A model generated the notes under the pieces. It ran no database searches, was not told where the DNA came from, and saw nothing but the letters and a program-made list of their open reading frames with translations. Shown here one piece after another: positions 1 to 64,000 of a stretch of 64,000 nucleotides of DNA (position 1 is its first letter; each line of letters begins with the position of its first letter). Both the position numbers and the translations under genes were made by a program. Location of the stretch: contig NZ_NEVN01000002.1 of NCBI RefSeq assembly GCF_002261475.1, forward strand, positions 186,001-250,000, read 5' to 3'. This stretch comes from Bordetella genomosp. 5. GTDB taxonomy: Bacteria; Pseudomonadota; Gammaproteobacteria; Burkholderiales; Burkholderiaceae_B.

Positions 1-28
1 CGCCTGCGCCGGGAGAAGAACCGGACAT
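1..28 (-). CDS. possible 5' end of a divergent gene (partial)
   Basis: An ATG on the minus strand at 28-26 opens a frame (MSGSSPGAG) that runs off the left edge of the window. An AAGG-type ribosome site lies about 9 bases upstream on that strand. Too little is present to assign a family, and it may not be a gene. If real, it is divergent from the DUF748 gene. Confidence 0.25.
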
Positions 29-98
29 GAACGGGACCTTCGGAATGGTTAAGGATTGCAAGCGTACCGGCCCGGGCGGGTACGCGCTCGCCCTATGA

Positions 99-127
99 TA
101 GACGAGGCGCAAACGGGGCGCGATAAT
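99..127 (+). promoter_or_regulatory. putative sigma-70 promoter of the DUF748 gene
   Basis: TAGACG (99-104) and GATAAT (122-127) are separated by 17 bases and lie just upstream of the DUF748 start at 156. A GGGAG ribosome site is at 144-148. This is a by-eye match to the consensus. Confidence 0.4.
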
Positions 128-155
128 CCCCGCACCTCATCTCGGGAGATGCCAA

Positions 156-3100
156 ATGCCAGTGCGCTTGCCGGTACCGCGGGTGACGCGCCGGATGGTC
201 AAGATCCTGGCGTGGGTCGTGGGGGTGGCGCTGGTGCTGGCGGGGCTGGCGGCCTGGCAGGTGCCCAAGGTCGTGCGATCGGCGCTCACCACCGACGTGG
301 CCGCCATGCTCGGCCGAGACGTGAGCGTCGGCAATATCTCCTTCAATCCGTTCACGCTGACTCTGCGGGCGCACGATCTCGCGGTGAGCCAGCCGCAGGG
401 CGCCGCGCCGCTGCTGCGGATTGGCCTGATCGATGTGAGCGCCGGCTGGCGCTCGGCGATCTTCTTCGCGCCGGTGATCGACCGCATCCGGGTGGTGGAT
501 CCCCATGCCGCGCTGGTGCGCGACGACGTCACTCACTTCAATTTTTCCGATATCCAGCAGAAGCTGGAGGCCATGGCCGCCGCCAAGCCGGCCCCGCCAC
601 CGGACGCCGACGACGCCCTGCCGCGCTTTTCGCTCAACAACCTGAGCCTCGAGGGCGGGCAGGTCACGCTCGATGACAAGGTTACCGGGCGCACCCACAC
701 GATCGACCGCATCAGCCTGGGCGTGCCGTTCGTGTCCACCTTCGGCTACGCCGCCGACATCGATGTGCAGCCCAGGGTGCACATGCGCATCAATGGCAGC
801 GCCTTCGATCTGGATGGCGTCACACGGCCTTTCGACAAAGTCCCGAGCTCCACGCTGAACGTGTCGTTCGTGGGCCTGGAGCTGGACAAGTGGGCCGACA
901 TCTGGCCCTTGCCCATGCCGGTCGAGTTGCATCGCGGCCTGCTCGATTCGGCGCTGCAGGTGCGCTTCGAGCAGCCCCGGGATGCCGCGCCGGTGGTGCG
1001 GATCGTGGGCGACGTCGGCCTGCGCCAGTTCGATCTGCGCGAAACCTCGGGCGACGCGCTGATGGCCTGGAGCACGCTGGTGCTGCGGCGTATCAGCGCC
1101 GAGCCGATCGCGCGCAAGCTTTATGTGGGCGAGGTCGAGCTGTGGTCGCCGCAGGCGCAGACGCGCCGCTACGCCGATCAGCGCATCAACTGGCTCGAGG
1201 TCATCAACGATCTGCAGAAGCTGGGCGATCCGCGCACCGAGCCGGCCACCAGGCTGGTGCCCGCCAGCCGGCCCGACGCCGCCGCGCCTGCACCCGCGAC
1301 CGGCACCGCGCCGCCCGCGGCCACGGCGCCGCCGCCCGATCCCTGGCATGTCGTGGTCGACGCGGTCAATCTGCACGATGGCGAGCTGCGGCTGCGCGAC
1401 GCCGGCAGCGGGCTGGACTATCAGATCACCGGGCTGGGCGCGACGGTCGAAGGCATCGAACTGCCGCAACCGAAAGACCGCCCCATGCTGGTCTGGCTGT
1501 CCATGGACAACGCCACCGATGGCGGCTGGCTGCGTGCGAAGGGGCCGCTGGTGCTGCAACCGCTGTCGCTCGACCTGGACCTGCAGCTGGCCAACGTCGC
1601 GCTGGCGCCGTTCGCGCCGGCCGTGCGCAGCGTGGCCCCCATCGTGCTGCAGGACGGACGGATGGCGCTGAACGCCCGGCTGCGGCTGGTGCAGCAGGGT
1701 CAGGTCAACGTGGTGTCGGCCACGGCGGTGCAGGCCCGGCTGGCGCGTCTCGCCCTGCGCGACGAAAGCATGAAGCCCGCGATCGACATCCGTCTGGGTC
1801 AGCTCGACCTCGGCGTGAACCAGCTCTCCCTGGGCCCGCAGCCGGCCAGCTTCACGTTGAACGCGCGCGACATCCAGGGCAAGGGCACGCTGGCGCTCAA
1901 GGGCGCGTTCACCACGCAGCCCGTTTCGGTCAAGACGCAGGTCGATCTTGCCGGGCTGGACCTGGCCGCCTTCGCTCCCTATGTGGCCTCGCGCCTCAAT
2001 GCCACCGTGCGCTCGGTCATCGTCGCGGCGCGTGGCGAAGCCAGCTATGCGGGCAGCGGCCCGTCGCTCGCCGCCACCTGGAACGGCGCGGTCGACGTGA
2101 CCGACCTCAACCTCGAAGACCGCGTCAATCGCGACGACTTCCTCAAGTGGTCCAGGCTCGGGCTCTCCGGCATGCAGATCGCCATGAAGGGCAGCACGCT
2201 GTCGGCCAATCTGGGCGACATCCTGCTCGACGACTTCTACGGCCGCGTCCTGCTCAACGCCGAGGGGCGGCTCAATGTCATGGACCTCGTGGCCGAGCCC
2301 GGCGAGGCCGGCGGCTCGATCACGCAAGACACCCAGACGCGCGCGCGAGCAGACGCCAGCGCGGCGGCGGGCGCCATGCCCGACATCTCGCTCAGCAGCG
2401 TCACGCTCAAGCGTGGCCGCATGACCTTCACCGACCGCTTCATCAAGCCCAACTACACCGCCGAGCTGTCGGCCATCGAGGGCACGGTGTCGGCCGTGTC
2501 GTCGCGCCGGCCGCAGCCGGCACGCGTCAATGTGGGCGGGCGGGTCTACACCACCGCGCCGTTCTCGATCAGCGGCACGGTGCAGCCGTTCGCGCAGTAT
2601 CTGTCGCTCGACCTGAAGGCGAGTGCGAAGGGCGTGGATCTGCCGCGCTTCACGACCTATTCGGCCAAGTACGTCGGCTATCCGATCAAGCGCGGCAAGC
2701 TCTCGATGGACGTGCGCTACGAGATCAAGAACCGGGCGCTCACCGCGAGCAACCGCGTCGTGCTCAATCAGCTCACGTTCGGCGACAAGACCAACAGCCC
2801 GGATGCCATCAAAGCGCCGGTGCTGCTGGCCGTGGCGCTGCTGAAAGACAGCCGCGGCAACATCGACATCAACCTGCCTATTTCCGGCTCGCTCGACGAT
2901 CCGCAGTTCTCGGTCGGCGGCATCATCGTCCGGGTGCTGGTCAATCTGGTGGTCAAGGCGGTCACCTCGCCGTTCACCTTGCTGGCATCGGCCTTCGGCG
3001 GCGGCGAAGAGCTGTCTTATGTGGCGTTCGCGCCGGGCAGCGCCGAGCTCACGCCCGAGGGCGCCGAACGCCTGGACACGCTGGCCACCGCGCTGAACGA

Positions 3101-3566
3101 CCGGCCCCAGCTCAAGCTCGACGTCGCGGGCCGCGCCGATCCCGTCACCGACGAGGCCGGCCTGCGCCAGGCCTGGGTCGACCGGCAGATCCGGCTCGCG
3201 AAGGCGCGCGCAACCGCGCCGCGCGGCAAGAAGCCCGATCCCGACGGCGTGACCGTGAGCGCCGCCGAGCGTGCCAGGTACCTCGAGGCCGCCTACGACG
3301 ACACCAAGCTCGAGAACAAGCCGCGCAACTTCATCGGCCTGGCCAAGTCCATCCCGGCCTCCGAAATGGAGGCGCTGCTGCGGCAGGCGGCGCCGGCTGG
3401 CCAGGACGAGCTGCGAAAGCTTGCGGACTTGCGGGCGCAGGCGGTATACGAGAAGCTGCAAGCCGCAGGACCCGCCGACCGCGTCTTCATGGTCGAGCCC
3501 ACGTTCGGCACCGATGGCATCAAAGACGACGGCCCGCCGTCGCGTGTCGATTTCTCGCTGAAGTGA
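156..3566 (+). CDS. AsmA-like DUF748 domain protein
   Basis: This 1136-residue protein has an N-terminal membrane anchor (about residues 16-36) followed by a long, beta-rich periplasmic region with repeated LNNLSLEGGQ-like and LRxxDLAV-like segments. That is the pattern of the DUF748/AsmA-like envelope proteins. Near residue 950 the segment YVAFAPGSAELTPEGAERL resembles the start of an OmpA-like peptidoglycan-binding domain, as in other DUF748 members. AsmA-like proteins are thought to bridge the two membranes and move or organise phospholipids; the role here is inferred. A Pro/Ala-rich linker lies near residues 370-395. The start is supported by a GGGAG site 7 bases upstream. The dienelactone hydrolase follows 22 bases downstream, so co-transcription is possible. 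Confidence 0.88.
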   Translation: MPVRLPVPRVTRRMVKILAWVVGVALVLAGLAAWQVPKVVRSALTTDVAAMLGRDVSVGNISFNPFTLTLRAHDLAVSQPQGAAPLLRIGLIDVSAGWRSAIFFAPVIDRIRVVDPHAALVRDDVTHFNFSDIQQKLEAMAAAKPAPPPDADDALPRFSLNNLSLEGGQVTLDDKVTGRTHTIDRISLGVPFVSTFGYAADIDVQPRVHMRINGSAFDLDGVTRPFDKVPSSTLNVSFVGLELDKWADIWPLPMPVELHRGLLDSALQVRFEQPRDAAPVVRIVGDVGLRQFDLRETSGDALMAWSTLVLRRISAEPIARKLYVGEVELWSPQAQTRRYADQRINWLEVINDLQKLGDPRTEPATRLVPASRPDAAAPAPATGTAPPAATAPPPDPWHVVVDAVNLHDGELRLRDAGSGLDYQITGLGATVEGIELPQPKDRPMLVWLSMDNATDGGWLRAKGPLVLQPLSLDLDLQLANVALAPFAPAVRSVAPIVLQDGRMALNARLRLVQQGQVNVVSATAVQARLARLALRDESMKPAIDIRLGQLDLGVNQLSLGPQPASFTLNARDIQGKGTLALKGAFTTQPVSVKTQVDLAGLDLAAFAPYVASRLNATVRSVIVAARGEASYAGSGPSLAATWNGAVDVTDLNLEDRVNRDDFLKWSRLGLSGMQIAMKGSTLSANLGDILLDDFYGRVLLNAEGRLNVMDLVAEPGEAGGSITQDTQTRARADASAAAGAMPDISLSSVTLKRGRMTFTDRFIKPNYTAELSAIEGTVSAVSSRRPQPARVNVGGRVYTTAPFSISGTVQPFAQYLSLDLKASAKGVDLPRFTTYSAKYVGYPIKRGKLSMDVRYEIKNRALTASNRVVLNQLTFGDKTNSPDAIKAPVLLAVALLKDSRGNIDINLPISGSLDDPQFSVGGIIVRVLVNLVVKAVTSPFTLLASAFGGGEELSYVAFAPGSAELTPEGAERLDTLATALNDRPQLKLDVAGRADPVTDEAGLRQAWVDRQIRLAKARATAPRGKKPDPDGVTVSAAERARYLEAAYDDTKLENKPRNFIGLAKSIPASEMEALLRQAAPAGQDELRKLADLRAQAVYEKLQAAGPADRVFMVEPTFGTDGIKDDGPPSRVDFSLK

Positions 3567-3588
3567 CCCCCTCGAGGAGTGCCCCTAC

Positions 3589-4470
3589 ATGTCCGGCCCT
3601 GATTCCGAATTCGATAGTCTGTTGCCGCCGCTCAAGCTGGACCGGCGCGGCTTCATCGCCACCACGGTGGCCGCGGGCTTCTCGCTGGCCGCCGGCCAGG
3701 CCGTTGCACAGACCGCCATCCAGACCGACGCCAAAGGCCTGACGGCCGGCAAGATCGAGATCCCCACCACCGACGGCAAGATCCCGGCCTACCGCGCGGC
3801 GCCGGCCGACAAGAAGAACCTCCCCACCTTGCTGGTGGTGTCGGAGATCTTCGGGGTGCACGAGTACATCCAGGATGTCTGCCGCCGTCTGGCCCATGCG
3901 GGCTACCTGGCCATCGCGCCGGAGCTGTTCGCGCGCCAGGGCGATCCGTCCAAGTACACCGAGATCGCCAAGCTGCGCGCCGAGGTGGTCGACCGCGCGC
4001 CCGATGCGCAGGTCATGGCCGACCTCGATGCCACGGCGGCCTGGGCCACCAGCCATGGCGGCGCCGCCGACAAGCTCGGCATCCTGGGCTTTTGTTGGGG
4101 CGGCCGCATCACGTGGCTCTATGCGGCGCACCGCGCGGGTCTGAAGGCGGGCGCGGCCTGGTACGGCCAGTTGGGCGGGGCGGCTTCCGAGCTCAAGCCG
4201 CGCTCGGTGCTCGAGTCGGTCGACAAGCTGCAGGCGCCCGTGCTGGGCGCATATGGCGGCAAAGACGCCGGCATTCCGCTCGAAGATGTCGACAAAATGC
4301 GCGTCGCGCTCGCCAAGGGGCCTGCCGCCGCCCGGGCCTCGCGCATCGACATCTACCCCGACGCACCGCATGCCTTCCACGCCGACTACCGGCCGAGCTA
4401 CCGCAAGGCCGAGGCCGAGCAGGCCTGGACCCGCATGCTGGACTGGTTCGCCGAGAAGGGCCTGAAGTAA
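3589..4470 (+). CDS. dienelactone hydrolase family protein, probably exported by Tat
   Basis: This is a 293-residue alpha/beta hydrolase. The N terminus carries a twin-arginine motif (DRRGFIA, R19-R20), a hydrophobic stretch and an AVA-Q cleavage-like site near residue 40, so export through Tat is likely. The nucleophile elbow GFCWGGR places Cys169. Asp226 (GGKDAG) and His260 (APHAFH) complete the Cys-Asp-His triad of the dienelactone hydrolase family. In the family it opens lactone rings such as dienelactone in aromatic breakdown, but no aromatic-catabolic genes are adjacent, so the substrate is unknown. It lies 22 bases after the DUF748 gene on the same strand. Confidence 0.9.
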   Translation: MSGPDSEFDSLLPPLKLDRRGFIATTVAAGFSLAAGQAVAQTAIQTDAKGLTAGKIEIPTTDGKIPAYRAAPADKKNLPTLLVVSEIFGVHEYIQDVCRRLAHAGYLAIAPELFARQGDPSKYTEIAKLRAEVVDRAPDAQVMADLDATAAWATSHGGAADKLGILGFCWGGRITWLYAAHRAGLKAGAAWYGQLGGAASELKPRSVLESVDKLQAPVLGAYGGKDAGIPLEDVDKMRVALAKGPAAARASRIDIYPDAPHAFHADYRPSYRKAEAEQAWTRMLDWFAEKGLK

Positions 4471-4524
4471 GCCGTGGATCCCCGCGCGGCAGGCCCGGTA
4501 TCGCCTGGCCTGCCGCGCGACCGC

Positions 4525-4947
4525 TCAGTCTTTCTTGTCGGGCAAGCCGTCCGTCACCTCGGCGATCGATTGCTTCATGCTGTCGTAGCCCATCGTGCGT
4601 TCGCGCTGAAAACCGCCCAGCACGCCGGCGCAGCCATCCACGCCGCCCTTGCGCATGTCTTCCATCATGACCTTGCCCTTCGACTGGCCTTGCTGGAAGG
4701 CGGCGTCGAAGACCTTGAAGTCGTAACGATATTCTTTGGCGAAGCGCTCGAGGTTCTTGCGCCAGTTGGCTTCCTGCTGCGTCAGGTCGGGGGCCGAGGC
4801 GCCGCAGACCCGGGCCGCGCCGTTGCTGGCGCCGGCCGTGTCGACGATCTGTTCGAAAATCAGCTGATCCGAGGGGCCGGCCGCGTGGGCGGGCGCAGCC
4901 AGCCAGCCGCTCGCGGCGGTGAGCACGGCGATCATGAATGCACGCAT
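4525..4947 (-). CDS. small secreted protein of unknown function
   Basis: A 140-residue protein with a clear signal peptide (MRAFMIAVLTAASG to AHA, cut near residue 22). I chose the ATG at 4947 because AGGAGG sits about 7 bases upstream and the signal peptide begins there; a longer frame to 5004 adds a non-hydrophobic leader. The mature part is hydrophilic, rich in Lys/Gln/Glu, and has two cysteines (VCGAS and DGCAG) that could form a disulfide. I do not recognise the family. It is convergent with the dienelactone hydrolase gene. Confidence 0.75.
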   Translation of the reverse strand: MRAFMIAVLTAASGWLAAPAHAAGPSDQLIFEQIVDTAGASNGAARVCGASAPDLTQQEANWRKNLERFAKEYRYDFKVFDAAFQQGQSKGKVMMEDMRKGGVDGCAGVLGGFQRERTMGYDSMKQSIAEVTDGLPDKKD

Positions 4948-5120
4948 GACAATTCCTCCTGCATGACAGACCCGGCACGAGGCGGGTCGGAACAATGACT
5001 GCATTATGGCCAGTCATGCCCCGGCCGCGCCGGATCACGGCGTTTGGAGTCGTTTCAGACTGTTCGTGTTTCTTTCGGGCCGGGAACAATGCCTCGGGTT
5101 TCGGCACTATGATTGAGGAA

Positions 5121-5146
5121 GACAGGGCCGCCTTCGCGGCCCTGTC
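5121..5146. terminator. perfect hairpin without a T tract upstream of the peroxiredoxin gene
   Basis: An 11-bp perfect stem (GACAGGGCCGC / GCGGCCCTGTC) with a CTTC loop lies in the divergent gap between the secreted protein and the peroxiredoxin. No T run follows, so it may be a leader structure rather than a terminator. Confidence 0.35.
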
Positions 5147-5199
5147 TCACAAGCACAATTCACTTTGTCTCGCACGTTCCGTAATTGCTGGAGAACTCC

Positions 5200-5703
5200 A
5201 TGACGCTCAAAGTCGGCGATCGGCTGCCCGATGGCACCCTGACCGAATTCATCGAAACCGAAACGCCGGGCTGCCAACTGGGCCCCAACGCTTTCCAGGT
5301 CGCCGACCTGGTCCGCGGCAAGAAAATCGCGCTGTTCGCCGTGCCGGGCGCTTTCACCCCGACCTGCTCGGCCAAGCACCTGCCGGGCTATGTGGCCCAG
5401 GCCGATGCGCTGCGCGCCAAGGGCGTGGACGAAATCTGGTGCGTGTCCGTTAACGACGCGTTCGTGATGGGCGCCTGGGGCCGCGAGCAGCAGGCGGGCG
5501 CCAAGGTCCGCATGCTGGCCGACGGTTCGGCCACCTGGACCCGTGAGCTCGGCCTCGAGCTCGATCTGATCGCCCGCGGCATGGGCGTGCGTTCGCAACG
5601 CTACTCGGCCCTGATCGAGGATGGCGTCGTGACGCAACTCAATATCGAAGGTCCCGGCAAGTTCGAAGTGAGCGACGCCGACACGCTGCTGCGCCAGCTG
5701 TAA
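5200..5703 (+). CDS. Prx5-type peroxiredoxin (redoxin family)
   Basis: This 167-residue peroxiredoxin reduces hydroperoxides, probably with glutathione or glutaredoxin as donor as in related one-Cys-peroxidatic enzymes. The active-site motif PGAFTPTCS contains the peroxidatic Cys, and the conserved Arg lies in the later GMGVRSQRYSA segment. The length fits the Prx5/AhpE-like group. The start was set at the ATG at 5200, with a GGAGA site 5-6 bases upstream, rather than an in-frame TTG at 5185. It stands alone, with the MFS gene 84 bases downstream. Confidence 0.92.
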   Translation: MTLKVGDRLPDGTLTEFIETETPGCQLGPNAFQVADLVRGKKIALFAVPGAFTPTCSAKHLPGYVAQADALRAKGVDEIWCVSVNDAFVMGAWGREQQAGAKVRMLADGSATWTRELGLELDLIARGMGVRSQRYSALIEDGVVTQLNIEGPGKFEVSDADTLLRQL

Positions 5704-5787
5704 AGGGTTTGTCCGGTCCGGTTCGCCGCACGGCGGACCGGATCGTTACCCGCGTGTGCCCGACAACCCAAAAGCGGTCGCCCGTCC

Positions 5788-7236
5788 ATGATTTCCACGA
5801 TTTCCGCGTTTTCCTCGTTGTACTTCGCCACGTTGCTGATGTTGATCGGCACGGGCATCTTCAATACCTACATGGGCCTGCGGCTCACGGGGCAGTCCGT
5901 CAGCGAAGTCTGGATCGGCGCCCTGATCGCCGCCTACTACCTCGGCCTCGTGTGCGGCGCCCGCATGGGTCACAAGCTCATCATCCGGGTCGGTCATATC
6001 CGGGCTTTCGCCGCCTGTGCCGCCATCGCCACCTGCATGATCCTGGCCCAGAGCCTGATCGAATCCATGCCGCTGTGGCTGGCGCTGCGCCTGGTGGCGG
6101 GCATCGTGATGGTGACCGAGCTCATGGTCATCGAGAGCTGGCTCAACGAGCAGACCGAAAACCAGCAGCGTGGCCGGGTGTTCTCCGTCTACATGATGGT
6201 CTCGGGTCTGGGCACCGTGCTGGGTCAACTGGTCCTCACGGCCTATACCTCGCTGGGCGATGGCCCGCTGATTCTGGTGGCGATGTGTCTCACGCTGTGC
6301 CTGGTGCCCATCGCCGTCACCGCGCGCTCTCACCCGCCCACGCCGCTGCCCGCGCCGCTCGACCTGCGCTTCTTCATCAAGCGCGTGCCGCTGTCGCTCA
6401 CCGTGCTGTTCGTCGCGGGCAATCTGTCGGGCGCGTTCTATGGTCTGGCGCCGGTGTACGCGGCCAAGCTGGGCCTGACCACCTCGCAGGCGGCCATGTT
6501 CGTCGCCGCCGGCGTGACGGCGGGTCTGGTGGCGCAGTGGCCCATGGGCTGGTTGTCCGACCGCATCAACCGCGCCGGGCTGATCCGCTTCAACGCCGCC
6601 TTGCTGGTGGCGCTGCCGATGCTGATGTGGGGCTGGCTGTCGCTGCCATATTGGTTCCTGCTGGTGCTCTCGGGCATTTTCGGCGTGCTGATGTTCACGC
6701 TCTATCCGCTGGGCGCGGCATTCGCCAATGACCACGTGGAGTCGGATCGCCGCGTCGGCCTGAGCGCCGTGCTGCTCATGGTGTATGGCGTGGGCGCCTG
6801 CCTGGGCCCGATGGTGGCGGGCGTGCTGATGACCTACGGCGGTCCCGCCATGTACTACATCTTCGTGTCGGCCTGCGCGCTGATTCTGGTGTGGCAAGTG
6901 CGTCCGGCGCGTGTCACCGGCGCCCATCAGGCGCACGACGCGCCGGTGCAGTTCGTGCCCATGCCGGACACGCTGCAGAGCTCGCCCGCGTCCGTGGCGC
7001 TGGACCCTCGCGTGGATCCGGTGGCCGACGCCGCCATGGAAATGGTGGCGCCGGAGCCTGGCGTGGTGCAGCCGCCCGGGCCGGTCGAAGAGAGCGTGGC
7101 GCCGATCGCCGCCTTCGAAAACGTCGAACCCGCCACGGCGTTCTCGGCGGCCGAGGTGCGCGATTCGCCCGCCGTCGACGAGTCGGCCTCCAACGACGAC
7201 CTGTCCGCGCCCCAGCATCAGCGCACGGGTAGCTGA
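5788..7236 (+). CDS. MFS transporter (YcaD-like)
   Basis: A 482-residue major facilitator protein. About 12 membrane helices occupy residues 1-375, with the MFS loop 2-3 signature (GARMGHKLIIRVG) and the second-half repeat near WLSDRINRAG. The WLNEQTENQQRGRVFS segment is typical of the YcaD-like group; substrates of that group are not established. The last ~100 residues form an unusual acidic, Ala/Pro/Val-rich hydrophilic tail, probably cytoplasmic and disordered. The tail has no domain I can name. It is convergent with the DMT transporter gene. Confidence 0.85.
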   Translation: MISTISAFSSLYFATLLMLIGTGIFNTYMGLRLTGQSVSEVWIGALIAAYYLGLVCGARMGHKLIIRVGHIRAFAACAAIATCMILAQSLIESMPLWLALRLVAGIVMVTELMVIESWLNEQTENQQRGRVFSVYMMVSGLGTVLGQLVLTAYTSLGDGPLILVAMCLTLCLVPIAVTARSHPPTPLPAPLDLRFFIKRVPLSLTVLFVAGNLSGAFYGLAPVYAAKLGLTTSQAAMFVAAGVTAGLVAQWPMGWLSDRINRAGLIRFNAALLVALPMLMWGWLSLPYWFLLVLSGIFGVLMFTLYPLGAAFANDHVESDRRVGLSAVLLMVYGVGACLGPMVAGVLMTYGGPAMYYIFVSACALILVWQVRPARVTGAHQAHDAPVQFVPMPDTLQSSPASVALDPRVDPVADAAMEMVAPEPGVVQPPGPVEESVAPIAAFENVEPATAFSAAEVRDSPAVDESASNDDLSAPQHQRTGS

Positions 7237-7297
7237 CACAGCGACGGCCGGCGCCCGTCACGCACCGTCCCGCCGATCGCCGCTACCGGTCCAATGC

Positions 7298-7332
7298 ACA
7301 AGGGCTGCCTCCTCACGGAGCGCAGCCCTTGT
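7298..7332. terminator. hairpin between convergent transporter genes
   Basis: An 11-bp inverted repeat (ACAAGGGCTGC / GCAGCCCTTGT) with a 13-base loop sits between the ends of the MFS gene (plus) and the DMT gene (minus). It could serve both directions, but the T content after the stem is low. Confidence 0.5.
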
Positions 7333-7354
7333 CGCTTGCGGATCCGCTCGGGGA

Positions 7355-8218
7355 TCAGCGCGGCATCATCACCACGATGGCGCCGATGGCCAGCGCCAGT
7401 CCGACCAGATTGATCGCCGACAGCTTCTCGCGGAACAGCACCGCGCCCGCGAGCGTGCCCAGCGCGATCACGCCCATGTTCATCGAGGCGAAGACCAGGG
7501 CAGGGTGGTCGGGCAGGGTCTGATGCGCACGGATATAGGTGTAGATGTTGGCGAAGTTCATCAGGCCCAGCAGCAGGCCGGCGGCCAGGCTGCGCGCCTG
7601 CCAGCGGGTGCGTGCCAGCAACAGATACAGCGTCATCAGCACGCCGGCCAACAGGAAGACCATCAGCAGCGTGCCCGGGAACGCGCTGCCGCTGCGCGCC
7701 ATGATCTTGAACAGCACGTCGATGGTGCCGTAGCCGGCCCACACGGCCAGCGGCCACATCCAGGCGGCGTGCGGCGGGCCATCGTGCGCCGGTGCATCGG
7801 CCGGCCGGCGCAGCACGCAGAAGAGGGCGGCGAAGGCCAGTGCGATGCCGGCCAGCTTCGTCGTCGTGACGGGCTCGCCGAACAGCACGAATGCCGCGAG
7901 CAGCGCGATGAAAAGCGAGAGGCGCTGCGCCGCGTCGCTGCGCACGATGCCGGCATACCGCACCGAGCGTGCCATCGCCACGAAGACGCTGGGCATCAGC
8001 ACGCCCAACGCGCCGAGCAGCAGCAGATTGCCGCCCTGCAGGTTGATGCGCCCCAGATCCGGCTTGAGCAGCGACACGCACAGCACCGCGGCCATGGCGT
8101 AATTGGTGGCGATGGCTTGGCGCACATCGATGTCGTAGCGGCGTGCGAGCTTCAGCAATATCGCCACGGTAACGCTGCACAGCACACTGGCTGCCAGCAA
8201 ACCCAGACCTGCGTTCAT
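7355..8218 (-). CDS. EamA/DMT-superfamily transporter
   Basis: A 287-residue, very hydrophobic protein with about ten membrane helices arranged as two EamA-like halves, typical of drug/metabolite transporters that export small metabolites; the substrate is unknown. The start was set at the ATG at 8218 (MNAGLG...), preceded by GGAGAG, rather than an upstream alternative that would add 23 charged residues. The stop of bioB lies 19 bases upstream, so the two may be co-transcribed. A biotin-related substrate cannot be claimed from this. Confidence 0.82.
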   Translation of the reverse strand: MNAGLGLLAASVLCSVTVAILLKLARRYDIDVRQAIATNYAMAAVLCVSLLKPDLGRINLQGGNLLLLGALGVLMPSVFVAMARSVRYAGIVRSDAAQRLSLFIALLAAFVLFGEPVTTTKLAGIALAFAALFCVLRRPADAPAHDGPPHAAWMWPLAVWAGYGTIDVLFKIMARSGSAFPGTLLMVFLLAGVLMTLYLLLARTRWQARSLAAGLLLGLMNFANIYTYIRAHQTLPDHPALVFASMNMGVIALGTLAGAVLFREKLSAINLVGLALAIGAIVVMMPR

Positions 8219-8237
8219 CTTGTCTTGCTCTCCGGAT

Positions 8238-9278
8238 TCAGGCCGGCTGCCGCGTGCGGCATTCCTGGGCCTGGGGTTGTGCTGCAAAGGAAGTGTCGTC
8301 GGCGCCCTCGGCCCGCAGGCCCAGGCGCGTCAGCAGCCGCTTGTCGGCCTCCACCTGCGGATTGGCCGTGGTCAACAGCACGTCGCCGTAAAAAATCGAG
8401 TTGGCGCCGGCCAGAAAGCACAGGGCCTGTTCGGCGTCGTTCATGGTTTCCCGGCCCGCCGACAGCCGCACGCGGGCGCGCGGCATGGTGATACGTGCCA
8501 CCGCGATGGTGCGGATGAACTCGAACGGATCCAGCGGCTCGGTGCCCGCCAGCGGCGTGCCCTCGACCTGCACCAGATTGTTGATCGGCACCGACTCGGG
8601 GTAGGGCTCCATGTTCGCGAGCTGGGCGATCAGGCCGGCCCGCTCGCGCCGCGACTCGCCCATGCCCACGATGCCGCCACAGCAGACGTTGAGGCCGGCA
8701 TCGCGCACGCGTTCGAGCGTGTCCAGGCGATCCTGATAGGTGCGGGTCGAGATGATCCTGCCGTAGAACTCCGGCGAGGTATCGAGATTGTGGTTGTAGT
8801 AATCGAGCCCGGCGTCACGCAGCTGTTCGGCCTGACCCTCGGCCAGCATGCCCAGCGTGACGCAGGTTTCCATGCCCAGGTCTTTCACGGCGCGAATCAT
8901 CTCGGCCACCTGCTCGAGGTGATGCGGTTTGGGGCTGCGCCAGGCCGCGCCCATGCAGAAGCGCTGTGCGCCGTTGGCCTGCGCGGCGCGCGCCGCCGCC
9001 ACCACGTCGGCCACGGGCATCAGCTTGTCGGCCTCGAGCTCGGTGTCGTGGTGCGCGGACTGCGGACAGTAGGCGCAATCCTCGGGGCATCCGCCGGTCT
9101 TGATCGAGAGCAGGCTGGACAGCTGAATCTCGCTGGCGTCGAACTGCTCGCGGTGCACGGTCTGCGCCCGATACATCAGCTCGGGAAAGGGCAGGCGGAA
9201 CAGAGCCTCGATCGCGGCCGGCGTCCAGGCGGCGGGCGTGGCGCGCCGCGCTGGCAGGGGAATGGTGACGGTCTGCAT
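8238..9278 (-). CDS. bioB: biotin synthase
   Basis: This 346-residue radical-SAM enzyme inserts sulfur into dethiobiotin in the last step of biotin synthesis. The CxxxCxxC cluster motif is seen in [16 protein letters not shown]. Further hallmarks are [21 protein letters not shown] and the Arg-rich strand [11 protein letters not shown]. The chosen start (ATG at 9278, MQTVTIPL) has an AGGAG site 5 bases upstream; a longer frame adds 60 low-quality residues. No other bio genes are in the window. Confidence 0.96.
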
Positions 9279-9562
9279 GGGGACTCCTGAGACAGGGAAG
9301 GGCGGCGCCAAGGCGGTGGGCATCGGCGTCGGCCCGATCGTAGAAATCCCGGCGGCAAACCGCAATCGGGCAATATTGCGCGAATTTGGCGCAAGCTTAG
9401 TCGAACTTGGGCGACGTAGGGAGACGTTGCGGCGCGCCCTGCGACAACCCGCCGTCATCTTCGGACAGAGGGCAGGGGGCGGAAAGTTGTTTCTTTGTGT
9501 AAATGCGTAGCTTGGCTTCGGGGTGATTGTCGCGGCGTTGCAACTCGTTTCAACTAAACCGC

Positions 9563-9592
9563 TTGCCTTATCTATCTACTAGTAGGTAATAT
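9563..9592 (+). promoter_or_regulatory. sigma-70 promoter P1 with TetR-type operator O1
   Basis: TTGCCT (9563-9568) and TAATAT (9587-9592) are 18 bases apart. The 16-bp palindrome TATCTACTAGTAGGTA (9573-9588) fills the spacer and touches the -10 element, a classic repressor position. Transcription would start near 9599, giving a leader of about 175 bases before the first DUF4148 gene. Confidence 0.65.
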
Positions 9593-9723
9593 TCGTTCAA
9601 CGCTGCAGCAAACAGAACGCGGCAGCCAAGCAAAGCAGTCCGGCAGTCCCCAGAAAGAGAACCACAGCAACACCGGCAGCAGAAGATTCAAGGCATACCG
9701 CCTTTTTTATTTACCCGGTTATC

Positions 9724-9739
9724 TATCTACTAGTAGATA
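9724..9739 (+). promoter_or_regulatory. TetR-type operator O2 upstream of the first DUF4148 gene
   Basis: TATCTACTAGTAGATA is a perfect 16-bp palindrome 35 bases before the first DUF4148 start. The same T-rich block (CTTTTTTATTT then CC) precedes it as precedes O3, so the two promoter regions are duplicates. A weak promoter, TTACCC-N17-TAGATA, would overlap it. Confidence 0.65.
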
Positions 9740-9774
9740 ACTCAAACATCAAATCTACGAACTGGAGCTTTCTC

Positions 9775-10089
9775 ATGAACACGATCAAGACCCTCGCCGC
9801 CGCCATCGCCGTCTCGGCCGCCTTCGCTGGCGCCGCCCAAGCGGGCGAACTGGACTGGCCCCTCGATGCCCCCAACGGCACCAGCCTGACCCGCGCCCAA
9901 GTCGTGGCCGATCTGCAAGACGCCCGTGCCCATGGCCTGGTCACCAGCAGCGAACTCGCATACCCGCCCGTGGCTCAGCAAGCCGCCACGCAAGTGAGCC
10001 GCGCCCAGGTCCGTCAGGAGCTGTCCGCCGCGCAAGCCGCCGGTATCGACGCCTCGGGTGAACTGGACTACCCGCCCGTCGCTGGCTGA
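9775..10089 (+). CDS. DUF4148 secreted protein, paralogue 1
   Basis: A 104-residue exported protein. Residues 1-23 form a signal peptide cut after AQA. The mature 81 residues contain a 35-36-residue internal repeat: GELDWP / SELAYPPVA / GELDYPPVAG at residues 24, 59 and 95, with SLTRAQV and QVSRAQV at 37-43 and 73-79. The L-T-R-A-Q-V-x-A-D-L pattern is typical of DUF4148, a family of small exported proteins of unknown role in Burkholderiales. It is first of four tandem paralogues of identical length. Two palindromic operators lie upstream, so control by the nearby TetR protein is likely. A TGGAG ribosome site precedes the ATG. Confidence 0.88.
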   Translation: MNTIKTLAAAIAVSAAFAGAAQAGELDWPLDAPNGTSLTRAQVVADLQDARAHGLVTSSELAYPPVAQQAATQVSRAQVRQELSAAQAAGIDASGELDYPPVAG

Positions 10090-10133
10090 TTCCACACGAA
10101 GAACGCAACCCTCTTTTTATTTTCCTGAATACC

Positions 10134-10149
10134 TATCTACAGATAGATA
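10134..10149 (+). promoter_or_regulatory. TetR-type operator O3 upstream of the second DUF4148 gene
   Basis: TATCTACAGATAGATA matches TATCTA-N4-TAGRTA and lies 19 bases before the second DUF4148 start. A possible promoter, TTTCCT (10121-10126)-N17-TAGATA (10144-10149), overlaps it. The upstream T-rich block is shared with O2. Confidence 0.6.
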
Positions 10150-10168
10150 GCCCCATCGGAGCCACACC

Positions 10169-10483
10169 ATGAACACCCTCAAGACCCTCGCCGCCGCCAT
10201 CGCCGTTTCCGCCGCCTTCGTCGGCACCGCCCAAGCCGGCGAGCTGGACTGGCCGCCCGTCGACACCAGCGTGAGCACGCTGTCCCGCGCCGACGTGATC
10301 GCCGACCTGCAAGCCGCCAAGGCCCAGGGCCTCGTGACCACGAGCGAACTGGCCTATCCGCCCGTCGCCGCGCAATCGGCCACCCAGCTCACCCGTGAAC
10401 AAGTGCGCCAGCAACTGTCGGCGGCTGACGCTGCCGGCCTGAACGCCTCCGGCGAACTCGATTACCCGCCCGTCGCCGGCTGA
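10169..10483 (+). CDS. DUF4148 secreted protein, paralogue 2
   Basis: A 104-residue paralogue with signal peptide (cut after AQA near residue 23) and the same repeated GELDWPP / SELAYPPVA / GELDYPPVAG blocks. The middle TRAQV elements read SRADV and TREQV. It has its own operator-bearing promoter (O3), so it may head a transcript covering paralogues 2-4. A CGGAG ribosome site lies 7 bases before the ATG. The function is unknown; cell-envelope or periplasmic location is inferred from the signal peptide. Confidence 0.87.
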   Translation: MNTLKTLAAAIAVSAAFVGTAQAGELDWPPVDTSVSTLSRADVIADLQAAKAQGLVTTSELAYPPVAAQSATQLTREQVRQQLSAADAAGLNASGELDYPPVAG

Positions 10484-10551
10484 GCCGCGCGGCACCGAAG
10501 CCCTCATTCCCGATCACTGCACTGAACCCTCCCGACACTAAGGAACCCATC

Positions 10552-10866
10552 ATGAACACGATCAAGACCCTCGCCGCCGCCATCGCCGTCACCGCCGCTT
10601 TCGCAGGCACCGCCCAGGCTGGCGAACTGGATTGGCCCCTCGACGCGCCCAACGGCAGCACCCTGACCCGCGCCCAAGTCGTGGCGGATCTGCAGGACGC
10701 CCGCGCTCAAGGCCTCGTGACCAGCAACGAACTGGCTTACCCGCCCGTCGCCCAGCACGCCGACTCGCAAGTGACGCGCGCCCAGGTACGCCAGGAACTA
10801 TCCGCCGCCCAGGCCGCCGGCCTCGGCATGTCCGGTGAGCTCGACTACCCGCCCGTGGCCGGCTGA
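10552..10866 (+). CDS. DUF4148 secreted protein, paralogue 3
   Basis: A 104-residue paralogue, closest to paralogue 1: both have GELDWPLDAPNG after the signal peptide and near-identical TRAQVVADLQDARA. This points to a recent duplication. No operator or promoter was seen in the 68-base gap before it, so it is probably read from upstream. AAGGAA precedes the ATG. The role is unknown. Confidence 0.87.
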   Translation: MNTIKTLAAAIAVTAAFAGTAQAGELDWPLDAPNGSTLTRAQVVADLQDARAQGLVTSNELAYPPVAQHADSQVTRAQVRQELSAAQAAGLGMSGELDYPPVAG

Positions 10867-10895
10867 GCCGTCCCCTTTCCAACCAGGAGTCCACC

Positions 10896-11210
10896 ATGAA
10901 AACCCTCAGTGTTCTCGCCGCCGGCCTCATCACCTCGCTCGCGTTCCTGGGTTCGGCCCAGGCTGGCGAACTCGACTGGCCGCCCGCCGATACCAGCACC
11001 AGCACGGTGACCCGTGCCCAGGTCCAGGCCGAGCTGCATGCCGCCCGCGCTTTGGGGCAGCTGGCGTCCGGCGAGCAGGAGTATCCGATCACGGCATATG
11101 CCGACGCGAGCGCAGTCAGCCGCGATCAGGTTCAGTCCGCACTGCTGGCCGCGCGCCAGGCAGGTCAGACCGCGGCCGGGGAGCTCGACTACCCGCCCGT
11201 GGCCGGCTGA
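10896..11210 (+). CDS. DUF4148 secreted protein, paralogue 4
   Basis: The most diverged paralogue, still exactly 104 residues with a signal peptide (cut after AQA), GELDWPPAD at the mature N terminus and GELDYPPVAG at the C terminus. The middle block has changed to GEQEYPITAYA and the second repeat to VSRDQVQSALLAA. It starts 29 bases after paralogue 3, with CAGGAG 7 bases before the ATG, so it is probably the last gene of the transcript. The TetR gene follows after 145 bases with its own promoter. Confidence 0.85.
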   Translation: MKTLSVLAAGLITSLAFLGSAQAGELDWPPADTSTSTVTRAQVQAELHAARALGQLASGEQEYPITAYADASAVSRDQVQSALLAARQAGQTAAGELDYPPVAG

Positions 11211-11329
11211 GCCGGACGGCCTATGTGTCGCCAAGAAACCCGCGCGCCCCGCGACGTCGGATGACGCCGTGCAGGCTGCGCGCGGGTCCAGGGATGCCCG
11301 ACACAGGCTGGTTTCCCCTCGATGCATCC

Positions 11330-11349
11330 GATCTATGTGTAGGTAAAAT
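11330..11349 (+). promoter_or_regulatory. tetR promoter with operator O4
   Basis: GATCTATGTGTAGGTA (11330-11345) matches the palindrome at all but the first base. It overlaps a -10 element TAAAAT (11344-11349); the -35 is poor. The predicted transcription start falls at or next to the ATG at 11356, and no ribosome site is visible, so the mRNA may be leaderless. Confidence 0.55.
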
Positions 11350-11355
11350 TCAGCC

Positions 11356-11955
11356 ATGGATACGCAAACCCCGACCAACACGCGCGACCAACTGCTGTCG
11401 CACGCGCAAAAACTGATCCGCACGCGTGGTTGCAATGGTTTCAGCTATCGCGACCTGGCTGATCACGTGGGCGTCAAGACGTCCAGCATCCACTACTACT
11501 TCCCGTGCAAAGACGACCTCCTGTACGAGGCGGTCGAGTCGTACAGCACCCGCGCGCTGGCCGCGCTGCGCGCCATCGACACCACGCTGCCCGCGCAAGA
11601 GCAGCTCGATGCCTATCTGCACCTGCTCGAGACGCAGGCCTGTGGCGACGGCGATGAGCTCTGCCTGGGCGGCATGCTGGCCGCCGAGGTGATGTCGCTG
11701 CCCGAGAAGGTCCGCCTGGCCCTGCAAGGCTTTTTCAACGCGCACGAGAGCTGGCTGGCGCGCGTGCTGCGCGAAGGCGCGGCACAAGGCACGCTGAAGT
11801 TCTCCGGATCGCCCGAGGTCACGGCGCGCGCGCTGTTCTCCACGGTGCAGGGCTGCCTGATCAGCTCGCGGCTGTTTCACGAGCCGCCCCGGCTGTGTCA
11901 GGCCGTCGGTGCCATGTACGTCGAGTGCGACGGCGGCAAGGCCGCAACGTCTTGA
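11356..11955 (+). CDS. TetR/AcrR family repressor, cysteine-rich
   Basis: A 199-residue TetR-family regulator. The helix-turn-helix lies at residues 27-50 (FSYRDLADHVGVKTSSIHYY), followed by the family's FxxKxxLL-like turn. The C-terminal ligand domain contains DELCLGGMLAAE near residue 103. There are seven cysteines (26, 51, 96, 103 and three near the C terminus), many for this family; related regulators such as NemR sense electrophiles through a cysteine in a similar place, so redox or electrophile sensing is possible but unproven. It lies downstream of four DUF4148 genes, and the same palindrome stands at its own and their promoters, so it probably represses the cluster and itself. Confidence 0.88.
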   Translation: MDTQTPTNTRDQLLSHAQKLIRTRGCNGFSYRDLADHVGVKTSSIHYYFPCKDDLLYEAVESYSTRALAALRAIDTTLPAQEQLDAYLHLLETQACGDGDELCLGGMLAAEVMSLPEKVRLALQGFFNAHESWLARVLREGAAQGTLKFSGSPEVTARALFSTVQGCLISSRLFHEPPRLCQAVGAMYVECDGGKAATS

Positions 11956-12272
11956 GGTGATCGCACCAGCGGCGCGCCATCCTGAAAGGGATGGCGCCGC
12001 GCCTGGCGACATCGATCCCGTGCAGTTGGTTGCGCGCGCAACTCATCGCGTGCCCGGCAGACCCCGCGCCGTCGTATCCCGCCATTGCGCAAAATCTGCG
12101 CAGTGCGCATGCGCAAATCAAAAAAATTCGATGGTCGCGTGCACGCTTTTAAAAAATGGTGCATAATTCGGCCCCGTTCGACGAAACGCGAATTTGAAGC
12201 GACGGCAAGCAGCAACACACAGGGCACGCCCTGCGATGCGGCAGCAAGCCAGAGCAACGAAATCGGGATCGT
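11956..12272 (+). promoter_or_regulatory. intergenic region upstream of the plus tRNA array
   Basis: This 317-base gap holds the tRNA array promoter at 12139-12167. Just upstream are inverted TTGCGCA / TGCGCAA motifs (12085-12116) and an A run (12120-12126). I see no coding sequence. Confidence 0.5.
12139..12167 (+). promoter_or_regulatory. putative promoter of the plus-strand tRNA array
   Basis: GTGCAC (12139-12144) and CATAAT (12162-12167) are 17 bases apart and are followed by a GC-rich discriminator, as in stringently controlled stable-RNA promoters. The same TGCAC-N17-CATAAT layout occurs at the mirror array. Confidence 0.5.
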
Positions 12273-12348
<76 letters not shown>

Positions 12349-12396
12349 CTTCAACGAACGCAGCAAGTGCAGTAAAAAGTAGTACGGCAAGTCCAA

Positions 12397-12472
12397 GTCC
12401 CCTTCGTCTAGAGGCCTAGGACATCACCCTTTCACGGTGAGTACAGGGGTTCGAATCCCCTAGGGGACGCCA
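12397..12472 (+). tRNA. tRNA-Glu (TTC)
   Basis: A 76-base tRNA with acceptor GTCCCCT / AGGGGAC, encoded CCA, T-arm GGTTCGAATCC and anticodon loop CTTTCAC (anticodon TTC). It is the second gene of the plus array. Confidence 0.97.
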
Positions 12473-12520
12473 GCTTTGCATACGCAGAGATCTGGCTCGG
12501 TTGTAGCAATACACCGCTGC

Positions 12521-12597
12521 GGAGCGGTAGTTCAGTTGGTTAGAATACCGGCCTGTCACGCCGGGGGTCGCGGGTTCGAGCCCCGTCCGCTCCGCCA
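12521..12597 (+). tRNA. tRNA-Asp (GTC)
   Basis: A 77-base tRNA with acceptor GGAGCGG / CCGCTCC, encoded CCA, T-arm GGTTCGAGCC and anticodon loop CTGTCAC (anticodon GTC). It is the last gene of the plus array, followed by two tandem terminators. Confidence 0.97.
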
Positions 12598-12612
12598 CCA
12601 TCGCTCGAGAAA

Positions 12613-12644
12613 GCCGCAACTTCGGTTGCGGCTTTTTCTTTTTG
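12613..12644 (+). terminator. intrinsic terminator 1 of the plus tRNA array
   Basis: An 8-bp perfect stem GCCGCAAC / GTTGCGGC closed by a TTCG tetraloop is followed by TTTTTCTTTTT. Confidence 0.9.
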
Positions 12645-12669
12645 TGCTTCCGATCCGTGCTCCGATGTG

Positions 12670-12694
12670 GCCGCAACTTGTGTTGCGGCTTTTT
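12670..12694 (+). terminator. intrinsic terminator 2 of the plus tRNA array
   Basis: A second stem with the same arms GCCGCAAC / GTTGCGGC, loop TTGT and TTTTT follows 25 bases after the first, as a back-up terminator. Confidence 0.85.
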
Positions 12695-12770
12695 GTCGTC
12701 TGTCGTGATCGCTCCGTGTCATCGCGCGGCCGCGGTGTTGCGCGTCGCGTCACCGCACATCGTGCCTGCG

Positions 12771-12810
12771 CACGACCGCACGACTGCACGACTGCACGAT
12801 CGTACGACCG
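12771..12810. repeat. 8-bp tandem repeat, five units
   Basis: Five consecutive 8-base units close to CACGACYG (CACGACCG, CACGACTG twice, CACGATCG, TACGACCG). Confidence 0.75.
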
Positions 12811-13125
12811 CACGCGTCGCGCATGCGCGCCATTCATTTGCGCGCCGCATGTTTGGCGGGCGGCGTGGGTCGTGAGCACGCTCGGACGCCATGTGCGCAC
12901 TGCCGGTGCACCCGTGAACGCCCCGGGCTGTCTGAGCGCTTGTCGGCGCGCTTCTGGGCGGCGGGGCAGGGTGGTGGAGGGCCGGCCTGTCGTTGTGTCG
13001 TCTACGAGGCTCTGCGCGCCTCTGTGCGCGTCATCGGCGTGAAGATGTCGTGCCGGTGTCCTGGCCTGTGCGGAACCGCCGGATGCCGTGCGCGGGCGGC
13101 ACCGAAACAGCGGCACTTCCAGCAG

Positions 13126-13167
13126 CACAACAGCAGAAGCACAACAGCAGAAGCACGGCAGCGGAAG
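13126..13167. repeat. 14-bp tandem repeat, three units
   Basis: CACAACAGCAGAAG occurs twice in tandem, followed by a third variant unit CACGGCAGCGGAAG. Confidence 0.75.
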
Positions 13168-13241
13168 CGCGCGACAGATACATGGCAGCAGCACGCGGCA
13201 GAAGCAGCAGCAAGAGCGCCATCCGCATTCGAAGCGGACAC

Positions 13242-13266
13242 AAAAAAGCCGCGACAAGGTCGCGGC
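13242..13266 (-). terminator. intrinsic terminator 2 of the minus tRNA array
   Basis: Stem GCCGCGAC / GTCGCGGC with a 3-base loop. On the minus strand it is followed by a T6 run (A run at 13242-13247). Confidence 0.85.
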
Positions 13267-13289
13267 CACTTCGAAGCAATCACAAGCAC

Positions 13290-13320
13290 AAAAAGAAAAA
13301 GCCGCAACGTGAGTTGCGGC
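13290..13320 (-). terminator. intrinsic terminator 1 of the minus tRNA array
   Basis: Stem GCCGCAAC / GTTGCGGC, followed on the minus strand by TTTTTCTTTTT (13290-13300). It is the mirror copy of the terminator at 12613. Confidence 0.9.
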
Positions 13321-13335
13321 TTTCTCAAGCGATTT

Positions 13336-13412
13336 TGGCGGAGCGGACGGGGCTCGAACCCGCGACCCCCGGCGTGACAGGCCGGTATTCTAACCAACTG
13401 AACTACCGCTCC
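13336..13412 (-). tRNA. tRNA-Asp (GTC), mirror copy
   Basis: Same 77-base tRNA-Asp (anticodon GTC, encoded CCA) as at 12521, on the opposite strand. It is the last gene of the minus Ala-Glu-Asp array. Confidence 0.97.
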
Positions 13413-13460
13413 GCAGCGGTGTATTACTACAACCGAGCCAGATCTCTGCGTATGCAAAGC

Positions 13461-13536
13461 TGGCGTCCCCTAGGGGATTCGAACCCCTGTACTCACCGTG
13501 AAAGGGTGATGTCCTAGGCCTCTAGACGAAGGGGAC
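13461..13536 (-). tRNA. tRNA-Glu (TTC), mirror copy
   Basis: Same 76-base tRNA-Glu (anticodon TTC, encoded CCA) as at 12397, on the opposite strand. The 48-base spacer to tRNA-Asp differs from the plus copy at one base. Confidence 0.97.
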
Positions 13537-13583
13537 TTGGACCAAACAGTGTACTGCTTCGTATTGCTACGTCTTCGCTTAGG

Positions 13584-13659
<76 letters not shown>

Positions 13660-14041
13660 ATATTCCCGACATCAACGACGTTTGCAGTGTCACCTGCTCA
13701 CATCACTTTGCTGTCCGGCGCGTCGTAAAACTCGGTGAAAACTGCGATGTTGCTGCGGCTTTCGCTTCGTTTTGTTTCGCGTCGCTGGCGAAGAAACGAG
13801 ATTATGCACAAGTTTTTGGGTGTGTGCAAGTCAGGGTGAAAAAAAACTGAAAAAAAGTGGCGCGGTACAGTTATTGCTCCGTTGCGAGGACTGCGCGCGC
13901 GCCTTACGTGGGACCGCGGGCGAGTCGCTGCGCAATCACAGACAGCAACGTAAGTCATTGACGTAAAGACGGATTCTGATCCCCGCCGCCAACGGTGCGC
14001 GGGGCAGGGCGCCGAAGGACGCGGGCAGGAAGGAGAGTCGG
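13660..14041 (-). promoter_or_regulatory. intergenic region with the minus tRNA array promoter
   Basis: This 382-base gap separates the minus tRNA array from the aldo/keto reductase gene. It holds the strong tRNA promoter and its A/T tracts (13801-13856). I see no gene in it. Confidence 0.55.
13801..13856 (-). promoter_or_regulatory. strong stable-RNA promoter with UP-like element for the minus tRNA array
   Basis: On the minus strand TTGCAC (13829-13824) and CATAAT (13806-13801) are 17 bases apart. Upstream on that strand, T7 and T8 tracts (13850-13856 and 13839-13846) fall at about -45 to -62, where an UP element binds the RNA polymerase alpha subunit. Confidence 0.7.
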
Positions 14042-15091
14042 GTGGCGAGTACCGGATTTATCACGCGTGCGCTGGGGCGCACCGACATGCGCATCACGCG
14101 CGTGGGATTTGGCGCCTGGGCGATCGGCGGCGGCGATTGGGCCGTGGGCTGGGGTGCGCAGGACGACGCGGCGTCGATACGCGCAATACGCCACGCGGTG
14201 GAGCGGGGCATCAACTGGATCGATACGGCCGCCGTGTACGGCGTCGGGCATTCTGAGGCGCTCGTACGCGAGGCCCTCGCGCCTTTGGGCAGCGAAGGGC
14301 GGCCCTACATCTTCACCAAAGGCGGGCTGACCTGGTCGGCGAAAGACCGCATGGCCAACCCGCGGCGCACCGGCGCGCCCGACAGTCTGCGGCGCGAGCT
14401 CGAGCAGTCGTTGCGGCGCCTGGGTGTCGAGTGCATCGATCTCTATCAGATGCACTGGCCCGCGGGCGACGGCACGCCGCTGGAGCTCTACTGGCAGACG
14501 CTGCTGGATTTCAAGCGCGAGGGCAAGGTGCGCGCGATCGGCCTTTCCAATCACGGCTTGGCCGCGCTGCAGGATGCCGAGGCCATCGGCCACGTGGACA
14601 CCTTGCAGCCGCCGTTCTCCGCGATCCGGCGCGACGCGGCAAACGATCTGCTGCCGTGGTGCGAAGCGCACGACACCGGCGTGATCGTTTACAGCCCCAT
14701 GCAATCGGGGTTGCTGTCGGGCCGCTTCGACGAGGCGCGTGCCGCGCAGCTCGGCGCCGACGATTGGCGCTCGCGCAATGCCGAGTTCGCCGCGCCCCAG
14801 TTGAACCGCAATCTGGCGCTGGCCGAGGCGCTCAAGCCGGTGGCCGAACGCCATGGCGCGACCGTGGCCGCGGTTGCGGTGGCCTGGACGCTGGCCTGGC
14901 CCGGCGTGACCGGCGCGATCGTCGGCGCGCGCAGCGCGTCGCAGGTCGACGGCTGGCTGGGCGCCGCCACGCTTGAGCTGGATCGCGACGATATGGAAGA
15001 GATTGCGGACGCCATCGCGCTGAGCGGCGCGGGCACGGGCCCCGCGCTGCCCCAGGAAGACGGCGAGCTGCCTAAAAATCTGCTGGGCTGA
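14042..15091 (+). CDS. aldo/keto reductase family oxidoreductase
   Basis: A 349-residue NADPH-type aldo/keto reductase. The catalytic tetrad is visible: Asp and Tyr in NWIDTAAVYG, Lys in IFTKGG and His in YQMHWP. Cofactor contacts fit VIVYSPMQSGLLSG and GAIVGARSASQ. The start is GTG at 14042, with an AGGAAGGAGAG site just upstream. The closest groups act on sugars or aldehydes; the substrate is unknown. It is a single gene, divergent from the tRNA array. Confidence 0.9.
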   Translation: MASTGFITRALGRTDMRITRVGFGAWAIGGGDWAVGWGAQDDAASIRAIRHAVERGINWIDTAAVYGVGHSEALVREALAPLGSEGRPYIFTKGGLTWSAKDRMANPRRTGAPDSLRRELEQSLRRLGVECIDLYQMHWPAGDGTPLELYWQTLLDFKREGKVRAIGLSNHGLAALQDAEAIGHVDTLQPPFSAIRRDAANDLLPWCEAHDTGVIVYSPMQSGLLSGRFDEARAAQLGADDWRSRNAEFAAPQLNRNLALAEALKPVAERHGATVAAVAVAWTLAWPGVTGAIVGARSASQVDGWLGAATLELDRDDMEEIADAIALSGAGTGPALPQEDGELPKNLLG

Positions 15092-15153
15092 TCGGCCCCG
15101 CCGCGCGTTGCGCGCACGGGGCGAGCCTGCCGGCGCGTTGCCGGCAGGGGCGA

Positions 15154-16839
15154 TCAGGGACGGCGGCTGTAGCGGCCGCGGCCGGCCGCCGCGATCAGCA
15201 CCAGGCCGATCAGTGCCAGCGCGAGCTTGTCGTCCCAGCGCGCATAGGGCGTGAGGCCGGTCATGCCCTGTACCGACACCGGCAGCACGCCGGGCTGATG
15301 GGCCGGCAGTTGGGCCGCGACGTGCCCGCGCGCGTCGATGGCCGCGGTCAGGCCGGTGTTGGTGGCCGTGAGCATGGGACGCGCGGTCTCGATGGTGCGC
15401 AGGCGGCCGATCTGCATGTGCTGGCGCAAGGCCCACGTGTCACCGAACCAGCCGAGATTGCTCACGTTGACGAGAATCGTGGCGCCAGGCTGGCCGTCCG
15501 GGCCCGGCAGAAGCGCGGGCAGGAGCTCGGGACCGAACAGATCTTCGTAGCAGATGTTGAACGCGATGTGCTGGCCAGCCACGGCAAAGGGCTTCTGGCG
15601 CGGCGGACCGCTGTCGAAATCGCCGAGCGGGATGTCGAGCATTTCGACGAACCAGCGGAACCCCGGGGGCACGTATTCGCCCCAGGGCACCAGATGCTGC
15701 TTGTCGTAGCGCATCGCGGTGGTGCCGGTGGCCAACTGCGCAACCGGCGTGTTGGCATCGAAGCCCAAGACGCTATTGGTGTAGCTGGGGCTGCCGTCGG
15801 CGCGCCGCGTGTGCAGCGGCACGCCCATCGCGATGGTGGCCTGCTGGCGCGCGGCGACCTCGCGCCAGGCTTCCCAGATGCGGGGATCGAGCTGATCCTG
15901 AAACACCGGCAACACGGTCTCGGGCAGGATGATGAGCTGCGGCGCGGGTACGCCCGCCGCGGCGGGGAGCGCCGCGAGTTCGAGATGGCGCAGCAGGCCT
16001 TGCTGCAGCAGCGCCGGCTCGAACTTCTGCGACTGCTCGACATTGCCTTGCACCAGCCGCACCGACACCGGCTCGCCGGTGGGGCGCGACCAGTTGATCA
16101 GGCCGAGCAGCCAGCCTGCCAGCACGAACACCATTGCCACGCCGAACGCCAGCCCGTGACGCGCATCGAAGCGCTCGGCGCCCTCGGAGCCTTCGGCCAC
16201 GTCGGCATGCTCCGCGCGCCAGAGGCCCGCCAGCGCGGCCGCCGCGAACGCGGCGAACAGCGCCATGCCGTGCACGCCCAGGATCGGCGCCCAGCCGGCG
16301 AGCGGGCCGTCGACGTGGGCATAGCCGATGTTGAGCCACGGAAAGCCGGTCCAGAGGGTGGCGCGCACCCACTCGAAGAACGCCCAGCAGGCGCCCCAGG
16401 TGGCGGCCGCCCACAGGGCCTGACGGGCGCGCAGCGCGACGCCGTCGAGCACGCGCGGCGGACACAGCCAGCGCGCCGCGGCGCAGGCCATGCCCGGAAA
16501 GATGGCCAGAAACAGCGAAAGCGCCAGCACGCCGCCCACGGCGAGCGGGACGGCCATGCCGCCGTAGCGGTGCATGCTGACGAACAGCCAGTACAGGCCC
16601 AGGCTGAAACTGAACGACGAGAACCACCAGCCGCGCGCGAACGCCGCGCGCAAGGTGGGCGCGCGCAGCGTGGCGTGCGCCGCGACGGCGAGGGTCAGGA
16701 TTTGAATCAGTGCCAGCGACCAGGCCGGCAGCGGCCCGGGCGCGAAGGTGAGCGCATGCAGCGCACCCGCGGCGCCCAGCAGGGCGGCGCCCCGCAGCGT
16801 GCCGGCCGACGGCCGGCGCAACCAGGGGCGGCGCGTCAT
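15154..16839 (-). CDS. lnt: apolipoprotein N-acyltransferase
   Basis: This 561-residue inner-membrane enzyme adds the third acyl chain to lipoproteins, the last maturation step. The N-terminal half has several membrane helices. The C-terminal nitrilase-like domain shows the Glu-Lys-Cys triad: LPETVLPVF (Glu), [14 protein letters not shown] (Lys) and [10 protein letters not shown] (Cys). The [20 protein letters not shown] block is typical of Lnt. Its start overlaps the stop of corC by four bases, so the two are translationally coupled. It closes the miaB-phoH-ybeY-corC-lnt operon. Confidence 0.95.
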
Positions 16840-17708
16840 GCCGCGCTATCGGTGGCGCTGTCGCGGTAGACCCGCAGCCACAGGGCGCGGCGCGGATCGG
16901 CGCGAATGACCTCGATCTTCAGGCCATCGAACTCGGCGTGGTCGCCGCGGCGCGGGATCCGGCCGAGCTTGCCGCCCAGCCAGCCGCCGACGCTGTCGTA
17001 CTCGTCGTCGGGCAGGGTGGTGCCGAAGGTTTCGTTGAAGTGGCTGATCTCGGTGGACGCCAGCAGACGCCACTGATTGTCGCCCTCGGGGAAGATCGAT
17101 TCTTCTTCTTCCTCGTCGAACTCGTCTTCGATGTCGCCGACGATCTGCTCCAGCACGTCTTCCATGGTGACGAGGCCGGAGATGCCGCCGTGCTCGTCGA
17201 TGACGATGGCGATGTGATTGCGGCTCGCGCGAAACTCATGCAGCAGCACGTTGAGCCGCTTGACCTCGGGGATGAACACGGCGGGGCGGATCAGCGAGCG
17301 CACTTCGAGCTCGGGATCCTGCATCACGCGCAGCAGATCCTTGGCCAACAGGATGCCGAGGATGTTGTCGCGGTCGTTTTCGTAGACGGGGAAGCGTGAG
17401 TGAGCCGTTTCGACGACGGTGGCCAGCAGTTGCGGCAGGGGCACGCCGACGTCGAGCAGGTCCATGCGGGAGCGCGGCACCATGATGTCGGCGACGGTGC
17501 GCTCGGACACGGCCAGCGCACCCTTGAGCATGGTGTACGACTCTACGTCCAGGAGAGCGCGCTCGTGCGCGGCGTCGAGCACCGCTTTGATGCCTTCGCG
17601 GTCTTCGGGCTCACGCCGGACCAGCCTGAGCAGGCGGTCGAGCAGGGATTTGGTGGGTTTGGAGGAGCGAGCGCGGGGCGCTTCGGCAGCAGGATAAGGG
17701 TCGGACAT
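16836..17708 (-). CDS. corC: CorC/HlyC family CBS-domain protein
   Basis: A 290-residue cytoplasmic protein with two CBS motifs (about residues 65-190, including [20 protein letters not shown]) and a C-terminal CorC_HlyC domain. In E. coli the equivalent (ybeX/corC) neighbours ybeY and lnt and is linked to Mg/Co efflux and ribosome homeostasis. The acidic stretch [10 protein letters not shown] after the CBS pair is usual for the family. It overlaps lnt (ATGA). A 158-base gap separates it from ybeY upstream. Confidence 0.93.
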
Positions 17709-17866
17709 CGTCCAGATGGACTCGTTGCTAAAAGATCAGCATAACCCAAGTTGCAGACATAGTTGTAACGACGACGCGATCTGCCCCCGAACATGCCCGC
17801 AACGGCGCCGATCCGGCGGTGCCTGGACGCGATCCGCCGAACCGGTCCGTCCCCGGCCGGGCGGCG

Positions 17867-18343
17867 TTAGTCTTCGATGACGTAGGGGTCGGTGATGCCC
17901 ATGCGCGCGAGGATCTGCGCCTCGAGCGTTTCCATGCGGCGGGCGTCGCGGGCCTTGAGGTGGTCGTAGCCCAGCGCGTGCAGCACGCCATGAATGGTGA
18001 GGTGCGCGGCGCGGTCGGTGAAGGCTTTTTTCTGCTCGCGCGCCTCGCGGGCCAGCACCGGCACGCAGATCACGATGTCACCGCGGGCAACGCCCAGCGG
18101 ATCGACCCCGTATTCGAAGGTGAGCACGTTGGTCGCGTAGTCACGTCCGCGGAAATCGCGATTCAGACGCTTGCCCTCGGCCTGGCCGACCAGGCGGATC
18201 GAGAGCTCGGCGGCGTCGAAGGCGGTCAGGCCATCGGCCTGGGCGCCTTCGAGGGCGTAGCCCGCCCAGCGCCGCACACGGTGGCGCGCCAGACGGGGTT
18301 CGGCCACGGCGTACTGCACCGACAGGGAAAGCGTCGCGCTCAT
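17867..18343 (-). CDS. ybeY: endoribonuclease YbeY, rRNA maturation factor
   Basis: A 158-residue metalloprotein. The zinc-binding motif HGVLHALGYDH (three His) is complete, and the Arg in LNRDFRGRDYATNVLTF is conserved. YbeY takes part in 16S rRNA 3'-end processing and ribosome quality control. The start is the ATG at 18343, overlapping the phoH stop (ATGA). A longer in-frame extension upstream only reads phoH in another frame. Confidence 0.95.
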   Translation of the reverse strand: MSATLSLSVQYAVAEPRLARHRVRRWAGYALEGAQADGLTAFDAAELSIRLVGQAEGKRLNRDFRGRDYATNVLTFEYGVDPLGVARGDIVICVPVLAREAREQKKAFTDRAAHLTIHGVLHALGYDHLKARDARRMETLEAQILARMGITDPYVIED

Positions 18344-19380
18344 GGCCGGCCGTCTTCCTGTTCCGCCTTGTCGTAGGCGTCGACGATGCGCGCCACCAGC
18401 GGATGGCGCACCACGTCGCGGCTCGTGAAGCGCGTCATGGCGATGCCCTGCACGTCGTCGAGCACCTGCACGGCGTGCGCCAGCCCGCTCTGCTGGCCGC
18501 GCGGCAGGTCGACCTGCGAGGGGTCGCCCGTGATCACCGCCTTGCTGCCGAAGCCGATGCGGGTGAGGAACATCTTCATCTGCTCGGGCGTGGTGTTCTG
18601 CGCCTCGTCCAGGATGACGAAGGAGTGGTTCAGCGTGCGGCCGCGCATGTACGCCAGCGGGGCGATCTCGATGCTCTGCTTCTCGAACAGACGCTGCACG
18701 CGCTCGAAGCCCATCAGGTCGTAGAGCGCGTCGTAGAGCGGGCGCAGATAGGGGTCGACCTTCTGTGCCAGGTCGCCGGGCAGGAAGCCCAGGCGCTCGC
18801 CGGCCTCGACCGCCGGGCGCGTCAGCACCAGGCGCTGCACCGTGTCGCGCTCCATGGCGTCGATCGCGCAGGCGACGGCGAGCCAGGTCTTGCCGGTGCC
18901 GGCCGGGCCGACGCCGAACGTGATGTCGTGCTTGAGGATGTTGTTGAGGTAATCGCGCTGGCGCGGGGTGCGCGGGCGCAGATCGGTGCGGCGGGTGCGC
19001 AGCAGCACGCCGTTGCTTTCGTCGTCGACCGGCGGCAGCGGATCGAGCGCGCGCGGGTCGGCCGCGCGTTGCTCGGGGGCGGGCTCTTCCTGGCGACCCA
19101 CGCCGATCTCCACCAGCCCGAGCTGGATGTCGTCCACGCTCAGGGCGCGGTGCGTGGCCTGCTCGTAGAAGCGGCGCAGCGCGCGGCCGGCCAGCTCGGC
19201 GCGTTCGCCTTCGATCGTGACGCGTGCGCCCCGCCGATTGAGCGTGACGCCCATGCCGTCGGCGAGCTGACGCAGATTCTCGTCGAGCGGGCCGCACAGG
19301 TTGGACAGATGGATGTTGTCGCCGTCGAGGGTGACGACGACCGGCATGCCGCGCCGGCTCTTGCTGCGGGGTTGACTCAT
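18340..19380 (-). CDS. phoH: PhoH-like ATPase (YbeZ)
   Basis: A 346-residue cytoplasmic NTPase. Walker A is [13 protein letters not shown] and Walker B is [11 protein letters not shown]. The N-terminal ~110 residues resemble a KH-like nucleic-acid-binding region. It works with YbeY in RNA metabolism; the exact activity is not settled. Both ends overlap neighbours by four bases (miaB stop and ybeY start), so translation is coupled. Confidence 0.93.
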
Positions 19381-20834
19381 GCGGCTCCCTGGAGATGGGG
19401 TTGCGTGGCCGAGAGGCGGCCGCGCAGCGAATTGGTATGGGCGTGCGTGATATCGACGTCGACCATGCGGCCGATCAGCGAGATCGGGCCGGGGAAGTTG
19501 ACGATGCGGTTGTTCTCGGTGCGCGCCATCAGCTCATTGACGTCGCGGCGCGAGGTGCCTTCGATCAGCACGCGCTGCGTGGTGCCGACCATGGCTTGCG
19601 CGATGGCGGCGGCCTGTTCGTTGATCAGGGCCTGCAGGCGTTGCAGGCGCTTGAGCTTGACGTCTGCCGGGGTGTCGTCGGTCAGGTCGGCCGCCGGCGT
19701 ACCGGGACGGCGCGAGTACACGAAGGAGAACGAGGTATCGAAGCCGACGTCGGCGATCAGCTTCATCGTCTTTTCGAAGTCTTCTTCGGTCTCCCCCGGG
19801 AAACCGACGATGAAGTCGGACGACAGGGTGAGGTTGGGGCGGGCGGCGCGCAGCTTGCGCACCACCGATTTGAACTCGAGCGCCGTGTAGCCGCGCTTCA
19901 TGGCGGCCAGCACGCGATCGCTGCCGGCCTGCACGGGCAGGTGCAGGAACGACACCAGCTTGGGCAGACGCGCATAGGCGTCGACCATGCGTTGGGTCAT
20001 TTCCTTGGGGTGCGAGGTTGTGTAGCGGATGCGTTCGATGCCGGGGATCTCGTGGACGTATTCGAGCAGCATGGCGAAATCGGCGATCTCGTCGGTGTCG
20101 CCCATGCGGCCACGATAGGCGTTGACGTTCTGGCCCAGCAGCGTCACTTCCTTCACGCCCTGGTCGGCCAGGTCGGCCACTTCGATCAGCACGTCGTCGA
20201 ACGGCCGCGAGACCTCGTCGCCCCGGGTATACGGCACGACGCAGAAGCTACAGTATTTGCTACAGCCTTCCATGATCGAGACGAACGCGGTCGCGCCTTC
20301 GACGCGCGGCGGCGGCATGGCGTCGAACTTTTCGATCTCGGGAAAGCTGATGTCGACCTGCGAGCGGCCTTCGCTGCGGCGGCGCCGGATCAGTTCGGGC
20401 AGACGGTGCAGCGTCTGCGGGCCGAACACCACGTCGACGTAGGGGGCACGCTTGACGATGGCCTCGCCTTCCTGGCTGGCGACGCAGCCGCCCACGCCGA
20501 TCACCAGATTGGGATTCAGGCGCTTGAGATGCTGGACGCGGCCCAGGTCAGAAAACACCTTTTCCTGCGCCTTTTCGCGCACCGAACAGGTGTTGAACAG
20601 GATCACATCCGCTTCTTCGGGATTGTCGGTGACTTCCAGGCCCTGGTCGGCACGCAGGACGTCGACCATCTTGTCGGAGTCGTACTCGTTCATCTGGCAG
20701 CCGAAGGTGCGGATGAAGAGCTTGCGGGCGCCGGCGGGGATATGCAGCGGCGTGGCCTGGTCAGCGGCCGGGGTGGAGGGGGCAGGCGAGGGGGCGGCGG
20801 CGGAGCCGTCGCGTTTCAGGGTCGTTTCTTGCAT
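19377..20834 (-). CDS. miaB: tRNA-2-methylthio-N6-dimethylallyladenosine synthase
   Basis: This 485-residue radical-SAM methylthiotransferase modifies A37 of tRNAs reading UNN codons. It has an N-terminal domain with [13 protein letters not shown], a radical-SAM cluster [15 protein letters not shown] and a C-terminal TRAM domain. The ATG at 20834 ([10 protein letters not shown]) was chosen; the longer frame adds 53 unrelated residues. The ~40 residues before IRTFGCQMN are Ala/Pro-rich. A putative minus-strand promoter, AAGACA-N16-TAAAAT, lies at 20929-20902. It is the first gene of the operon. Confidence 0.95.
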
Positions 20835-21129
20835 GGCGTGCGCCGTGACGGGTGTAGATCCCGGGGGCGTAAAATGGTGAAAGTCTTGGGGAGAACCCCG
20901 AATTTTAGCCTTTTCGCCGGGATTGTCTTGGAACGGCCGCTTTGCGCCGTTACCATAGCCGCCCGGAACGGTACCGTTCCCGCCGGGGGCCACTGCCCCG
21001 GCCGCGCCAGTCCCGGCCTACAGCCCGCCCCGCGGGCCCCACCGGAACCGGAGCCGGTGCCGTGCTTGCGCCGGGTCCGTCGCCCGGCATCGATTTCCCC
21101 GCCGGCCTGGCCGGTCGACTTCGCCTCGC

Positions 21130-21852
21130 ATGAACCTCATTCCTCCGCTTCCCACCCCGCCCCTGGCCGAGCCGCCGCGCATGCCCGCCTGGCGCGGTGG
21201 CCTGACCGTGTGCGTGGTGCTGGCCGCCATGGCCGCCAGCGCACACTGGATCGACCAGGACTTCACCCTCTGGATCCACGCGCACGTGAGCCCCGCCGTC
21301 AACGACACCTTCGAGTGGATCGGCGAGCTGGGCGATCCGGATGTGTATCTCGCGGCCGCGCTGGCCGCGTACGTGCTGTCGCTGATGGGCCTGCAGCGGG
21401 GCTGGAACTGCCCGGTGCGCTTCGGCTTCGATCGCATCGCGCGCGTGTGCGTGCTGCTGATGGCCACCATGGCGACCGGCGGCATCGTGACCTGGCTGCT
21501 CAAGCGCATCGTGGCGCGGGCCCGTCCCGAAGAGCTGCTGGACGACAAGTTCTATGGCCGCGGCGACCTGTTCGCCGGCGAGCCCTTCGATTCGTTCCCG
21601 TCCAGTCACACCCAGGCCGCCTTTGCCGTGGCCGCCGTCGTGGCGATCGTGGCGCCGCGCTGGCGCTGGCCGGTGTTTGCCGTGGCCAGCCTGGTGGCGG
21701 CCAGCCGGGTGGTCAATCGCGATCACTACCTGAGCGATGTCGTGGGTGGCGCAATGATCGCCATCGTCTGCGCCGCCTTGCTCGCGCCGCGCGTGCTGTC
21801 GGCGCGTTATCAGTGGCCCCTGCGGGCGCCGTGGCGCTGGCGCCGCGGCTGA
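21130..21852 (+). CDS. PAP2-superfamily membrane phosphatase
   Basis: A 240-residue integral membrane protein with about six helices. The three phosphatase motifs are present in order: KRIVARARPEE (KX6RP), FPSSHT (PSGH-like, with Ser in place of Gly) and SRVVNRDHYLSDV (SRX5HX3D). Enzymes of this type act on undecaprenyl pyrophosphate or phosphatidic/PG phosphates; the exact substrate is unknown. It is divergent from miaB and ends at a clear terminator. Confidence 0.9.
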   Translation: MNLIPPLPTPPLAEPPRMPAWRGGLTVCVVLAAMAASAHWIDQDFTLWIHAHVSPAVNDTFEWIGELGDPDVYLAAALAAYVLSLMGLQRGWNCPVRFGFDRIARVCVLLMATMATGGIVTWLLKRIVARARPEELLDDKFYGRGDLFAGEPFDSFPSSHTQAAFAVAAVVAIVAPRWRWPVFAVASLVAASRVVNRDHYLSDVVGGAMIAIVCAALLAPRVLSARYQWPLRAPWRWRRG

Positions 21853-21902
21853 GTCTGCGGCACGCGCCGAAGGCGCGCGCCCCGCGGGGCGATGCCCAAT
21901 GA

Positions 21903-21938
21903 AAAACCCCGGGACGGCGAGGCCGTACCCGGGGTTTT
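21903..21938. terminator. bidirectional intrinsic terminator
   Basis: An 11-bp inverted repeat AAAACCCCGGG / CCCGGGGTTTT lies between the converging PAP2 and secF genes. It can end transcripts from both strands. Confidence 0.88.
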
Positions 21939-21981
21939 CGTTTCTGGTGGCGCCGCCTCGTGGGCGGCGCGCCCGTCGGAC

Positions 21982-22917
21982 TCAGGCGGCTTCGACGCCG
22001 TCTTCGTCTTTCTTGACCGGCTTGACCAGGTCTTCACGCTTCACGCCCATCCACATCGCCAGCGCCGCGGCCACGAACACCGAGGAATAGATGCCGAACC
22101 AGATGCCGATGGTGAGGGCCAGGGCGAAGTAGTGCAGCGTGGGGCCGCCGAAGAACAGCATGGCCAGCACCATCATCTGGGTCGAGCCGTGGGTGATGAT
22201 CGTGCGCGAGATCGTCTGCGTGATGGCGCTGTCGATCACTTCGTGCACGCTGGCCTTGCGGTACTTGCGGAAGTTTTCGCGAATCCGGTCCATGATGACC
22301 ACGGACTCGTTGACCGAGTAGCCCAGCACCGCGAGCACGCCGGCCAGCACGGCGAGCGAGAACTCCCACTGGAAGAACGCGAAGAAGCCCAGGATGATCA
22401 CCACGTCGTGGAGGTTGGCGATCACGCCGGCGACGGCGAACTTCCATTCGAAGCGGATGCCCAGATAGGCCATGATGCCGATCACCACGACGAGCAGCGC
22501 CATCATGCCGTTGTGCAGCAGCTCCTGGCCCACCTGCGGGCCCACGAACTCCACGCGGCGCAGTTGCACCGAGTCGTCGGCCGCCTTGAGCGAGGCCATC
22601 ACGGTCTCGCTCTGCGTGGCCGAGGTCTGACCCTCGGCCAGCGGCAGGCGGATCATGACGTCGCGCGAGGTGCCGAAGTTCTGCACCTGGAAATCGGTGT
22701 AGCCGAGCTTGGACACGGCGCCGCGCACCTGATCGAGCTGCGCGGTCTGCGCGTAGTTGACTTCCATGACCGTGCCGCCGGTGAATTCGATCGACAGGTG
22801 GAAGCCGCGCGTGACGATGAAGAACACCGCGGCCACGAAGGTCAGCAGGCTGATGATGTTCAGCACCAGCGCGTTGCGCATGAACGGGATGGTGCGATGA
22901 ATCCGGAAAAATTCCAT
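21982..22917 (-). CDS. secF: protein translocase subunit SecF
   Basis: A 311-residue inner-membrane protein with six predicted helices and a periplasmic loop after the first. The motifs GFHLSIEFTGGTVMEVN and YSVNESVVIMDRIREN (D-x-x-x-R region) are typical of SecF. With SecD it uses the proton gradient to help late protein export. It is 54 bases downstream of secD. Confidence 0.96.
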   Translation of the reverse strand: MEFFRIHRTIPFMRNALVLNIISLLTFVAAVFFIVTRGFHLSIEFTGGTVMEVNYAQTAQLDQVRGAVSKLGYTDFQVQNFGTSRDVMIRLPLAEGQTSATQSETVMASLKAADDSVQLRRVEFVGPQVGQELLHNGMMALLVVVIGIMAYLGIRFEWKFAVAGVIANLHDVVIILGFFAFFQWEFSLAVLAGVLAVLGYSVNESVVIMDRIRENFRKYRKASVHEVIDSAITQTISRTIITHGSTQMMVLAMLFFGGPTLHYFALALTIGIWFGIYSSVFVAAALAMWMGVKREDLVKPVKKDEDGVEAA

Positions 22918-22971
22918 GTTACGCCTTGCAGGTAGCCCGGAAGGGCGGCGTTGTCAGCCGCCCATGCCGGT

Positions 22972-24858
22972 TCAGTTTGCCTTGTTGGTGGGTTTCCACA
23001 CGGTGCCGATCGAGATGTTCGTGAGCTTTTTCTGACGGCCATACCAGAGGTTGGCCAGCGCGCGCACGCCCACCACCGACGAGAACATCGAGGTGACGAT
23101 ACCCAGGCAGTGCACCACCGCGAAGCCCCGGATCGGACCCGAGCCGAAGGCCAGCAGTGCCAGGCCCACGATCAGCGTGGTCAGGTTGGAGTCGAGAATG
23201 GTGCCCCAGGCGCGTTCGAAGCCGTGATGGATTGCCTGCTGCGGGGTGGCCCCGTTGCGCAATTCTTCGCGGATCCGTTCGTTGATCAGCACGTTCGAGT
23301 CGATGGCCATGCCCAGCGTGAGCGCGATAGCCGCGATCCCGGGGAGTGTCAGCGTGGCCTGCAGCATCGACAGCAGGGCCAGCAGCAGCAACACGTTGAA
23401 GGTCAGGCCGATCGTGGAGAACACGCCGAACAGGTGGTAGTAGATGATGATGAAGACCGCGATCGCCAGGAAGCCGTACAGGGTCGAGTAGAAGCCCTTG
23501 GCGATGTTGTCGGCGCCGAGGCTCGGGCCGATGGTGCGCTCTTCGATGATCGACATCGGGGCAGCCAGCGCGCCAGCGCGCAGCAGCAGCGCGGTGTCGG
23601 CGGCTTCTTCGGGGCTCATGGAGCCCGAGATCTGCACCTGACCGCCGGCGATTTCCGAACGGATCACCGGCGCCGTCACCACTTCACCCTTGCCGTTTTC
23701 GAACAACAGAATCGCCATGCGGCGGCCGATGTTGTCGCGGGTCACGTCGCGGAAGATGCGCGCGCCCTTGGTGTCGAGCGTCAGGTGGACGGCGGCCTGC
23801 TGGGTCTGGGAGTCGCGGCCGGGTTGGGCGTCCTGGAGATTCTCACCGGTCAGGATGACCTGACGGCGCACCAGCAGCGGACGACCGTCGCGGTCGGTGT
23901 AACGCTCCAGACCGAACGGCACCGAGCCCGAGGCCAGCGCGCTCTGGGCGCCCGGCGAGTCGTCGACCATGCGGATTTCGAGCGTGGCGGTGCGGCCCAG
24001 CAGTTCCTTGGCCTTGGCCACGTCCTGCACGCCGGGCAGTTGCACGATGATGCGGTCGTTGCCCTGTTGCTGGATCACGGGTTCGGCGACGCCGAGTTCG
24101 TTGATCCGGTTGTGCAGGGTGTTGATGTTCTGCTTGAGCGCGGTGTCCTGCACGCGGGTGATGGCGGTCGGGCTCAGCTCGCCGACCAGGGCCGGACGGC
24201 CACCGTTGTCGGTTTCGACGAACTGCAGATCGGCCATGCGGTTGCGCAGGGCGTCGCGGGCGCGGTCGCGCTGCTCGGCATTGGCAAACGTGGCCTGCAC
24301 GGCCATGCCGGTACGCTCGACGTTGGCGACCTCGACCTTCTGGTCGCGCAGGGTCGCGCGCACGTCGGTGGCAAGCGAGTCGTAGCGGGCGGTCAGGGCG
24401 CCCTGCATGTCGACCTGCAGCAGGAAGTGCACGCCGCCGCGCAGGTCCAGACCGAGGTACATGGGCTTGGGCTCGAACCAGCCCAGCGTGCGCATCCAGG
24501 GCGGCGACGCGGGCAGCAGGTTCAGGGCCACGGTGTAGTGGGGGTCGCCCGCGACGGTGTTCAGGGTGCGATCGAGGAGGTCACGCGCCTGAAGCTGGAT
24601 GTCGGTGGAGGCAAAGCGGGCCCGGACGGTGCCGAGCGTGCCGTTGAGCTCGTAATAGACGCTCGTGGCCGGGATTTTGGCGTCGTTCAGGATCTGCTCG
24701 ACGCGTTCCAGCATTGCGGGTTCCACCTTGATGGTGGCCTTGGCGCTGGAGATCTGTACGGCAGGGGATTCGCCGTAGAAATTGGGCAGGGTATAGAGCA
24801 GGCCGATGACGACCGCAACCAGGACCGTGATGTACTTCCAGAGGGGATAGCGGTTCAT
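22972..24858 (-). CDS. secD: protein translocase subunit SecD
   Basis: A 628-residue membrane protein with a large first periplasmic domain between helix 1 and five C-terminal helices. Seen here are GLDLRGGVHFLLQVD at the start of P1 and the conserved GMAIDSNVLINERIREEL segment in the membrane domain. It pairs with SecF and YajC. A hairpin without a T run (24892-24915) lies between yajC and secD. Confidence 0.97.
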   Translation of the reverse strand: MNRYPLWKYITVLVAVVIGLLYTLPNFYGESPAVQISSAKATIKVEPAMLERVEQILNDAKIPATSVYYELNGTLGTVRARFASTDIQLQARDLLDRTLNTVAGDPHYTVALNLLPASPPWMRTLGWFEPKPMYLGLDLRGGVHFLLQVDMQGALTARYDSLATDVRATLRDQKVEVANVERTGMAVQATFANAEQRDRARDALRNRMADLQFVETDNGGRPALVGELSPTAITRVQDTALKQNINTLHNRINELGVAEPVIQQQGNDRIIVQLPGVQDVAKAKELLGRTATLEIRMVDDSPGAQSALASGSVPFGLERYTDRDGRPLLVRRQVILTGENLQDAQPGRDSQTQQAAVHLTLDTKGARIFRDVTRDNIGRRMAILLFENGKGEVVTAPVIRSEIAGGQVQISGSMSPEEAADTALLLRAGALAAPMSIIEERTIGPSLGADNIAKGFYSTLYGFLAIAVFIIIYYHLFGVFSTIGLTFNVLLLLALLSMLQATLTLPGIAAIALTLGMAIDSNVLINERIREELRNGATPQQAIHHGFERAWGTILDSNLTTLIVGLALLAFGSGPIRGFAVVHCLGIVTSMFSSVVGVRALANLWYGRQKKLTNISIGTVWKPTNKAN

Positions 24859-24925
24859 TGCCGGCTACTTATCAAGGGGTGGAGCGGAACAAGGCCCCGC
24901 ACGAAGGCGGGGCCTGATCTGACGA

Positions 24926-25264
24926 TTACAGGGCCTTGATGGTTCCCTTGGGCAGCACGGTCGTGACCGAGGCCTTTTGCAGCGTGATTTCGACGGGCTT
25001 TTCGGCCAGGTCGGCGACTTCGACGGTGATGTAGCTGTCGGTGACCTTGGAGACCTTGCCCAGGATGCCGCCGGCGGTGACGACTTCGTCGCCCTTGGCC
25101 AGTGCGGCGACCATGTTGCGGTGTTCTTTCTGGCGCTTCATCTGCGGACGGATCATCAGGAAATAGAGGATCACGAACATCAGGATGATGGGCAGCATGC
25201 CCATCAGCGCATTGCCTTCGGCGGCTTGTGCCAGGACGATGCCGGCGGTGTCGATAGCAGACAT
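24926..25264 (-). CDS. yajC: Sec translocon accessory subunit YajC
   Basis: A 112-residue single-span protein with a helix at about residues 18-40 (GMLPIILMFVILYFLMI) followed by RPQMKRQKEH and a small beta domain. It is part of SecDF-YajC. It is the first gene of the sec group here, after a 232-base gap from tgt, with an AGGAGT site just before the ATG. Confidence 0.95.
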   Translation of the reverse strand: MSAIDTAGIVLAQAAEGNALMGMLPIILMFVILYFLMIRPQMKRQKEHRNMVAALAKGDEVVTAGGILGKVSKVTDSYITVEVADLAEKPVEITLQKASVTTVLPKGTIKAL

Positions 25265-25496
25265 GGAATGACTCCTAGGTTATTCAGTTGTGTATGTCGT
25301 AATGTTGTTCTGTCCCTAGCCCCCGCGCGAGCCATGGGTAGGGCAAGCCGGCTATTGTAGCGAGGTTGTGCGGCGCGCACCCCGGGCCGCTCCCGCCGGC
25401 CGATCGGCCGGGCGGGCCCGCCCGGGGTATGCGCCCGGCAGGGGCCCGTCGCACGGGTGCGGTGTCAGGGTTTACGCCTAGCGCCGGGCGTGGCGG

Positions 25497-27694
<2,198 letters not shown>

Positions 27695-27948
27695 AGCGGA
27701 AAACTCGATAGGGGCACGGCGATGCGCGCGCCGGGGCCGGGCTGCGCGGGGTCGGGGAAGGCCCGCGGCCAGGCGGCCCGGGGCGGTCCCGGACAGGCCG
27801 AGCCGACACAACCGGCCATTGTAGCCCGGCGCGCGGCCGTGCCATGGCGCCAACAGCGTGCGCCCGGAATGCTTGCCCGGCCGACTCGGGGTCGTGGCGT
27901 TTCGGTATGCTTTCGGCTTCAACCGCAAAGTGATGTAACGGGTGGGGC

Positions 27949-29454
27949 ATGGCACAAGGGCAAGGCACGCAGATACAGGGGCAAGACAGCCACCGGAGCC
28001 GCGCGGGCGCGGGCCGGCGGCGGGCCACGCGGCTGGGGCAATGGATCGTGGCCGCGATCGTGAGTTGCTGCGGTGTCGCGGTGGCGCAGCCCACGCCGCA
28101 GGCCGGCATGCCCGCCAAGCTGGCAACCGCCTGGCGCAACGCCAAGCTGCCCGATGACGCCCTGTCGGTGGTGGTGCAGGAGATCAACGGCCCGCGCCTG
28201 CTGGCCGTCAATGCTAAAACGCCGCGCAATCCGGCCTCGGTGATGAAGCTGGTCACCACCTGGGCCGCGCTGTCCGAACTCGGACCCAACTACGTCTGGC
28301 GCACGGAGTTTCTGACGGGCCCGGGCAACCGGCCCGATGCCCACGGCGCGCTGCAAGGCCCCCTGTACCTGCGGGCCAGCGGCGATCCGCAGTTCCTGTT
28401 GCAGGACATGTGGACCCTGCTGCGCGAGCTGCGCCTGCGCGGCGTCAAACAGATCAACGACCTGGTGATCGACCGCAGCATTTTCGGTCAGGTCGCCATC
28501 GACCCGGGCGCCTTCGACGGTGCCCCGGACCGCGCCTACAATGCCAGCCCCGATGCGCTGATGGTGGGCTTCGGCGCCGTGCGGCTGTTGTTCACGCCGG
28601 ACCCGCTGGCCAATAAATGGCTGCCGGTGATCGACCCGCCGGTGCCCGGCCTGCGCCTGGAAGGGCAGGTGGAATGGAGCGACGTGCGTTGCCCCGGACC
28701 GCCGGTTGTCACGACCGAGCCGGTGGTCACGCAGCAGGGCATGAGCCTGCGGCTGGCCGGCAAGGTGGCGGGTTCCTGCGGCGAATTCAGCCTGTACCGA
28801 CTGGCGCTGTCGCAACAGGATTACGCCGACGCCGTGCTGCGCATGCTCTGGCGCGAGCTGGGCGGCACGTTCAAGGGCACGGTTCGTACCGGCATGGTGC
28901 CGCCGGATGCCATGCCGCTGGCCAGCCACGAGTCGCCCACGCTGGGCGAGGCGATCCGCGTCATCAACAAGCGCAGCAATAACGTGATGGCGCGCACGGT
29001 GCTGCTCACGCTGGGCGCCGAGCGCGGCCGCCGGCCGGCCACCGTGGCCTCGAGCGAGGCCGTCGCCAAGCAGATCCTGCAGGAGCAGGGTCTGGTGATG
29101 CCCGAGCTGGTGATCGATAACGGCGCCGGCCTGTCGCGCGACGCGCGGGTGTCGGCCGACAGTCTGGCCTCGATGCTCACGCTGGCCTGGCAATCGCCGG
29201 TCATGCCCGAGTTCATCGCGTCCATGGCGATCGCCGGGGTCGACGGCACGGTGCGCCGCCGCCTCAAGGGCAACGGCGCGGCCGGCATGGCGCATCTGAA
29301 GACCGGCTCGCTGCGCGATGTGCGGGCCATCGCGGGCTACGTGCTGGGCGCGAGCGGCAAGCGCTATGTGGTGGTCAGCATCGTCAATCACGACAACGCG
29401 GCCGCCGTGCGGGCCTTCGACGATGCGCTGGTGGCTTGGCTGGCCGAGCAATGA
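27949..29454 (+). CDS. dacB: D-alanyl-D-alanine carboxypeptidase/endopeptidase (PBP4-like)
   Basis: A 501-residue periplasmic penicillin-binding protein. A long basic N region is followed by a signal sequence ([15 protein letters not shown]). The active-site motifs are SVMK (Ser97-Lys100), SNN (Ser343-Asn345) and KTG (451-453). The insert between the first two motifs is typical of PBP4. It trims and cleaves peptidoglycan cross-links. The actual start could be a little further in. It is divergent from queA. Confidence 0.93.
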
Positions 29455-29557
29455 ATCGGCCATGCCGGGGCGCGCCGGCCGCAATCGGATTACGATAGCG
29501 CCAGGCGCGGTATGACCGCGCAAGAATTACTGAGTCTATTTACTGGAGATACCGGAC

Positions 29558-30196
29558 ATGCCCGTGCATGAAATCCGCCATCCGCTGATCCGCCACAAGC
29601 TCGGCATCATGCGTCGTGCCGATCTGAGCACCAAGAGCTTCCGCGAGCTGTCGCAGGAAGTGGCGGCCTTGCTGACCTATGAAGCGTCCAAAGACCTGCC
29701 GCTCGCGCCGGCCCAGGTCGAAGGCTGGTGCGGCACCGTCGACGTCGAGAAAATCGCCGGCAAGAAAGTCACCGTGGTGCCCATTCTGCGGGCCGGCATC
29801 GGCATGCTCGACGGCGTGCTGAGCCTGATCCCGGGCGCCAAGGTGAGCGTGGTGGGCCTGGCCCGCAACGAGGAAACCCTCGAAGCCCAGACCTACCTCG
29901 AGCGTCTGGTCGGCGAGCTCGATCAGCGCCTGGCGCTCATCGTCGATCCGATGCTGGCCACCGGCGGCTCGCTCGTCGCGACCATCGACATGCTCAAGCG
30001 CGCCGGCGCCCGCGAAATCCGCGCGCTCACGCTCGTGGCCGCGCCCGAAGGCGTGAAGGCCGTGCTCGACCGTCACCCCGACGTGCACATCTACACCGCC
30101 TCGATCGACCAGGGCCTGAACGAGCATGGCTACATCATGCCGGGCCTGGGCGACGCCGGCGACCGCATCTTCGGCACCAAGCAAAAAGTCGAATAA
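29558..30196 (+). CDS. upp: uracil phosphoribosyltransferase
   Basis: A 212-residue pyrimidine-salvage enzyme that makes UMP from uracil and PRPP. The PRPP loop DPMLATGGS and the uracil-binding C-terminal segment [16 protein letters not shown] are both present. TGGAG precedes the ATG. It ends at a strong terminator. Confidence 0.97.
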
Positions 30197-30253
30197 GCGG
30201 CGCTCGCGCATCGGCGCGCCGTCCCGGCGACGGCCATGATCGCAGCCCCCAAA

Positions 30254-30281
30254 CCCTCCCGCTCGCGCGGGAGGGTTTTTT
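30254..30281 (+). terminator. intrinsic terminator after upp
   Basis: Stem CCCTCCCGC / GCGGGAGGG with a TCGC loop, followed by TTTTTT. cysG converges from the other side. Confidence 0.92.
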
Positions 30282-30329
30282 ATTGGGCAGGACAAACGCG
30301 TCTCGCTGTCAGCCGGCAGGCGCGGGCGC

Positions 30330-31745
30330 CTACGCCGGCGCTACGTCCGGCAGGCCTTCGGCGTAGCTGCCGAACCAGCGCAGCTTGCCGGCCAGCCCGG
30401 CGACCTCGCCGACCACCAGCAGGGCAGGGGAGCGCACCGCGTGAGCGGTGGCCACCGCGGCCAGGTCCGCGAGGCGGCCCGCCACGACGCGTTGCTCGGG
30501 ACGGCTGCCGTTCTCGATGAGCGCGAACGGCGTGTCGGGCGCGCGGCCATGCGCGATCAGGCGGCTGGATAGCGTGTCGAGCTGACCCACGCCCATATAG
30601 AAAGCGAGGGTCTGTGCGGGACGAGCGAGGCCGTCCCAGTCGAGCGAGTCTTCGTCGGCGCGGCAGTGCGCCGTGATCAGGCGCACCGACTGCGCGTGGT
30701 CGCGATGGGTGAGCGGGATGCCCGCGTGGGCCGCACAGGCCAGCGCTGCGGTGATGCCCGGCACGACCTCGAACGGCACGTCGTGTTCGCGCAGATATTC
30801 GAGCTCTTCGCCGCCCCGGCCGAAGATGAAGGCGTCGCCCCCCTTGAGCCGCACGACGCGGCGGCCGGCGCGCGCGCGTTCGACCATCAGCCGGTGGATG
30901 CGCGACTGGGTGGCGTGGTGATCCTCGCCCAACTGCTTGCCCACCGTGATGCGTTCGGCATCGCGGCGCGACAGCGACAGGACGGCTTCGCTCACCAGCC
31001 GGTCATGCAGAATCACGTCGGCCTCGTTCAGCGCGCGCAGCGCCTTGAGCGTGAGCAGGCCGGGGTCGCCCGGGCCGGCGCCGACCAGCACGACGCTGCC
31101 CTGGCGCGCTTCCTGCGGCTGTTCGAGCGCCTCGTGCAGCAGCTGTTCGGCCTGCGCGGGTTGCTGCTGGCGCAGCGCCTGGGCCACGGGGCCGTCGAGC
31201 AGCCAGTCGTAGAAGCGCCGGCGCTGTCCCAGATCCGGGCGCTGGCGTCGAATGCGGGCGCGGTGGCGTTCGGCCAATGCGGCCAGCGGGCCGAGGGTGT
31301 GATCGAACAGGGATTCGAGGCGCTCCCGCAGACGCCGGGCCAGTACCGGCGCCACGCCGGACGACGAGATCGCCACGATGAGCGGCGAGCGGTCGACGAT
31401 GGACGGCACCTGGAACGTGGAGAGGGCGGCATCGTCCACGACGTTGCAGAACAGCCGGCGCGCGACCGCGTCGTCGTGCACCTGCTGGTTCACGGCCCGA
31501 TCATCGGTGGCCGCGACCACCAGCCAGACCTGTTCGAGCCAGTGGCTCTCGTAAGTGCCGGCGAGGTGGGTGATGCGACCGTCGGCCGCGAGCCGGGCCA
31601 GATCGGGATCGAGGGCGGGCGCGCCCACCACCACGTCGGCCTGGGCTTCGAGCAGAGCGGCCGCCTTGCGGGCCGCGACTTCGCCACCGCCCACCACCAG
31701 CACGCGGCGCTGGGCGAGGTCGGTGAAAATCGGGAAGAGCTTCAT
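30330..31745 (-). CDS. cysG: siroheme synthase (fused CysG)
   Basis: A 471-residue fused protein. Residues 1-~200 form the NAD-dependent precorrin-2 dehydrogenase/ferrochelatase ([14 protein letters not shown]). Residues ~215-460 form the uroporphyrinogen-III C-methyltransferase ([36 protein letters not shown]). It makes siroheme for sulfite and nitrite reductases. The ATG at 31745 (MKLFPIF) was chosen over an upstream extension of 16 residues. No sulfate-assimilation genes are adjacent. Confidence 0.95.
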
Positions 31746-32032
31746 TGAATGGGCGCCAACGCGGGCTGCGCCCGCAAAATATCCACCGATCATAGGGAGC
31801 GCGCTTCATCCCCACAACTTTTGATTGATTGAATTGATATGTGAAAAAGTTATTTGGCCGGTCGCACTTCCCGGGGCGTCGGCATGATGGTCGGCCGTGC
31901 CGCGGGTCCGGTGTTCCCCCCGGGCAGCGGGCCGCGGCGCCTTGCCAGACCTGGATACAAGCGCGGTCACCGGCCCGGTGTAGTATCGATCCATCGTCCG
32001 GCTTTTGCCGGCCTCAGATCGTGGAGTGCCCC

Positions 32033-32767
32033 GTGCGAGCAAGCAGTGTGTTTTTTCCCATGGCCGCCCTGGCTCTGGCTGGCGGCCTCGCCAGCGCGCC
32101 GGCGCTGGCCGCGGGCGTGTGCGACGCCAAATTCATGCACGATGGCGGTCAGGTCGTCCTGACCGGTTCGGGCAACATCAATATGGGCGCCGACCTCGGC
32201 TTCGCCGAAGTCAGCAAGAGCGGCGACGGCTGCCGGGCGCGCGTGCGTGGCGTGGCGAGCTTCGCCTACGCCGGCCTGCCGCCGGGCAAGTCGCGCCTCG
32301 ACTACCTCATGACCGTGAAAAACGGCCAGGCCACGTTCGTGCGCTACGACCAGGCCGGCGAGGCACCGCGCAACGACGGCCAGTTCGACCTGCGCATGCT
32401 GGGCCTCTTCGCCTACGACAAGGTCACCGGCGAAGGCCAGCGCCTGCCGGGCGCCGCGTATCGCCTGAACATTGGCAAGGAAGCGCCCGTGGGCGGTCAG
32501 CCCAGCACCACCGTGCGCATCGGCGAAAAGACCGTGGGTGCGCGGCGCGAGATCGACACCGCGCTGGGCAAGCGCTCGTGCTGGCCGATCACCTACACGC
32601 GCAACAGCGACCCGACGATGGCCACCTTCAAGGGCATCACCTTGCCCATCCCCGGCCTGAACACGACGGTCACCGATTGGTACTGCCCGTCGGAGAATCT
32701 GGTGATGCGCCAGGACATCGATCAGGGCGGCATCAAGTCGGCCGTCGAGATCACGCAAATGAAGTGA
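32033..32767 (+). CDS. secreted protein of unknown function
   Basis: A 244-residue protein with a clean signal peptide (MRASSVFFPMAALALAGG to ALA). I chose the GTG at 32033 because GGAG lies 6-7 bases upstream and the signal sequence begins there; the open frame itself extends further upstream. The mature part has several Cys (GVCDAK, DGCRAR, RSCWP, DWYCPSEN), suggesting disulfides, and beta-rich segments. I do not recognise a family. It stands alone between cysG (divergent) and the DUF883 group. Confidence 0.72.
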   Translation: MRASSVFFPMAALALAGGLASAPALAAGVCDAKFMHDGGQVVLTGSGNINMGADLGFAEVSKSGDGCRARVRGVASFAYAGLPPGKSRLDYLMTVKNGQATFVRYDQAGEAPRNDGQFDLRMLGLFAYDKVTGEGQRLPGAAYRLNIGKEAPVGGQPSTTVRIGEKTVGARREIDTALGKRSCWPITYTRNSDPTMATFKGITLPIPGLNTTVTDWYCPSENLVMRQDIDQGGIKSAVEITQMK

Positions 32768-32798
32768 ACGGATCGTAGTAACCGGTAGCACCAGGCGC

Positions 32799-32826
32799 TT
32801 GCCGCGCCAGGTGCGACTGGTATTAT
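32799..32826 (+). promoter_or_regulatory. putative promoter of the DUF883 operon
   Basis: TTGCCG (32799-32804) and TATTAT (32821-32826) with a 16-base spacer, plus an extended -10 TG at 32818. It lies about 35 bases before the DUF883 start. Confidence 0.55.
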
Positions 32827-32860
32827 CAATTGTCATCGACACATCATGAAAGGAGCGCAC

Positions 32861-33178
32861 ATGAACGCGAGAAGATCCGAAGACGTAGCCAAGGACAAAC
32901 TGATTGACAGTGTCAAGACCAGCCTGAACGACGCCGAGACCCTGCTGCGCGAAGCCGCATCGGCCTCCGGCGAGAAGGCTTCCGAGCTGCGCGAACGCGC
33001 CCAGCTCACGCTCAAGCGCACCCGTGAGGCGCTGTACGACGCCCAGGACGCCATGCTCGAGCGCGGCCGTCGCGCCGCCCGCGCCACGGACGACTATGTC
33101 CACGACAATCCCTGGCAGGCCATTAGCATCGCAGGCGTGACCGGCCTGCTGATCGGCCTGTTGATCAGCCGACGCTAA
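32861..33178 (+). CDS. DUF883 family protein (YqjD/ElaB-like)
   Basis: A 105-residue protein with a long charged coiled-coil-like helix and a C-terminal membrane anchor (PWQAISIAGVTGLLIGLLISRR). Members YqjD and ElaB of E. coli bind ribosomes at the inner membrane in stationary phase. The ATG at 32861 has AAAGGAG just upstream, better than the ATG at 32846. It heads a trio matching E. coli yqjD-yqjE-yqjK. Confidence 0.9.
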   Translation: MNARRSEDVAKDKLIDSVKTSLNDAETLLREAASASGEKASELRERAQLTLKRTREALYDAQDAMLERGRRAARATDDYVHDNPWQAISIAGVTGLLIGLLISRR

Positions 33179-33184
33179 GGCAAG

Positions 33185-33230
33185 ATGCGAACGGCCGCGT
33201 GACGCTTGTCCACGCGGCCGTTCGCATTTT
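33185..33230 (+). terminator. strong hairpin inside the DUF883 operon
   Basis: A 17-bp perfect inverted repeat (33185-33201 / 33211-33227) with a 9-base loop and a short T run sits between the DUF883 gene and the next gene, whose ATG is 8 bases later. It may act as a partial terminator or as mRNA protection. Confidence 0.6.
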
Positions 33231-33237
33231 CAAGCCT

Positions 33238-33681
33238 ATGAGTTTGCGCAGATCGGTATTCGGCGTGGCCGCCAGCCTGGTCGGGCTATTGCGGACACGT
33301 CTCGAGCTGCTGGCCCTCGAAGCCAGCGGCGAAAAGGCACGCCTCGTCAAGGTGCTCGGCATGGCGTTCGCCGCCTTGCTGTTCCTGACCCTGGCCGTGC
33401 TGGTATTCACCATCACGATCGCGGTGGCCTTCTGGCCCACCGAGGATCGCTATCTCGCCCTCGGGTGCCTTGCCGGCATCTATGGCTTGATCGGTCTGGT
33501 GCTGTTGCTGGTCGTACGACGCACGCTCGTCGACGGACCGGTGCCGTTCGCGGCCACGCTCGAAGAACTGGGCCGCGATGCCGAGTTGCTCGATCGGGTG
33601 CGCGATGCCCAGGACGAACTCGAGGAGCGCGAGGCCCGTGAAGAACGTAGAGCGGCGCACGAACGCGCCCGGAGGCGCTGA
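33238..33681 (+). CDS. YqjE-like membrane protein (phage-holin-3_6/DUF1469 family)
   Basis: A 147-residue protein with two membrane helices (about residues 40-65 and 75-98) and a charged C-terminal helix (REAREERRAAHERARRR). The family is often named 'phage holin', but with a DUF883 gene upstream and a YqjK-like gene downstream it matches the chromosomal yqjD-yqjE-yqjK group. I chose the ATG at 33238; a GTG at 33199 inside the hairpin is less likely. It abuts the next gene with a 2-base gap. Confidence 0.82.
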   Translation: MSLRRSVFGVAASLVGLLRTRLELLALEASGEKARLVKVLGMAFAALLFLTLAVLVFTITIAVAFWPTEDRYLALGCLAGIYGLIGLVLLLVVRRTLVDGPVPFAATLEELGRDAELLDRVRDAQDELEEREAREERRAAHERARRR

Positions 33682-33683
33682 CC

Positions 33684-34043
33684 ATGGCCCGTCATTCCGC
33701 TGATGTCGACCGCCAGGTGCGCATCGAATTGCTGCGCGCCCGCGCCGCGATCGAACGCGAGGCGCTGGCGCACAGCATCGCCGAGGCCGGGCAATCGCTC
33801 GAACCCTCGGCCCTGCTGCGCGGACTGTGGCCCAGGCTGTCGCGAGGCAACACCTCGCAGCTGCTCTGGCAGGGCTTCAATCTGGTGCGCCGCTACCCCA
33901 TGGTCACCTCCAGCCTGTCGGCCTTCATCATGGGGGGCGGCAAGCGCGCCGGCCTCCTGAAGGTGGCCGGCGGCATGCTGGCCGGCTGGAAGATCTTCCA
34001 GACCTGGCGCGCCTCGCAGCGCCCGGGCCCCGGCCCGCGCTGA
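33684..34043 (+). CDS. YqjK-like small protein
   Basis: A 119-residue basic protein. The N-terminal half is helical and charged; the middle (QGFNLVRRYPMVTSSLSAFIMGGGKRAGLLKVAG) resembles the Pro/Gly-rich short membrane-proximal segment of YqjK-like proteins. It starts 2 bases after the upstream gene, so coupling is likely. The role is unknown; context suggests envelope or stationary-phase stress. It ends at a clear terminator. Confidence 0.7.
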   Translation: MARHSADVDRQVRIELLRARAAIEREALAHSIAEAGQSLEPSALLRGLWPRLSRGNTSQLLWQGFNLVRRYPMVTSSLSAFIMGGGKRAGLLKVAGGMLAGWKIFQTWRASQRPGPGPR

Positions 34044-34055
34044 CCCGCGCTCTTG

Positions 34056-34092
34056 CGCCCGCAGTACCCGAAGCCCCCGGTTCGCCCGGGGG
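34056..34092. repeat. 37-bp direct repeat, copy 1
   Basis: This copy and that at 34798-34834 are identical over 37 bases and contain the terminator stem. They flank the toxin-antitoxin remnant. Confidence 0.85.
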
Positions 34093-34099
34093 TTTTTTT
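34074..34099 (+). terminator. intrinsic terminator of the DUF883 operon
   Basis: Stem CCCCCGG / CCGGGGG, 5-base loop, then T7. Confidence 0.92.
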
Positions 34100-34230
34100 C
34101 GCCGCGTCGAGGGCCAGAAGCGTCGCGGGTGCCGTGGGCAATTCGGAACCCTCCGCATGGAACTCCGTCCGCCTTTAGCGCCGAGGAAGGCCCTGCCAGT
34201 GCGCTAACCCGTCAAACTTCCCCGTTCACG

Positions 34231-34260
34231 TTGGATTTCCATACCCGATACGGGTATATT
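34231..34260 (+). promoter_or_regulatory. toxin-antitoxin promoter with palindromic operator
   Basis: TTGGAT (34231-34236) and TATATT (34255-34260) are 18 bases apart. A perfect 7-3-7 palindrome, ATACCCG-ATA-CGGGTAT (34241-34257), lies in the spacer and over the -10, where an autoregulating antitoxin would bind. Confidence 0.65.
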
Positions 34261-34274
34261 TCCGGGAGGCCGAG

Positions 34275-34457
34275 ATGGCGCGTGTTTTCAAACGCAGGGA
34301 GTTCGCGCGCTGGCACGCGCGCGAAAGGCTGCCGGATCACGCCCGGCGCGCGCTGCAATTCGCGGGGCAGGTGTATCTGGGCCACGAGGTCGCAGCGCTG
34401 GATGCTGCGTTGGAAACCGGCGTTTTATTGGAGATCCGCTGTGAGCAAGATCATTGA
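34275..34457 (+). pseudogene. internally deleted RelE/HigB-type toxin
   Basis: A 60-residue open frame. The first ~20 residues (MARVFKRREFARWHARERLPD) look like the N terminus of RelE/ParE-family toxins of the HigB type. The next ~35 (ARRALQFAGQVYLGHEVAAL...GVLLEI) look like the C terminus of the same family. The middle ~60 residues that form the ribonuclease core are missing, with the frame kept. Family members are usually about 110-120 residues, from memory. It is probably inactive. It has a good GGGAGG ribosome site and overlaps the antitoxin by 17 bases. Confidence 0.65.
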
Positions 34458-34743
34458 GTCCCTGCGAGCGGATATGCGCGAGCTGTATGCCGCTGGCGCG
34501 ATCGACAAGGTGACTATGCGAAATTTCGACGCGCTCTCGCCGCCGCCGGTGCGCGAACTGACGGCCGAGGAGATCAGGCACCTGCGCGAAAAAGTGAAGC
34601 TGAGCCAGCCCGTGTTCGCGCTCATGTTGCACACCACGGCTTCCACGGTGCGCAAATGGGAGCAAGGTGAGACGAGGCCAGCCGGACCGGCGCTGAAGCT
34701 GCTTAATTTGGTTGCGGACAAAGGCCTTCAGGCGCTTTGTTGA
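34441..34743 (+). CDS. HigA-type antitoxin, helix-turn-helix regulator
   Basis: A 100-residue protein with a C-terminal XRE-type helix-turn-helix (REKVKLSQPVFALMLHTTASTVRKWEQG, about residues 49-76) and a helical N-terminal half. It is read from GTG at 34441, overlapping the toxin remnant in another frame. It likely binds the palindrome at 34241-34257 and represses its own operon. With a broken toxin it is probably a relic or a stand-alone regulator. The ending GPALKLLNLVADKGL is typical of this antitoxin family. Confidence 0.82.
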   Translation: MSKIIESLRADMRELYAAGAIDKVTMRNFDALSPPPVRELTAEEIRHLREKVKLSQPVFALMLHTTASTVRKWEQGETRPAGPALKLLNLVADKGLQALC

Positions 34744-34797
34744 GGCGGTTGGTCCGCGGCGGCCTCGCCGAACGGCGCAACGGACTGGTCTCGTCGT

Positions 34798-34834
34798 CGC
34801 CCGCAGTACCCGAAGCCCCCGGTTCGCCCGGGGG
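34798..34834. repeat. 37-bp direct repeat, copy 2
   Basis: Second copy of the 37-base repeat at 34056-34092. Confidence 0.85.
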
Positions 34835-34839
34835 CTTCG
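34811..34839. terminator. hairpin between antitoxin and ubiD
   Basis: A 12-bp perfect stem (CGAAGCCCCCGG / CCGGGGGCTTCG) within copy 2 of the 37-bp repeat, between converging genes. Unlike copy 1 it has lost the T tract. Confidence 0.55.
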
Positions 34840-34849
34840 TCATGGGGCC

Positions 34850-36394
34850 TTACAGACCCAGATCGCCCCACATCGCGTCGACGCGGCTGCGTACGGCGGG
34901 GTCCATCTTGATCGGGGTGCCCCATTCGCGGTCGGTTTCGCCCGGCCACTTGTTGGTGGCGTCCATGCCCATCTTGCCGCCCAGGCCCGAGACCGGCGAG
35001 GCGAAGTCGAGGTAGTCGATCGGCGTGCGCTCGACGAGCACCGTGTCGCGCACGGGGTCCATGCGCGTGGTCATGGCCCACACCACTTCGGTCCAGTCGC
35101 GCGGGTTGATGTCTTCATCGACCACCACGATGAACTTCGTGTACATGAACTGCCGCAGCACGCTCCACAGACCGAACATCACCCGCTTGGCGTGGCCCGC
35201 GTACTGTTTGCGGATCGAGACGACCGCCAGACGGTAGCTGCAGCCTTCGGGGGGCAGGTAGAAGTCGACGATTTCCGGCAGCTGACGGCGCAGCAGCGGC
35301 ACGAACACCTCGTTGAGCGCGACGCCGAGCACGGCGGGCTCATCGGGCGGTTTGCCGGTGTAGGTGGTGTGATAGATCGGGTCGCGGCGCATGGTGATGC
35401 GCTCGACCGTGAACACGGGGAACCAGTCCTGCTCGTTGTAGTAGCCGGTGTGGTCGCCATACGGGCCTTCGAGTGCCATCTCGTAGCCGGTGTCGGGCGC
35501 GGCGGGCGCGCCTTCCGGGGCCTGCGGCGGGAGCGCGCGCGGGTCGGAGGAGGGCAGCAGGTAGCCCTCGAGCACGATCTCGGCCGTCGCGGGCACCGAC
35601 AGCGTGCTGCCCAGCGCCTGCGTCACCTCGGTGCGCGAGCCGCGCAGGAGACCGGCGAACTGGTACTCGGACAGCGAATCGGGTACCGGGGTGACCGCGC
35701 CGAGCGTGGTGGCCGGGTCGGCGCCCAGGGCCACGGCGATCGGGAACGGCGTGCCCGGATTCGCCAGGGCGTGATCACGGAAATCCAGCGCGCCGCCGCG
35801 ATGCGACAGCCAGCGCATGATCAGCTTGTTGCGGCCGATGACCTGCTGGCGATAGATGCCGAGGTTTTGCCGCTTGGCATTCGGGCCGCGGGTGATCACC
35901 AGACCCCAGGTCAGGAGCGGCGCCACGTCGCCCGGCCAGCAGCTCTGGATCGGCAAGCGCGACAGGTCCACGTCGTCGCCCTCCCAGACCACTTCCTGGC
36001 AGGGCGCGCCGCGCACCGCTTTCGGGCTCATGTCCCAAAGCGCGGCCTTGAGCATCTTCACTTTGCCCAGCGCGTCGCGAAAGCCCTTCGGGGGCTCGGG
36101 CTCGCGCAGCGAGGCGAGCAGTTCGCCCACATCGCGCAGCGCGCCCACGTCCTCGGCGCCCATGCCCCAGGCCACGCGGCGGGGCGTGCCGAACAGATTG
36201 GCGAGGACCGGCATGTCGGCGCGGGCCCCCTGATGCTGGGCATTTTCGAACAGCAGGGCGGGGCCGGCCGCGCGCAGAACGCGGTCGGAAATCTCGGTCA
36301 TTTCGAGCTCGGTGGACACCGGCGCCTTGATGCGCTTGAGCTCGCCCTGGTTTTCGAGTTGGGTCAGAAAATCTCGGAGGTCGCGGTACTTCAC
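34850..36394 (-). CDS. ubiD: UbiD-family 4-hydroxy-3-polyprenylbenzoate decarboxylase
   Basis: A 514-residue decarboxylase of ubiquinone synthesis that uses prenylated FMN. Family blocks such as [32 protein letters not shown] and [17 protein letters not shown] are clear. The likely start is the GTG at 36394 ([10 protein letters not shown]); an upstream in-frame TTG adds 14 atypical residues. It is divergent from the lytic transglycosylase gene, with an 84-base gap. The UbiX partner is not in the window. Confidence 0.94.
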
Positions 36395-36478
36395 TACAGA
36401 TCCCGGCAATTTGGTTACATATCTGGGGTAGAACAAAGGTTAACATTGCCCGCTCCCATTCCCCACGCAGGAGGTCCT

Positions 36479-37318
36479 ATGCCCGATGCGTCAGTGGCCG
36501 GCGTCTTTCGTCAGCTGGCCCAAGGAGTGCACCACCATCTCGCTGAAGCACTGCGGCTTTGCTCTGTTTATCTTGGCATCGCGGTTATCGTCACGGTGAG
36601 CATGGGCTTCGCCCTGCCCGGTCTGCGCGACCAGGCATTGCAGGTGCACAAAGCCTTGTTGACCGCCCTCGCGCCTACATCCATGCAGCCCGCTCCCGAT
36701 ACCGATCCGGGGCTGGAGTCCGGTGCCGATAATGCATCGGCCGTCGTCATGGCCGTTCCGAATACGCCCAGCAATGCGACCGGTTTCCTGGGTCCGCTGC
36801 GCAGCGAGAACCCGCCCCATGTCCGCAAAGCCTCCGCCGCTGTCACGAACAACGGCCAGGTGGATGCGCTGCGCAACTATATCTCGCGCAAGTACAAGGT
36901 GGCCTATGACGCCACCGGCACGCTGGTCAATGCCGTCTACAAGGTCGGCCGCGAAAAGCAGCTCGACCCCTTGCTGCTGCTCGCCGTGATCGCGATCGAA
37001 TCGCGCTACAACCCGTTCGCCGAGAGCCCGGTGGGCGCGCAGGGTCTGATGCAGGTCATGACGCGCGTGCACCAGGACAAGTTCGACGCCTATGTGGCGG
37101 CGGGCAAAGGCAAGGGCAATCCGCTCGATCCCATCGCCAACATCCATGTCGGCGCGACGATCCTGAAGGATTGCATCGACCGGCGCGGGTCGGTCAACGG
37201 CGGTCTGGCCTGTTATGTGGGCGCCACCGGTCCGGACGACGGCGGCTACGGCGCCAAGGTCCAGGCCGAGCGCCGCCGCCTGGCGCTCGCCTCCGGCATC
37301 GCGCTGGCGCGCGACTGA
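36479..37318 (+). CDS. membrane-anchored lytic transglycosylase (SLT domain)
   Basis: A 279-residue protein with an N-terminal membrane helix (about residues 28-48), a Pro/Ser/Ala-rich linker and a C-terminal SLT domain. The catalytic Glu is in AVIAIESRYNPFAESPVGAQGLMQVM. It cleaves peptidoglycan glycan strands with anhydro product formation. AGGAGG lies 5 bases before the ATG, a very strong ribosome site. Confidence 0.9.
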   Translation: MPDASVAGVFRQLAQGVHHHLAEALRLCSVYLGIAVIVTVSMGFALPGLRDQALQVHKALLTALAPTSMQPAPDTDPGLESGADNASAVVMAVPNTPSNATGFLGPLRSENPPHVRKASAAVTNNGQVDALRNYISRKYKVAYDATGTLVNAVYKVGREKQLDPLLLLAVIAIESRYNPFAESPVGAQGLMQVMTRVHQDKFDAYVAAGKGKGNPLDPIANIHVGATILKDCIDRRGSVNGGLACYVGATGPDDGGYGAKVQAERRRLALASGIALARD

Positions 37319-37357
37319 GCGTCAGCGCCTCTGGGTGGCCGCTTGGCCGCCGACCCG

Positions 37358-37381
37358 ACGGGCCACTTCGGTGGCCCGTTG
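37358..37381 (+). terminator. hairpin after the lytic transglycosylase gene
   Basis: A 9-bp perfect stem ACGGGCCAC / GTGGCCCGT with a TTCG tetraloop. The following T content is low (TTGTC). Confidence 0.55.
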
Positions 37382-37426
37382 TCATGTCTGCCGTCATGAT
37401 CCGGCCCCGACCGCTATCATCTCGCC

Positions 37427-38530
37427 ATGATTCCTGTCGCCTTTCCTTCCGCCAGCTTCTATCTGATGCTGGTCCTCTCGTTCGTCGCCGGTCTCGTGCT
37501 GGTGGGGTGGTGGTGCGTTCTCGCGCTGAGCCGGCGCGCCCGCGGCGCCTTCGGACGACATCCGATGCTCTGGGGCCTCTGCATGGCGGTGCTCGCCGCG
37601 CTCGCCGCGTTCGATGTCTGGCTCTATCTCGGCTATCGGGAGATCGAGCGCGATATCGCGCAGCGGCAGGCGGCCAAGCGCTTCGTGCTCGGCGAGGCCA
37701 TGACCTTGGGCGGCATCCGCCTGCCGGCCGGGACACGCCTGGAGCTCGATCAGGCCGATCAACCCGCCACCTTCGTCCGTGCCGAGTTGCCCGAAGCCGC
37801 CGTGATCGCGGGCGTGACCACGACCTCGATTCAGCGGCAAGTGCGACGCGACTACGACGACGCGTATGAGGTGCGCCGCGTGCGCGCCGAAGAGGTCACG
37901 CTGGTCGGGCCCGGCGACCAGGTCGCCGATGGCTGGCGCTGCGACGCCACCGCCGGGATCCAGTTTCATGCAGGCGCCGACGAGGCGCCGGCCGCGCTGT
38001 ACCAGTGCACGCTGGCCGGCGGCAACCTGCTCGACGGCCGCGAACTGCCCGCCGCCGCGCGGCTGTTGGCGACCGGTGGCACGGTTTACATCGGTGGATA
38101 TCGGGCCGATGACCGTTGGCGGGTGGACCTGTCGACGGGTCGCGCGATCGAACTGCGCGGACTCTTGATCGACGGCCCGTCGATCTATCTGGATGCCGGC
38201 CGCCAGCTCGTGCGCGTCGAATCGGGCGAGTTGGTCTGCCCGCTCGATCTGGGCGGCATTGCCTACCCGGCCGGCACCCGCGTGCGCAGCGCCGGCCGCG
38301 ACGGCAGCGATACCCAGGCCTGGGTCTTCAGCCCGCGCGAAGACGCACCGGCGCGCCGCGCGGGGCAGGGCGAGATCACGGTCGGGACCTCGGTCGTGCA
38401 ACGTGCCGACGGCGAGGTCCTGGCATTGCGACGCAACGACGAGGTCGGCGTGATGGAATTCATGACGCTCGTGGTCGAGGGCGCGCCGCCGCCGCCCACG
38501 CGCTCCGTGTGTCCGGCCGGACAGCACTGA
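37427..38530 (+). CDS. membrane protein of unknown function
   Basis: A 367-residue protein with two N-terminal helices (about residues 8-35 and 47-69) and a large C-terminal domain, probably periplasmic, of beta-rich repeats such as EAMTLGGIRLPAGTRLELDQ, LVCPLDLGGIAYPAGTRV and GTSVVQRADGEVLAL. I do not recognise the family. It is convergent with the aminotransferase gene. Confidence 0.72.
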   Translation: MIPVAFPSASFYLMLVLSFVAGLVLVGWWCVLALSRRARGAFGRHPMLWGLCMAVLAALAAFDVWLYLGYREIERDIAQRQAAKRFVLGEAMTLGGIRLPAGTRLELDQADQPATFVRAELPEAAVIAGVTTTSIQRQVRRDYDDAYEVRRVRAEEVTLVGPGDQVADGWRCDATAGIQFHAGADEAPAALYQCTLAGGNLLDGRELPAAARLLATGGTVYIGGYRADDRWRVDLSTGRAIELRGLLIDGPSIYLDAGRQLVRVESGELVCPLDLGGIAYPAGTRVRSAGRDGSDTQAWVFSPREDAPARRAGQGEITVGTSVVQRADGEVLALRRNDEVGVMEFMTLVVEGAPPPPTRSVCPAGQH

Positions 38531-38547
38531 AACTCGCCATTAAGACA

Positions 38548-38570
38548 AAGCGCGGCCGGCGGCCGCGCTT
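38548..38570. terminator. hairpin between converging genes
   Basis: A 10-bp perfect stem AAGCGCGGCC / GGCCGCGCTT with a 3-base loop lies between the unknown membrane protein and the aminotransferase. No long T run. Confidence 0.5.
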
Positions 38571-38615
38571 GTCATCGATCGACGCGGCCCGGGCGTTGCC
38601 ACGGGCCGCGCGGCA

Positions 38616-39770
38616 TCACAGCAGCTTTTCGATGCGCGCCACGGCTTCCTGGAGGCGATCCAGGCCGGTCGCGTACGAGAAGCGCATCATGCGGTGGCCG
38701 TGGGCCGGGCCGAAGTCGGGGCCCGCGACGGCGGCCACGCCGGCTTCGTGCAGCAGGCGGTGCGAGAAGGCCACGCTGTCCATGCCGAGTGCGCCGATGT
38801 CGGCGTAAATGTAGAACGCGCCATCGGGCTTGACCGGCACGGGAATGCCCATGCGTTCGAACTCGGGCAGCAGGTAGTCGCGGCGCTGGCGGAAGGCGTC
38901 GCGGCGGTGCGCGAAGATCTTCAGTGCGTCGGGTTCGAAGCAGGCCACGGCGGCGTGCTGCGCCAGCGTGGGCGCGCAGATCTGCAGGCTGGCCGACATC
39001 TTCTCGATCGAGGCGATCATCGACTCCGGCACGATCATCCAGCCCAGGCGCCAGCCCGTCATGTGGAAGTACTTCGAGAAGCTGTTGATGACGATGATGT
39101 CGTCGTCCAGGCGCAGCGCCGAACGCGGCTGGCCTTCGTACGACAGGCCGAGATAGATCTCGTCCATGATCGTGAAGCCCTTGCGCTCGCGCACGGCGGC
39201 GAGCAGGTCCACCAGTTCGTCCTGCGCGATCGAGGTGCCGGTCGGGTTGCTGGGCGACGCCACCAGCACGCCCTGCGTGGCCGGGCCCCAGTGCTCGCGC
39301 ACATCGGCGGCCGAGAGCTGGAAGCGCTTTTCGGCACTGCTGGGGATGAGACGCGGGCGGCCGCCGCTGGCCAGCACGAAGTTGCTGTTGGCCGGGTACG
39401 AGGGATCGGGCATCAGCACTTCGCCGCCCTGGTTCACCAGCGCGGCGCACGCCAGCGCCAGCGCGCCGGACGCGCCCGCGGTCACGATGACGCGCGCCGG
39501 ATTGATCGGCGCACCGAACTCGTCTTCGTAGAATTGCGCGATGGCTTCGCGCAGCGGCGTGATGCCGGCGGGCGAGCTATAGCCGCTCATGCCGGCGCGC
39601 GCGGCGCGCTCGAGCGCTTCGATCACCTGGGGCGGCGCGGTAAAGTCGGGTTCTCCGATACCTAGGCTGATAATGTCGCGTCCCGTGGCGGCAAGCGCCT
39701 GGGCTTCTTTGAAGAGTTCGACGACCTGGAATGTCAAAAAATCGTTGGTACGTGATGCGAGGGCAGGCAT
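38616..39770 (-). CDS. PLP-dependent aminotransferase (class I)
   Basis: A 384-residue fold-type I aminotransferase. The PLP-binding Lys is in NSFSKYFHMTGWRLGW, the Asp in GFTIMDEIYLGLSY, and substrate-binding NPTGT in SPSNPTGTS. It belongs to the aspartate/alanine aminotransferase group; the exact amino acid is not clear. The ATG at 39770 was chosen (MPALASRTND). It is divergent, with 33 bases, from the FAD-domain gene. Confidence 0.92.
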   Translation of the reverse strand: MPALASRTNDFLTFQVVELFKEAQALAATGRDIISLGIGEPDFTAPPQVIEALERAARAGMSGYSSPAGITPLREAIAQFYEDEFGAPINPARVIVTAGASGALALACAALVNQGGEVLMPDPSYPANSNFVLASGGRPRLIPSSAEKRFQLSAADVREHWGPATQGVLVASPSNPTGTSIAQDELVDLLAAVRERKGFTIMDEIYLGLSYEGQPRSALRLDDDIIVINSFSKYFHMTGWRLGWMIVPESMIASIEKMSASLQICAPTLAQHAAVACFEPDALKIFAHRRDAFRQRRDYLLPEFERMGIPVPVKPDGAFYIYADIGALGMDSVAFSHRLLHEAGVAAVAGPDFGPAHGHRMMRFSYATGLDRLQEAVARIEKLL

Positions 39771-39803
39771 GGTGATTCTCACAGCGAAAGAGGGATTGTA
39801 GTC

Positions 39804-40652
39804 ATGCAGCCGTCCCGCCGTGCTTTTCTCATGGGCAAACGTCCACCGCGTTCGGTCTGGCTGACCTTTCTGGAGCGGCTGGAGGCCGTTGCGACCGGGC
39901 CCATCGAGCCGCTGGGCGAACAACGCGCGCGCCTGCTCGCGGCCGACAGCACGGATGCCCGCATCGCGCGCCGGCTGTGCGCGGAGTACGGCATCGCGCT
40001 GGCGCTCGCCGGCACGAGCGCGGCGCGCGCGGCGCTCGGCCCGTGTCTGGTGGTCGACCCCGCCCGGCTCGGCGCCATGCACGAATCCCAGGGGCGCTGG
40101 CGCGTGGCGCCCGGCGCCCGCGTCGGCGGACTGGCCGCCGCCGGTCTGGCGCAGTTTCAGAGCGAGATCCCCTCTCTGACCGTGGCCGCATGGCTGGCCC
40201 AGGCCGGAGGCTGGCCCACGGGCGGCACCGCCGCGAGCGGCCTGGTGTCGGCCACGGTGCTGCTGGCCGATGGCACGGTCGAAACCCTGGGCGCCTTCGG
40301 GGCGGCCGCGACACAGCCGTTGCGATCCGTGCGGGTGCAGCAGTTGGTGCCCGCACTGTTCGAACTGCTGCGCAGCGACGACGCGCAGGCCTGTCTGGCG
40401 CAAGCGGCGTGGGCGCCGCGCTTCCGTCTGGATGCGCTGGCCGGGCGGGATGGCGAGGTCAACCTGGCCCATCTCTTTCTGGGCCACGGGGGCGCCCTGG
40501 CCTGGATCGAAGAGCTCGAGTTCGTGGCCGGCACGCCGTCGCTGCCCGCCACGCCGGACGAAGCCGACCCCGCCCCGGCGCACCGGCTGGACGAGCGCGT
40601 GCGAGAGCGCTTCGATCCGGCCGCTTGCTTCGCGAGTGTGCCGGCGGCCTGA
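39804..40652 (+). CDS. FAD-binding-domain-like protein with twin-arginine N terminus
   Basis: A 282-residue protein. Residues ~40-185 resemble the FAD-binding (PCMH-type) domain of GlcD-like oxidases: RIARRLCAEYGIALALAGTSA, VVDPARLGAMHESQGRWRVAPGARVGGLAAA and GGTAASGLVSATVLLADG. The catalytic C-terminal oxidase domain is absent. The N terminus MQPSRRAFLMGKR has a Tat-like RRAFLMG but no long hydrophobic stretch follows, so export is doubtful. The role is unknown. It is divergently paired with the aminotransferase. Confidence 0.65.
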   Translation: MQPSRRAFLMGKRPPRSVWLTFLERLEAVATGPIEPLGEQRARLLAADSTDARIARRLCAEYGIALALAGTSAARAALGPCLVVDPARLGAMHESQGRWRVAPGARVGGLAAAGLAQFQSEIPSLTVAAWLAQAGGWPTGGTAASGLVSATVLLADGTVETLGAFGAAATQPLRSVRVQQLVPALFELLRSDDAQACLAQAAWAPRFRLDALAGRDGEVNLAHLFLGHGGALAWIEELEFVAGTPSLPATPDEADPAPAHRLDERVRERFDPAACFASVPAA

Positions 40653-41038
40653 AAATAGGACGGACGCGGGGCAGGGAAGTCGGCGCGGGTCCGGTCTGCC
40701 GCACGCGGATATCGGGGCAGTCAGGCTCCGGGCGCTCTGCCGCCCGGGGCTCGGCGCGGTCTCGCTCCGGGCGCTGCGCCGCTCGCGGCTCGCCGCGGTC
40801 TCGCCCCGGGCGCTCGGTCGCGCGCTTCGTTCAGCTTGTAGTCAGGTTGGTATAAGATACCCAGCATCGGCCGCGCGCACCGCGGGCCGTCAGGCCGCCG
40901 GCAGGCGGCCGCACCCCTCGCCACGCCGGGGCCGTCTCGCGACTTTCGCCCCTGTCCATCCGGGCAGTTGCGCGTACCGCACGCGCGGCCCTGGCGCTAG
41001 AATTCACCCCCTTCTGTCCGTCCTCACGAGCCCATTCC
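40653..41038 (+). promoter_or_regulatory. maeB upstream region with a 39-bp tandem repeat
   Basis: This 386-base gap holds a GC-rich tandem repeat (listed separately) and an extended -10 element, TGGTATAAG (40848-40856), with no convincing -35. No gene is seen. Confidence 0.5.
40725..40820. repeat. 39-bp tandem repeat, about 2.5 units
   Basis: Units begin at 40725, 40764 and 40803 with GCTCCGGGCGCT (GCCCCGGGCGCT in the third) and end in GCGGTCTC. Confidence 0.7.
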
Positions 41039-43327
41039 ATGGATGCCAATCTTCGCAAAGCCGCGCTTGAATATCACGAGCTCGGCCGCCCCGGCAAAAT
41101 CTCGGTCACGCCGACCAAGCAACTGACGAACCAGCGCGACCTGGCCCTGGCGTATTCCCCGGGCGTGGCGGCGGCCTGTGAGGAAATCGTCGACGATCCC
41201 GCCAATGCCTTCCGCTACACGGCGCGCGGCAATCTGGTCGGTGTGATCTCCAACGGCACCGCGGTGCTGGGCCTGGGCAACATCGGCGCGCTGGCCTCCA
41301 AGCCCGTGATGGAAGGCAAGGCCGTGCTGTTCAAGAAGTTCGCCGGCCTGGACGTGTTCGATATCGAGATCAACGAGACCGATCCCGACAAGCTGGTCGA
41401 GATCATCGCCGGGCTGGAGCCGACCTTCGGCGGGATCAACCTCGAAGACATCAAGGCACCCGAGTGCTTCATCGTCGAGCGCAAGCTGCGCGAGCGCATG
41501 AAGATTCCTGTCTTCCACGACGATCAGCACGGCACCGCCATCACGGTCTGCGCCGCGTTCATCAACGGCCTGAAGGTCGTGGGCAAAGACATCAAGCAGG
41601 TCAAGGTCGTGACCTCCGGCGCCGGCGCCGCCGCGCTAGCCTGCCTCGACCTGATGATCGATCTGGGCCTGCCGCTCGAAAACATCTGGGTCACCGACAT
41701 CGAGGGCGTGGTCTACGAAGGCCGCACCACGCTGATGGATCCCGACAAGGCGCGCTACGCGCAGAAAACCGAAGCGCGCAAGCTGGCCGACGTGATCGGC
41801 GGCGCCGACGTGTTCCTGGGCCTGTCGGCCGGTGGCGTGCTCAAGCCCGAGATGGTCGCGGCGATGGGCACGCGGCCGCTGATCCTGGCGCTGGCCAATC
41901 CCACGCCCGAGATCCTGCCCGAACTGGCGCACTCGGTGCGCGACGACATCGTCATGGCCACCGGCCGGTCCGATTACCCGAACCAGGTCAACAACGTCCT
42001 GTGCTTCCCGTACATCTTCCGCGGCGCGCTCGACGTGGGCGCCACGACGATCACGCGCGAGATGGAAAAGGCCGCGGTGTATGCGATCGCCGGCCTGGCC
42101 GAAGAAGAGCAGAGCGAAGTCGTGGCCGCGGCCTACGGCACCTACGATCTGTCGTTCGGCCCCGATTACCTGATTCCCAAGCCCTTCGATCCGCGCCTGA
42201 TCGTGCGCATCGCGCCGGCCGTGGCCCGCAAGGCCATGGAAGAAGGCGTGGCCACGCGTCCGCTCGATGACCTGGATGCCTACGTCGAGCAGCTGCAGCA
42301 GTTCGTGTATCACTCCGGCGCGTTCATGAAGCCGCTGTTCGGCACCGCCAAGCGCATCGTGCGCGAGGGCGGCCGCGCGCGCATCGTGTTCACCGAGGGC
42401 GAAGACGAACGCGTGCTGCGTGCCGTGCAGGTCATCGTCGACGAAGGCCTGGCCCGTCCGATCCTGATCGGCCGCCCGTCGGTGCTGTCCGCCCGCATCG
42501 AGAAGTTCGGCCTGCGCCTGCGCCTGGGTCAGGATGTCGAAGTCACCAATCCCGAATACGACGAGCGCTTCCACCAGTACTGGACCACCTACTGGGAGCT
42601 CATGTGCCGTCGCGGCATCACCAAGGAAATGGCGCGCGTCGAAATGCGCCGCCGTCTCACGCTGATCGGCGCGATGATGGTGCGCCTGGGCGATGCCGAT
42701 GGCATGGTCTGCGGCGCGGTCGGTGCCTACCACGATCACCTGCGCTTCATCGACGAAGTGATCGGCATGCGGCCGGGCGCCAAGACCTACGCGGCCATGA
42801 AGATCCTGCTGCTCAACGAGCGCACCGTGGCCCTGGCCGACACGCATGTGAACGACGATCCCACGGCCGAGCAGATCGCCGAGATCTCGATCGCGGCCGC
42901 CGAAGAAATGCAGCGCCTGAATCTGGCGCCCAAGGTGGCGCTGCTGTCGCGCTCCAACTTCGGCACCGGCAGCTCGGCCTCGGGCGCCAAGATGCGCGCG
43001 GCGCTCGAGATCGTGCGCGCCCAGGCGCCGGAGCTCGAGATCGATGGCGAGATGCACGGCGATTGCGCGCTCGACGAGGCGCTGCGCCTGCGTCTGCTGC
43101 CGTCGTCCACGCTCAAGGGCGAGGCCAATCTGCTGGTCTGCCCCAACGTCGACTCGGGCAACATCGCCTACAACTTGCTCAAGACGGCGGCGGGCGGTAA
43201 CGTCGCGGTGGGTCCTTTCCTGCTGGGCGCAAACGCATCGGTGAATATCCTGACATCGAGCTCCACCGTACGACGCATCGTCAACATGACGGCCCTGACC
43301 GTGGTCGATGCCAATCTCCCGAGATGA
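41039..43327 (+). CDS. maeB: NADP-dependent malic enzyme with phosphotransacetylase-like domain
   Basis: A 762-residue two-domain enzyme. The N-terminal ~430 residues form the malic enzyme ([25 protein letters not shown]), oxidatively decarboxylating malate to pyruvate. The C-terminal ~320 form a phosphotransacetylase-like domain ([30 protein letters not shown]), usually regulatory in this family. The patatin gene starts inside its last 20 bases in another frame. Confidence 0.95.
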
Positions 43328-44546
43328 CGGCGCGCGTAGCGGTCAGCACGCCGGGCAGCTGTTCCGGCGGCCGACCGCGCTGGTCCTGACCGGAGGCGGC
43401 GCGCGCGCCGCCTACCAGGTCGGTGTCCTCGCCGCGATCCTGGAGATCCTGGATCCCGGATCGCGGCCCGGTTTTCCAAATCCCTTTCATATCATCTGCG
43501 GCACCTCGGCCGGCGCGATCAACGCGGCCGCGCTGGCGTGCGGCACCGATCGCCCGCATCGCGCCGTGCGCCGCATGCGCCGGCTGTGGGCCTCGCTCGA
43601 GACCGGCATGGTCTACCGGGCCGACACGCCGGGCCTGGTCGGCACGGGCGTGCGCTGGCTGGGCCTGCTCTCGCTGGGCTGGATGATGACCAAGGCGGCC
43701 AAACGTCCGCAGTCGCTGCTCGACAATCAGCCGCTCGCCGACCTGCTGGGCAGGGTGCTCGACTTCAAACGCCTGGGTCACAATCTGCACCGCGGCCGGC
43801 TGGCCTCGCTGGCCATCACGGCCTCGGGCTACACCAGCGGCGAACACCTGACGTTCTACCAGTCCGACCGCCCCATCGAACCGTGGCAGCGCTTCCTGCG
43901 CCGGGCGATTCCCACGCCCATCGGGATCGAACACATCCTCGCCTCCAGCGCCATTCCGTTCGTGTTTCCGTCCCAGGCGGTGGAGGTGCAGGGCCAGGTC
44001 GAGTGGTGCGGGGACGGATCGATGCGGCAGTTGGCGCCGATCAGCCCGGCGATCCATCTGGGCGCGGAGCGCATCCTGGTGATCGGCACGAGCTATCACG
44101 ACGAAACCCACCCCGAACAGCGCGAGGCGGCGCCGCCTTACCCCTCGCTCGCCCAGGTGGGCGGCCATACTCTGTCGAGCATCTTTCTGGACGGCCTCTC
44201 GACCGACCTCGAACGGCTGCAACGCACCAATCGCATGCTCGACCACATGGGCGCGCAGGTCGACCCGGGGCTCAACCTGCGGCGGGTCGACGTGCTGGCG
44301 ATCACGCCCAGTCAATCGCTCGACACGCTCGCGCTGGCGCATTTCGACGCCCTTCCGGCGCAGGCACGTACCCTTTTTCGGGTTCTCGGTGTATCGTCCG
44401 ACCCAAGCCGAAAGGGCGGCGGCGCGTTGATGTCGTATCTGCTATTCGAAGCCGCCTATACACAGCGATTGATCGAACTGGGTTATGCCGATACGATGCG
44501 GCGTAATGAAGAAGTCGTGACGTTTTTCGAGGAGGCCCGGGCATGA
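43308..44546 (+). CDS. patatin-like phospholipase
   Basis: A 412-residue lipid acyl hydrolase. It shows the oxyanion GGGARAAYQVGVL, the nucleophile elbow GTSAG and the catalytic Asp in CGDGSMRQLAPI. Substrates are probably membrane phospholipids. The ATG at 43308 overlaps maeB by 20 bases and its stop overlaps the barstar start by four (ATGA). So maeB, patatin and barstar are probably co-transcribed. Confidence 0.92.
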   Translation: MPISRDDGARSGQHAGQLFRRPTALVLTGGGARAAYQVGVLAAILEILDPGSRPGFPNPFHIICGTSAGAINAAALACGTDRPHRAVRRMRRLWASLETGMVYRADTPGLVGTGVRWLGLLSLGWMMTKAAKRPQSLLDNQPLADLLGRVLDFKRLGHNLHRGRLASLAITASGYTSGEHLTFYQSDRPIEPWQRFLRRAIPTPIGIEHILASSAIPFVFPSQAVEVQGQVEWCGDGSMRQLAPISPAIHLGAERILVIGTSYHDETHPEQREAAPPYPSLAQVGGHTLSSIFLDGLSTDLERLQRTNRMLDHMGAQVDPGLNLRRVDVLAITPSQSLDTLALAHFDALPAQARTLFRVLGVSSDPSRKGGGALMSYLLFEAAYTQRLIELGYADTMRRNEEVVTFFEEARA

Positions 44547-45010
44547 CGCGGAACGGCCAGACGACGCTGCAACGGCAATTGCGCCGAAGCGGGGCAATCG
44601 AGCATGCGGACCTGGACAAGCAGGACATGGTCAATGCCACGCACGAGCTGGGCATGTCCCTGATGGTGGCGGATTGTGACCGCGCACGCAGCCGCTCGGC
44701 GGTCCTGCGCGCCATTGCCAAGGCGGTGGATTTTCCCGAATTCTTCGGCGGCAACCTCGACGCGCTCTACGATTGCCTGTGCGACACCGTGCTCGACAAC
44801 AAGACGGCCGGCGTGGTGCTGTGGCTCTACCGGCTGCACTCCGGCGATCCGGCGCTCGAAGACGACGCGGCCAGTATCGAAGAGGTTTGCGCCGACGCGG
44901 CCCGCTTCGCCACCGAAAACGGCAAGATTTTCTGCTACGTGGTCGAGCACGCGGGCAAGCACCCCGACCCCGAACCCGGCGTGGCCGCGCAGCCTTACGG
45001 CGAAGTCTGA
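44543..45010 (+). CDS. barstar-family protein
   Basis: A 155-residue protein with the barstar fold core FPEFFGGNLDALYDCLCD and DLDKQDMVNATHELG at the start. Barstar inhibits the extracellular ribonuclease barnase by direct binding; no barnase-like ribonuclease gene is nearby. It is translationally coupled to the patatin gene. It may inhibit another nuclease or have a different role. Confidence 0.85.
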   Translation: MTRNGQTTLQRQLRRSGAIEHADLDKQDMVNATHELGMSLMVADCDRARSRSAVLRAIAKAVDFPEFFGGNLDALYDCLCDTVLDNKTAGVVLWLYRLHSGDPALEDDAASIEEVCADAARFATENGKIFCYVVEHAGKHPDPEPGVAAQPYGEV

Positions 45011-45021
45011 CAGGGCAAGGA

Positions 45022-45762
45022 TCAGTCGTTCCAGCCCAGGAGGGCGGTGCTGGCCGCAATCAGGGCCAGCCCGGCGGTCTCGGTGCGCAGCACGCGCGGC
45101 CCGAAGCGCACCGCAGTGACGCCCGCGCGCTGCGCCTCCTGCAGTTCGCTCTCCGACCAGCCGCCTTCCGGGCCCACCAGCAAGGTCAGGCCGTGCTCGC
45201 CCACATTCCCGGACGCCAGCGCGGCCGGCAGATCGTCCGGCGCATCGGGATGGCACAGCAGCCGCAGTCCGGCGGCAGGCCCCGCGAGGTAGTCGCGCAA
45301 GGATCGTGGCGCCTCGACGGTGGTCAGGCGGTTGCGTCCGCACTGCTCGGCGGCCGATTGCGCGATGCGCTGCCAGTGCTGCACGCGCTTGTCGAGCCGC
45401 GCACCGCTCAGTTGCAGGACGCTGCGTTGCGCGGCGATGGGCACGACGGCCGCCGCGCCGAGTTCCACGGCTTTTTCGATCACCCAATCCATCTTGTCGC
45501 CCGAGGGCAGGCCCTGCACCAGTGTGATGCGGCCGGGCAGCTCGGCTTCGCGGGGGGCGTGCGCGCCCAGGCTGGCGCTGACCTGTTTGCCCTCGATATG
45601 CAGCACGCCGGGATACTCGCCACCCTTGCCGTCGAACAGCACGATCGCGGCGCCATCCCGCAGGCGCAGCACGCGCGCGGCGTGGTGCGCCAGGCCTTCG
45701 GGCAGGGTCAGTTCGGAATGCGGGGAAAGCGCGGCATCGCAAAAGAAACGGGGCACGGACAT
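45022..45762 (-). CDS. rsmE: 16S rRNA (uracil1498-N3)-methyltransferase
   Basis: A 246-residue SPOUT methyltransferase. The N-terminal PUA-like domain (HAARVLRLRDG) is followed by the knot motif LLVGPEGGWSESE and GPRVLRTETAGL. It methylates U1498 of 16S rRNA. The ATG at 45762 (MSVPRFF) was chosen over a longer frame. Confidence 0.94.
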   Translation of the reverse strand: MSVPRFFCDAALSPHSELTLPEGLAHHAARVLRLRDGAAIVLFDGKGGEYPGVLHIEGKQVSASLGAHAPREAELPGRITLVQGLPSGDKMDWVIEKAVELGAAAVVPIAAQRSVLQLSGARLDKRVQHWQRIAQSAAEQCGRNRLTTVEAPRSLRDYLAGPAAGLRLLCHPDAPDDLPAALASGNVGEHGLTLLVGPEGGWSESELQEAQRAGVTAVRFGPRVLRTETAGLALIAASTALLGWND

Positions 45763-46010
45763 GGGGGCAGGGCGGCGGGGCAGGCGGAGCGCGGTCGATG
45801 ACAGGAATGAGTGTAACCGCGTGTAGGAGGCGGGCGGCGGCGCCGCTGCGACGTAATGGCAACGGCATGTCAACCGAATGGCGACCTATCGCCGCTCACG
45901 GGTAGGCTGGGGTAATCCCTGGATGCTAAAATTGTGAGCTTTCCAATCCCACATAGTGGCAGCACCGTGCGGCCTTGCCGCGGCGCCGCGCCACCTCAAG
46001 AGCCTTCCCA

Positions 46011-48050
46011 ATGAGCAATCCGACCGCCCCTAAACTTGCCCTGGCGGATGCCATCCGCGTACTCGCGATGGACGCCGTGCAGAAAGCGAACTCCGGCCAC
46101 CCCGGGGCGCCCATGGGAATGGCCGAAATCGCGCAAGCGCTGTGGGTCAACAATCTGCGCCACAACCCGGCCGATCCGGCCTGGGCCAACCGCGACCGCT
46201 TCGTGCTGTCCAACGGCCACGGCTCGATGCTGATCTATGCGTTGCTGCACCTGACGGGCTACGACCTGCCCATGCAGGAGCTCGAAAACTTCCGCCAGCT
46301 GCATTCGCGCACGCCGGGTCACCCCGAAGTGGGTATCACCCCGGGCGTCGAGACCACCACCGGCCCGCTGGGCCAGGGCATCGCCAATGCCGTGGGCATG
46401 GCGCTCGCAGAAGCGCTGCTGGCCGCCGAATTCAATCGCCCGGGCCACGCCCTGGTCGATCACCACACCTATGTGTTCCTCGGCGATGGCTGCCTGATGG
46501 AAGGCATTTCGCACGAAGCCTGCTCGCTGGCCGGCACGCTCAAGCTGAACAAGCTGATCGCGCTGTATGACGACAACGGCATCTCGATCGACGGTCATGT
46601 CGAACACTGGTTCGGCGACGACACCGCGACCCGCTTCGAAGGCTACGGCTGGAACGTCGTGCGCGCCATCGATGGCCACGATGTCGCCGCCATCGACGCC
46701 GCGATCAAGGCCGCGCGCGCGCAGTCCGACAAGCCCACGCTAATCATCTGCCGTACCGTGATCGGCAAGGGTGCGCCCACCATGGCCGGCACCCACAACG
46801 TCCACGGCGCGCCGCTGGGCAACGACGAAATCGCCGCCACCCGCACCGCGCTGGGCTGGGACGCCGCGCCGTTCGAGATTCCCGCCGACATCTATGCCGG
46901 TTGGGATGGCCGCAAGCCGGGCGCCGCCGCCCAGGCCGAATGGCAACAGGTGTTCGACTCCTACGCCAAGCAATTCCCCGCCGAAGCCGCCGAGTTCACG
47001 CGTCGCATGAAGGGCGAGCTGCCCGCCAGCTACGCGCAGGCGTTCGAGCGCTACATCGCTGCCACCAACGAAAAGGGCGAGACGGTCGCGACCCGCAAGG
47101 CCTCGCAATTCGCCATCACCGAGCTGGCCGGTCTGCTGCCCGAACTGCTGGGCGGCTCGGCCGACCTGACCGGTTCCAACTTCACCGACTGGAAGGGCGT
47201 GGCCGCCGTGCGCGCCGGCGCCGAAGGCCACATCCAGTTCGGCCGTCACATCAACTACGGCGTGCGCGAGTTCGGCATGGCCGCCGTGATGAACGGCATT
47301 GCGCTGCACGGTGGCTACCTGCCGTTCGGCGGCACCTTCCTGACGTTCTCCGACTACTCGCGCAACGCGATCCGCATGGCCGCGCTGATGAAGCAGCGTG
47401 TCGTGCACGTGTTCACGCACGATTCGATCGGCCTGGGCGAAGATGGCCCGACCCACCAATCGATCGAACACGCGAGCAGCCTGCGTCTGATCCCCAACCT
47501 GTCGCTGTGGCGTCCGTGCGATACGGTCGAAACCGCGGTGGCCTGGAACTACGCCGTGAGCCGTCCGACCTCGATCGGCATGGACGTGCACGACGGTGGC
47601 CCGACCGCGCTGCTGCTGTCGCGCCAGAACCTGCCCTACGTGCAGCGCGATGACGCCGCGCTGAAAGCGATTGTCCGCGGTGGTTACGTCTTGCGGGACG
47701 CCGAGGGCGCCCGCGCCGTTATCATCGCCACCGGGTCCGAAGTCGCGATCGCCCTGGCCGCTCAGGAAGCGCTGGCCAAGGAAGGCATCGCGGTGCGCGT
47801 GGTCTCCATGCCCTCGACCGACGCCTTCGACGCCCAGGACGCCGACTACAAGCGCAGCGTGCTGCCGGCAGGTCTGCCGCGCGTTGCCGTCGAAGCCGGC
47901 GTGACCGCGTTCTGGCACAAATACGTGGGCCTCGAGGGCGCCGTGGTCGGTATCGACCGCTACGGCGAATCGGCCCCGGCCGGTGCACTGTTCAAGTTCT
48001 TCGGGCTGACCGCCGACAAGGTGGCCGAGACCGTCAAGCAGGTTTTGTAA
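46011..48050 (+). CDS. tkt: transketolase
   Basis: A 679-residue thiamine-diphosphate enzyme of the pentose phosphate and Calvin-type pathways. The ThDP site [13 protein letters not shown], the His of [10 protein letters not shown] and the Glu of GVREFGMAA are all seen. It transfers two-carbon units between sugar phosphates. The ATG at 46011 was chosen; a longer frame adds 12 Arg-rich residues. gap follows after 15 bases with AAGGAG, so the two are in one operon. Confidence 0.97.
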
Positions 48051-49076
<1,026 letters not shown>

Positions 49077-49094
49077 TCCCAGGCAGTACCACCC

Positions 49095-49119
49095 AGGCGC
49101 CGCCCGCGTGGCGGCGCCT
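49095..49119 (+). other. hairpin between gap and pgk
   Basis: A 10-bp perfect stem AGGCGCCGCC / GGCGGCGCCT with a 5-base loop and no T run, so more likely an mRNA-stability element than a terminator. Confidence 0.45.
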
Positions 49120-49270
49120 CAAAACGGGCCAGACGGCGCGTTGTGGGGCGCACGCCCTTGCACAACGACGAAGTCTGGCTTTTTTTGCATCAGAAGCGCC
49201 CCGAGGGCGTCGCATGCCCGGCTCATCCGCGGCATGCCGGCTACGCCGCTCGCGAAAGGAATCGACACTC

Positions 49271-50467
49271 ATGTCCCAAGTCAAAACGCTCTCCGCGCTG
49301 GCCCGTGCCGGCGAACTCTCCGGCAAACGCGTGTTCATCCGCGCCGACCTCAACGTGCCGTTCGATGATGCCGGCCGCATCAGCGAAGACACCCGCATCC
49401 GCGCCTCGGTGCCCGGCATCCGCCTGGCGCTGGACGCCGGTGCCGCCGTCATGGTCACGTCGCACCTCGGCCGTCCGAAAGAGGGCGTGCTGACCGAAGA
49501 GGATTCGCTCGCGCGCGTGGGCCAGCGCCTGTCAGAGCTGCTCGGCATGCCGGTGCCGCTCAAGCAGGACTGGGTCGACGGCGTGAAGGTCGAGCCGGGC
49601 CGCGTGGTGCTGCTCGAGAACTGCCGCGTCAACGTGGGCGAAAAGAAGGACGACGAGGCGCTGGCGCGCAAGATGGCCGCGCTGTGCGACGTGTATGTGA
49701 ACGATGCGTTCGGCGCCGCGCACCGCGCCGAAGCCACCACGCACGGCATCGCGCGCTTCGCGCCGGTGGCCTGCGCGGGTCCGCTGCTCGAGGCCGAGCT
49801 CGACGCGCTGGGCCGTGCGCTGCACGAGCCCAAGCGTCCGCTGGTCGCCATCGTCGGTGGCTCCAAGGTCTCGACCAAGCTCTCGATCCTGCAGGCCCTG
49901 GCCGACAAGGTCGACCAACTGGTGGTAGGCGGCGGTATCGCCAACACCTTCATGCTGGCCGCCGGCCTGCCCATCGGCAAGTCGCTCGCCGAGCCCGATC
50001 AGGTCGACCAGGCCCGCGCGGTGATCGACATCATGCAGAAGCGCGGCGCCGCCGTGCCGATCCCCACCGACGTGGTCGTGGCCAAGGCGTTCGGCGCCGA
50101 TGCCGCCGCCACCGTCAAGGCGGCCGCCGACGTGGCCGACGACGACCTGATCCTGGACATCGGTCCGCAGACCGCCCAGACGCTGGCCGAGATCCTCGAA
50201 AAGGCCGGCACCATCGTCTGGAACGGCCCGGTCGGCGTGTTCGAGTTCGACCAGTTCGCCAACGGCACGAAGGTCGTGGCCGAGGCCATCGCCGCGTCGC
50301 CCGGATTCTCGATCGCCGGCGGCGGCGACACGCTGGCAGCCATTGCCAAGTACAACATCGGCGAGCAGGTCGGCTATATCTCGACCGGTGGTGGCGCGTT
50401 CCTCGAGTTCCTCGAAGGCAAGTCGCTGCCTGCCGTGGCCGTGCTGCAGGAGCGCGCCGACAAGTAA
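49271..50467 (+). CDS. pgk: phosphoglycerate kinase
   Basis: A 398-residue kinase of glycolysis/gluconeogenesis. The N-terminal [12 protein letters not shown] and the nucleotide-binding GGGIANTF and [11 protein letters not shown] are clear. An AAAGGA site lies before the ATG. It lies in the tkt-gap-pgk run, 194 bases after gap. Confidence 0.97.
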
Positions 50468-50520
50468 GACGGGAAAGGGGGCGTTCTGTCATGCCCCCGC
50501 CCTGTGCTCAGCGGTACTAT

Positions 50521-50582
50521 CGTCGGGCCCGTGCAAGGGTGCATCCGGAAGGACGCATTCCTGGCACGGGCCCGACGGTTTT
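50521..50582 (+). terminator. large terminator after pgk
   Basis: A 14-bp perfect stem CGTCGGGCCCGTGC / GCACGGGCCCGACG encloses a second imperfect hairpin with a GGAA tetraloop. TTTT follows one base later. The SulP start lies 19 bases downstream. Confidence 0.7.
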
Positions 50583-50601
50583 CATTGATGGACTCGATAC
50601 G

Positions 50602-52323
50602 ATGCTGGCACCGAGGTGGCGCTTTCTTCCCAGTCTGGACAAATGGCGCGGCATCACCCGCGCACAGGCGCGTGGCGATGCGCTGGCCGGCTTGTCCGTG
50701 GCCGCCGTGGCGCTGCCGGTGGGGCTGGCCTACGCCTCCATGATGGGGCTGCCGCCCGCCTCCGGCCTGTGGGCCGCGATCGCCGGCATGCTGGGCTACG
50801 CGTTCTTCGGCGCGTCGCGCACGTTGATTGTCGGCCCCGACACCGCCACCTGCACGCTGATCGCGGCCACGCTCACCGGCATGGCGCTGGTGAGCCCCGA
50901 AGAGCGGCTGGGCGCGGCCGCGGGCATGGCGCTGGTCGTGGGGCTGGGTTGCCTCGCCGCACGCGTATTCCGGCTGGGCGCGCTCGCCAATCTGCTGTCG
51001 CGGCCCGTGCTGGTGGGGTACATGGCGGGCGTGGCGATCACGCTGGCGGGCTCGCAGTTGGGTTCCATCACGGGGGCGGGCTCGCGTCCGCACGATCTGC
51101 TGCGTCCGTTCGCCGAGGTCTCCCGTCTCATCACGCAGGCGCATTGGCCCACGTTCATCTTCGGCCTGGCCTGCTGCGCGTTCCTGGTGGTCCTGCGCCG
51201 GTGGCGCCCGACCTGGCCGGCGCCGATCCTGCTGGTGGCGCTGGCGTGCCTGCTGTCGTGGCTGTTTCATTTTCCGGGGCTGGGCATCGCGGTGGTGGGC
51301 GACATCCCCGCGGGCCTGCCCGGTCTGGCATTGCCCGAGCGGGTGCACGACGTCGATGCGCTGTTGATGGGGGCGGCCGGTGTGCTGCTGGTCAGCTTTT
51401 CGAGCGGCATCGTGACCGCGCGCAGCTTCGCGGCACGCACCGGCGAAAACGTCGAACCCAATCGCGAGCTGCTCGGATTCGGCGCAGCCAACATCGCCTC
51501 GGGTCTGTTTCAGGGTTTCGTCGTCACCGGCGCCGACTCGCGCACGGCGGTGGGTCTGGCCGCGGGCGCCAGCTCGCCCGTGACCAGCGTCGTGGCGGCG
51601 CTGGCGCTGGCCCTGGTCGTGTCGCTGGCCACGGGCGTGCTCTATTGGCTGCCGCAGCCCGCGCTGGCCGCCATCCTGTTGCTCGCGGCCCTGCACCTGT
51701 TCGATTGGCGCGCGTTCGCCACCTTGGCGCGCATCTCCCGCACCGAGCTGGCCTTCGCGGTCCTTGCGACCGTGGGCGTGGTGGCCTATGGCGTGCTGAC
51801 CGGCGTGGTGGTGGCCGTGACGGCCACGCTGATGTATGTGATGTATGTCACCGCCACGCCGCGCGATGCCTTGCTCGGCCGGCTGCCGGGCGACACCGCG
51901 TTATGCAAGCTGCACCTCAACCCGACCGCCACGCCGGTCGCGCATACGGTGGTGTGGCTGTTCGAGTCATCGATCTGGTTCTTCAACGCCGATGCCTTCC
52001 GGCGCCGCGCGCGCGAGGTGCTGGCGCTGGCGGCGGGCGCGCAGTGGTTCGTGCTCGATGCCGAGGCCATGACCCACGCCGACGCCGATGCGGTGGAAGC
52101 CCTGACCCGGCTCAAGCAGGAGGTCGAGGCGCGCGGCATGATGCTGCTGCTGGCGGGCGGCCACGGCGCGTTCCGCATGGCGCTGGATCGTTCCGGCCTG
52201 GCCGACGCGATCGGGCGCGACCGCATCTTCGTGACGCCCGAGCAGGCCGTCGATGCGATCGAGGCCGGGCGTTTCGGCGCGCCGCGCAATGGCGCCATCG
52301 TGCCGGATTTGAATGCCCCCTGA
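50602..52323 (+). CDS. SulP-family anion transporter with STAS domain
   Basis: A 573-residue membrane protein with about 10-12 helices (GDALAGLSVAAVALPVGLAYASMMGLPPASGLWAA is the SulP signature) and a C-terminal STAS domain from about residue 445. The group transports sulfate, bicarbonate or dicarboxylates; the substrate is unknown. The ATG at 50602 was chosen; its ribosome site is weak. It lies after the pgk terminator, so it likely has its own promoter. Confidence 0.85.
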   Translation: MLAPRWRFLPSLDKWRGITRAQARGDALAGLSVAAVALPVGLAYASMMGLPPASGLWAAIAGMLGYAFFGASRTLIVGPDTATCTLIAATLTGMALVSPEERLGAAAGMALVVGLGCLAARVFRLGALANLLSRPVLVGYMAGVAITLAGSQLGSITGAGSRPHDLLRPFAEVSRLITQAHWPTFIFGLACCAFLVVLRRWRPTWPAPILLVALACLLSWLFHFPGLGIAVVGDIPAGLPGLALPERVHDVDALLMGAAGVLLVSFSSGIVTARSFAARTGENVEPNRELLGFGAANIASGLFQGFVVTGADSRTAVGLAAGASSPVTSVVAALALALVVSLATGVLYWLPQPALAAILLLAALHLFDWRAFATLARISRTELAFAVLATVGVVAYGVLTGVVVAVTATLMYVMYVTATPRDALLGRLPGDTALCKLHLNPTATPVAHTVVWLFESSIWFFNADAFRRRAREVLALAAGAQWFVLDAEAMTHADADAVEALTRLKQEVEARGMMLLLAGGHGAFRMALDRSGLADAIGRDRIFVTPEQAVDAIEAGRFGAPRNGAIVPDLNAP

Positions 52324-52373
52324 GGCAGGATGCACGCCGAGGCCCGGCCGACGCCTGCGGGCGGCCGTGATGC

Positions 52374-53150
52374 TCAATCGATGATCGAGTAGCCGCCGTC
52401 GATGTAGAGCGTCTGGCCCGTGATGCGGCGCGCGCCATCGGTGGCCAGCCACGCGGTGGCTTCGCCCACGTCCTCGATGGTGACGAGGCTGCGCGTGGGG
52501 GCCTTGGTCTGGGCCTGCTCGAGCAGGTCATCGAAACCCGCGATGCCGCTGGCCGCGCGCGTCTTGAGGGGGCCGGGCGAGATCGCGTGCACGCGGATGC
52601 CCTGCGGGCCCAGCTCCGCGGCCAGATAGCGCGTGGCCGATTCGAGCGCGGCTTTCACCGGCCCCATCATGTTGTAGTTTTCCACGACCATCTGCGAGCC
52701 GTAATACGTCATGCAGAACAGCGTGCCGCCGCGCGGCATCAGCGGCTCGGCCAGCTTGGCCATGCGGATGAACGACCAGCACGACACATCCATCGCGAGC
52801 AGGAAGCCGTCACGCGAACAGTCGGTGACGCGGCCATGCAGATCGTCGCGCGGCGCGTAAGCGATCGAATGCATCACGAAATCCAGGCTGCCCCATTCGG
52901 TCTGGATGCGCTCGAATACGGCCTCCAGCTGGCCAGGTACCAGCAGGTCGAGCGGCAGCAGCAGCTGCGCGTCGACCTGGGCCGCGAGGGGCTCCACATG
53001 AGGACGGGCCCGATCGTTCAGATAGGTGAGGGCGAGGTCGGCACCGAGCGCGCGGAAGGCGCGCGCGCAGCCCCACGCGATGGACTGATCGTTGGCGATG
53101 CCGGTGATGAGGCCGCGGCGGCCGGCCAGCGGGGCGAAGGGCGCGCTCAT
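52374..53150 (-). CDS. fabI: enoyl-ACP reductase (FabI type)
   Basis: A 258-residue short-chain-type reductase of fatty-acid synthesis. It carries the atypical FabI start GLITGIANDQSIAWG and the catalytic Tyr-x6-Lys (YNMMGPVKA). It lies in one operon with pta and ackA, and its ATG overlaps the ackA stop (ATGA). Whether it is the main or a second FabI cannot be told from this window. Confidence 0.92.
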   Translation of the reverse strand: MSAPFAPLAGRRGLITGIANDQSIAWGCARAFRALGADLALTYLNDRARPHVEPLAAQVDAQLLLPLDLLVPGQLEAVFERIQTEWGSLDFVMHSIAYAPRDDLHGRVTDCSRDGFLLAMDVSCWSFIRMAKLAEPLMPRGGTLFCMTYYGSQMVVENYNMMGPVKAALESATRYLAAELGPQGIRVHAISPGPLKTRAASGIAGFDDLLEQAQTKAPTRSLVTIEDVGEATAWLATDGARRITGQTLYIDGGYSIID

Positions 53151-54421
53151 CGGCCGCGCACCAGCGCAAGCGTGTGCTGCGCGATCACCAGCTCTTCGTT
53201 GGTGCGCACCACGTAGACGCCGACGCGGCTGTCGCCGGTGCTGATGCGCGGCCCATGGTGCGCGTTGCGTTCGGCATCGATGGCGATGCCGAGCCAGCCC
53301 AGGCGCTCGCAGATGGCGGCACGGATGGGCGCGGCGTTTTCGCCGATACCGGCCGTGAACACGAGCGTGTCGATGCCGTTCATCGCGCAGCCCAGGCCGG
53401 CGATGCCCTCGGCCACGCGCCAGGCGAAGTAGTCGAGCGCGAGCCGCGCACGCGGGCTGTCGCTCTCGAGCAGTTCGCGGACGTCGTTGCCCATGCCGGA
53501 CAGGCCCTTCAGGCCACAATCGTGATAGAGCAGGTGCTCGATCTCGTCGTGACTCATGCCCTGTTCCATCATCCACAGCACGATGCCCGGGTCGAGCCGG
53601 CCCGGACGGGTGCCCATCGGCAGCCCTTCGAGGGCCGTGAATCCCATGGTGCTGTCGACGCTTCGGCCGTTATGGATGGCGCAGGCCGAGACGCCGTTGC
53701 CCAGATGCGCCGCCACGATCTTGCCGGGCAGCACCTCGGGCAAGGTCTGGCCGAGCCGCTGCACGAGATACTCGTACGACAGGCCGTGAAAGCCGTAGCG
53801 GCGCACGCCCTCTTCGTAGAAGCGCTCGGGCAGCGCGTAATGATCGGCCAGCGCATCGTGCGAGCGATGAAAGGCCGTGTCGAAGCAGGCGACCTGCGCG
53901 ATGCCGGGGCGGCGCTCGCGGATCACCTTGATCGGGGCGAGGTTGTTGGGCTGATGCAGCGGCGCGAGCGAGGTGAACGACTCGAGTCGGGCCAGCACAT
54001 CATCATCGATCAGCACCGGCGCGGAGAGCTCGGGCCCGCCATGCACGACGCGATGGCCTACCGCGATGGGCACCCCGGTCAGGTGGCCGCTCAGCCACAT
54101 GCCCACGACTTCCTGGGCATTCGGCACGTCTGCCGCATGGCTGGGCGCAATGCCGCGCTCGACCATGATCTTGCCCTCGGCGTCGCGCGCGCGCAGGCGC
54201 GGATGCGAGGTGCCGATGCCTTCCACCTGGCCGCCCAGACGCGGCGTGAGTTCGTCGCCCGGCCCGATGTCGTACAGATAGAACTTGATGCTCGAGCTCC
54301 CCGCGTTGATCACGAGAATGGAGTCGCGCTGGATAGCGCCGCGCTGGATCGCGCCGCGCTGAACAGCGTCGCGCTGAACAGCGCCGCGCTGGACAGCGTC
54401 GTGCTGCATGCCGTCGGTCAT
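53147..54421 (-). CDS. ackA: acetate kinase
   Basis: A 424-residue kinase interconverting acetyl phosphate and acetate with ATP. The conserved INAGSSSIKFYLYD, GHRVVHGGPE and CFDTAFH blocks are present. It begins with an unusual ~35-residue extension made of six 15-base repeats (QRxAV/I), before the usual start ILVINAGSS. A strong GAGGAGG site lies 5 bases before the upstream ATG at 54421, so the extension is likely translated. It is coupled to fabI. Confidence 0.93.
   Translation of the reverse strand: MTDGMQHDAVQRGAVQRDAVQRGAIQRGAIQRDSILVINAGSSSIKFYLYDIGPGDELTPRLGGQVEGIGTSHPRLRARDAEGKIMVERGIAPSHAADVPNAQEVVGMWLSGHLTGVPIAVGHRVVHGGPELSAPVLIDDDVLARLESFTSLAPLHQPNNLAPIKVIRERRPGIAQVACFDTAFHRSHDALADHYALPERFYEEGVRRYGFHGLSYEYLVQRLGQTLPEVLPGKIVAAHLGNGVSACAIHNGRSVDSTMGFTALEGLPMGTRPGRLDPGIVLWMMEQGMSHDEIEHLLYHDCGLKGLSGMGNDVRELLESDSPRARLALDYFAWRVAEGIAGLGCAMNGIDTLVFTAGIGENAAPIRAAICERLGWLGIAIDAERNAHHGPRISTGDSRVGVYVVRTNEELVIAQHTLALVRGR
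54317..54406 (-). repeat. six 15-bp tandem repeats in the 5' end of ackA
   Basis: The coding strand repeats a 15-base unit, close to CAGCGCGGCGCTRTY, six times. It encodes QHDAV-QRGAV-QRDAV-QRGAI and then QRGAI-QRDSI. Confidence 0.85.
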
Positions 54422-54431
54422 GCCGGCCTCC

Positions 54432-55406
54432 TCAGATCAGCGGCGCGGTGCGCGCCAGATGATTGGCGTAGATGGCGGCCACCGCGCACGAAGCCAGGCG
54501 CGAGCGTGCGCTGTCGGCCCGGCTGGTGAGCACGATGGGAACGCGGGCGCCCAGCACGACGCCCGCGGCCTCGGCATTCGCCAGAAAGGTGAGGTTCTTG
54601 GCGAGCATGTTGCCCGCTTCCAGGTCGGGCACGACCAGCACCTGCGCCCGGCCGGCCACCGGCGAGACGATGCCCTTGACGCGGGCGGCGTCGGGGCTGA
54701 TGGCGTTGTCCAGCGCCAGCGGGCCGTCGAGCACGCCGCCGGTGATCTGGCCGCGATCGGCCATCTTGCACAGCGCCGCGGCCTCGAGCGTGCCGGGGAT
54801 CGCCGGCATCACCTGCTCGACGGCGGACAGAATGGCCACGCGCGGCGTGCCCAGGCCCAGGCCGTGATGCAGTTCGATCACGTTGCGGATGATGTCGGCC
54901 TTGGTGGCCAGGTCGGGAAAGATATTGATCGCCGCGTCGGTGATGAAGAGCGGCTCGGGATACGTGGGCACATCCATGATGAACACATGACTGATGCGCC
55001 GGGCGGTGCGCAGCCCCGTGTCGCGCGCCACGACCTCGTGCATGAGTTCGTCGGTGTGCAGGCTGCCTTTCATGAGCAGGCTTGCCGCGCCGCTGCGGAC
55101 TTGCGCCACGGCCGCCGCCGCGGCCGCGTGACTGTGCGGCGCGTCGACGATCGGTAGCGCGGTGAGGTCGTAACCGCATTGCTCGGCCACCTCGCGGATT
55201 CTGTGCTGCGGGCCGACCAGGATCGGCTTGAGCAAGCCCAGGCGGTGGGCCTCCACCGCCGCGCCCAGCGAGGTTTCGTCGCAGGGGTGCGCCACGGCGC
55301 AGGTGGAGACCGGGAGCGCCTGGGCGGCGGCGATCAGCCGGTCGTAGGGCGAAGGGTGGGCATGGACATTCGATTCAGGGCGGGTCGTTGCAAACGTGTC
55401 GGTCAT
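54432..55406 (-). CDS. pta: phosphate acetyl/butyryltransferase
   Basis: A 324-residue enzyme that converts acetyl-CoA and phosphate to acetyl phosphate. It is the short PTA/PTB form without an N-terminal regulatory domain; family blocks include LLMKGSLHTDELMHEV, GVLDGPLALDNAI and PDLEAGNMLAKNLTFLA. It lies between the DUF3141 gene and ackA, forming the acetate branch pta-ackA. Confidence 0.92.
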   Translation of the reverse strand: MTDTFATTRPESNVHAHPSPYDRLIAAAQALPVSTCAVAHPCDETSLGAAVEAHRLGLLKPILVGPQHRIREVAEQCGYDLTALPIVDAPHSHAAAAAAVAQVRSGAASLLMKGSLHTDELMHEVVARDTGLRTARRISHVFIMDVPTYPEPLFITDAAINIFPDLATKADIIRNVIELHHGLGLGTPRVAILSAVEQVMPAIPGTLEAAALCKMADRGQITGGVLDGPLALDNAISPDAARVKGIVSPVAGRAQVLVVPDLEAGNMLAKNLTFLANAEAAGVVLGARVPIVLTSRADSARSRLASCAVAAIYANHLARTAPLI

Positions 55407-55434
55407 GGCGCGTCCTGTAGGAAGGTCTTCCGTT

Positions 55435-58095
55435 TTACTGCGCTTTCTGTCGAGCCGCCTTGCGCTTGGGCAATGCCGTCGTGGCCGCGCCGGTGTCCGC
55501 CCTGGCCGCCGCGCGCTTGCGCGGCGCCGCCGTTTTGCCTGGCGCCTTGGTCGCCGTCTTTGCCGCTGTCTTGGTCGCCGCCTTTCTTGCTGTCTTCGCG
55601 GGCGCCTTGACCGCCGCGCGGTCGGAGCCCTCGCCCTGCGCGGGCGCCGGCACGGCCTCGACCTTCTTGCGCGCCGGGCCGACGGGTTTCGGGGCGCCGT
55701 CGCCATCGGGCGCCAGGCGCGCGAGCGGGCGGCGGCCCGCGGCACGGCCGGCGATCTTCTCGGCTGTGGCCTCGACATCGGCCTGTGCATCCAGGATCGG
55801 GCGCGTGGTGGCCGACTTGCCGCGGCGGCGGCGCGCGCGCTGCGCGCAGGACTCGAACAGATGCTGCATTTCGTCCAGGCTCTGGCGCGCACGGTCGCTC
55901 AACGGCTCGGCGGCTTCGAGCACGCGCTTCATCGTGGCGAGCGTGGTGGCGATGGCGTCGGCGTCGACGTCTTCGAGCAGGTGCGGAATCGCGCGAATGG
56001 CCGCGGCGCCGTCCAGGCGCAGGATCAGCGCCTGCTCGCGCACCATGTCCTTGAAGGTCTGCAGCGCGAGTGCGTTGCTGGCGTTGGCGCGCATCTCGCG
56101 GATCAGCGAGAAGCTGCGCTCGTCGATGCTGCCCTCGGCGCTGGTCACGTACAGCAGCATGCGCATCGCCGCCTCGTGCAGGCCGCCCTCGAGAATCTTG
56201 TCGCGCAGCTCGTGAGCGCGATCGCCCATGAACTCGTGGTGCTCGGGCGACACGCCGGGATGCTTGCGCGGCGCGCCCGGGCGCGCGCCCAGGCCCGCCC
56301 AGTCTTGCACCAGCGGCGAACCGTACACATTCATGAACACGCGTTCGATCGTGTCATCACGCAGCTCGCGCCAGATGTCCAGGCTGCTCTCGATCGCCTG
56401 CGACATCATGGTCTGCATGATGAGGAAGGGGTTGTCGGGCGCCGCGGGCTGACGGTCGGCGCGCACCTGTTCGGCCACCTGCTTGAACGGGGCGATCAGC
56501 GGGTTGTGATCGGAGAGCAGCTCGTAGGGCAGGCGCAGCGGATGCATGCGTTGAGCCCATTCGGCCGTGTGGGGCGTCACGCTGGCCTGGATCCACGGCT
56601 TGAGGAAGCTGCGATACAGGCCCAGATTGATGTCGGAGATGCGCGCGACCGCGGCGAAACGCCGCTCGTCTTCCTCGATCCGCTGCACGATGCCGCGCAC
56701 GTCGTCGAGCTTGCGGCTCGCGAACGACAGCACGTAATTGCCGTAGGCCAGATCGGCGTTGACCGTTTCGGGGGTCTTGTCGGCGATCTCGGTCTGGTAG
56801 ATGCCGGGCGGCAGCACATCGATCAGGTCGATGTTGCTGGTGAACTCCTGGTGTTCTTTGCGCGCGACGCTGCCGGACACGAAGATGCCCAGGTGGCCGA
56901 TGCTCTCGTGCACGGCGTAGACGATGGTCTGGCCGTGCGCCACCACTTCGGCATCGTCCTGGTACAGGTCGGGGATCCAGCCCAGCGCCTGCGGCGGCGG
57001 GGTGATGTTGTCGCCCTTGGAGCAGAAGACGATGATGGGCGAGCGGATGTTGCGCAGATCGATGCGAATGCCGTCGGAGGTGACCAGGCCCGCCGTGGCG
57101 AGGCGGTTGCCGACGAACAGGTTGTCGACGATGTACTGGATCTCGGGGCCGTTCAGATACACATGGCCGCCCCACCACTTCTCGAACTCGAGGTAGCGTT
57201 CGGCTTCGGTGTCGACCTTGGCGTACAGGTTGTACTGCTTGCTCCAGAGCGTGTTGGCCGGGTTCAGGTTTTCGAAGTTCTGCACCAGCCAGGCGCCATC
57301 GAAGCGGCCGTTGCCGGCGTCGCTCGTGAGCTCGGTGAGCCAGCTGCCGCCCAGCATGCCGCCCGAGTAGCGCATCGGGTTCATGCCGCGCCAGCCCGCC
57401 CAATACGACAGCGGGGCGCCCGCCACGATGATCGGCCCGAACAGCTCGGGCCGCATCGCGGCCGTCATCATGATCTGCCAGCCTGCCTGGCAATTGCCCA
57501 CCACCACCGGCTTGCCTTCGGCCTCGGGATGGCGCGCGATGATTTCTTCCAGGAAGCGGGCTTCCGCGCGCATCACGTCTTCGACGGTCTGGGTCGGCGT
57601 GGGCTGCGGCAGGAACGAAGCGAAGTAGGTGGGGTGGCCGGCGCGCACGGCGACGCCGATTTCGCTTTCCGGCTTGAAGCCGCCGATGCCGGGACCATGT
57701 CCGGCGCGCGGGTCCACCACCAGGAAGGGACGCTTTTCGGGATCGACCGGCGCGTCGGCGGGCGGGATGATCCGCAGCAGCATGTAATTGACCGGTCGGG
57801 CCAGCTCGCGGCCGTCGAGAATCACTTCGGACTCCATCGACAGCACATTCGGCGCCTTCTTGGCCATGTGTCTCAGGTACTGATTGCCGCGCTGGCGCAG
57901 CACGTCGGTGTAGAGCACCCCGCGCTGCCAGGCGTCGACCAGGTACGACCAGGCATCGGTGCCGGCGGCGCCGGCCGGCGTGGCGGCCAGCGGAAAGGCG
58001 TTCCAGTTGAACGGAAACTCGGGAGTGACTGCGGGCGCTGCCGCGGCGGCGGGCGTGGGGGACTCGGACGTCTTGCGGGTGCCGTTGCTGGCCAT
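55435..58095 (-). CDS. DUF3141 PhaC-like hydrolase fused to a histone-H1-like tail
   Basis: An 886-residue protein. Residues ~60-450 form an alpha/beta hydrolase of the DUF3141 family with a PhaC-like Cys elbow, GNCQAGW, and a His in HESIGHLG. The last ~100 residues are Ala/Lys/Arg-rich (AKTARKAATKTAAKTATKA), resembling histone H1 or PhaF-type phasin tails that bind nucleic acid. Upstream, a palindrome covers the promoter and a hairpin lies in the leader (58115-58136). The operon continues into pta, ackA and fabI. PHA storage or acyl-CoA handling is an inference. Confidence 0.82.
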   Translation of the reverse strand: MASNGTRKTSESPTPAAAAAPAVTPEFPFNWNAFPLAATPAGAAGTDAWSYLVDAWQRGVLYTDVLRQRGNQYLRHMAKKAPNVLSMESEVILDGRELARPVNYMLLRIIPPADAPVDPEKRPFLVVDPRAGHGPGIGGFKPESEIGVAVRAGHPTYFASFLPQPTPTQTVEDVMRAEARFLEEIIARHPEAEGKPVVVGNCQAGWQIMMTAAMRPELFGPIIVAGAPLSYWAGWRGMNPMRYSGGMLGGSWLTELTSDAGNGRFDGAWLVQNFENLNPANTLWSKQYNLYAKVDTEAERYLEFEKWWGGHVYLNGPEIQYIVDNLFVGNRLATAGLVTSDGIRIDLRNIRSPIIVFCSKGDNITPPPQALGWIPDLYQDDAEVVAHGQTIVYAVHESIGHLGIFVSGSVARKEHQEFTSNIDLIDVLPPGIYQTEIADKTPETVNADLAYGNYVLSFASRKLDDVRGIVQRIEEDERRFAAVARISDINLGLYRSFLKPWIQASVTPHTAEWAQRMHPLRLPYELLSDHNPLIAPFKQVAEQVRADRQPAAPDNPFLIMQTMMSQAIESSLDIWRELRDDTIERVFMNVYGSPLVQDWAGLGARPGAPRKHPGVSPEHHEFMGDRAHELRDKILEGGLHEAAMRMLLYVTSAEGSIDERSFSLIREMRANASNALALQTFKDMVREQALILRLDGAAAIRAIPHLLEDVDADAIATTLATMKRVLEAAEPLSDRARQSLDEMQHLFESCAQRARRRRGKSATTRPILDAQADVEATAEKIAGRAAGRRPLARLAPDGDGAPKPVGPARKKVEAVPAPAQGEGSDRAAVKAPAKTARKAATKTAAKTATKAPGKTAAPRKRAAARADTGAATTALPKRKAARQKAQ

Positions 58096-58172
58096 GACTG
58101 TCTCCTACTGCGAAGCCGGCGAGAGAAATCGCCGGCCGGCTGCCCGTAGGCAGCCACGGATATCGTCAGACC

Positions 58173-58206
58173 ATTACACCGCAAATGATGTTGCAGTGCA
58201 ACATCA
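58173..58206 (-). promoter_or_regulatory. DUF3141-pta-ackA-fabI promoter with 21-bp palindromic operator
   Basis: On the minus strand TTGCAC (58201-58196) and TGTAAT (58178-58173) are 17 bases apart. A perfect 10-1-10 palindrome, TGATGTTGCA-G-TGCAACATCA (58186-58206), covers the -35 and spacer. The TGCA-G-TGCA core recalls TGC/GCA sites bound by PhaR-type regulators of PHA genes. Confidence 0.65.
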
Positions 58207-58250
58207 CGCAGATGACAGGTGGGGCCGGATCGGGGCCCGGCGTCGCGGCC

Positions 58251-58886
58251 TCAGCCGCGGGCGTTACGGTTGTGTTCGAGCCAGGTCTGCACCGAAGGGC
58301 GCTGCCACTGGGTATCGGCGTAGTCGCGCAGCCAGTCGGGCAGCTCGTCGCCGGCCAGGCGCTTGAGCATCACCGCGAGTTCGGTGTCGGCGATGCTCCA
58401 CTGGCCGAACAGATCGGTCTGCCCGGGCACCAGCAGCAGCCCGGCCACCCGCACCAGCTTGTTCGCCGCGGCCTGGGCCGGATCGGTCAGCGCCGTGCCG
58501 AGCGGCGCGTGGAACACGTGTTCGGTGGGACGCTCGGCGCGCAGGGCCGCCAGATCGCTGCGCAGCCACGCCTGCAGCTGGCGCGCGCGGGCGCGCTGCT
58601 GCCGGTCGGCGGGGTACAGGGCGATGTGCTCGGGCGGCGCGTAAAGCTCTTCGAGGTATTCGGTGATCGCGCTCGACTCGCTCAGATGAAAGCCATCGTG
58701 CGTCAGCGCGGGAATCCGACAGGTGGGCGCGCGATGCTGATAGGGTTGCATGCGCTGCTCGCCCGCCGCGAGGTCCACGAGGCGGATCTCGAAAGTCTGG
58801 CCTTTTTCGGTCAGGGCCACGAACGCCGACATGGCGTAAGGGCTGAGGAAATCGGCGTCGACGTAAAGCGTGAGTGAGGGGGCCAA
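58251..58886 (-). CDS. glutathione S-transferase (YfcF-like)
   Basis: A 211-residue GST. The N-terminal thioredoxin-fold domain (LYVDADFLSPYAMSAFVALTEKG, then IPALTHDGFHLSESSAI with the glutathione-binding Glu-Ser) is followed by an all-helical domain. The likely start is the TTG at 58886, with a GGAGA site 7 bases upstream, giving the YfcF length; a longer frame runs to a GTG at 58922. Confidence 0.85.
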   Translation of the reverse strand: MAPSLTLYVDADFLSPYAMSAFVALTEKGQTFEIRLVDLAAGEQRMQPYQHRAPTCRIPALTHDGFHLSESSAITEYLEELYAPPEHIALYPADRQQRARARQLQAWLRSDLAALRAERPTEHVFHAPLGTALTDPAQAAANKLVRVAGLLLVPGQTDLFGQWSIADTELAVMLKRLAGDELPDWLRDYADTQWQRPSVQTWLEHNRNARG

Positions 58887-58982
58887 GATAGGGTCTCCGG
58901 ACGAAGCTACAGCGTACCGCACTTGCCGCGGCCGGCTGACGTGCCGGTGGTGCCTTCCGCTTGCTTGCCCTCAATTGCCCCC

Positions 58983-59011
58983 AAAAAACAGGCGGGCATG
59001 GGCCCGCCTGT
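58983..59011 (-). terminator. intrinsic terminator after the GNAT-DinB-cupin operon
   Basis: On the minus strand a 10-bp perfect stem ACAGGCGGGC / GCCCGCCTGT with a 4-base loop is followed by T5-6 (A run 58983-58988). Confidence 0.88.
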
Positions 59012-59034
59012 CTCGTGCGCGCGACGTTGCGGGC

Positions 59035-59364
59035 TCAGTCGACGATGAAAAGCCGTGCGCCGATGGGCGTGGACGAGCGATGCGGCTCGGCCTGATCGGC
59101 CACCTGATAGCTCATGCCGGGCTTGAGCACGAAGTGGCGGCCGTCTTCGAGTTCGGTGTGCAGCTCGCCCTCGAGGCAGAACAGAATGTGGCCCTTGGTG
59201 CACCAGTGGTCGGCGAGGTAGCCGGGGGTGTATTCGACCATGCGGACGCGAATATCGCCGAACTGGCGCGTGCGCCAGATCGCATGGCCGGTTTCGCCGG
59301 GGTGCTCGGTGGGTTCGACCTCGGACCAATCGGTGGTGCCGAACGGAATCTGCTGCATCTTCAT
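59035..59364 (-). CDS. cupin-fold protein (DHWC-type)
   Basis: A 109-residue single cupin domain. The metal-binding region is replaced by DHWCTKGHILFCLEGE, matching the small 'DHCW motif' cupin group of unknown function; later comes HFVLKPGMSYQVAD. It is the last gene of a GNAT-DinB-cupin operon, 10 bases after the DinB gene, and ends at a good terminator. Confidence 0.82.
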   Translation of the reverse strand: MKMQQIPFGTTDWSEVEPTEHPGETGHAIWRTRQFGDIRVRMVEYTPGYLADHWCTKGHILFCLEGELHTELEDGRHFVLKPGMSYQVADQAEPHRSSTPIGARLFIVD

Positions 59365-59374
59365 GGGGATACCT

Positions 59375-59938
59375 TCAATGAGAGGGGAGCGCCAGCGCGT
59401 CTGGGATGCGCACCAGCAGGTCGGTGAGCCCCACATCGATGCCGGCCTGCGAGAGCAGGGTGGTGGCCTGGCCGCGATGATGGGTCTGGTGATTGAAAAA
59501 ATGCAGCAGCAGCGCGCCCAGCGGCCGGCGCGAGGCGATGCCGCGGCTGTTGCGGTAGTCGAGCGCGCGATCCAGGTCGGCCTGTCTGAGCGCGCCCACC
59601 CATTGCACGATGGCCGCGTCCAGGCCCGTGCGCGCGTCGCGCAGGGCGTCGAGCGTGCCGTGCGGCTGGCCGTCGAGCGGGCCCGGGTCGGGCGCGGCGC
59701 GAACCTCGGCGAGCGCCGCGTGCGCGGCCGGGCTCGTGCCGGCATGGGTGGCGAAGCGCTTGAGCCACATCGTGTCGCCCACGATCAAATGATTGAGCGT
59801 GCCCAGCAGCGAGCCGAAAAACGCCCCGCGCGCGGCGTGCAGCTCGGCTTCGGGCAGACGCGCACAGGCGGCCAGAAGCTGCTGGTTCATCCACTGGTTG
59901 TAGTCGGCCAGCAAGGCCAGATCGGCGGGAGAGGGCAT
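59375..59938 (-). CDS. DinB-family protein
   Basis: A 187-residue four-helix-bundle protein. The His ligands for a metal are seen in LLGTLNHLIVGD and FFNHQTHHRGQ, typical of DinB/YfiT-like proteins, some of which are thiol (mycothiol/bacillithiol) S-transferases. The role is unknown. The start is set at the ATG at 59938. It lies between the GNAT and cupin genes. Confidence 0.86.
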   Translation of the reverse strand: MPSPADLALLADYNQWMNQQLLAACARLPEAELHAARGAFFGSLLGTLNHLIVGDTMWLKRFATHAGTSPAAHAALAEVRAAPDPGPLDGQPHGTLDALRDARTGLDAAIVQWVGALRQADLDRALDYRNSRGIASRRPLGALLLHFFNHQTHHRGQATTLLSQAGIDVGLTDLLVRIPDALALPSH

Positions 59939-59957
59939 GGCGGGCGAGGGGGGGCGC

Positions 59958-60443
59958 TCAGCCGGTGAGCTTTTTCTGCCAGAACTGCGCGCTGCCGCCG
60001 TCGCCCAGCACATACCCGGCGTAGCCCACCTTGCGGTAGAGCGCCTGGGCCGGCGCATTGCCTTCGAGGACCTCGAGCGTGATCTTGCAGCAGCCCAGAC
60101 GCCGGGCCAGCACTTCGAGTTCGGCCAGCAGCTTCTGAGCCACGCCCTGGCCACGCGTGCGTGCCGACACCATGAAGTCGTGCAGATTGAGCAGGGGCTG
60201 GCAGGCGAACGTGGAAAAGCCTTCGAAGCAGATCGCCAGACCGCACGGCTGACCGTCGGCGTCCCAGGCGACGAGCGCATGCGCGGTCGGGCGGCGGGCG
60301 AGTTCGCCGATCAGGTTGGCGCGCACGTGCGCCGAGATCGGCTCGCCGCCGCCCATCGGATCGGTGGCGTATTCGTTGAGCAGCTCCACGATGGCGGCGC
60401 CGTGCTCGGCATTGCGGAAATCGGCTTCGGTGATGGTGATCAA
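59958..60443 (-). CDS. GNAT-family N-acetyltransferase
   Basis: A 161-residue GNAT acetyltransferase. The acetyl-CoA binding motif appears as SARTRGQGVAQKLLAELE (Q/RxxGxG/A type), followed by GNAPAQALYRKVGY. The acceptor is unknown. A TTG start at 60443 with a GAGAG site is chosen; an upstream TTG at 60470 would add 9 residues. It is the first gene of the operon. Confidence 0.82.
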   Translation of the reverse strand: MITITEADFRNAEHGAAIVELLNEYATDPMGGGEPISAHVRANLIGELARRPTAHALVAWDADGQPCGLAICFEGFSTFACQPLLNLHDFMVSARTRGQGVAQKLLAELEVLARRLGCCKITLEVLEGNAPAQALYRKVGYAGYVLGDGGSAQFWQKKLTG

Positions 60444-60508
60444 GGCAGACTCTCGGCGGTGGATGCGCAATCCGACATTATGCCGCGCCCGGTGGCGCTT
60501 CCCTACGC

Positions 60509-60536
60509 GTTGAAAAATCGGGCGGGAACCCCTATC
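60509..60536 (+). promoter_or_regulatory. putative heat-shock (sigma-32) promoter of cbpA
   Basis: GTTGAAA (60509-60515) and CCCCTATC (60529-60536), 13 bases apart, closely resemble the sigma-32 elements CTTGAAA and CCCCATNT. It lies about 60 bases before cbpA. Confidence 0.65.
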
Positions 60537-60596
60537 TTGTGACTATCCCGACCGGCGGGAAAGGTGCGCCGGTAGCCCCCACAAGGAAGCCGGACG

Positions 60597-61541
60597 ATGG
60601 AGTTCAAGGACTACTACAAAGTTCTCGGCGTGGAGAGTTCCGCCTCCGATGACGAGATTCGTCACGCCTATCGCAAACTTGCACGCAAGTACCACCCCGA
60701 CGTCAGCAAAGAGGCCGACGCCGAAAGCCGCATGCGCGACGTCAACGAAGCCTACGACGTGCTGCGCGACGCCGAAAAACGCGGCGCCTACGACAAGCTC
60801 GCCGCCGGCGTGTCGCCGGATGGCGGCTTCGCGCCGCCGCCCGATTGGGACCAGGGTTTCGAGTTCCATTACGCCCCTGGCGGTCAGGGCGCAGGCGACC
60901 AGGGCTTCAGCGATTTCTTCTCGTCCTTGTTCGGCGGGCAGGCGCGCGAACGCGCCGCCCGGCAGAACTTCCGCGCGCGCGGCGAAGACCAGCACGCGGC
61001 GGTCGAGGTCGACATCGAAGACGCCTTGCAGGGTGCGACCCGCGAGATCAGCCTGCGCTCGGTGCAGCCCGATGCGCAGGGCCAGCCGCAGATGCGCACC
61101 CGCACACTGTCGGTCACCATTCCCGCGGGTGTCCGCGAAGGGCAGTTCATCCGGCTGGCCGGCCAGGGCATGCCGGGTTATGGCGGCGGCGATGCCGGGG
61201 ATCTCTACCTCGAAGTGCGTTTCAAGCCGCATGCGCGTTACCGCGCCGAAGGCCGCGACCTGTACATGACCTTGCCCGTCGCGCCCTGGGAAGCGGCGCT
61301 CGGTGCGTCGGTCGAGGTGAACACGCCCAAGGGCGCCGTCGAGGTGACGATACCGCCGGGCTCGAAAAACGGACGTCAATTGCGTTTGCGCGGCCGCGGC
61401 ATCCCCGGCGAGCCCGCGGGCGATCTTTACCTGGTGCTCGACGTCGTGCTGCCCCCGGCCGACACCGACGCCGCTCGCGATGCGTATCGCCGCATGGCCC
61501 AGGACCTGGCGTTTGATCCGCGCCGCAACCTCGGAGTATGA
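60597..61541 (+). CDS. cbpA: DnaJ-like co-chaperone CbpA
   Basis: A 314-residue type-II-like DnaJ protein. The J domain (residues 1-70) has the HPD motif in RKYHPDVSK. A Gly-rich/linker region follows, there is no zinc finger, and a C-terminal substrate-binding domain (VTIPAGVREGQFIRLAGQG) ends it. It stimulates DnaK and in E. coli also binds curved DNA. Its stop overlaps the cbpM start (ATGA). Confidence 0.93.
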   Translation: MEFKDYYKVLGVESSASDDEIRHAYRKLARKYHPDVSKEADAESRMRDVNEAYDVLRDAEKRGAYDKLAAGVSPDGGFAPPPDWDQGFEFHYAPGGQGAGDQGFSDFFSSLFGGQARERAARQNFRARGEDQHAAVEVDIEDALQGATREISLRSVQPDAQGQPQMRTRTLSVTIPAGVREGQFIRLAGQGMPGYGGGDAGDLYLEVRFKPHARYRAEGRDLYMTLPVAPWEAALGASVEVNTPKGAVEVTIPPGSKNGRQLRLRGRGIPGEPAGDLYLVLDVVLPPADTDAARDAYRRMAQDLAFDPRRNLGV

Positions 61542-61858
61542 CCATGAGCAAAGTCTTCGTTGCGCATGCCACCGTCGTGTGCCAGGAACAACCCCTCACC
61601 GCCGAAGACCTGGCGCGCGCGTGTGACGCCCAGGTGGAGTGGGTGGCGCGTCTGGTCGAGGTCGGGATCGTGCGCGTGTCGCACGATCGCCCGGCGGAGT
61701 GGCGCTTTCAGAGCGTGGACCTGCGCCGCGCGCTCGACGCCCGCCGCCTCGAGCGCGATCTGGGCGCCGGGCTGGACGCCGCGGCGCTGATCCTCGATCT
61801 GAGCCAGGAAGTGCGGCGCCTGAAGGCACAGTTGCGCGCCCTGGGACATCCCGGCTGA
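61538..61858 (+). CDS. cbpM: chaperone modulator CbpM
   Basis: A 106-residue protein with a MerR-like N-terminal segment (EDLARACDAQVEWVARLVEVGIV) and a helical C-terminus. CbpM binds and inhibits CbpA. Overlap with cbpA (ATGA) indicates paired translation. Confidence 0.9.
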   Translation: MTMSKVFVAHATVVCQEQPLTAEDLARACDAQVEWVARLVEVGIVRVSHDRPAEWRFQSVDLRRALDARRLERDLGAGLDAAALILDLSQEVRRLKAQLRALGHPG

Positions 61859-61948
61859 ACGTTCGTCCGGCAGGATCGCGGCGCGGCGGCGCCCGTTTCG
61901 CGGGGCGGCGATAGAATCGGGGCCTCGTTCTCCTGTGCTGTACGTCTC

Positions 61949-62671
61949 ATGAATTCAGACTCTTCGGGCGCACCGCTGCCCGTGGCGGCCGGCCGGCCCG
62001 TGCTCGCCGGCATCAAGGCCTGCGTGCCGGTGATGATCGGCTATTTCCCGGTGGCGGTCGCATTCGGCATCGCCGGTGTGGGCACCGGGCTCGCGCCTTA
62101 TCAGGTCGTGCTCATTTCGGTATTGGTGTATGCCGGCGCAAGCCAGTTTCTGCTGCTGGCGTCGATCAAGGCCGGCACCCCCTGGCCCTGGGTGGTGGCG
62201 CTGTGTTCGCTGCTCAACGCGCGCCATCTGCTGTATGGCCCGCTGCTGTCGCGCTGGCTGCCGCCGGCGCTGTCCACCCGGCTGCGGCTCGCCTTTTTCC
62301 TGACCGACGAAGTCTTCGCCACCGCGCTGCACAAGCTCGATGCGGTCGACACGCGGGCGCGTGCGCGCTGGATGGCGGGTCTGGGCGTGGCCGCCTGGCT
62401 GACATGGATCGCCGGTACCGCCGTGGGCGTGTATGCCGGAGAAGGGCTGGAGCGCCAGTTTCCGATGCTGGCGCAAGTGATGCGCTTCGCCTTGCCCGCC
62501 TTGTTCGTGGCGCTGGTGTGCCAGAGCGCGCGGCGCGAACTCTGGCTGCCGCTGGGGGCGGCTTTGGGCGTGGGCGCCGTGCTCGCCGGCGCCGGCTACG
62601 GCACGCTCGCCATCCTGGCGGGCGCGCTGGCGGGTTGCCTGTGTTTTCGCCCGGCGCGAGGTGTGCAATGA
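61949..62671 (+). CDS. azlC: AzlC-family branched-chain amino acid exporter subunit
   Basis: A 240-residue membrane protein with about six to seven helices (GIKACVPVMIGYFPVAVAFGIAG near the start). AzlC with AzlD exports branched-chain amino acids or related compounds. The stop overlaps the azlD start (ATGA). Confidence 0.9.
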   Translation: MNSDSSGAPLPVAAGRPVLAGIKACVPVMIGYFPVAVAFGIAGVGTGLAPYQVVLISVLVYAGASQFLLLASIKAGTPWPWVVALCSLLNARHLLYGPLLSRWLPPALSTRLRLAFFLTDEVFATALHKLDAVDTRARARWMAGLGVAAWLTWIAGTAVGVYAGEGLERQFPMLAQVMRFALPALFVALVCQSARRELWLPLGAALGVGAVLAGAGYGTLAILAGALAGCLCFRPARGVQ

Positions 62672-63006
62672 GTAGTGGTCTGGAGTTCTGGGTCGCCGTG
62701 CTGGCGATGGCCGTGATCACGTTCATGACCCGGGCGCTGCCCTTCATGCTGTCGTCGCGTCACTGGCTGCTCAAGCGCCTGTCGCAGGACGGCTCGCGCC
62801 TGGCCGTGCTGGGCCCCGCGCTGCTGGCCGCGATCGCGGCGGCGGTCATCGTGCCCGATCTGTGGGGCGAGCAACAGGTGGCCCAGGTCGCGCCCTACGT
62901 GGGCGGACTGATCGTAACCGCGCTCGCCGCGCGCATCACCGGCAACACTGGCCTCGCGGTGATCATCGGTCTGGCCGGATACGGCGGCCTGCTGGCCGTC
63001 ATGTGA
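62668..63006 (+). CDS. azlD: AzlD-family exporter subunit
   Basis: A 112-residue small membrane protein with about four helices (FWVAVLAMAVITFMTRALPFML). It is the partner of AzlC and is translationally coupled to it. Confidence 0.9.
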   Translation: MSSGLEFWVAVLAMAVITFMTRALPFMLSSRHWLLKRLSQDGSRLAVLGPALLAAIAAAVIVPDLWGEQQVAQVAPYVGGLIVTALAARITGNTGLAVIIGLAGYGGLLAVM

Positions 63007-63077
63007 AGGCCGTTGCTTCATACGCCTGCCGGGTCCGGCACGACATCGCACCAATCGCATCGAGGGAATAGCACGCC

Positions 63078-63794
63078 ATGAACATCATGATTATCGGCGC
63101 GAGCAAGGGGCTGGGCCGCGCGTTCGCGGAAGGCCTGGCTGACGCGGGGGACACCGTCATCGGCGTATCGCGCCGCCGCCCGGGCGCGCTGTCGCTGCCC
63201 GCCGGCGTCGCGCAGCAGTGGATCGAGGCCGACCTGAGCCGTCCGCTGGAGGCCGCGACACGCATTGCCGCCGAGGCGCCGGCCCAGATCGACGTGTTGA
63301 TTCACAACCTGGGCATCTGGGAGGCCGCGGCTTTCACCCCGGACTACGACTTTCTGAATGAGGCCGACGAGGCCCTGCTCGACCTGATCAATGTGAACGT
63401 CGGCGCCACCTTGCTGTTGCTCAAGCGCCTGGTGCCGCGCCTGATCGCGTCGGGGCAGCCGCGCCTGATCCTGACCGGCTCGACCTCCGGCCTGCGCCAC
63501 AGCGGCCGTCCGGAGGTGGCCTTCGGCGCGAGCAAGTTCGCGCTGGATGGCATCGCGGACGCCTTGCGCGAAGGCTTTCGCGGCGACGGGCTCGCGGTGA
63601 CGACGCTGCAGCTGGGTTATCTGAACACCGACGACGATCTGTCGGTGCCGCTGGTGGACGCCGCCGCGCGCGGGGAGGGCCAGCTTGTGCCGGTGCACGA
63701 CGTGGTGGCCGTGGTGCGCACCTTGATGCGGCTTTCGCCCGCGTCGTTCGTGCGCGAACTCGTCATGCCGGCGTTGCGTGACGAGCGGTACTGA
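63078..63794 (+). CDS. SDR-like protein lacking the catalytic tyrosine
   Basis: A 238-residue Rossmann protein of the short-chain dehydrogenase/reductase family. The NAD(P) loop IIGASKGLGRAFA is intact and the catalytic Ser is in LTGSTSG. However the catalytic Tyr-x3-Lys reads FGASK (Phe149, Lys153), so the usual Tyr is missing. It may be a non-redox binding protein or use another residue; a sequencing error is less likely since the codon TTC is clean. Confidence 0.85.
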   Translation: MNIMIIGASKGLGRAFAEGLADAGDTVIGVSRRRPGALSLPAGVAQQWIEADLSRPLEAATRIAAEAPAQIDVLIHNLGIWEAAAFTPDYDFLNEADEALLDLINVNVGATLLLLKRLVPRLIASGQPRLILTGSTSGLRHSGRPEVAFGASKFALDGIADALREGFRGDGLAVTTLQLGYLNTDDDLSVPLVDAAARGEGQLVPVHDVVAVVRTLMRLSPASFVRELVMPALRDERY

Positions 63795-63815
63795 GCCCCG
63801 GCGGCCCGTCCGGGC

Positions 63816-64000
63816 TCAGTGCAGCGCGGCCGCCAGCGCTTCGCGCCAGGCGTCGGGCTGGCCCAGGTAGCGGCCCGGGTCCAGCACCTGCCATCCCGCC
63901 TGCGTTTGCAGCGCGAAGGTCGGAAAGCCGTTGGCGCCCAATTGGCGCAGCAGCGCGCGGCTGTCATCGAAATGGCCCGCGAGCGGCGCGCCGGCCAAGA
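63816..64000 (-). CDS. DsbA-family thioredoxin-fold protein (C-terminal part)
   Basis: The last ~60 residues of a gene whose start lies beyond the right edge. LLRQLGANGFPTFALQ contains the cis-Pro strand of DsbA/FrnE-like proteins. It is convergent with the SDR gene. The active-site CxxC region is not in the window. Confidence 0.7.
   Translation of the reverse strand, partial: LAGAPLAGHFDDSRALLRQLGANGFPTFALQTQAGWQVLDPGRYLGQPDAWREALAAALH

Follow-up and report, generated by a model that had tools for sequence, protein, structure and literature searches.

In Escherichia coli, NemR, the TetR-family repressor of nemRA-gloA, controls a reductase and a glyoxalase, and its Cys106 has been linked to the sensing of reactive chlorine species (PMC7464077). 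Another repressor of E. coli, RcrR, controls its own operon, rcrARB, and is reported to be released by thiol oxidation (PMC9600549). RcrR therefore resembles the regulator proposed below in being thiol-released and autoregulated, but it is set apart, as described there, by its Cys54 and Cys95 and by its other targets. Concerning the proteins that might be controlled, the title of one report presents a DUF4148 protein as critical for virulence in a genus other than Bordetella (PMC7549894). This protein, BPSS1996 of Burkholderia pseudomallei, is exported and belongs to the DUF4148 Pfam family, like the proteins of the present locus; unlike them, it is reported to adjoin a two-component system (IrlR2-IrlS2), and a TetR protein does not figure in the main text of that report. 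In Achromobacter As-55, one DUF4148 operon is reported to be among the operons with the strongest induction by As(III) and Sb(III) (PMC11719878). The metal-induced CopQ-like proteins of Cupriavidus (mmtQ, mmsQ, mmmQ, copQ, czcJ) are, like DUF4148 proteins, small, exported and built of repeats. In Cupriavidus metallidurans CH34, mmsQ, mmsQ1 and mmtQ are reported to be induced by Cd, Hg, and Pb; for mmtQ, induction is described (as "data not shown") as high with these three metals, moderate with Zn and absent with Cu or Ni, and the gene is reported to lie apart from all metal-resistance loci (PMC2864759). A literature search on the operator sequence described here found no description of it, and a search on DUF4148 with TetR returned three papers, each naming DUF4148 once.

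Operators and genes of the cluster

The window, i.e., the whole stretch of DNA analysed, comprises 64,000 nt of Bordetella genomosp. 5 (GCF_002261475.1, contig NZ_NEVN01000002.1, positions 186,001 to 250,000, forward strand). A sequence-only reading of this DNA had claimed four copies of a palindrome, TATCTA-N4-TAGRTA, and all four were found exactly where it had put them. Operator 1 (9573..9588, TATCTACTAGTAGGTA) is kept in relatives, operator 2 (9724..9739, TATCTACTAGTAGATA) is a perfect palindrome, operator 3 (10134..10149, TATCTACAGATAGATA) has perfect half-sites, and operator 4 (11330..11345, GATCTATGTGTAGGTA) shares two bases with the -10 element of tetR; none is assigned to a strand. 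With up to two mismatches allowed and both strands counted, 10 palindrome matches occurred in the window, all of them inside the cluster, vs. a mean of 0.14 and a maximum of 2 in shuffled windows (n = 100). In the 5.2-Mb genome, the sole place outside the cluster with at most one mismatch was C10:65498.

All four DUF4148 genes lie on the forward strand and match PF13663 with 67.5-84.4 bits, against a curated cut-off of 27. Gene 1 (9775..10089; E = 3.2e-21) encodes 104 aa with a signal-peptide-like start, as judged by eye, and is followed by gene 2 (10169..10483; E = 9.4e-20), gene 3 (10552..10866; E = 7.1e-24) and gene 4 (10896..11210; E = 1.4e-18). A structure model of a DUF4148 protein was uninformative (pLDDT 53). 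The sequence-only reading had assigned three sites to DUF4148 genes and one to tetR; these numbers were correct, but operators 1 and 2 both precede gene 1, and operator 3 precedes gene 2. It had also noticed no motif before genes 3 and 4, and the gaps there (68 and 29 nt, respectively) are indeed operator-free, with best matches of 6 and 7 mismatches.

Promoters and the P1 leader

Promoter P1 (9563..9592, + strand) consists of a -35 element, TTGCCT (9563-9568), an 18-nt spacer containing most of operator 1, and a -10 element, TAATAT (9587-9592), a layout that by eye recurs in relatives. Although P1 had been called a good promoter whose spacer operator 1 fills, only its presence was upheld: it has 8 of 12 consensus bases and so falls below the threshold of the promoter scan, where it is unlisted. 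By eye, neither operator 2 nor operator 3 has clear promoter hexamers of its own. The -10 element of tetR, TAAAAT, lies at 11344-11349 and the ATG only 6 nt downstream of it; hence, the tetR mRNA may be leaderless.

Directly upstream of operator 2 lies a terminator-like hairpin, AAGGC(ATACC)GCCTT, with a T-tract (9690..9711, + strand), at which a short RNA from P1 could terminate. Among 31 intervals, the hairpin was present in 18 and the T-tract in 30; the hairpin was missing from all 11 Achromobacter intervals as well as from two further ones (L130 and L131), and at several loci it was weak compared with shuffled sequences. Given this patchiness and weakness, we retain a regulated small RNA simply as a possibility. 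In the terminator scan, terminator-like sites were no commoner than in shuffles (2 vs. 2.2), and an Rfam search over 9300-12300 gave no RNA family at E ≤ 1.

Two further candidates were set aside. A leaderless leader peptide in the interval from P1 to operator 2 was considered and dropped; ATG frames were seen by eye in some relatives, but Achromobacter and the window both lack them. A DNA loop joining operators 1 and 2 found no support, as their start-to-start spacing ranges from 67 to 254 nt and, reckoned by hand, shows no helical phasing.

Conservation and co-occurrence in relatives

Loss of the motif from orthologous clusters would have spoken against the regulon; in 22 such clusters from Bordetella, Achromobacter, and relatives (for L019, the DUF4148 part was seen in L169), sites were retained before the DUF4148 genes and before tetR in every case, and a site at the position of operator 4 preceded 22/22 tetR genes (nine by eye). 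We also surveyed 250 genomes of the family, taking E ≤ 1e-45 as the mark of a close TetR homologue. An exact site was present in 54 of the 55 genomes with such a homologue but in just 32 of the other 195 (Fisher p = 7e-31), and at least three strand-counted matches in 53/55 vs. 8/195. The one genome (G015) that has the TetR protein and no exact site carries sites with 2 mismatches. Beside the 13 matches (L070, L104-L110, L112, L116-L119) examined in eight genomes lacking a close homologue, no DUF4148 gene or related TetR gene was found within 3 kb; the same two were absent beside the site in another such genome (G152, L069), and neither DUF4148 nor TetR adjoined site C14:1097154 of G068.

By our own grouping, the genome of the window contains 10 DUF4148 genes, and only the four of the cluster lie near sites; the description of the regulon as self-contained is thus apt for this genome. 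It does not extend to the system at large: a congener (G092, L156) has a perfect pair of sites before a DUF4148 gene ~0.94 Mb from tetR, and with the regulator's homologues in Cupriavidus and Burkholderia the operator stands before other genes. In Burkholderia, the TetR homologue lies beside ohr and esterase genes, and the operator precedes genes other than DUF4148. In G005, which belongs to the family surveyed, the TetR homologue lies next to an esterase gene, and the 3.5 kb read there contains no DUF4148 gene. G100, which lacks a close homologue, has a distant one near genes for a TAT-like hydrolase and a GST. The targets in Burkholderia and near the G100 homologue favour oxidants or electrophiles over metals.

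Putative CopQ-like targets in Cupriavidus

In Cupriavidus homologues, the pair of operators is kept but stands before genes for CopQ-like exported repeat proteins. CHR2 of C. metallidurans CH34 carries exact sites in three places, each time as a pair before a CopQ-like gene. Two of these places fit mmsQ and mmsQ1, a near-identical pair, and the third can be taken for mmtQ by interpolating from the gene presumed to be mmmQ, itself recognised by eye from its hns-czc neighbours. A close TetR homologue is located at two of the three genes taken for mmsQ, mmsQ1, and mmtQ; the gene taken for mmmQ, also CopQ-like, has no exact site. Homology between DUF4148 and the CopQ-like TDG-repeat proteins was sought but not found (profile-comparison probability 15%, with only the signal peptides aligning). 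The presence of related repressors and of this operator before seemingly metal-induced genes suggests what signal may be sensed. As Achromobacter-like genomes carry further DUF4148 genes, some of them paired, the As/Sb-induced operon of As-55 cannot be matched to the cluster and may be distinct from it.

The TetR protein and its cysteines

The predicted repressor (11356..11955, + strand; 199 aa) combines TetR_N (PF00440, E = 6.4e-9) with TetR_C_13. Its model is all-helical (pLDDT 84), and the nearest solved folds, 2g7s, 3on4, 4l62, and 4yze, are TetR structures. The protein had been termed cysteine-rich, and it does contain seven Cys; however, C103 is the sole invariant one in an alignment of 28 homologues (28/28). 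C103 also stays invariant in homologues with other targets and in other families. Of 64 distinct homologues (truncated duplicates removed), 60 have a second Cys at most nine residues before C103 or two after it, one of them judged by eye. The remaining four, including the mmsQ-linked homologue of CH34, count against one fixed metal site.

C103 falls in the same alignment column as Cys106 of NemR, itself a fold match (4yze), which would suit a regulator that senses reactive electrophiles or chlorine species; metals would then induce the genes incidentally, through thiol chemistry, and the exported proteins would guard the envelope against oxidants. The ohr-esterase and hydrolase-GST neighbourhoods described above are consistent with this. 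We nevertheless regard it as doubtful, because overall similarity to NemR is not close (24% identity), the recognition helices look unlike by eye, and the reported induction in CH34 and Achromobacter concerns metals. NemR was not among the NCBIfam matches of the TetR protein, although that library may lack a NemR model. The NemR operator differs from the palindrome, and NemR controls enzymes where the predicted targets here are exported proteins.

Most TetR regulators that have been studied bind small ligands, and the same regulon could respond to an ordinary organic inducer in the TetR pocket, C103 being structural and metals acting indirectly through general stress. In keeping with this, the fold model is closer to TetR structures with unknown ligand than to NemR, the second Cys is not universal, and homologues lie near hydrolase, Ohr, and GST genes. 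The singular constancy of C103 across targets and families, in the column of the redox Cys of NemR, makes such an inducer unlikely, as do the thiol-reactive inducers reported for both types of target, although the gene identities are uncertain (PMC11719878, PMC2864759). It is very improbable that the palindromes serve another regulator and hitch-hike with tetR: exact matches in 32 genomes without a close homologue could be so read, but co-occurrence is near complete, every tetR compared has its own site, the sites still accompany the regulator where it occurs in other families and has other targets, and the 13 homologue-free matches examined lack both partners.

Proposed mechanism and significance

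The uniform retention of sites in the orthologous clusters, their co-occurrence with the regulator, their fixed place before tetR, and the distant DUF4148 site pair support in silico the reading that TetR represses the DUF4148 genes and itself through the palindrome. Sites, conservation, co-occurrence, position, and cysteine alignment are plain in the genomes compared, and from them we infer, as the probable state of affairs, an autoregulated, thiol-based TetR regulon that controls small exported repeat proteins in response to a soft metal(loid) or an electrophile. A TetR dimer would occupy palindromes overlapping or adjoining the promoters of genes 1 and 2 and of tetR, with genes 3 and 4 transcribed by read-through. 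The trigger would be a thiol-reactive stress, the likeliest agents being a soft metal(loid) (As(III), Sb(III), Cd, Hg, Pb) or else an electrophile or oxidant. Acting at C103, mostly together with the second nearby Cys, it would release the repressor, so that the exported proteins and the repressor itself are produced. The same type of repressor and operator would control CopQ-like exported proteins in Cupriavidus and the ohr/esterase pair in Burkholderia. A bolder version, which we put forward tentatively, is that a TetR clade of the Burkholderiales serves specifically to sense soft metal(loid)s through thiols and recruits the unrelated DUF4148 or CopQ-like proteins as interchangeable envelope defence, and that P1 also yields a short, terminator-ended RNA upstream of operator 2.

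The CH34 genome paper of 2010 states that one-component metal regulators beyond MerR, ArsR, and Fur were not then recognised in that organism, and it deems LysR, TetR, and MarR proteins worth examining (PMC2864759). If true, soft-metal(loid) sensing would be a role that this paper assigned to no TetR protein. The CopQ-like link picks out metal-induced genes of C. metallidurans that have no metal-resistance neighbour and provides a candidate regulator for them. For DUF4148 proteins, of which the present genome encodes ten by our count, a defined, if predicted, operator and regulator would provide a testable signal.

Operators of the DUF4148-tetR cluster

The sequence-only reading had placed four copies of the palindrome TATCTA-N4-TAGRTA at 9573, 9724, 10134 and 11330 (operators 1-4), three ahead of DUF4148 genes (PF13663; exported repeat proteins) and one ahead of tetR (11356..11955), which encodes a 199-aa TetR-family repressor. 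We found all four, two ahead of DUF4148 gene 1, one ahead of gene 2 and one ahead of tetR, and the gaps ahead of genes 3 and 4 were free of the site, as had been claimed. At ≤2 mismatches the window held 10 matches (both strands counted), every one within the cluster; in 100 shuffles they averaged 0.14, with a maximum of 2. Across the whole 5.2-Mb genome, C10:65498 was the only additional match at ≤1 mismatch, and of the 10 DUF4148 genes in the genome (our own grouping of 20 domain matches) only the cluster's four had sites nearby. The supposedly good promoter at operator 1 (P1, 9563-9592) has the layout described, but only 8 of 12 consensus bases, and was not listed by a promoter scan. In the open-access PMC literature the operator words had no match, DUF4148 occurred in nine papers, and the three papers combining it with TetR mentioned DUF4148 once each. 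Starting ~0.3 kb downstream of tetR, a tRNA-Ala/Glu/Asp cluster occurs twice in inverted orientation (12263-12654 and 13279-13669), with arms 94-97% complementary and inner arms 0.6 kb apart.

Between operators 1 and 2, a hairpin and T-tract (9593-9711 and equivalents) stand at a near-fixed distance from operator 2. Terminator-like hairpins with differing stem sequences were found in 18 of 31 such intervals, and 30 of the 31 had a T-tract that begins 14-22 nt ahead of operator 2; no hairpin was found in the 11 Achromobacter intervals, L130 or L131. Since the 18 hairpins scored from 0 to 36 of 200 in a shuffle test, those of single loci are often weak. Judged from sequence, a short RNA from P1 is possible.

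Conservation and co-occurrence with TetR

A scan of named genomes gave 23 loci, of which 21 (L006-L026; Bordetella, Achromobacter, Allopusillimonas and an Alcaligenaceae) were orthologous tetR loci; L027 and L028, weak actinobacterial matches, were left out. The sequence-only reading had proposed looking for the motif in relatives' clusters, and the palindrome is kept in all 21 loci as well as the window. The site ahead of tetR differed from the strict palindrome at no more than two positions in 13 of 22 loci, and the remaining nine genes were preceded by RACCTA-N4-TAGGTA (read by eye), so that tetR has a site ahead of it in all 22. The last two bases of this site are common to a -10 box ending 6 or 7 nt from the ATG (by eye), a distance suggesting that tetR mRNA may be leaderless. 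The DUF4148 genes of L019 lie outside the 5-kb downstream flank and were seen, with their sites, in L169, which by its length is the same contig. In a clade with B. petrii and Allopusillimonas, a second TetR paralogue adjoins the DUF4148 genes. A second paralogue next to the DUF4148 genes and convergent to the first is present in L020-L025, L163, L168 and L170.

Among 250 family genomes, 55 carried a TetR homologue at E≤1e-45 (our own cut), and nine with weaker matches only (1e-25 to 1e-32) were scored as lacking one. An exact site was present in 54 of the 55 vs. 32 of the 195 others (p=7e-31), and ≥3 strand-counted matches in 53 vs. 8. The single TetR-bearing genome without an exact site (G015) has sites with two mismatches. 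Among the matches listed by pattern search, 28 of 30 loci held both DUF4148 and TetR genes, all 28 from one genus (g4) taken as Achromobacter; L069 and L070 held neither. Because the sample is weighted to this genus and overlaps the named loci, the genome counts cannot be treated as 250 independent trials. At least one of the 55 genomes represents another context, since the homologue of G005 adjoins an esterase gene, with no DUF4148 gene in the 3.5 kb examined.

In a congener (G092), whose tetR cluster is near 2738188, a DUF4148 gene at 3677519 is preceded by two perfect palindromes 68 nt apart, with no related TetR in the 3 kb examined. This distant gene provides a test of the regulon unobtainable from linked clusters. 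A further site, C14:1097154 of G068, has neither a DUF4148 nor a TetR gene alongside.

Targets in other families

Of 399 genomes of the order, eight had a homologue at E≤1e-35, four of them outside the family. All four carried palindromes at ≤2 mismatches, with DUF4148 in L125 only. In two of the four (G403, G554), as well as in C. metallidurans CH34 and C. necator C39, an operator pair precedes a DPYTDGAR-type repeat protein with a signal-peptide-like start; the four such proteins tested (from G403 and G554) matched no Pfam family above cut-off. In one Paraburkholderia record (L131) and one B. multivorans record (L132), sites stand ahead of tetR and of ohr, the latter followed by an Abhydrolase_3-like gene (named by analogy with family-tested L120 and L122), and TetR-type control of ohr looks possible there. 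An Abhydrolase_3 gene also neighbors the homologue in G365 and G005, and a more distant homologue in G100 lies near hydrolase and GST genes.

CopQ-like proteins, metal-induced exported proteins of Cupriavidus, are described as having signal sequences and RDXXTDG repeats, with mmtQ, mmsQ and mmsQ1 apparently unlinked to metal-resistance loci and mmsQ1 almost identical to mmsQ (PMC2864759). On the CH34 replicon CHR2, exact sites occur at only three places, each a pair ahead of a CopQ-like gene. Two of the three genes have near-identical sequences, consistent with mmsQ and mmsQ1. A further CopQ-like gene, at 1058941, has no exact site and adjoins H-NS-like, czcR-, czcS- and efflux-like genes (recognized by eye from translations, without family search), neighbors that fit mmmQ. 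At 1.145 kb per tag from mmmQ (Rmet_4461) to mmsQ (Rmet_4908), mmtQ (Rmet_4187) is expected near 745 kb; of the CopQ-like genes found, the one at 770787 is nearest. Given these identities, the three unlinked genes are probably exactly those bearing the operator. A close TetR homologue adjoins two of the three; upstream of mmsQ1 there is only a weak TetR-like frame (E=2.6e-10). Together with the regions upstream of them, mmsQ and mmsQ1 look like the product of a single recent duplication and do not count as independent evidence.

A possible signal

The conserved cysteine of the window TetR, C103, is the sole invariant cysteine in an alignment of 28 homologues and aligns with Cys106 of the E. 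coli TetR-family repressor NemR, which has been assigned to reactive chlorine sensing (PMC7464077). It is also kept in the second TetR paralogues of L020-L025. By script, 59 of 64 distinct homologues in the loci examined had a second cysteine at most 9 residues ahead of C103 or at most two beyond it; one more was found by eye, leaving four without. In C. metallidurans, mmtQ is reported, as 'data not shown', to be induced by Cd, Hg, Pb and moderately Zn, and not by Cu or Ni (PMC2864759), and a DUF4148 operon of Achromobacter As-55 is reported to be induced by As(III) and Sb(III) (PMC11719878). Because other DUF4148 genes, some of them in pairs, are present in the Achromobacter-like genomes searched, the As-55 operon cannot be tied to the cluster in the window. 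Taken together, the conservation of C103, its alignment with NemR Cys106 and the published induction lead us to favor a thiol-switch role for TetR, with soft metal(loid)s or electrophiles as the signal, between which these data do not discriminate.
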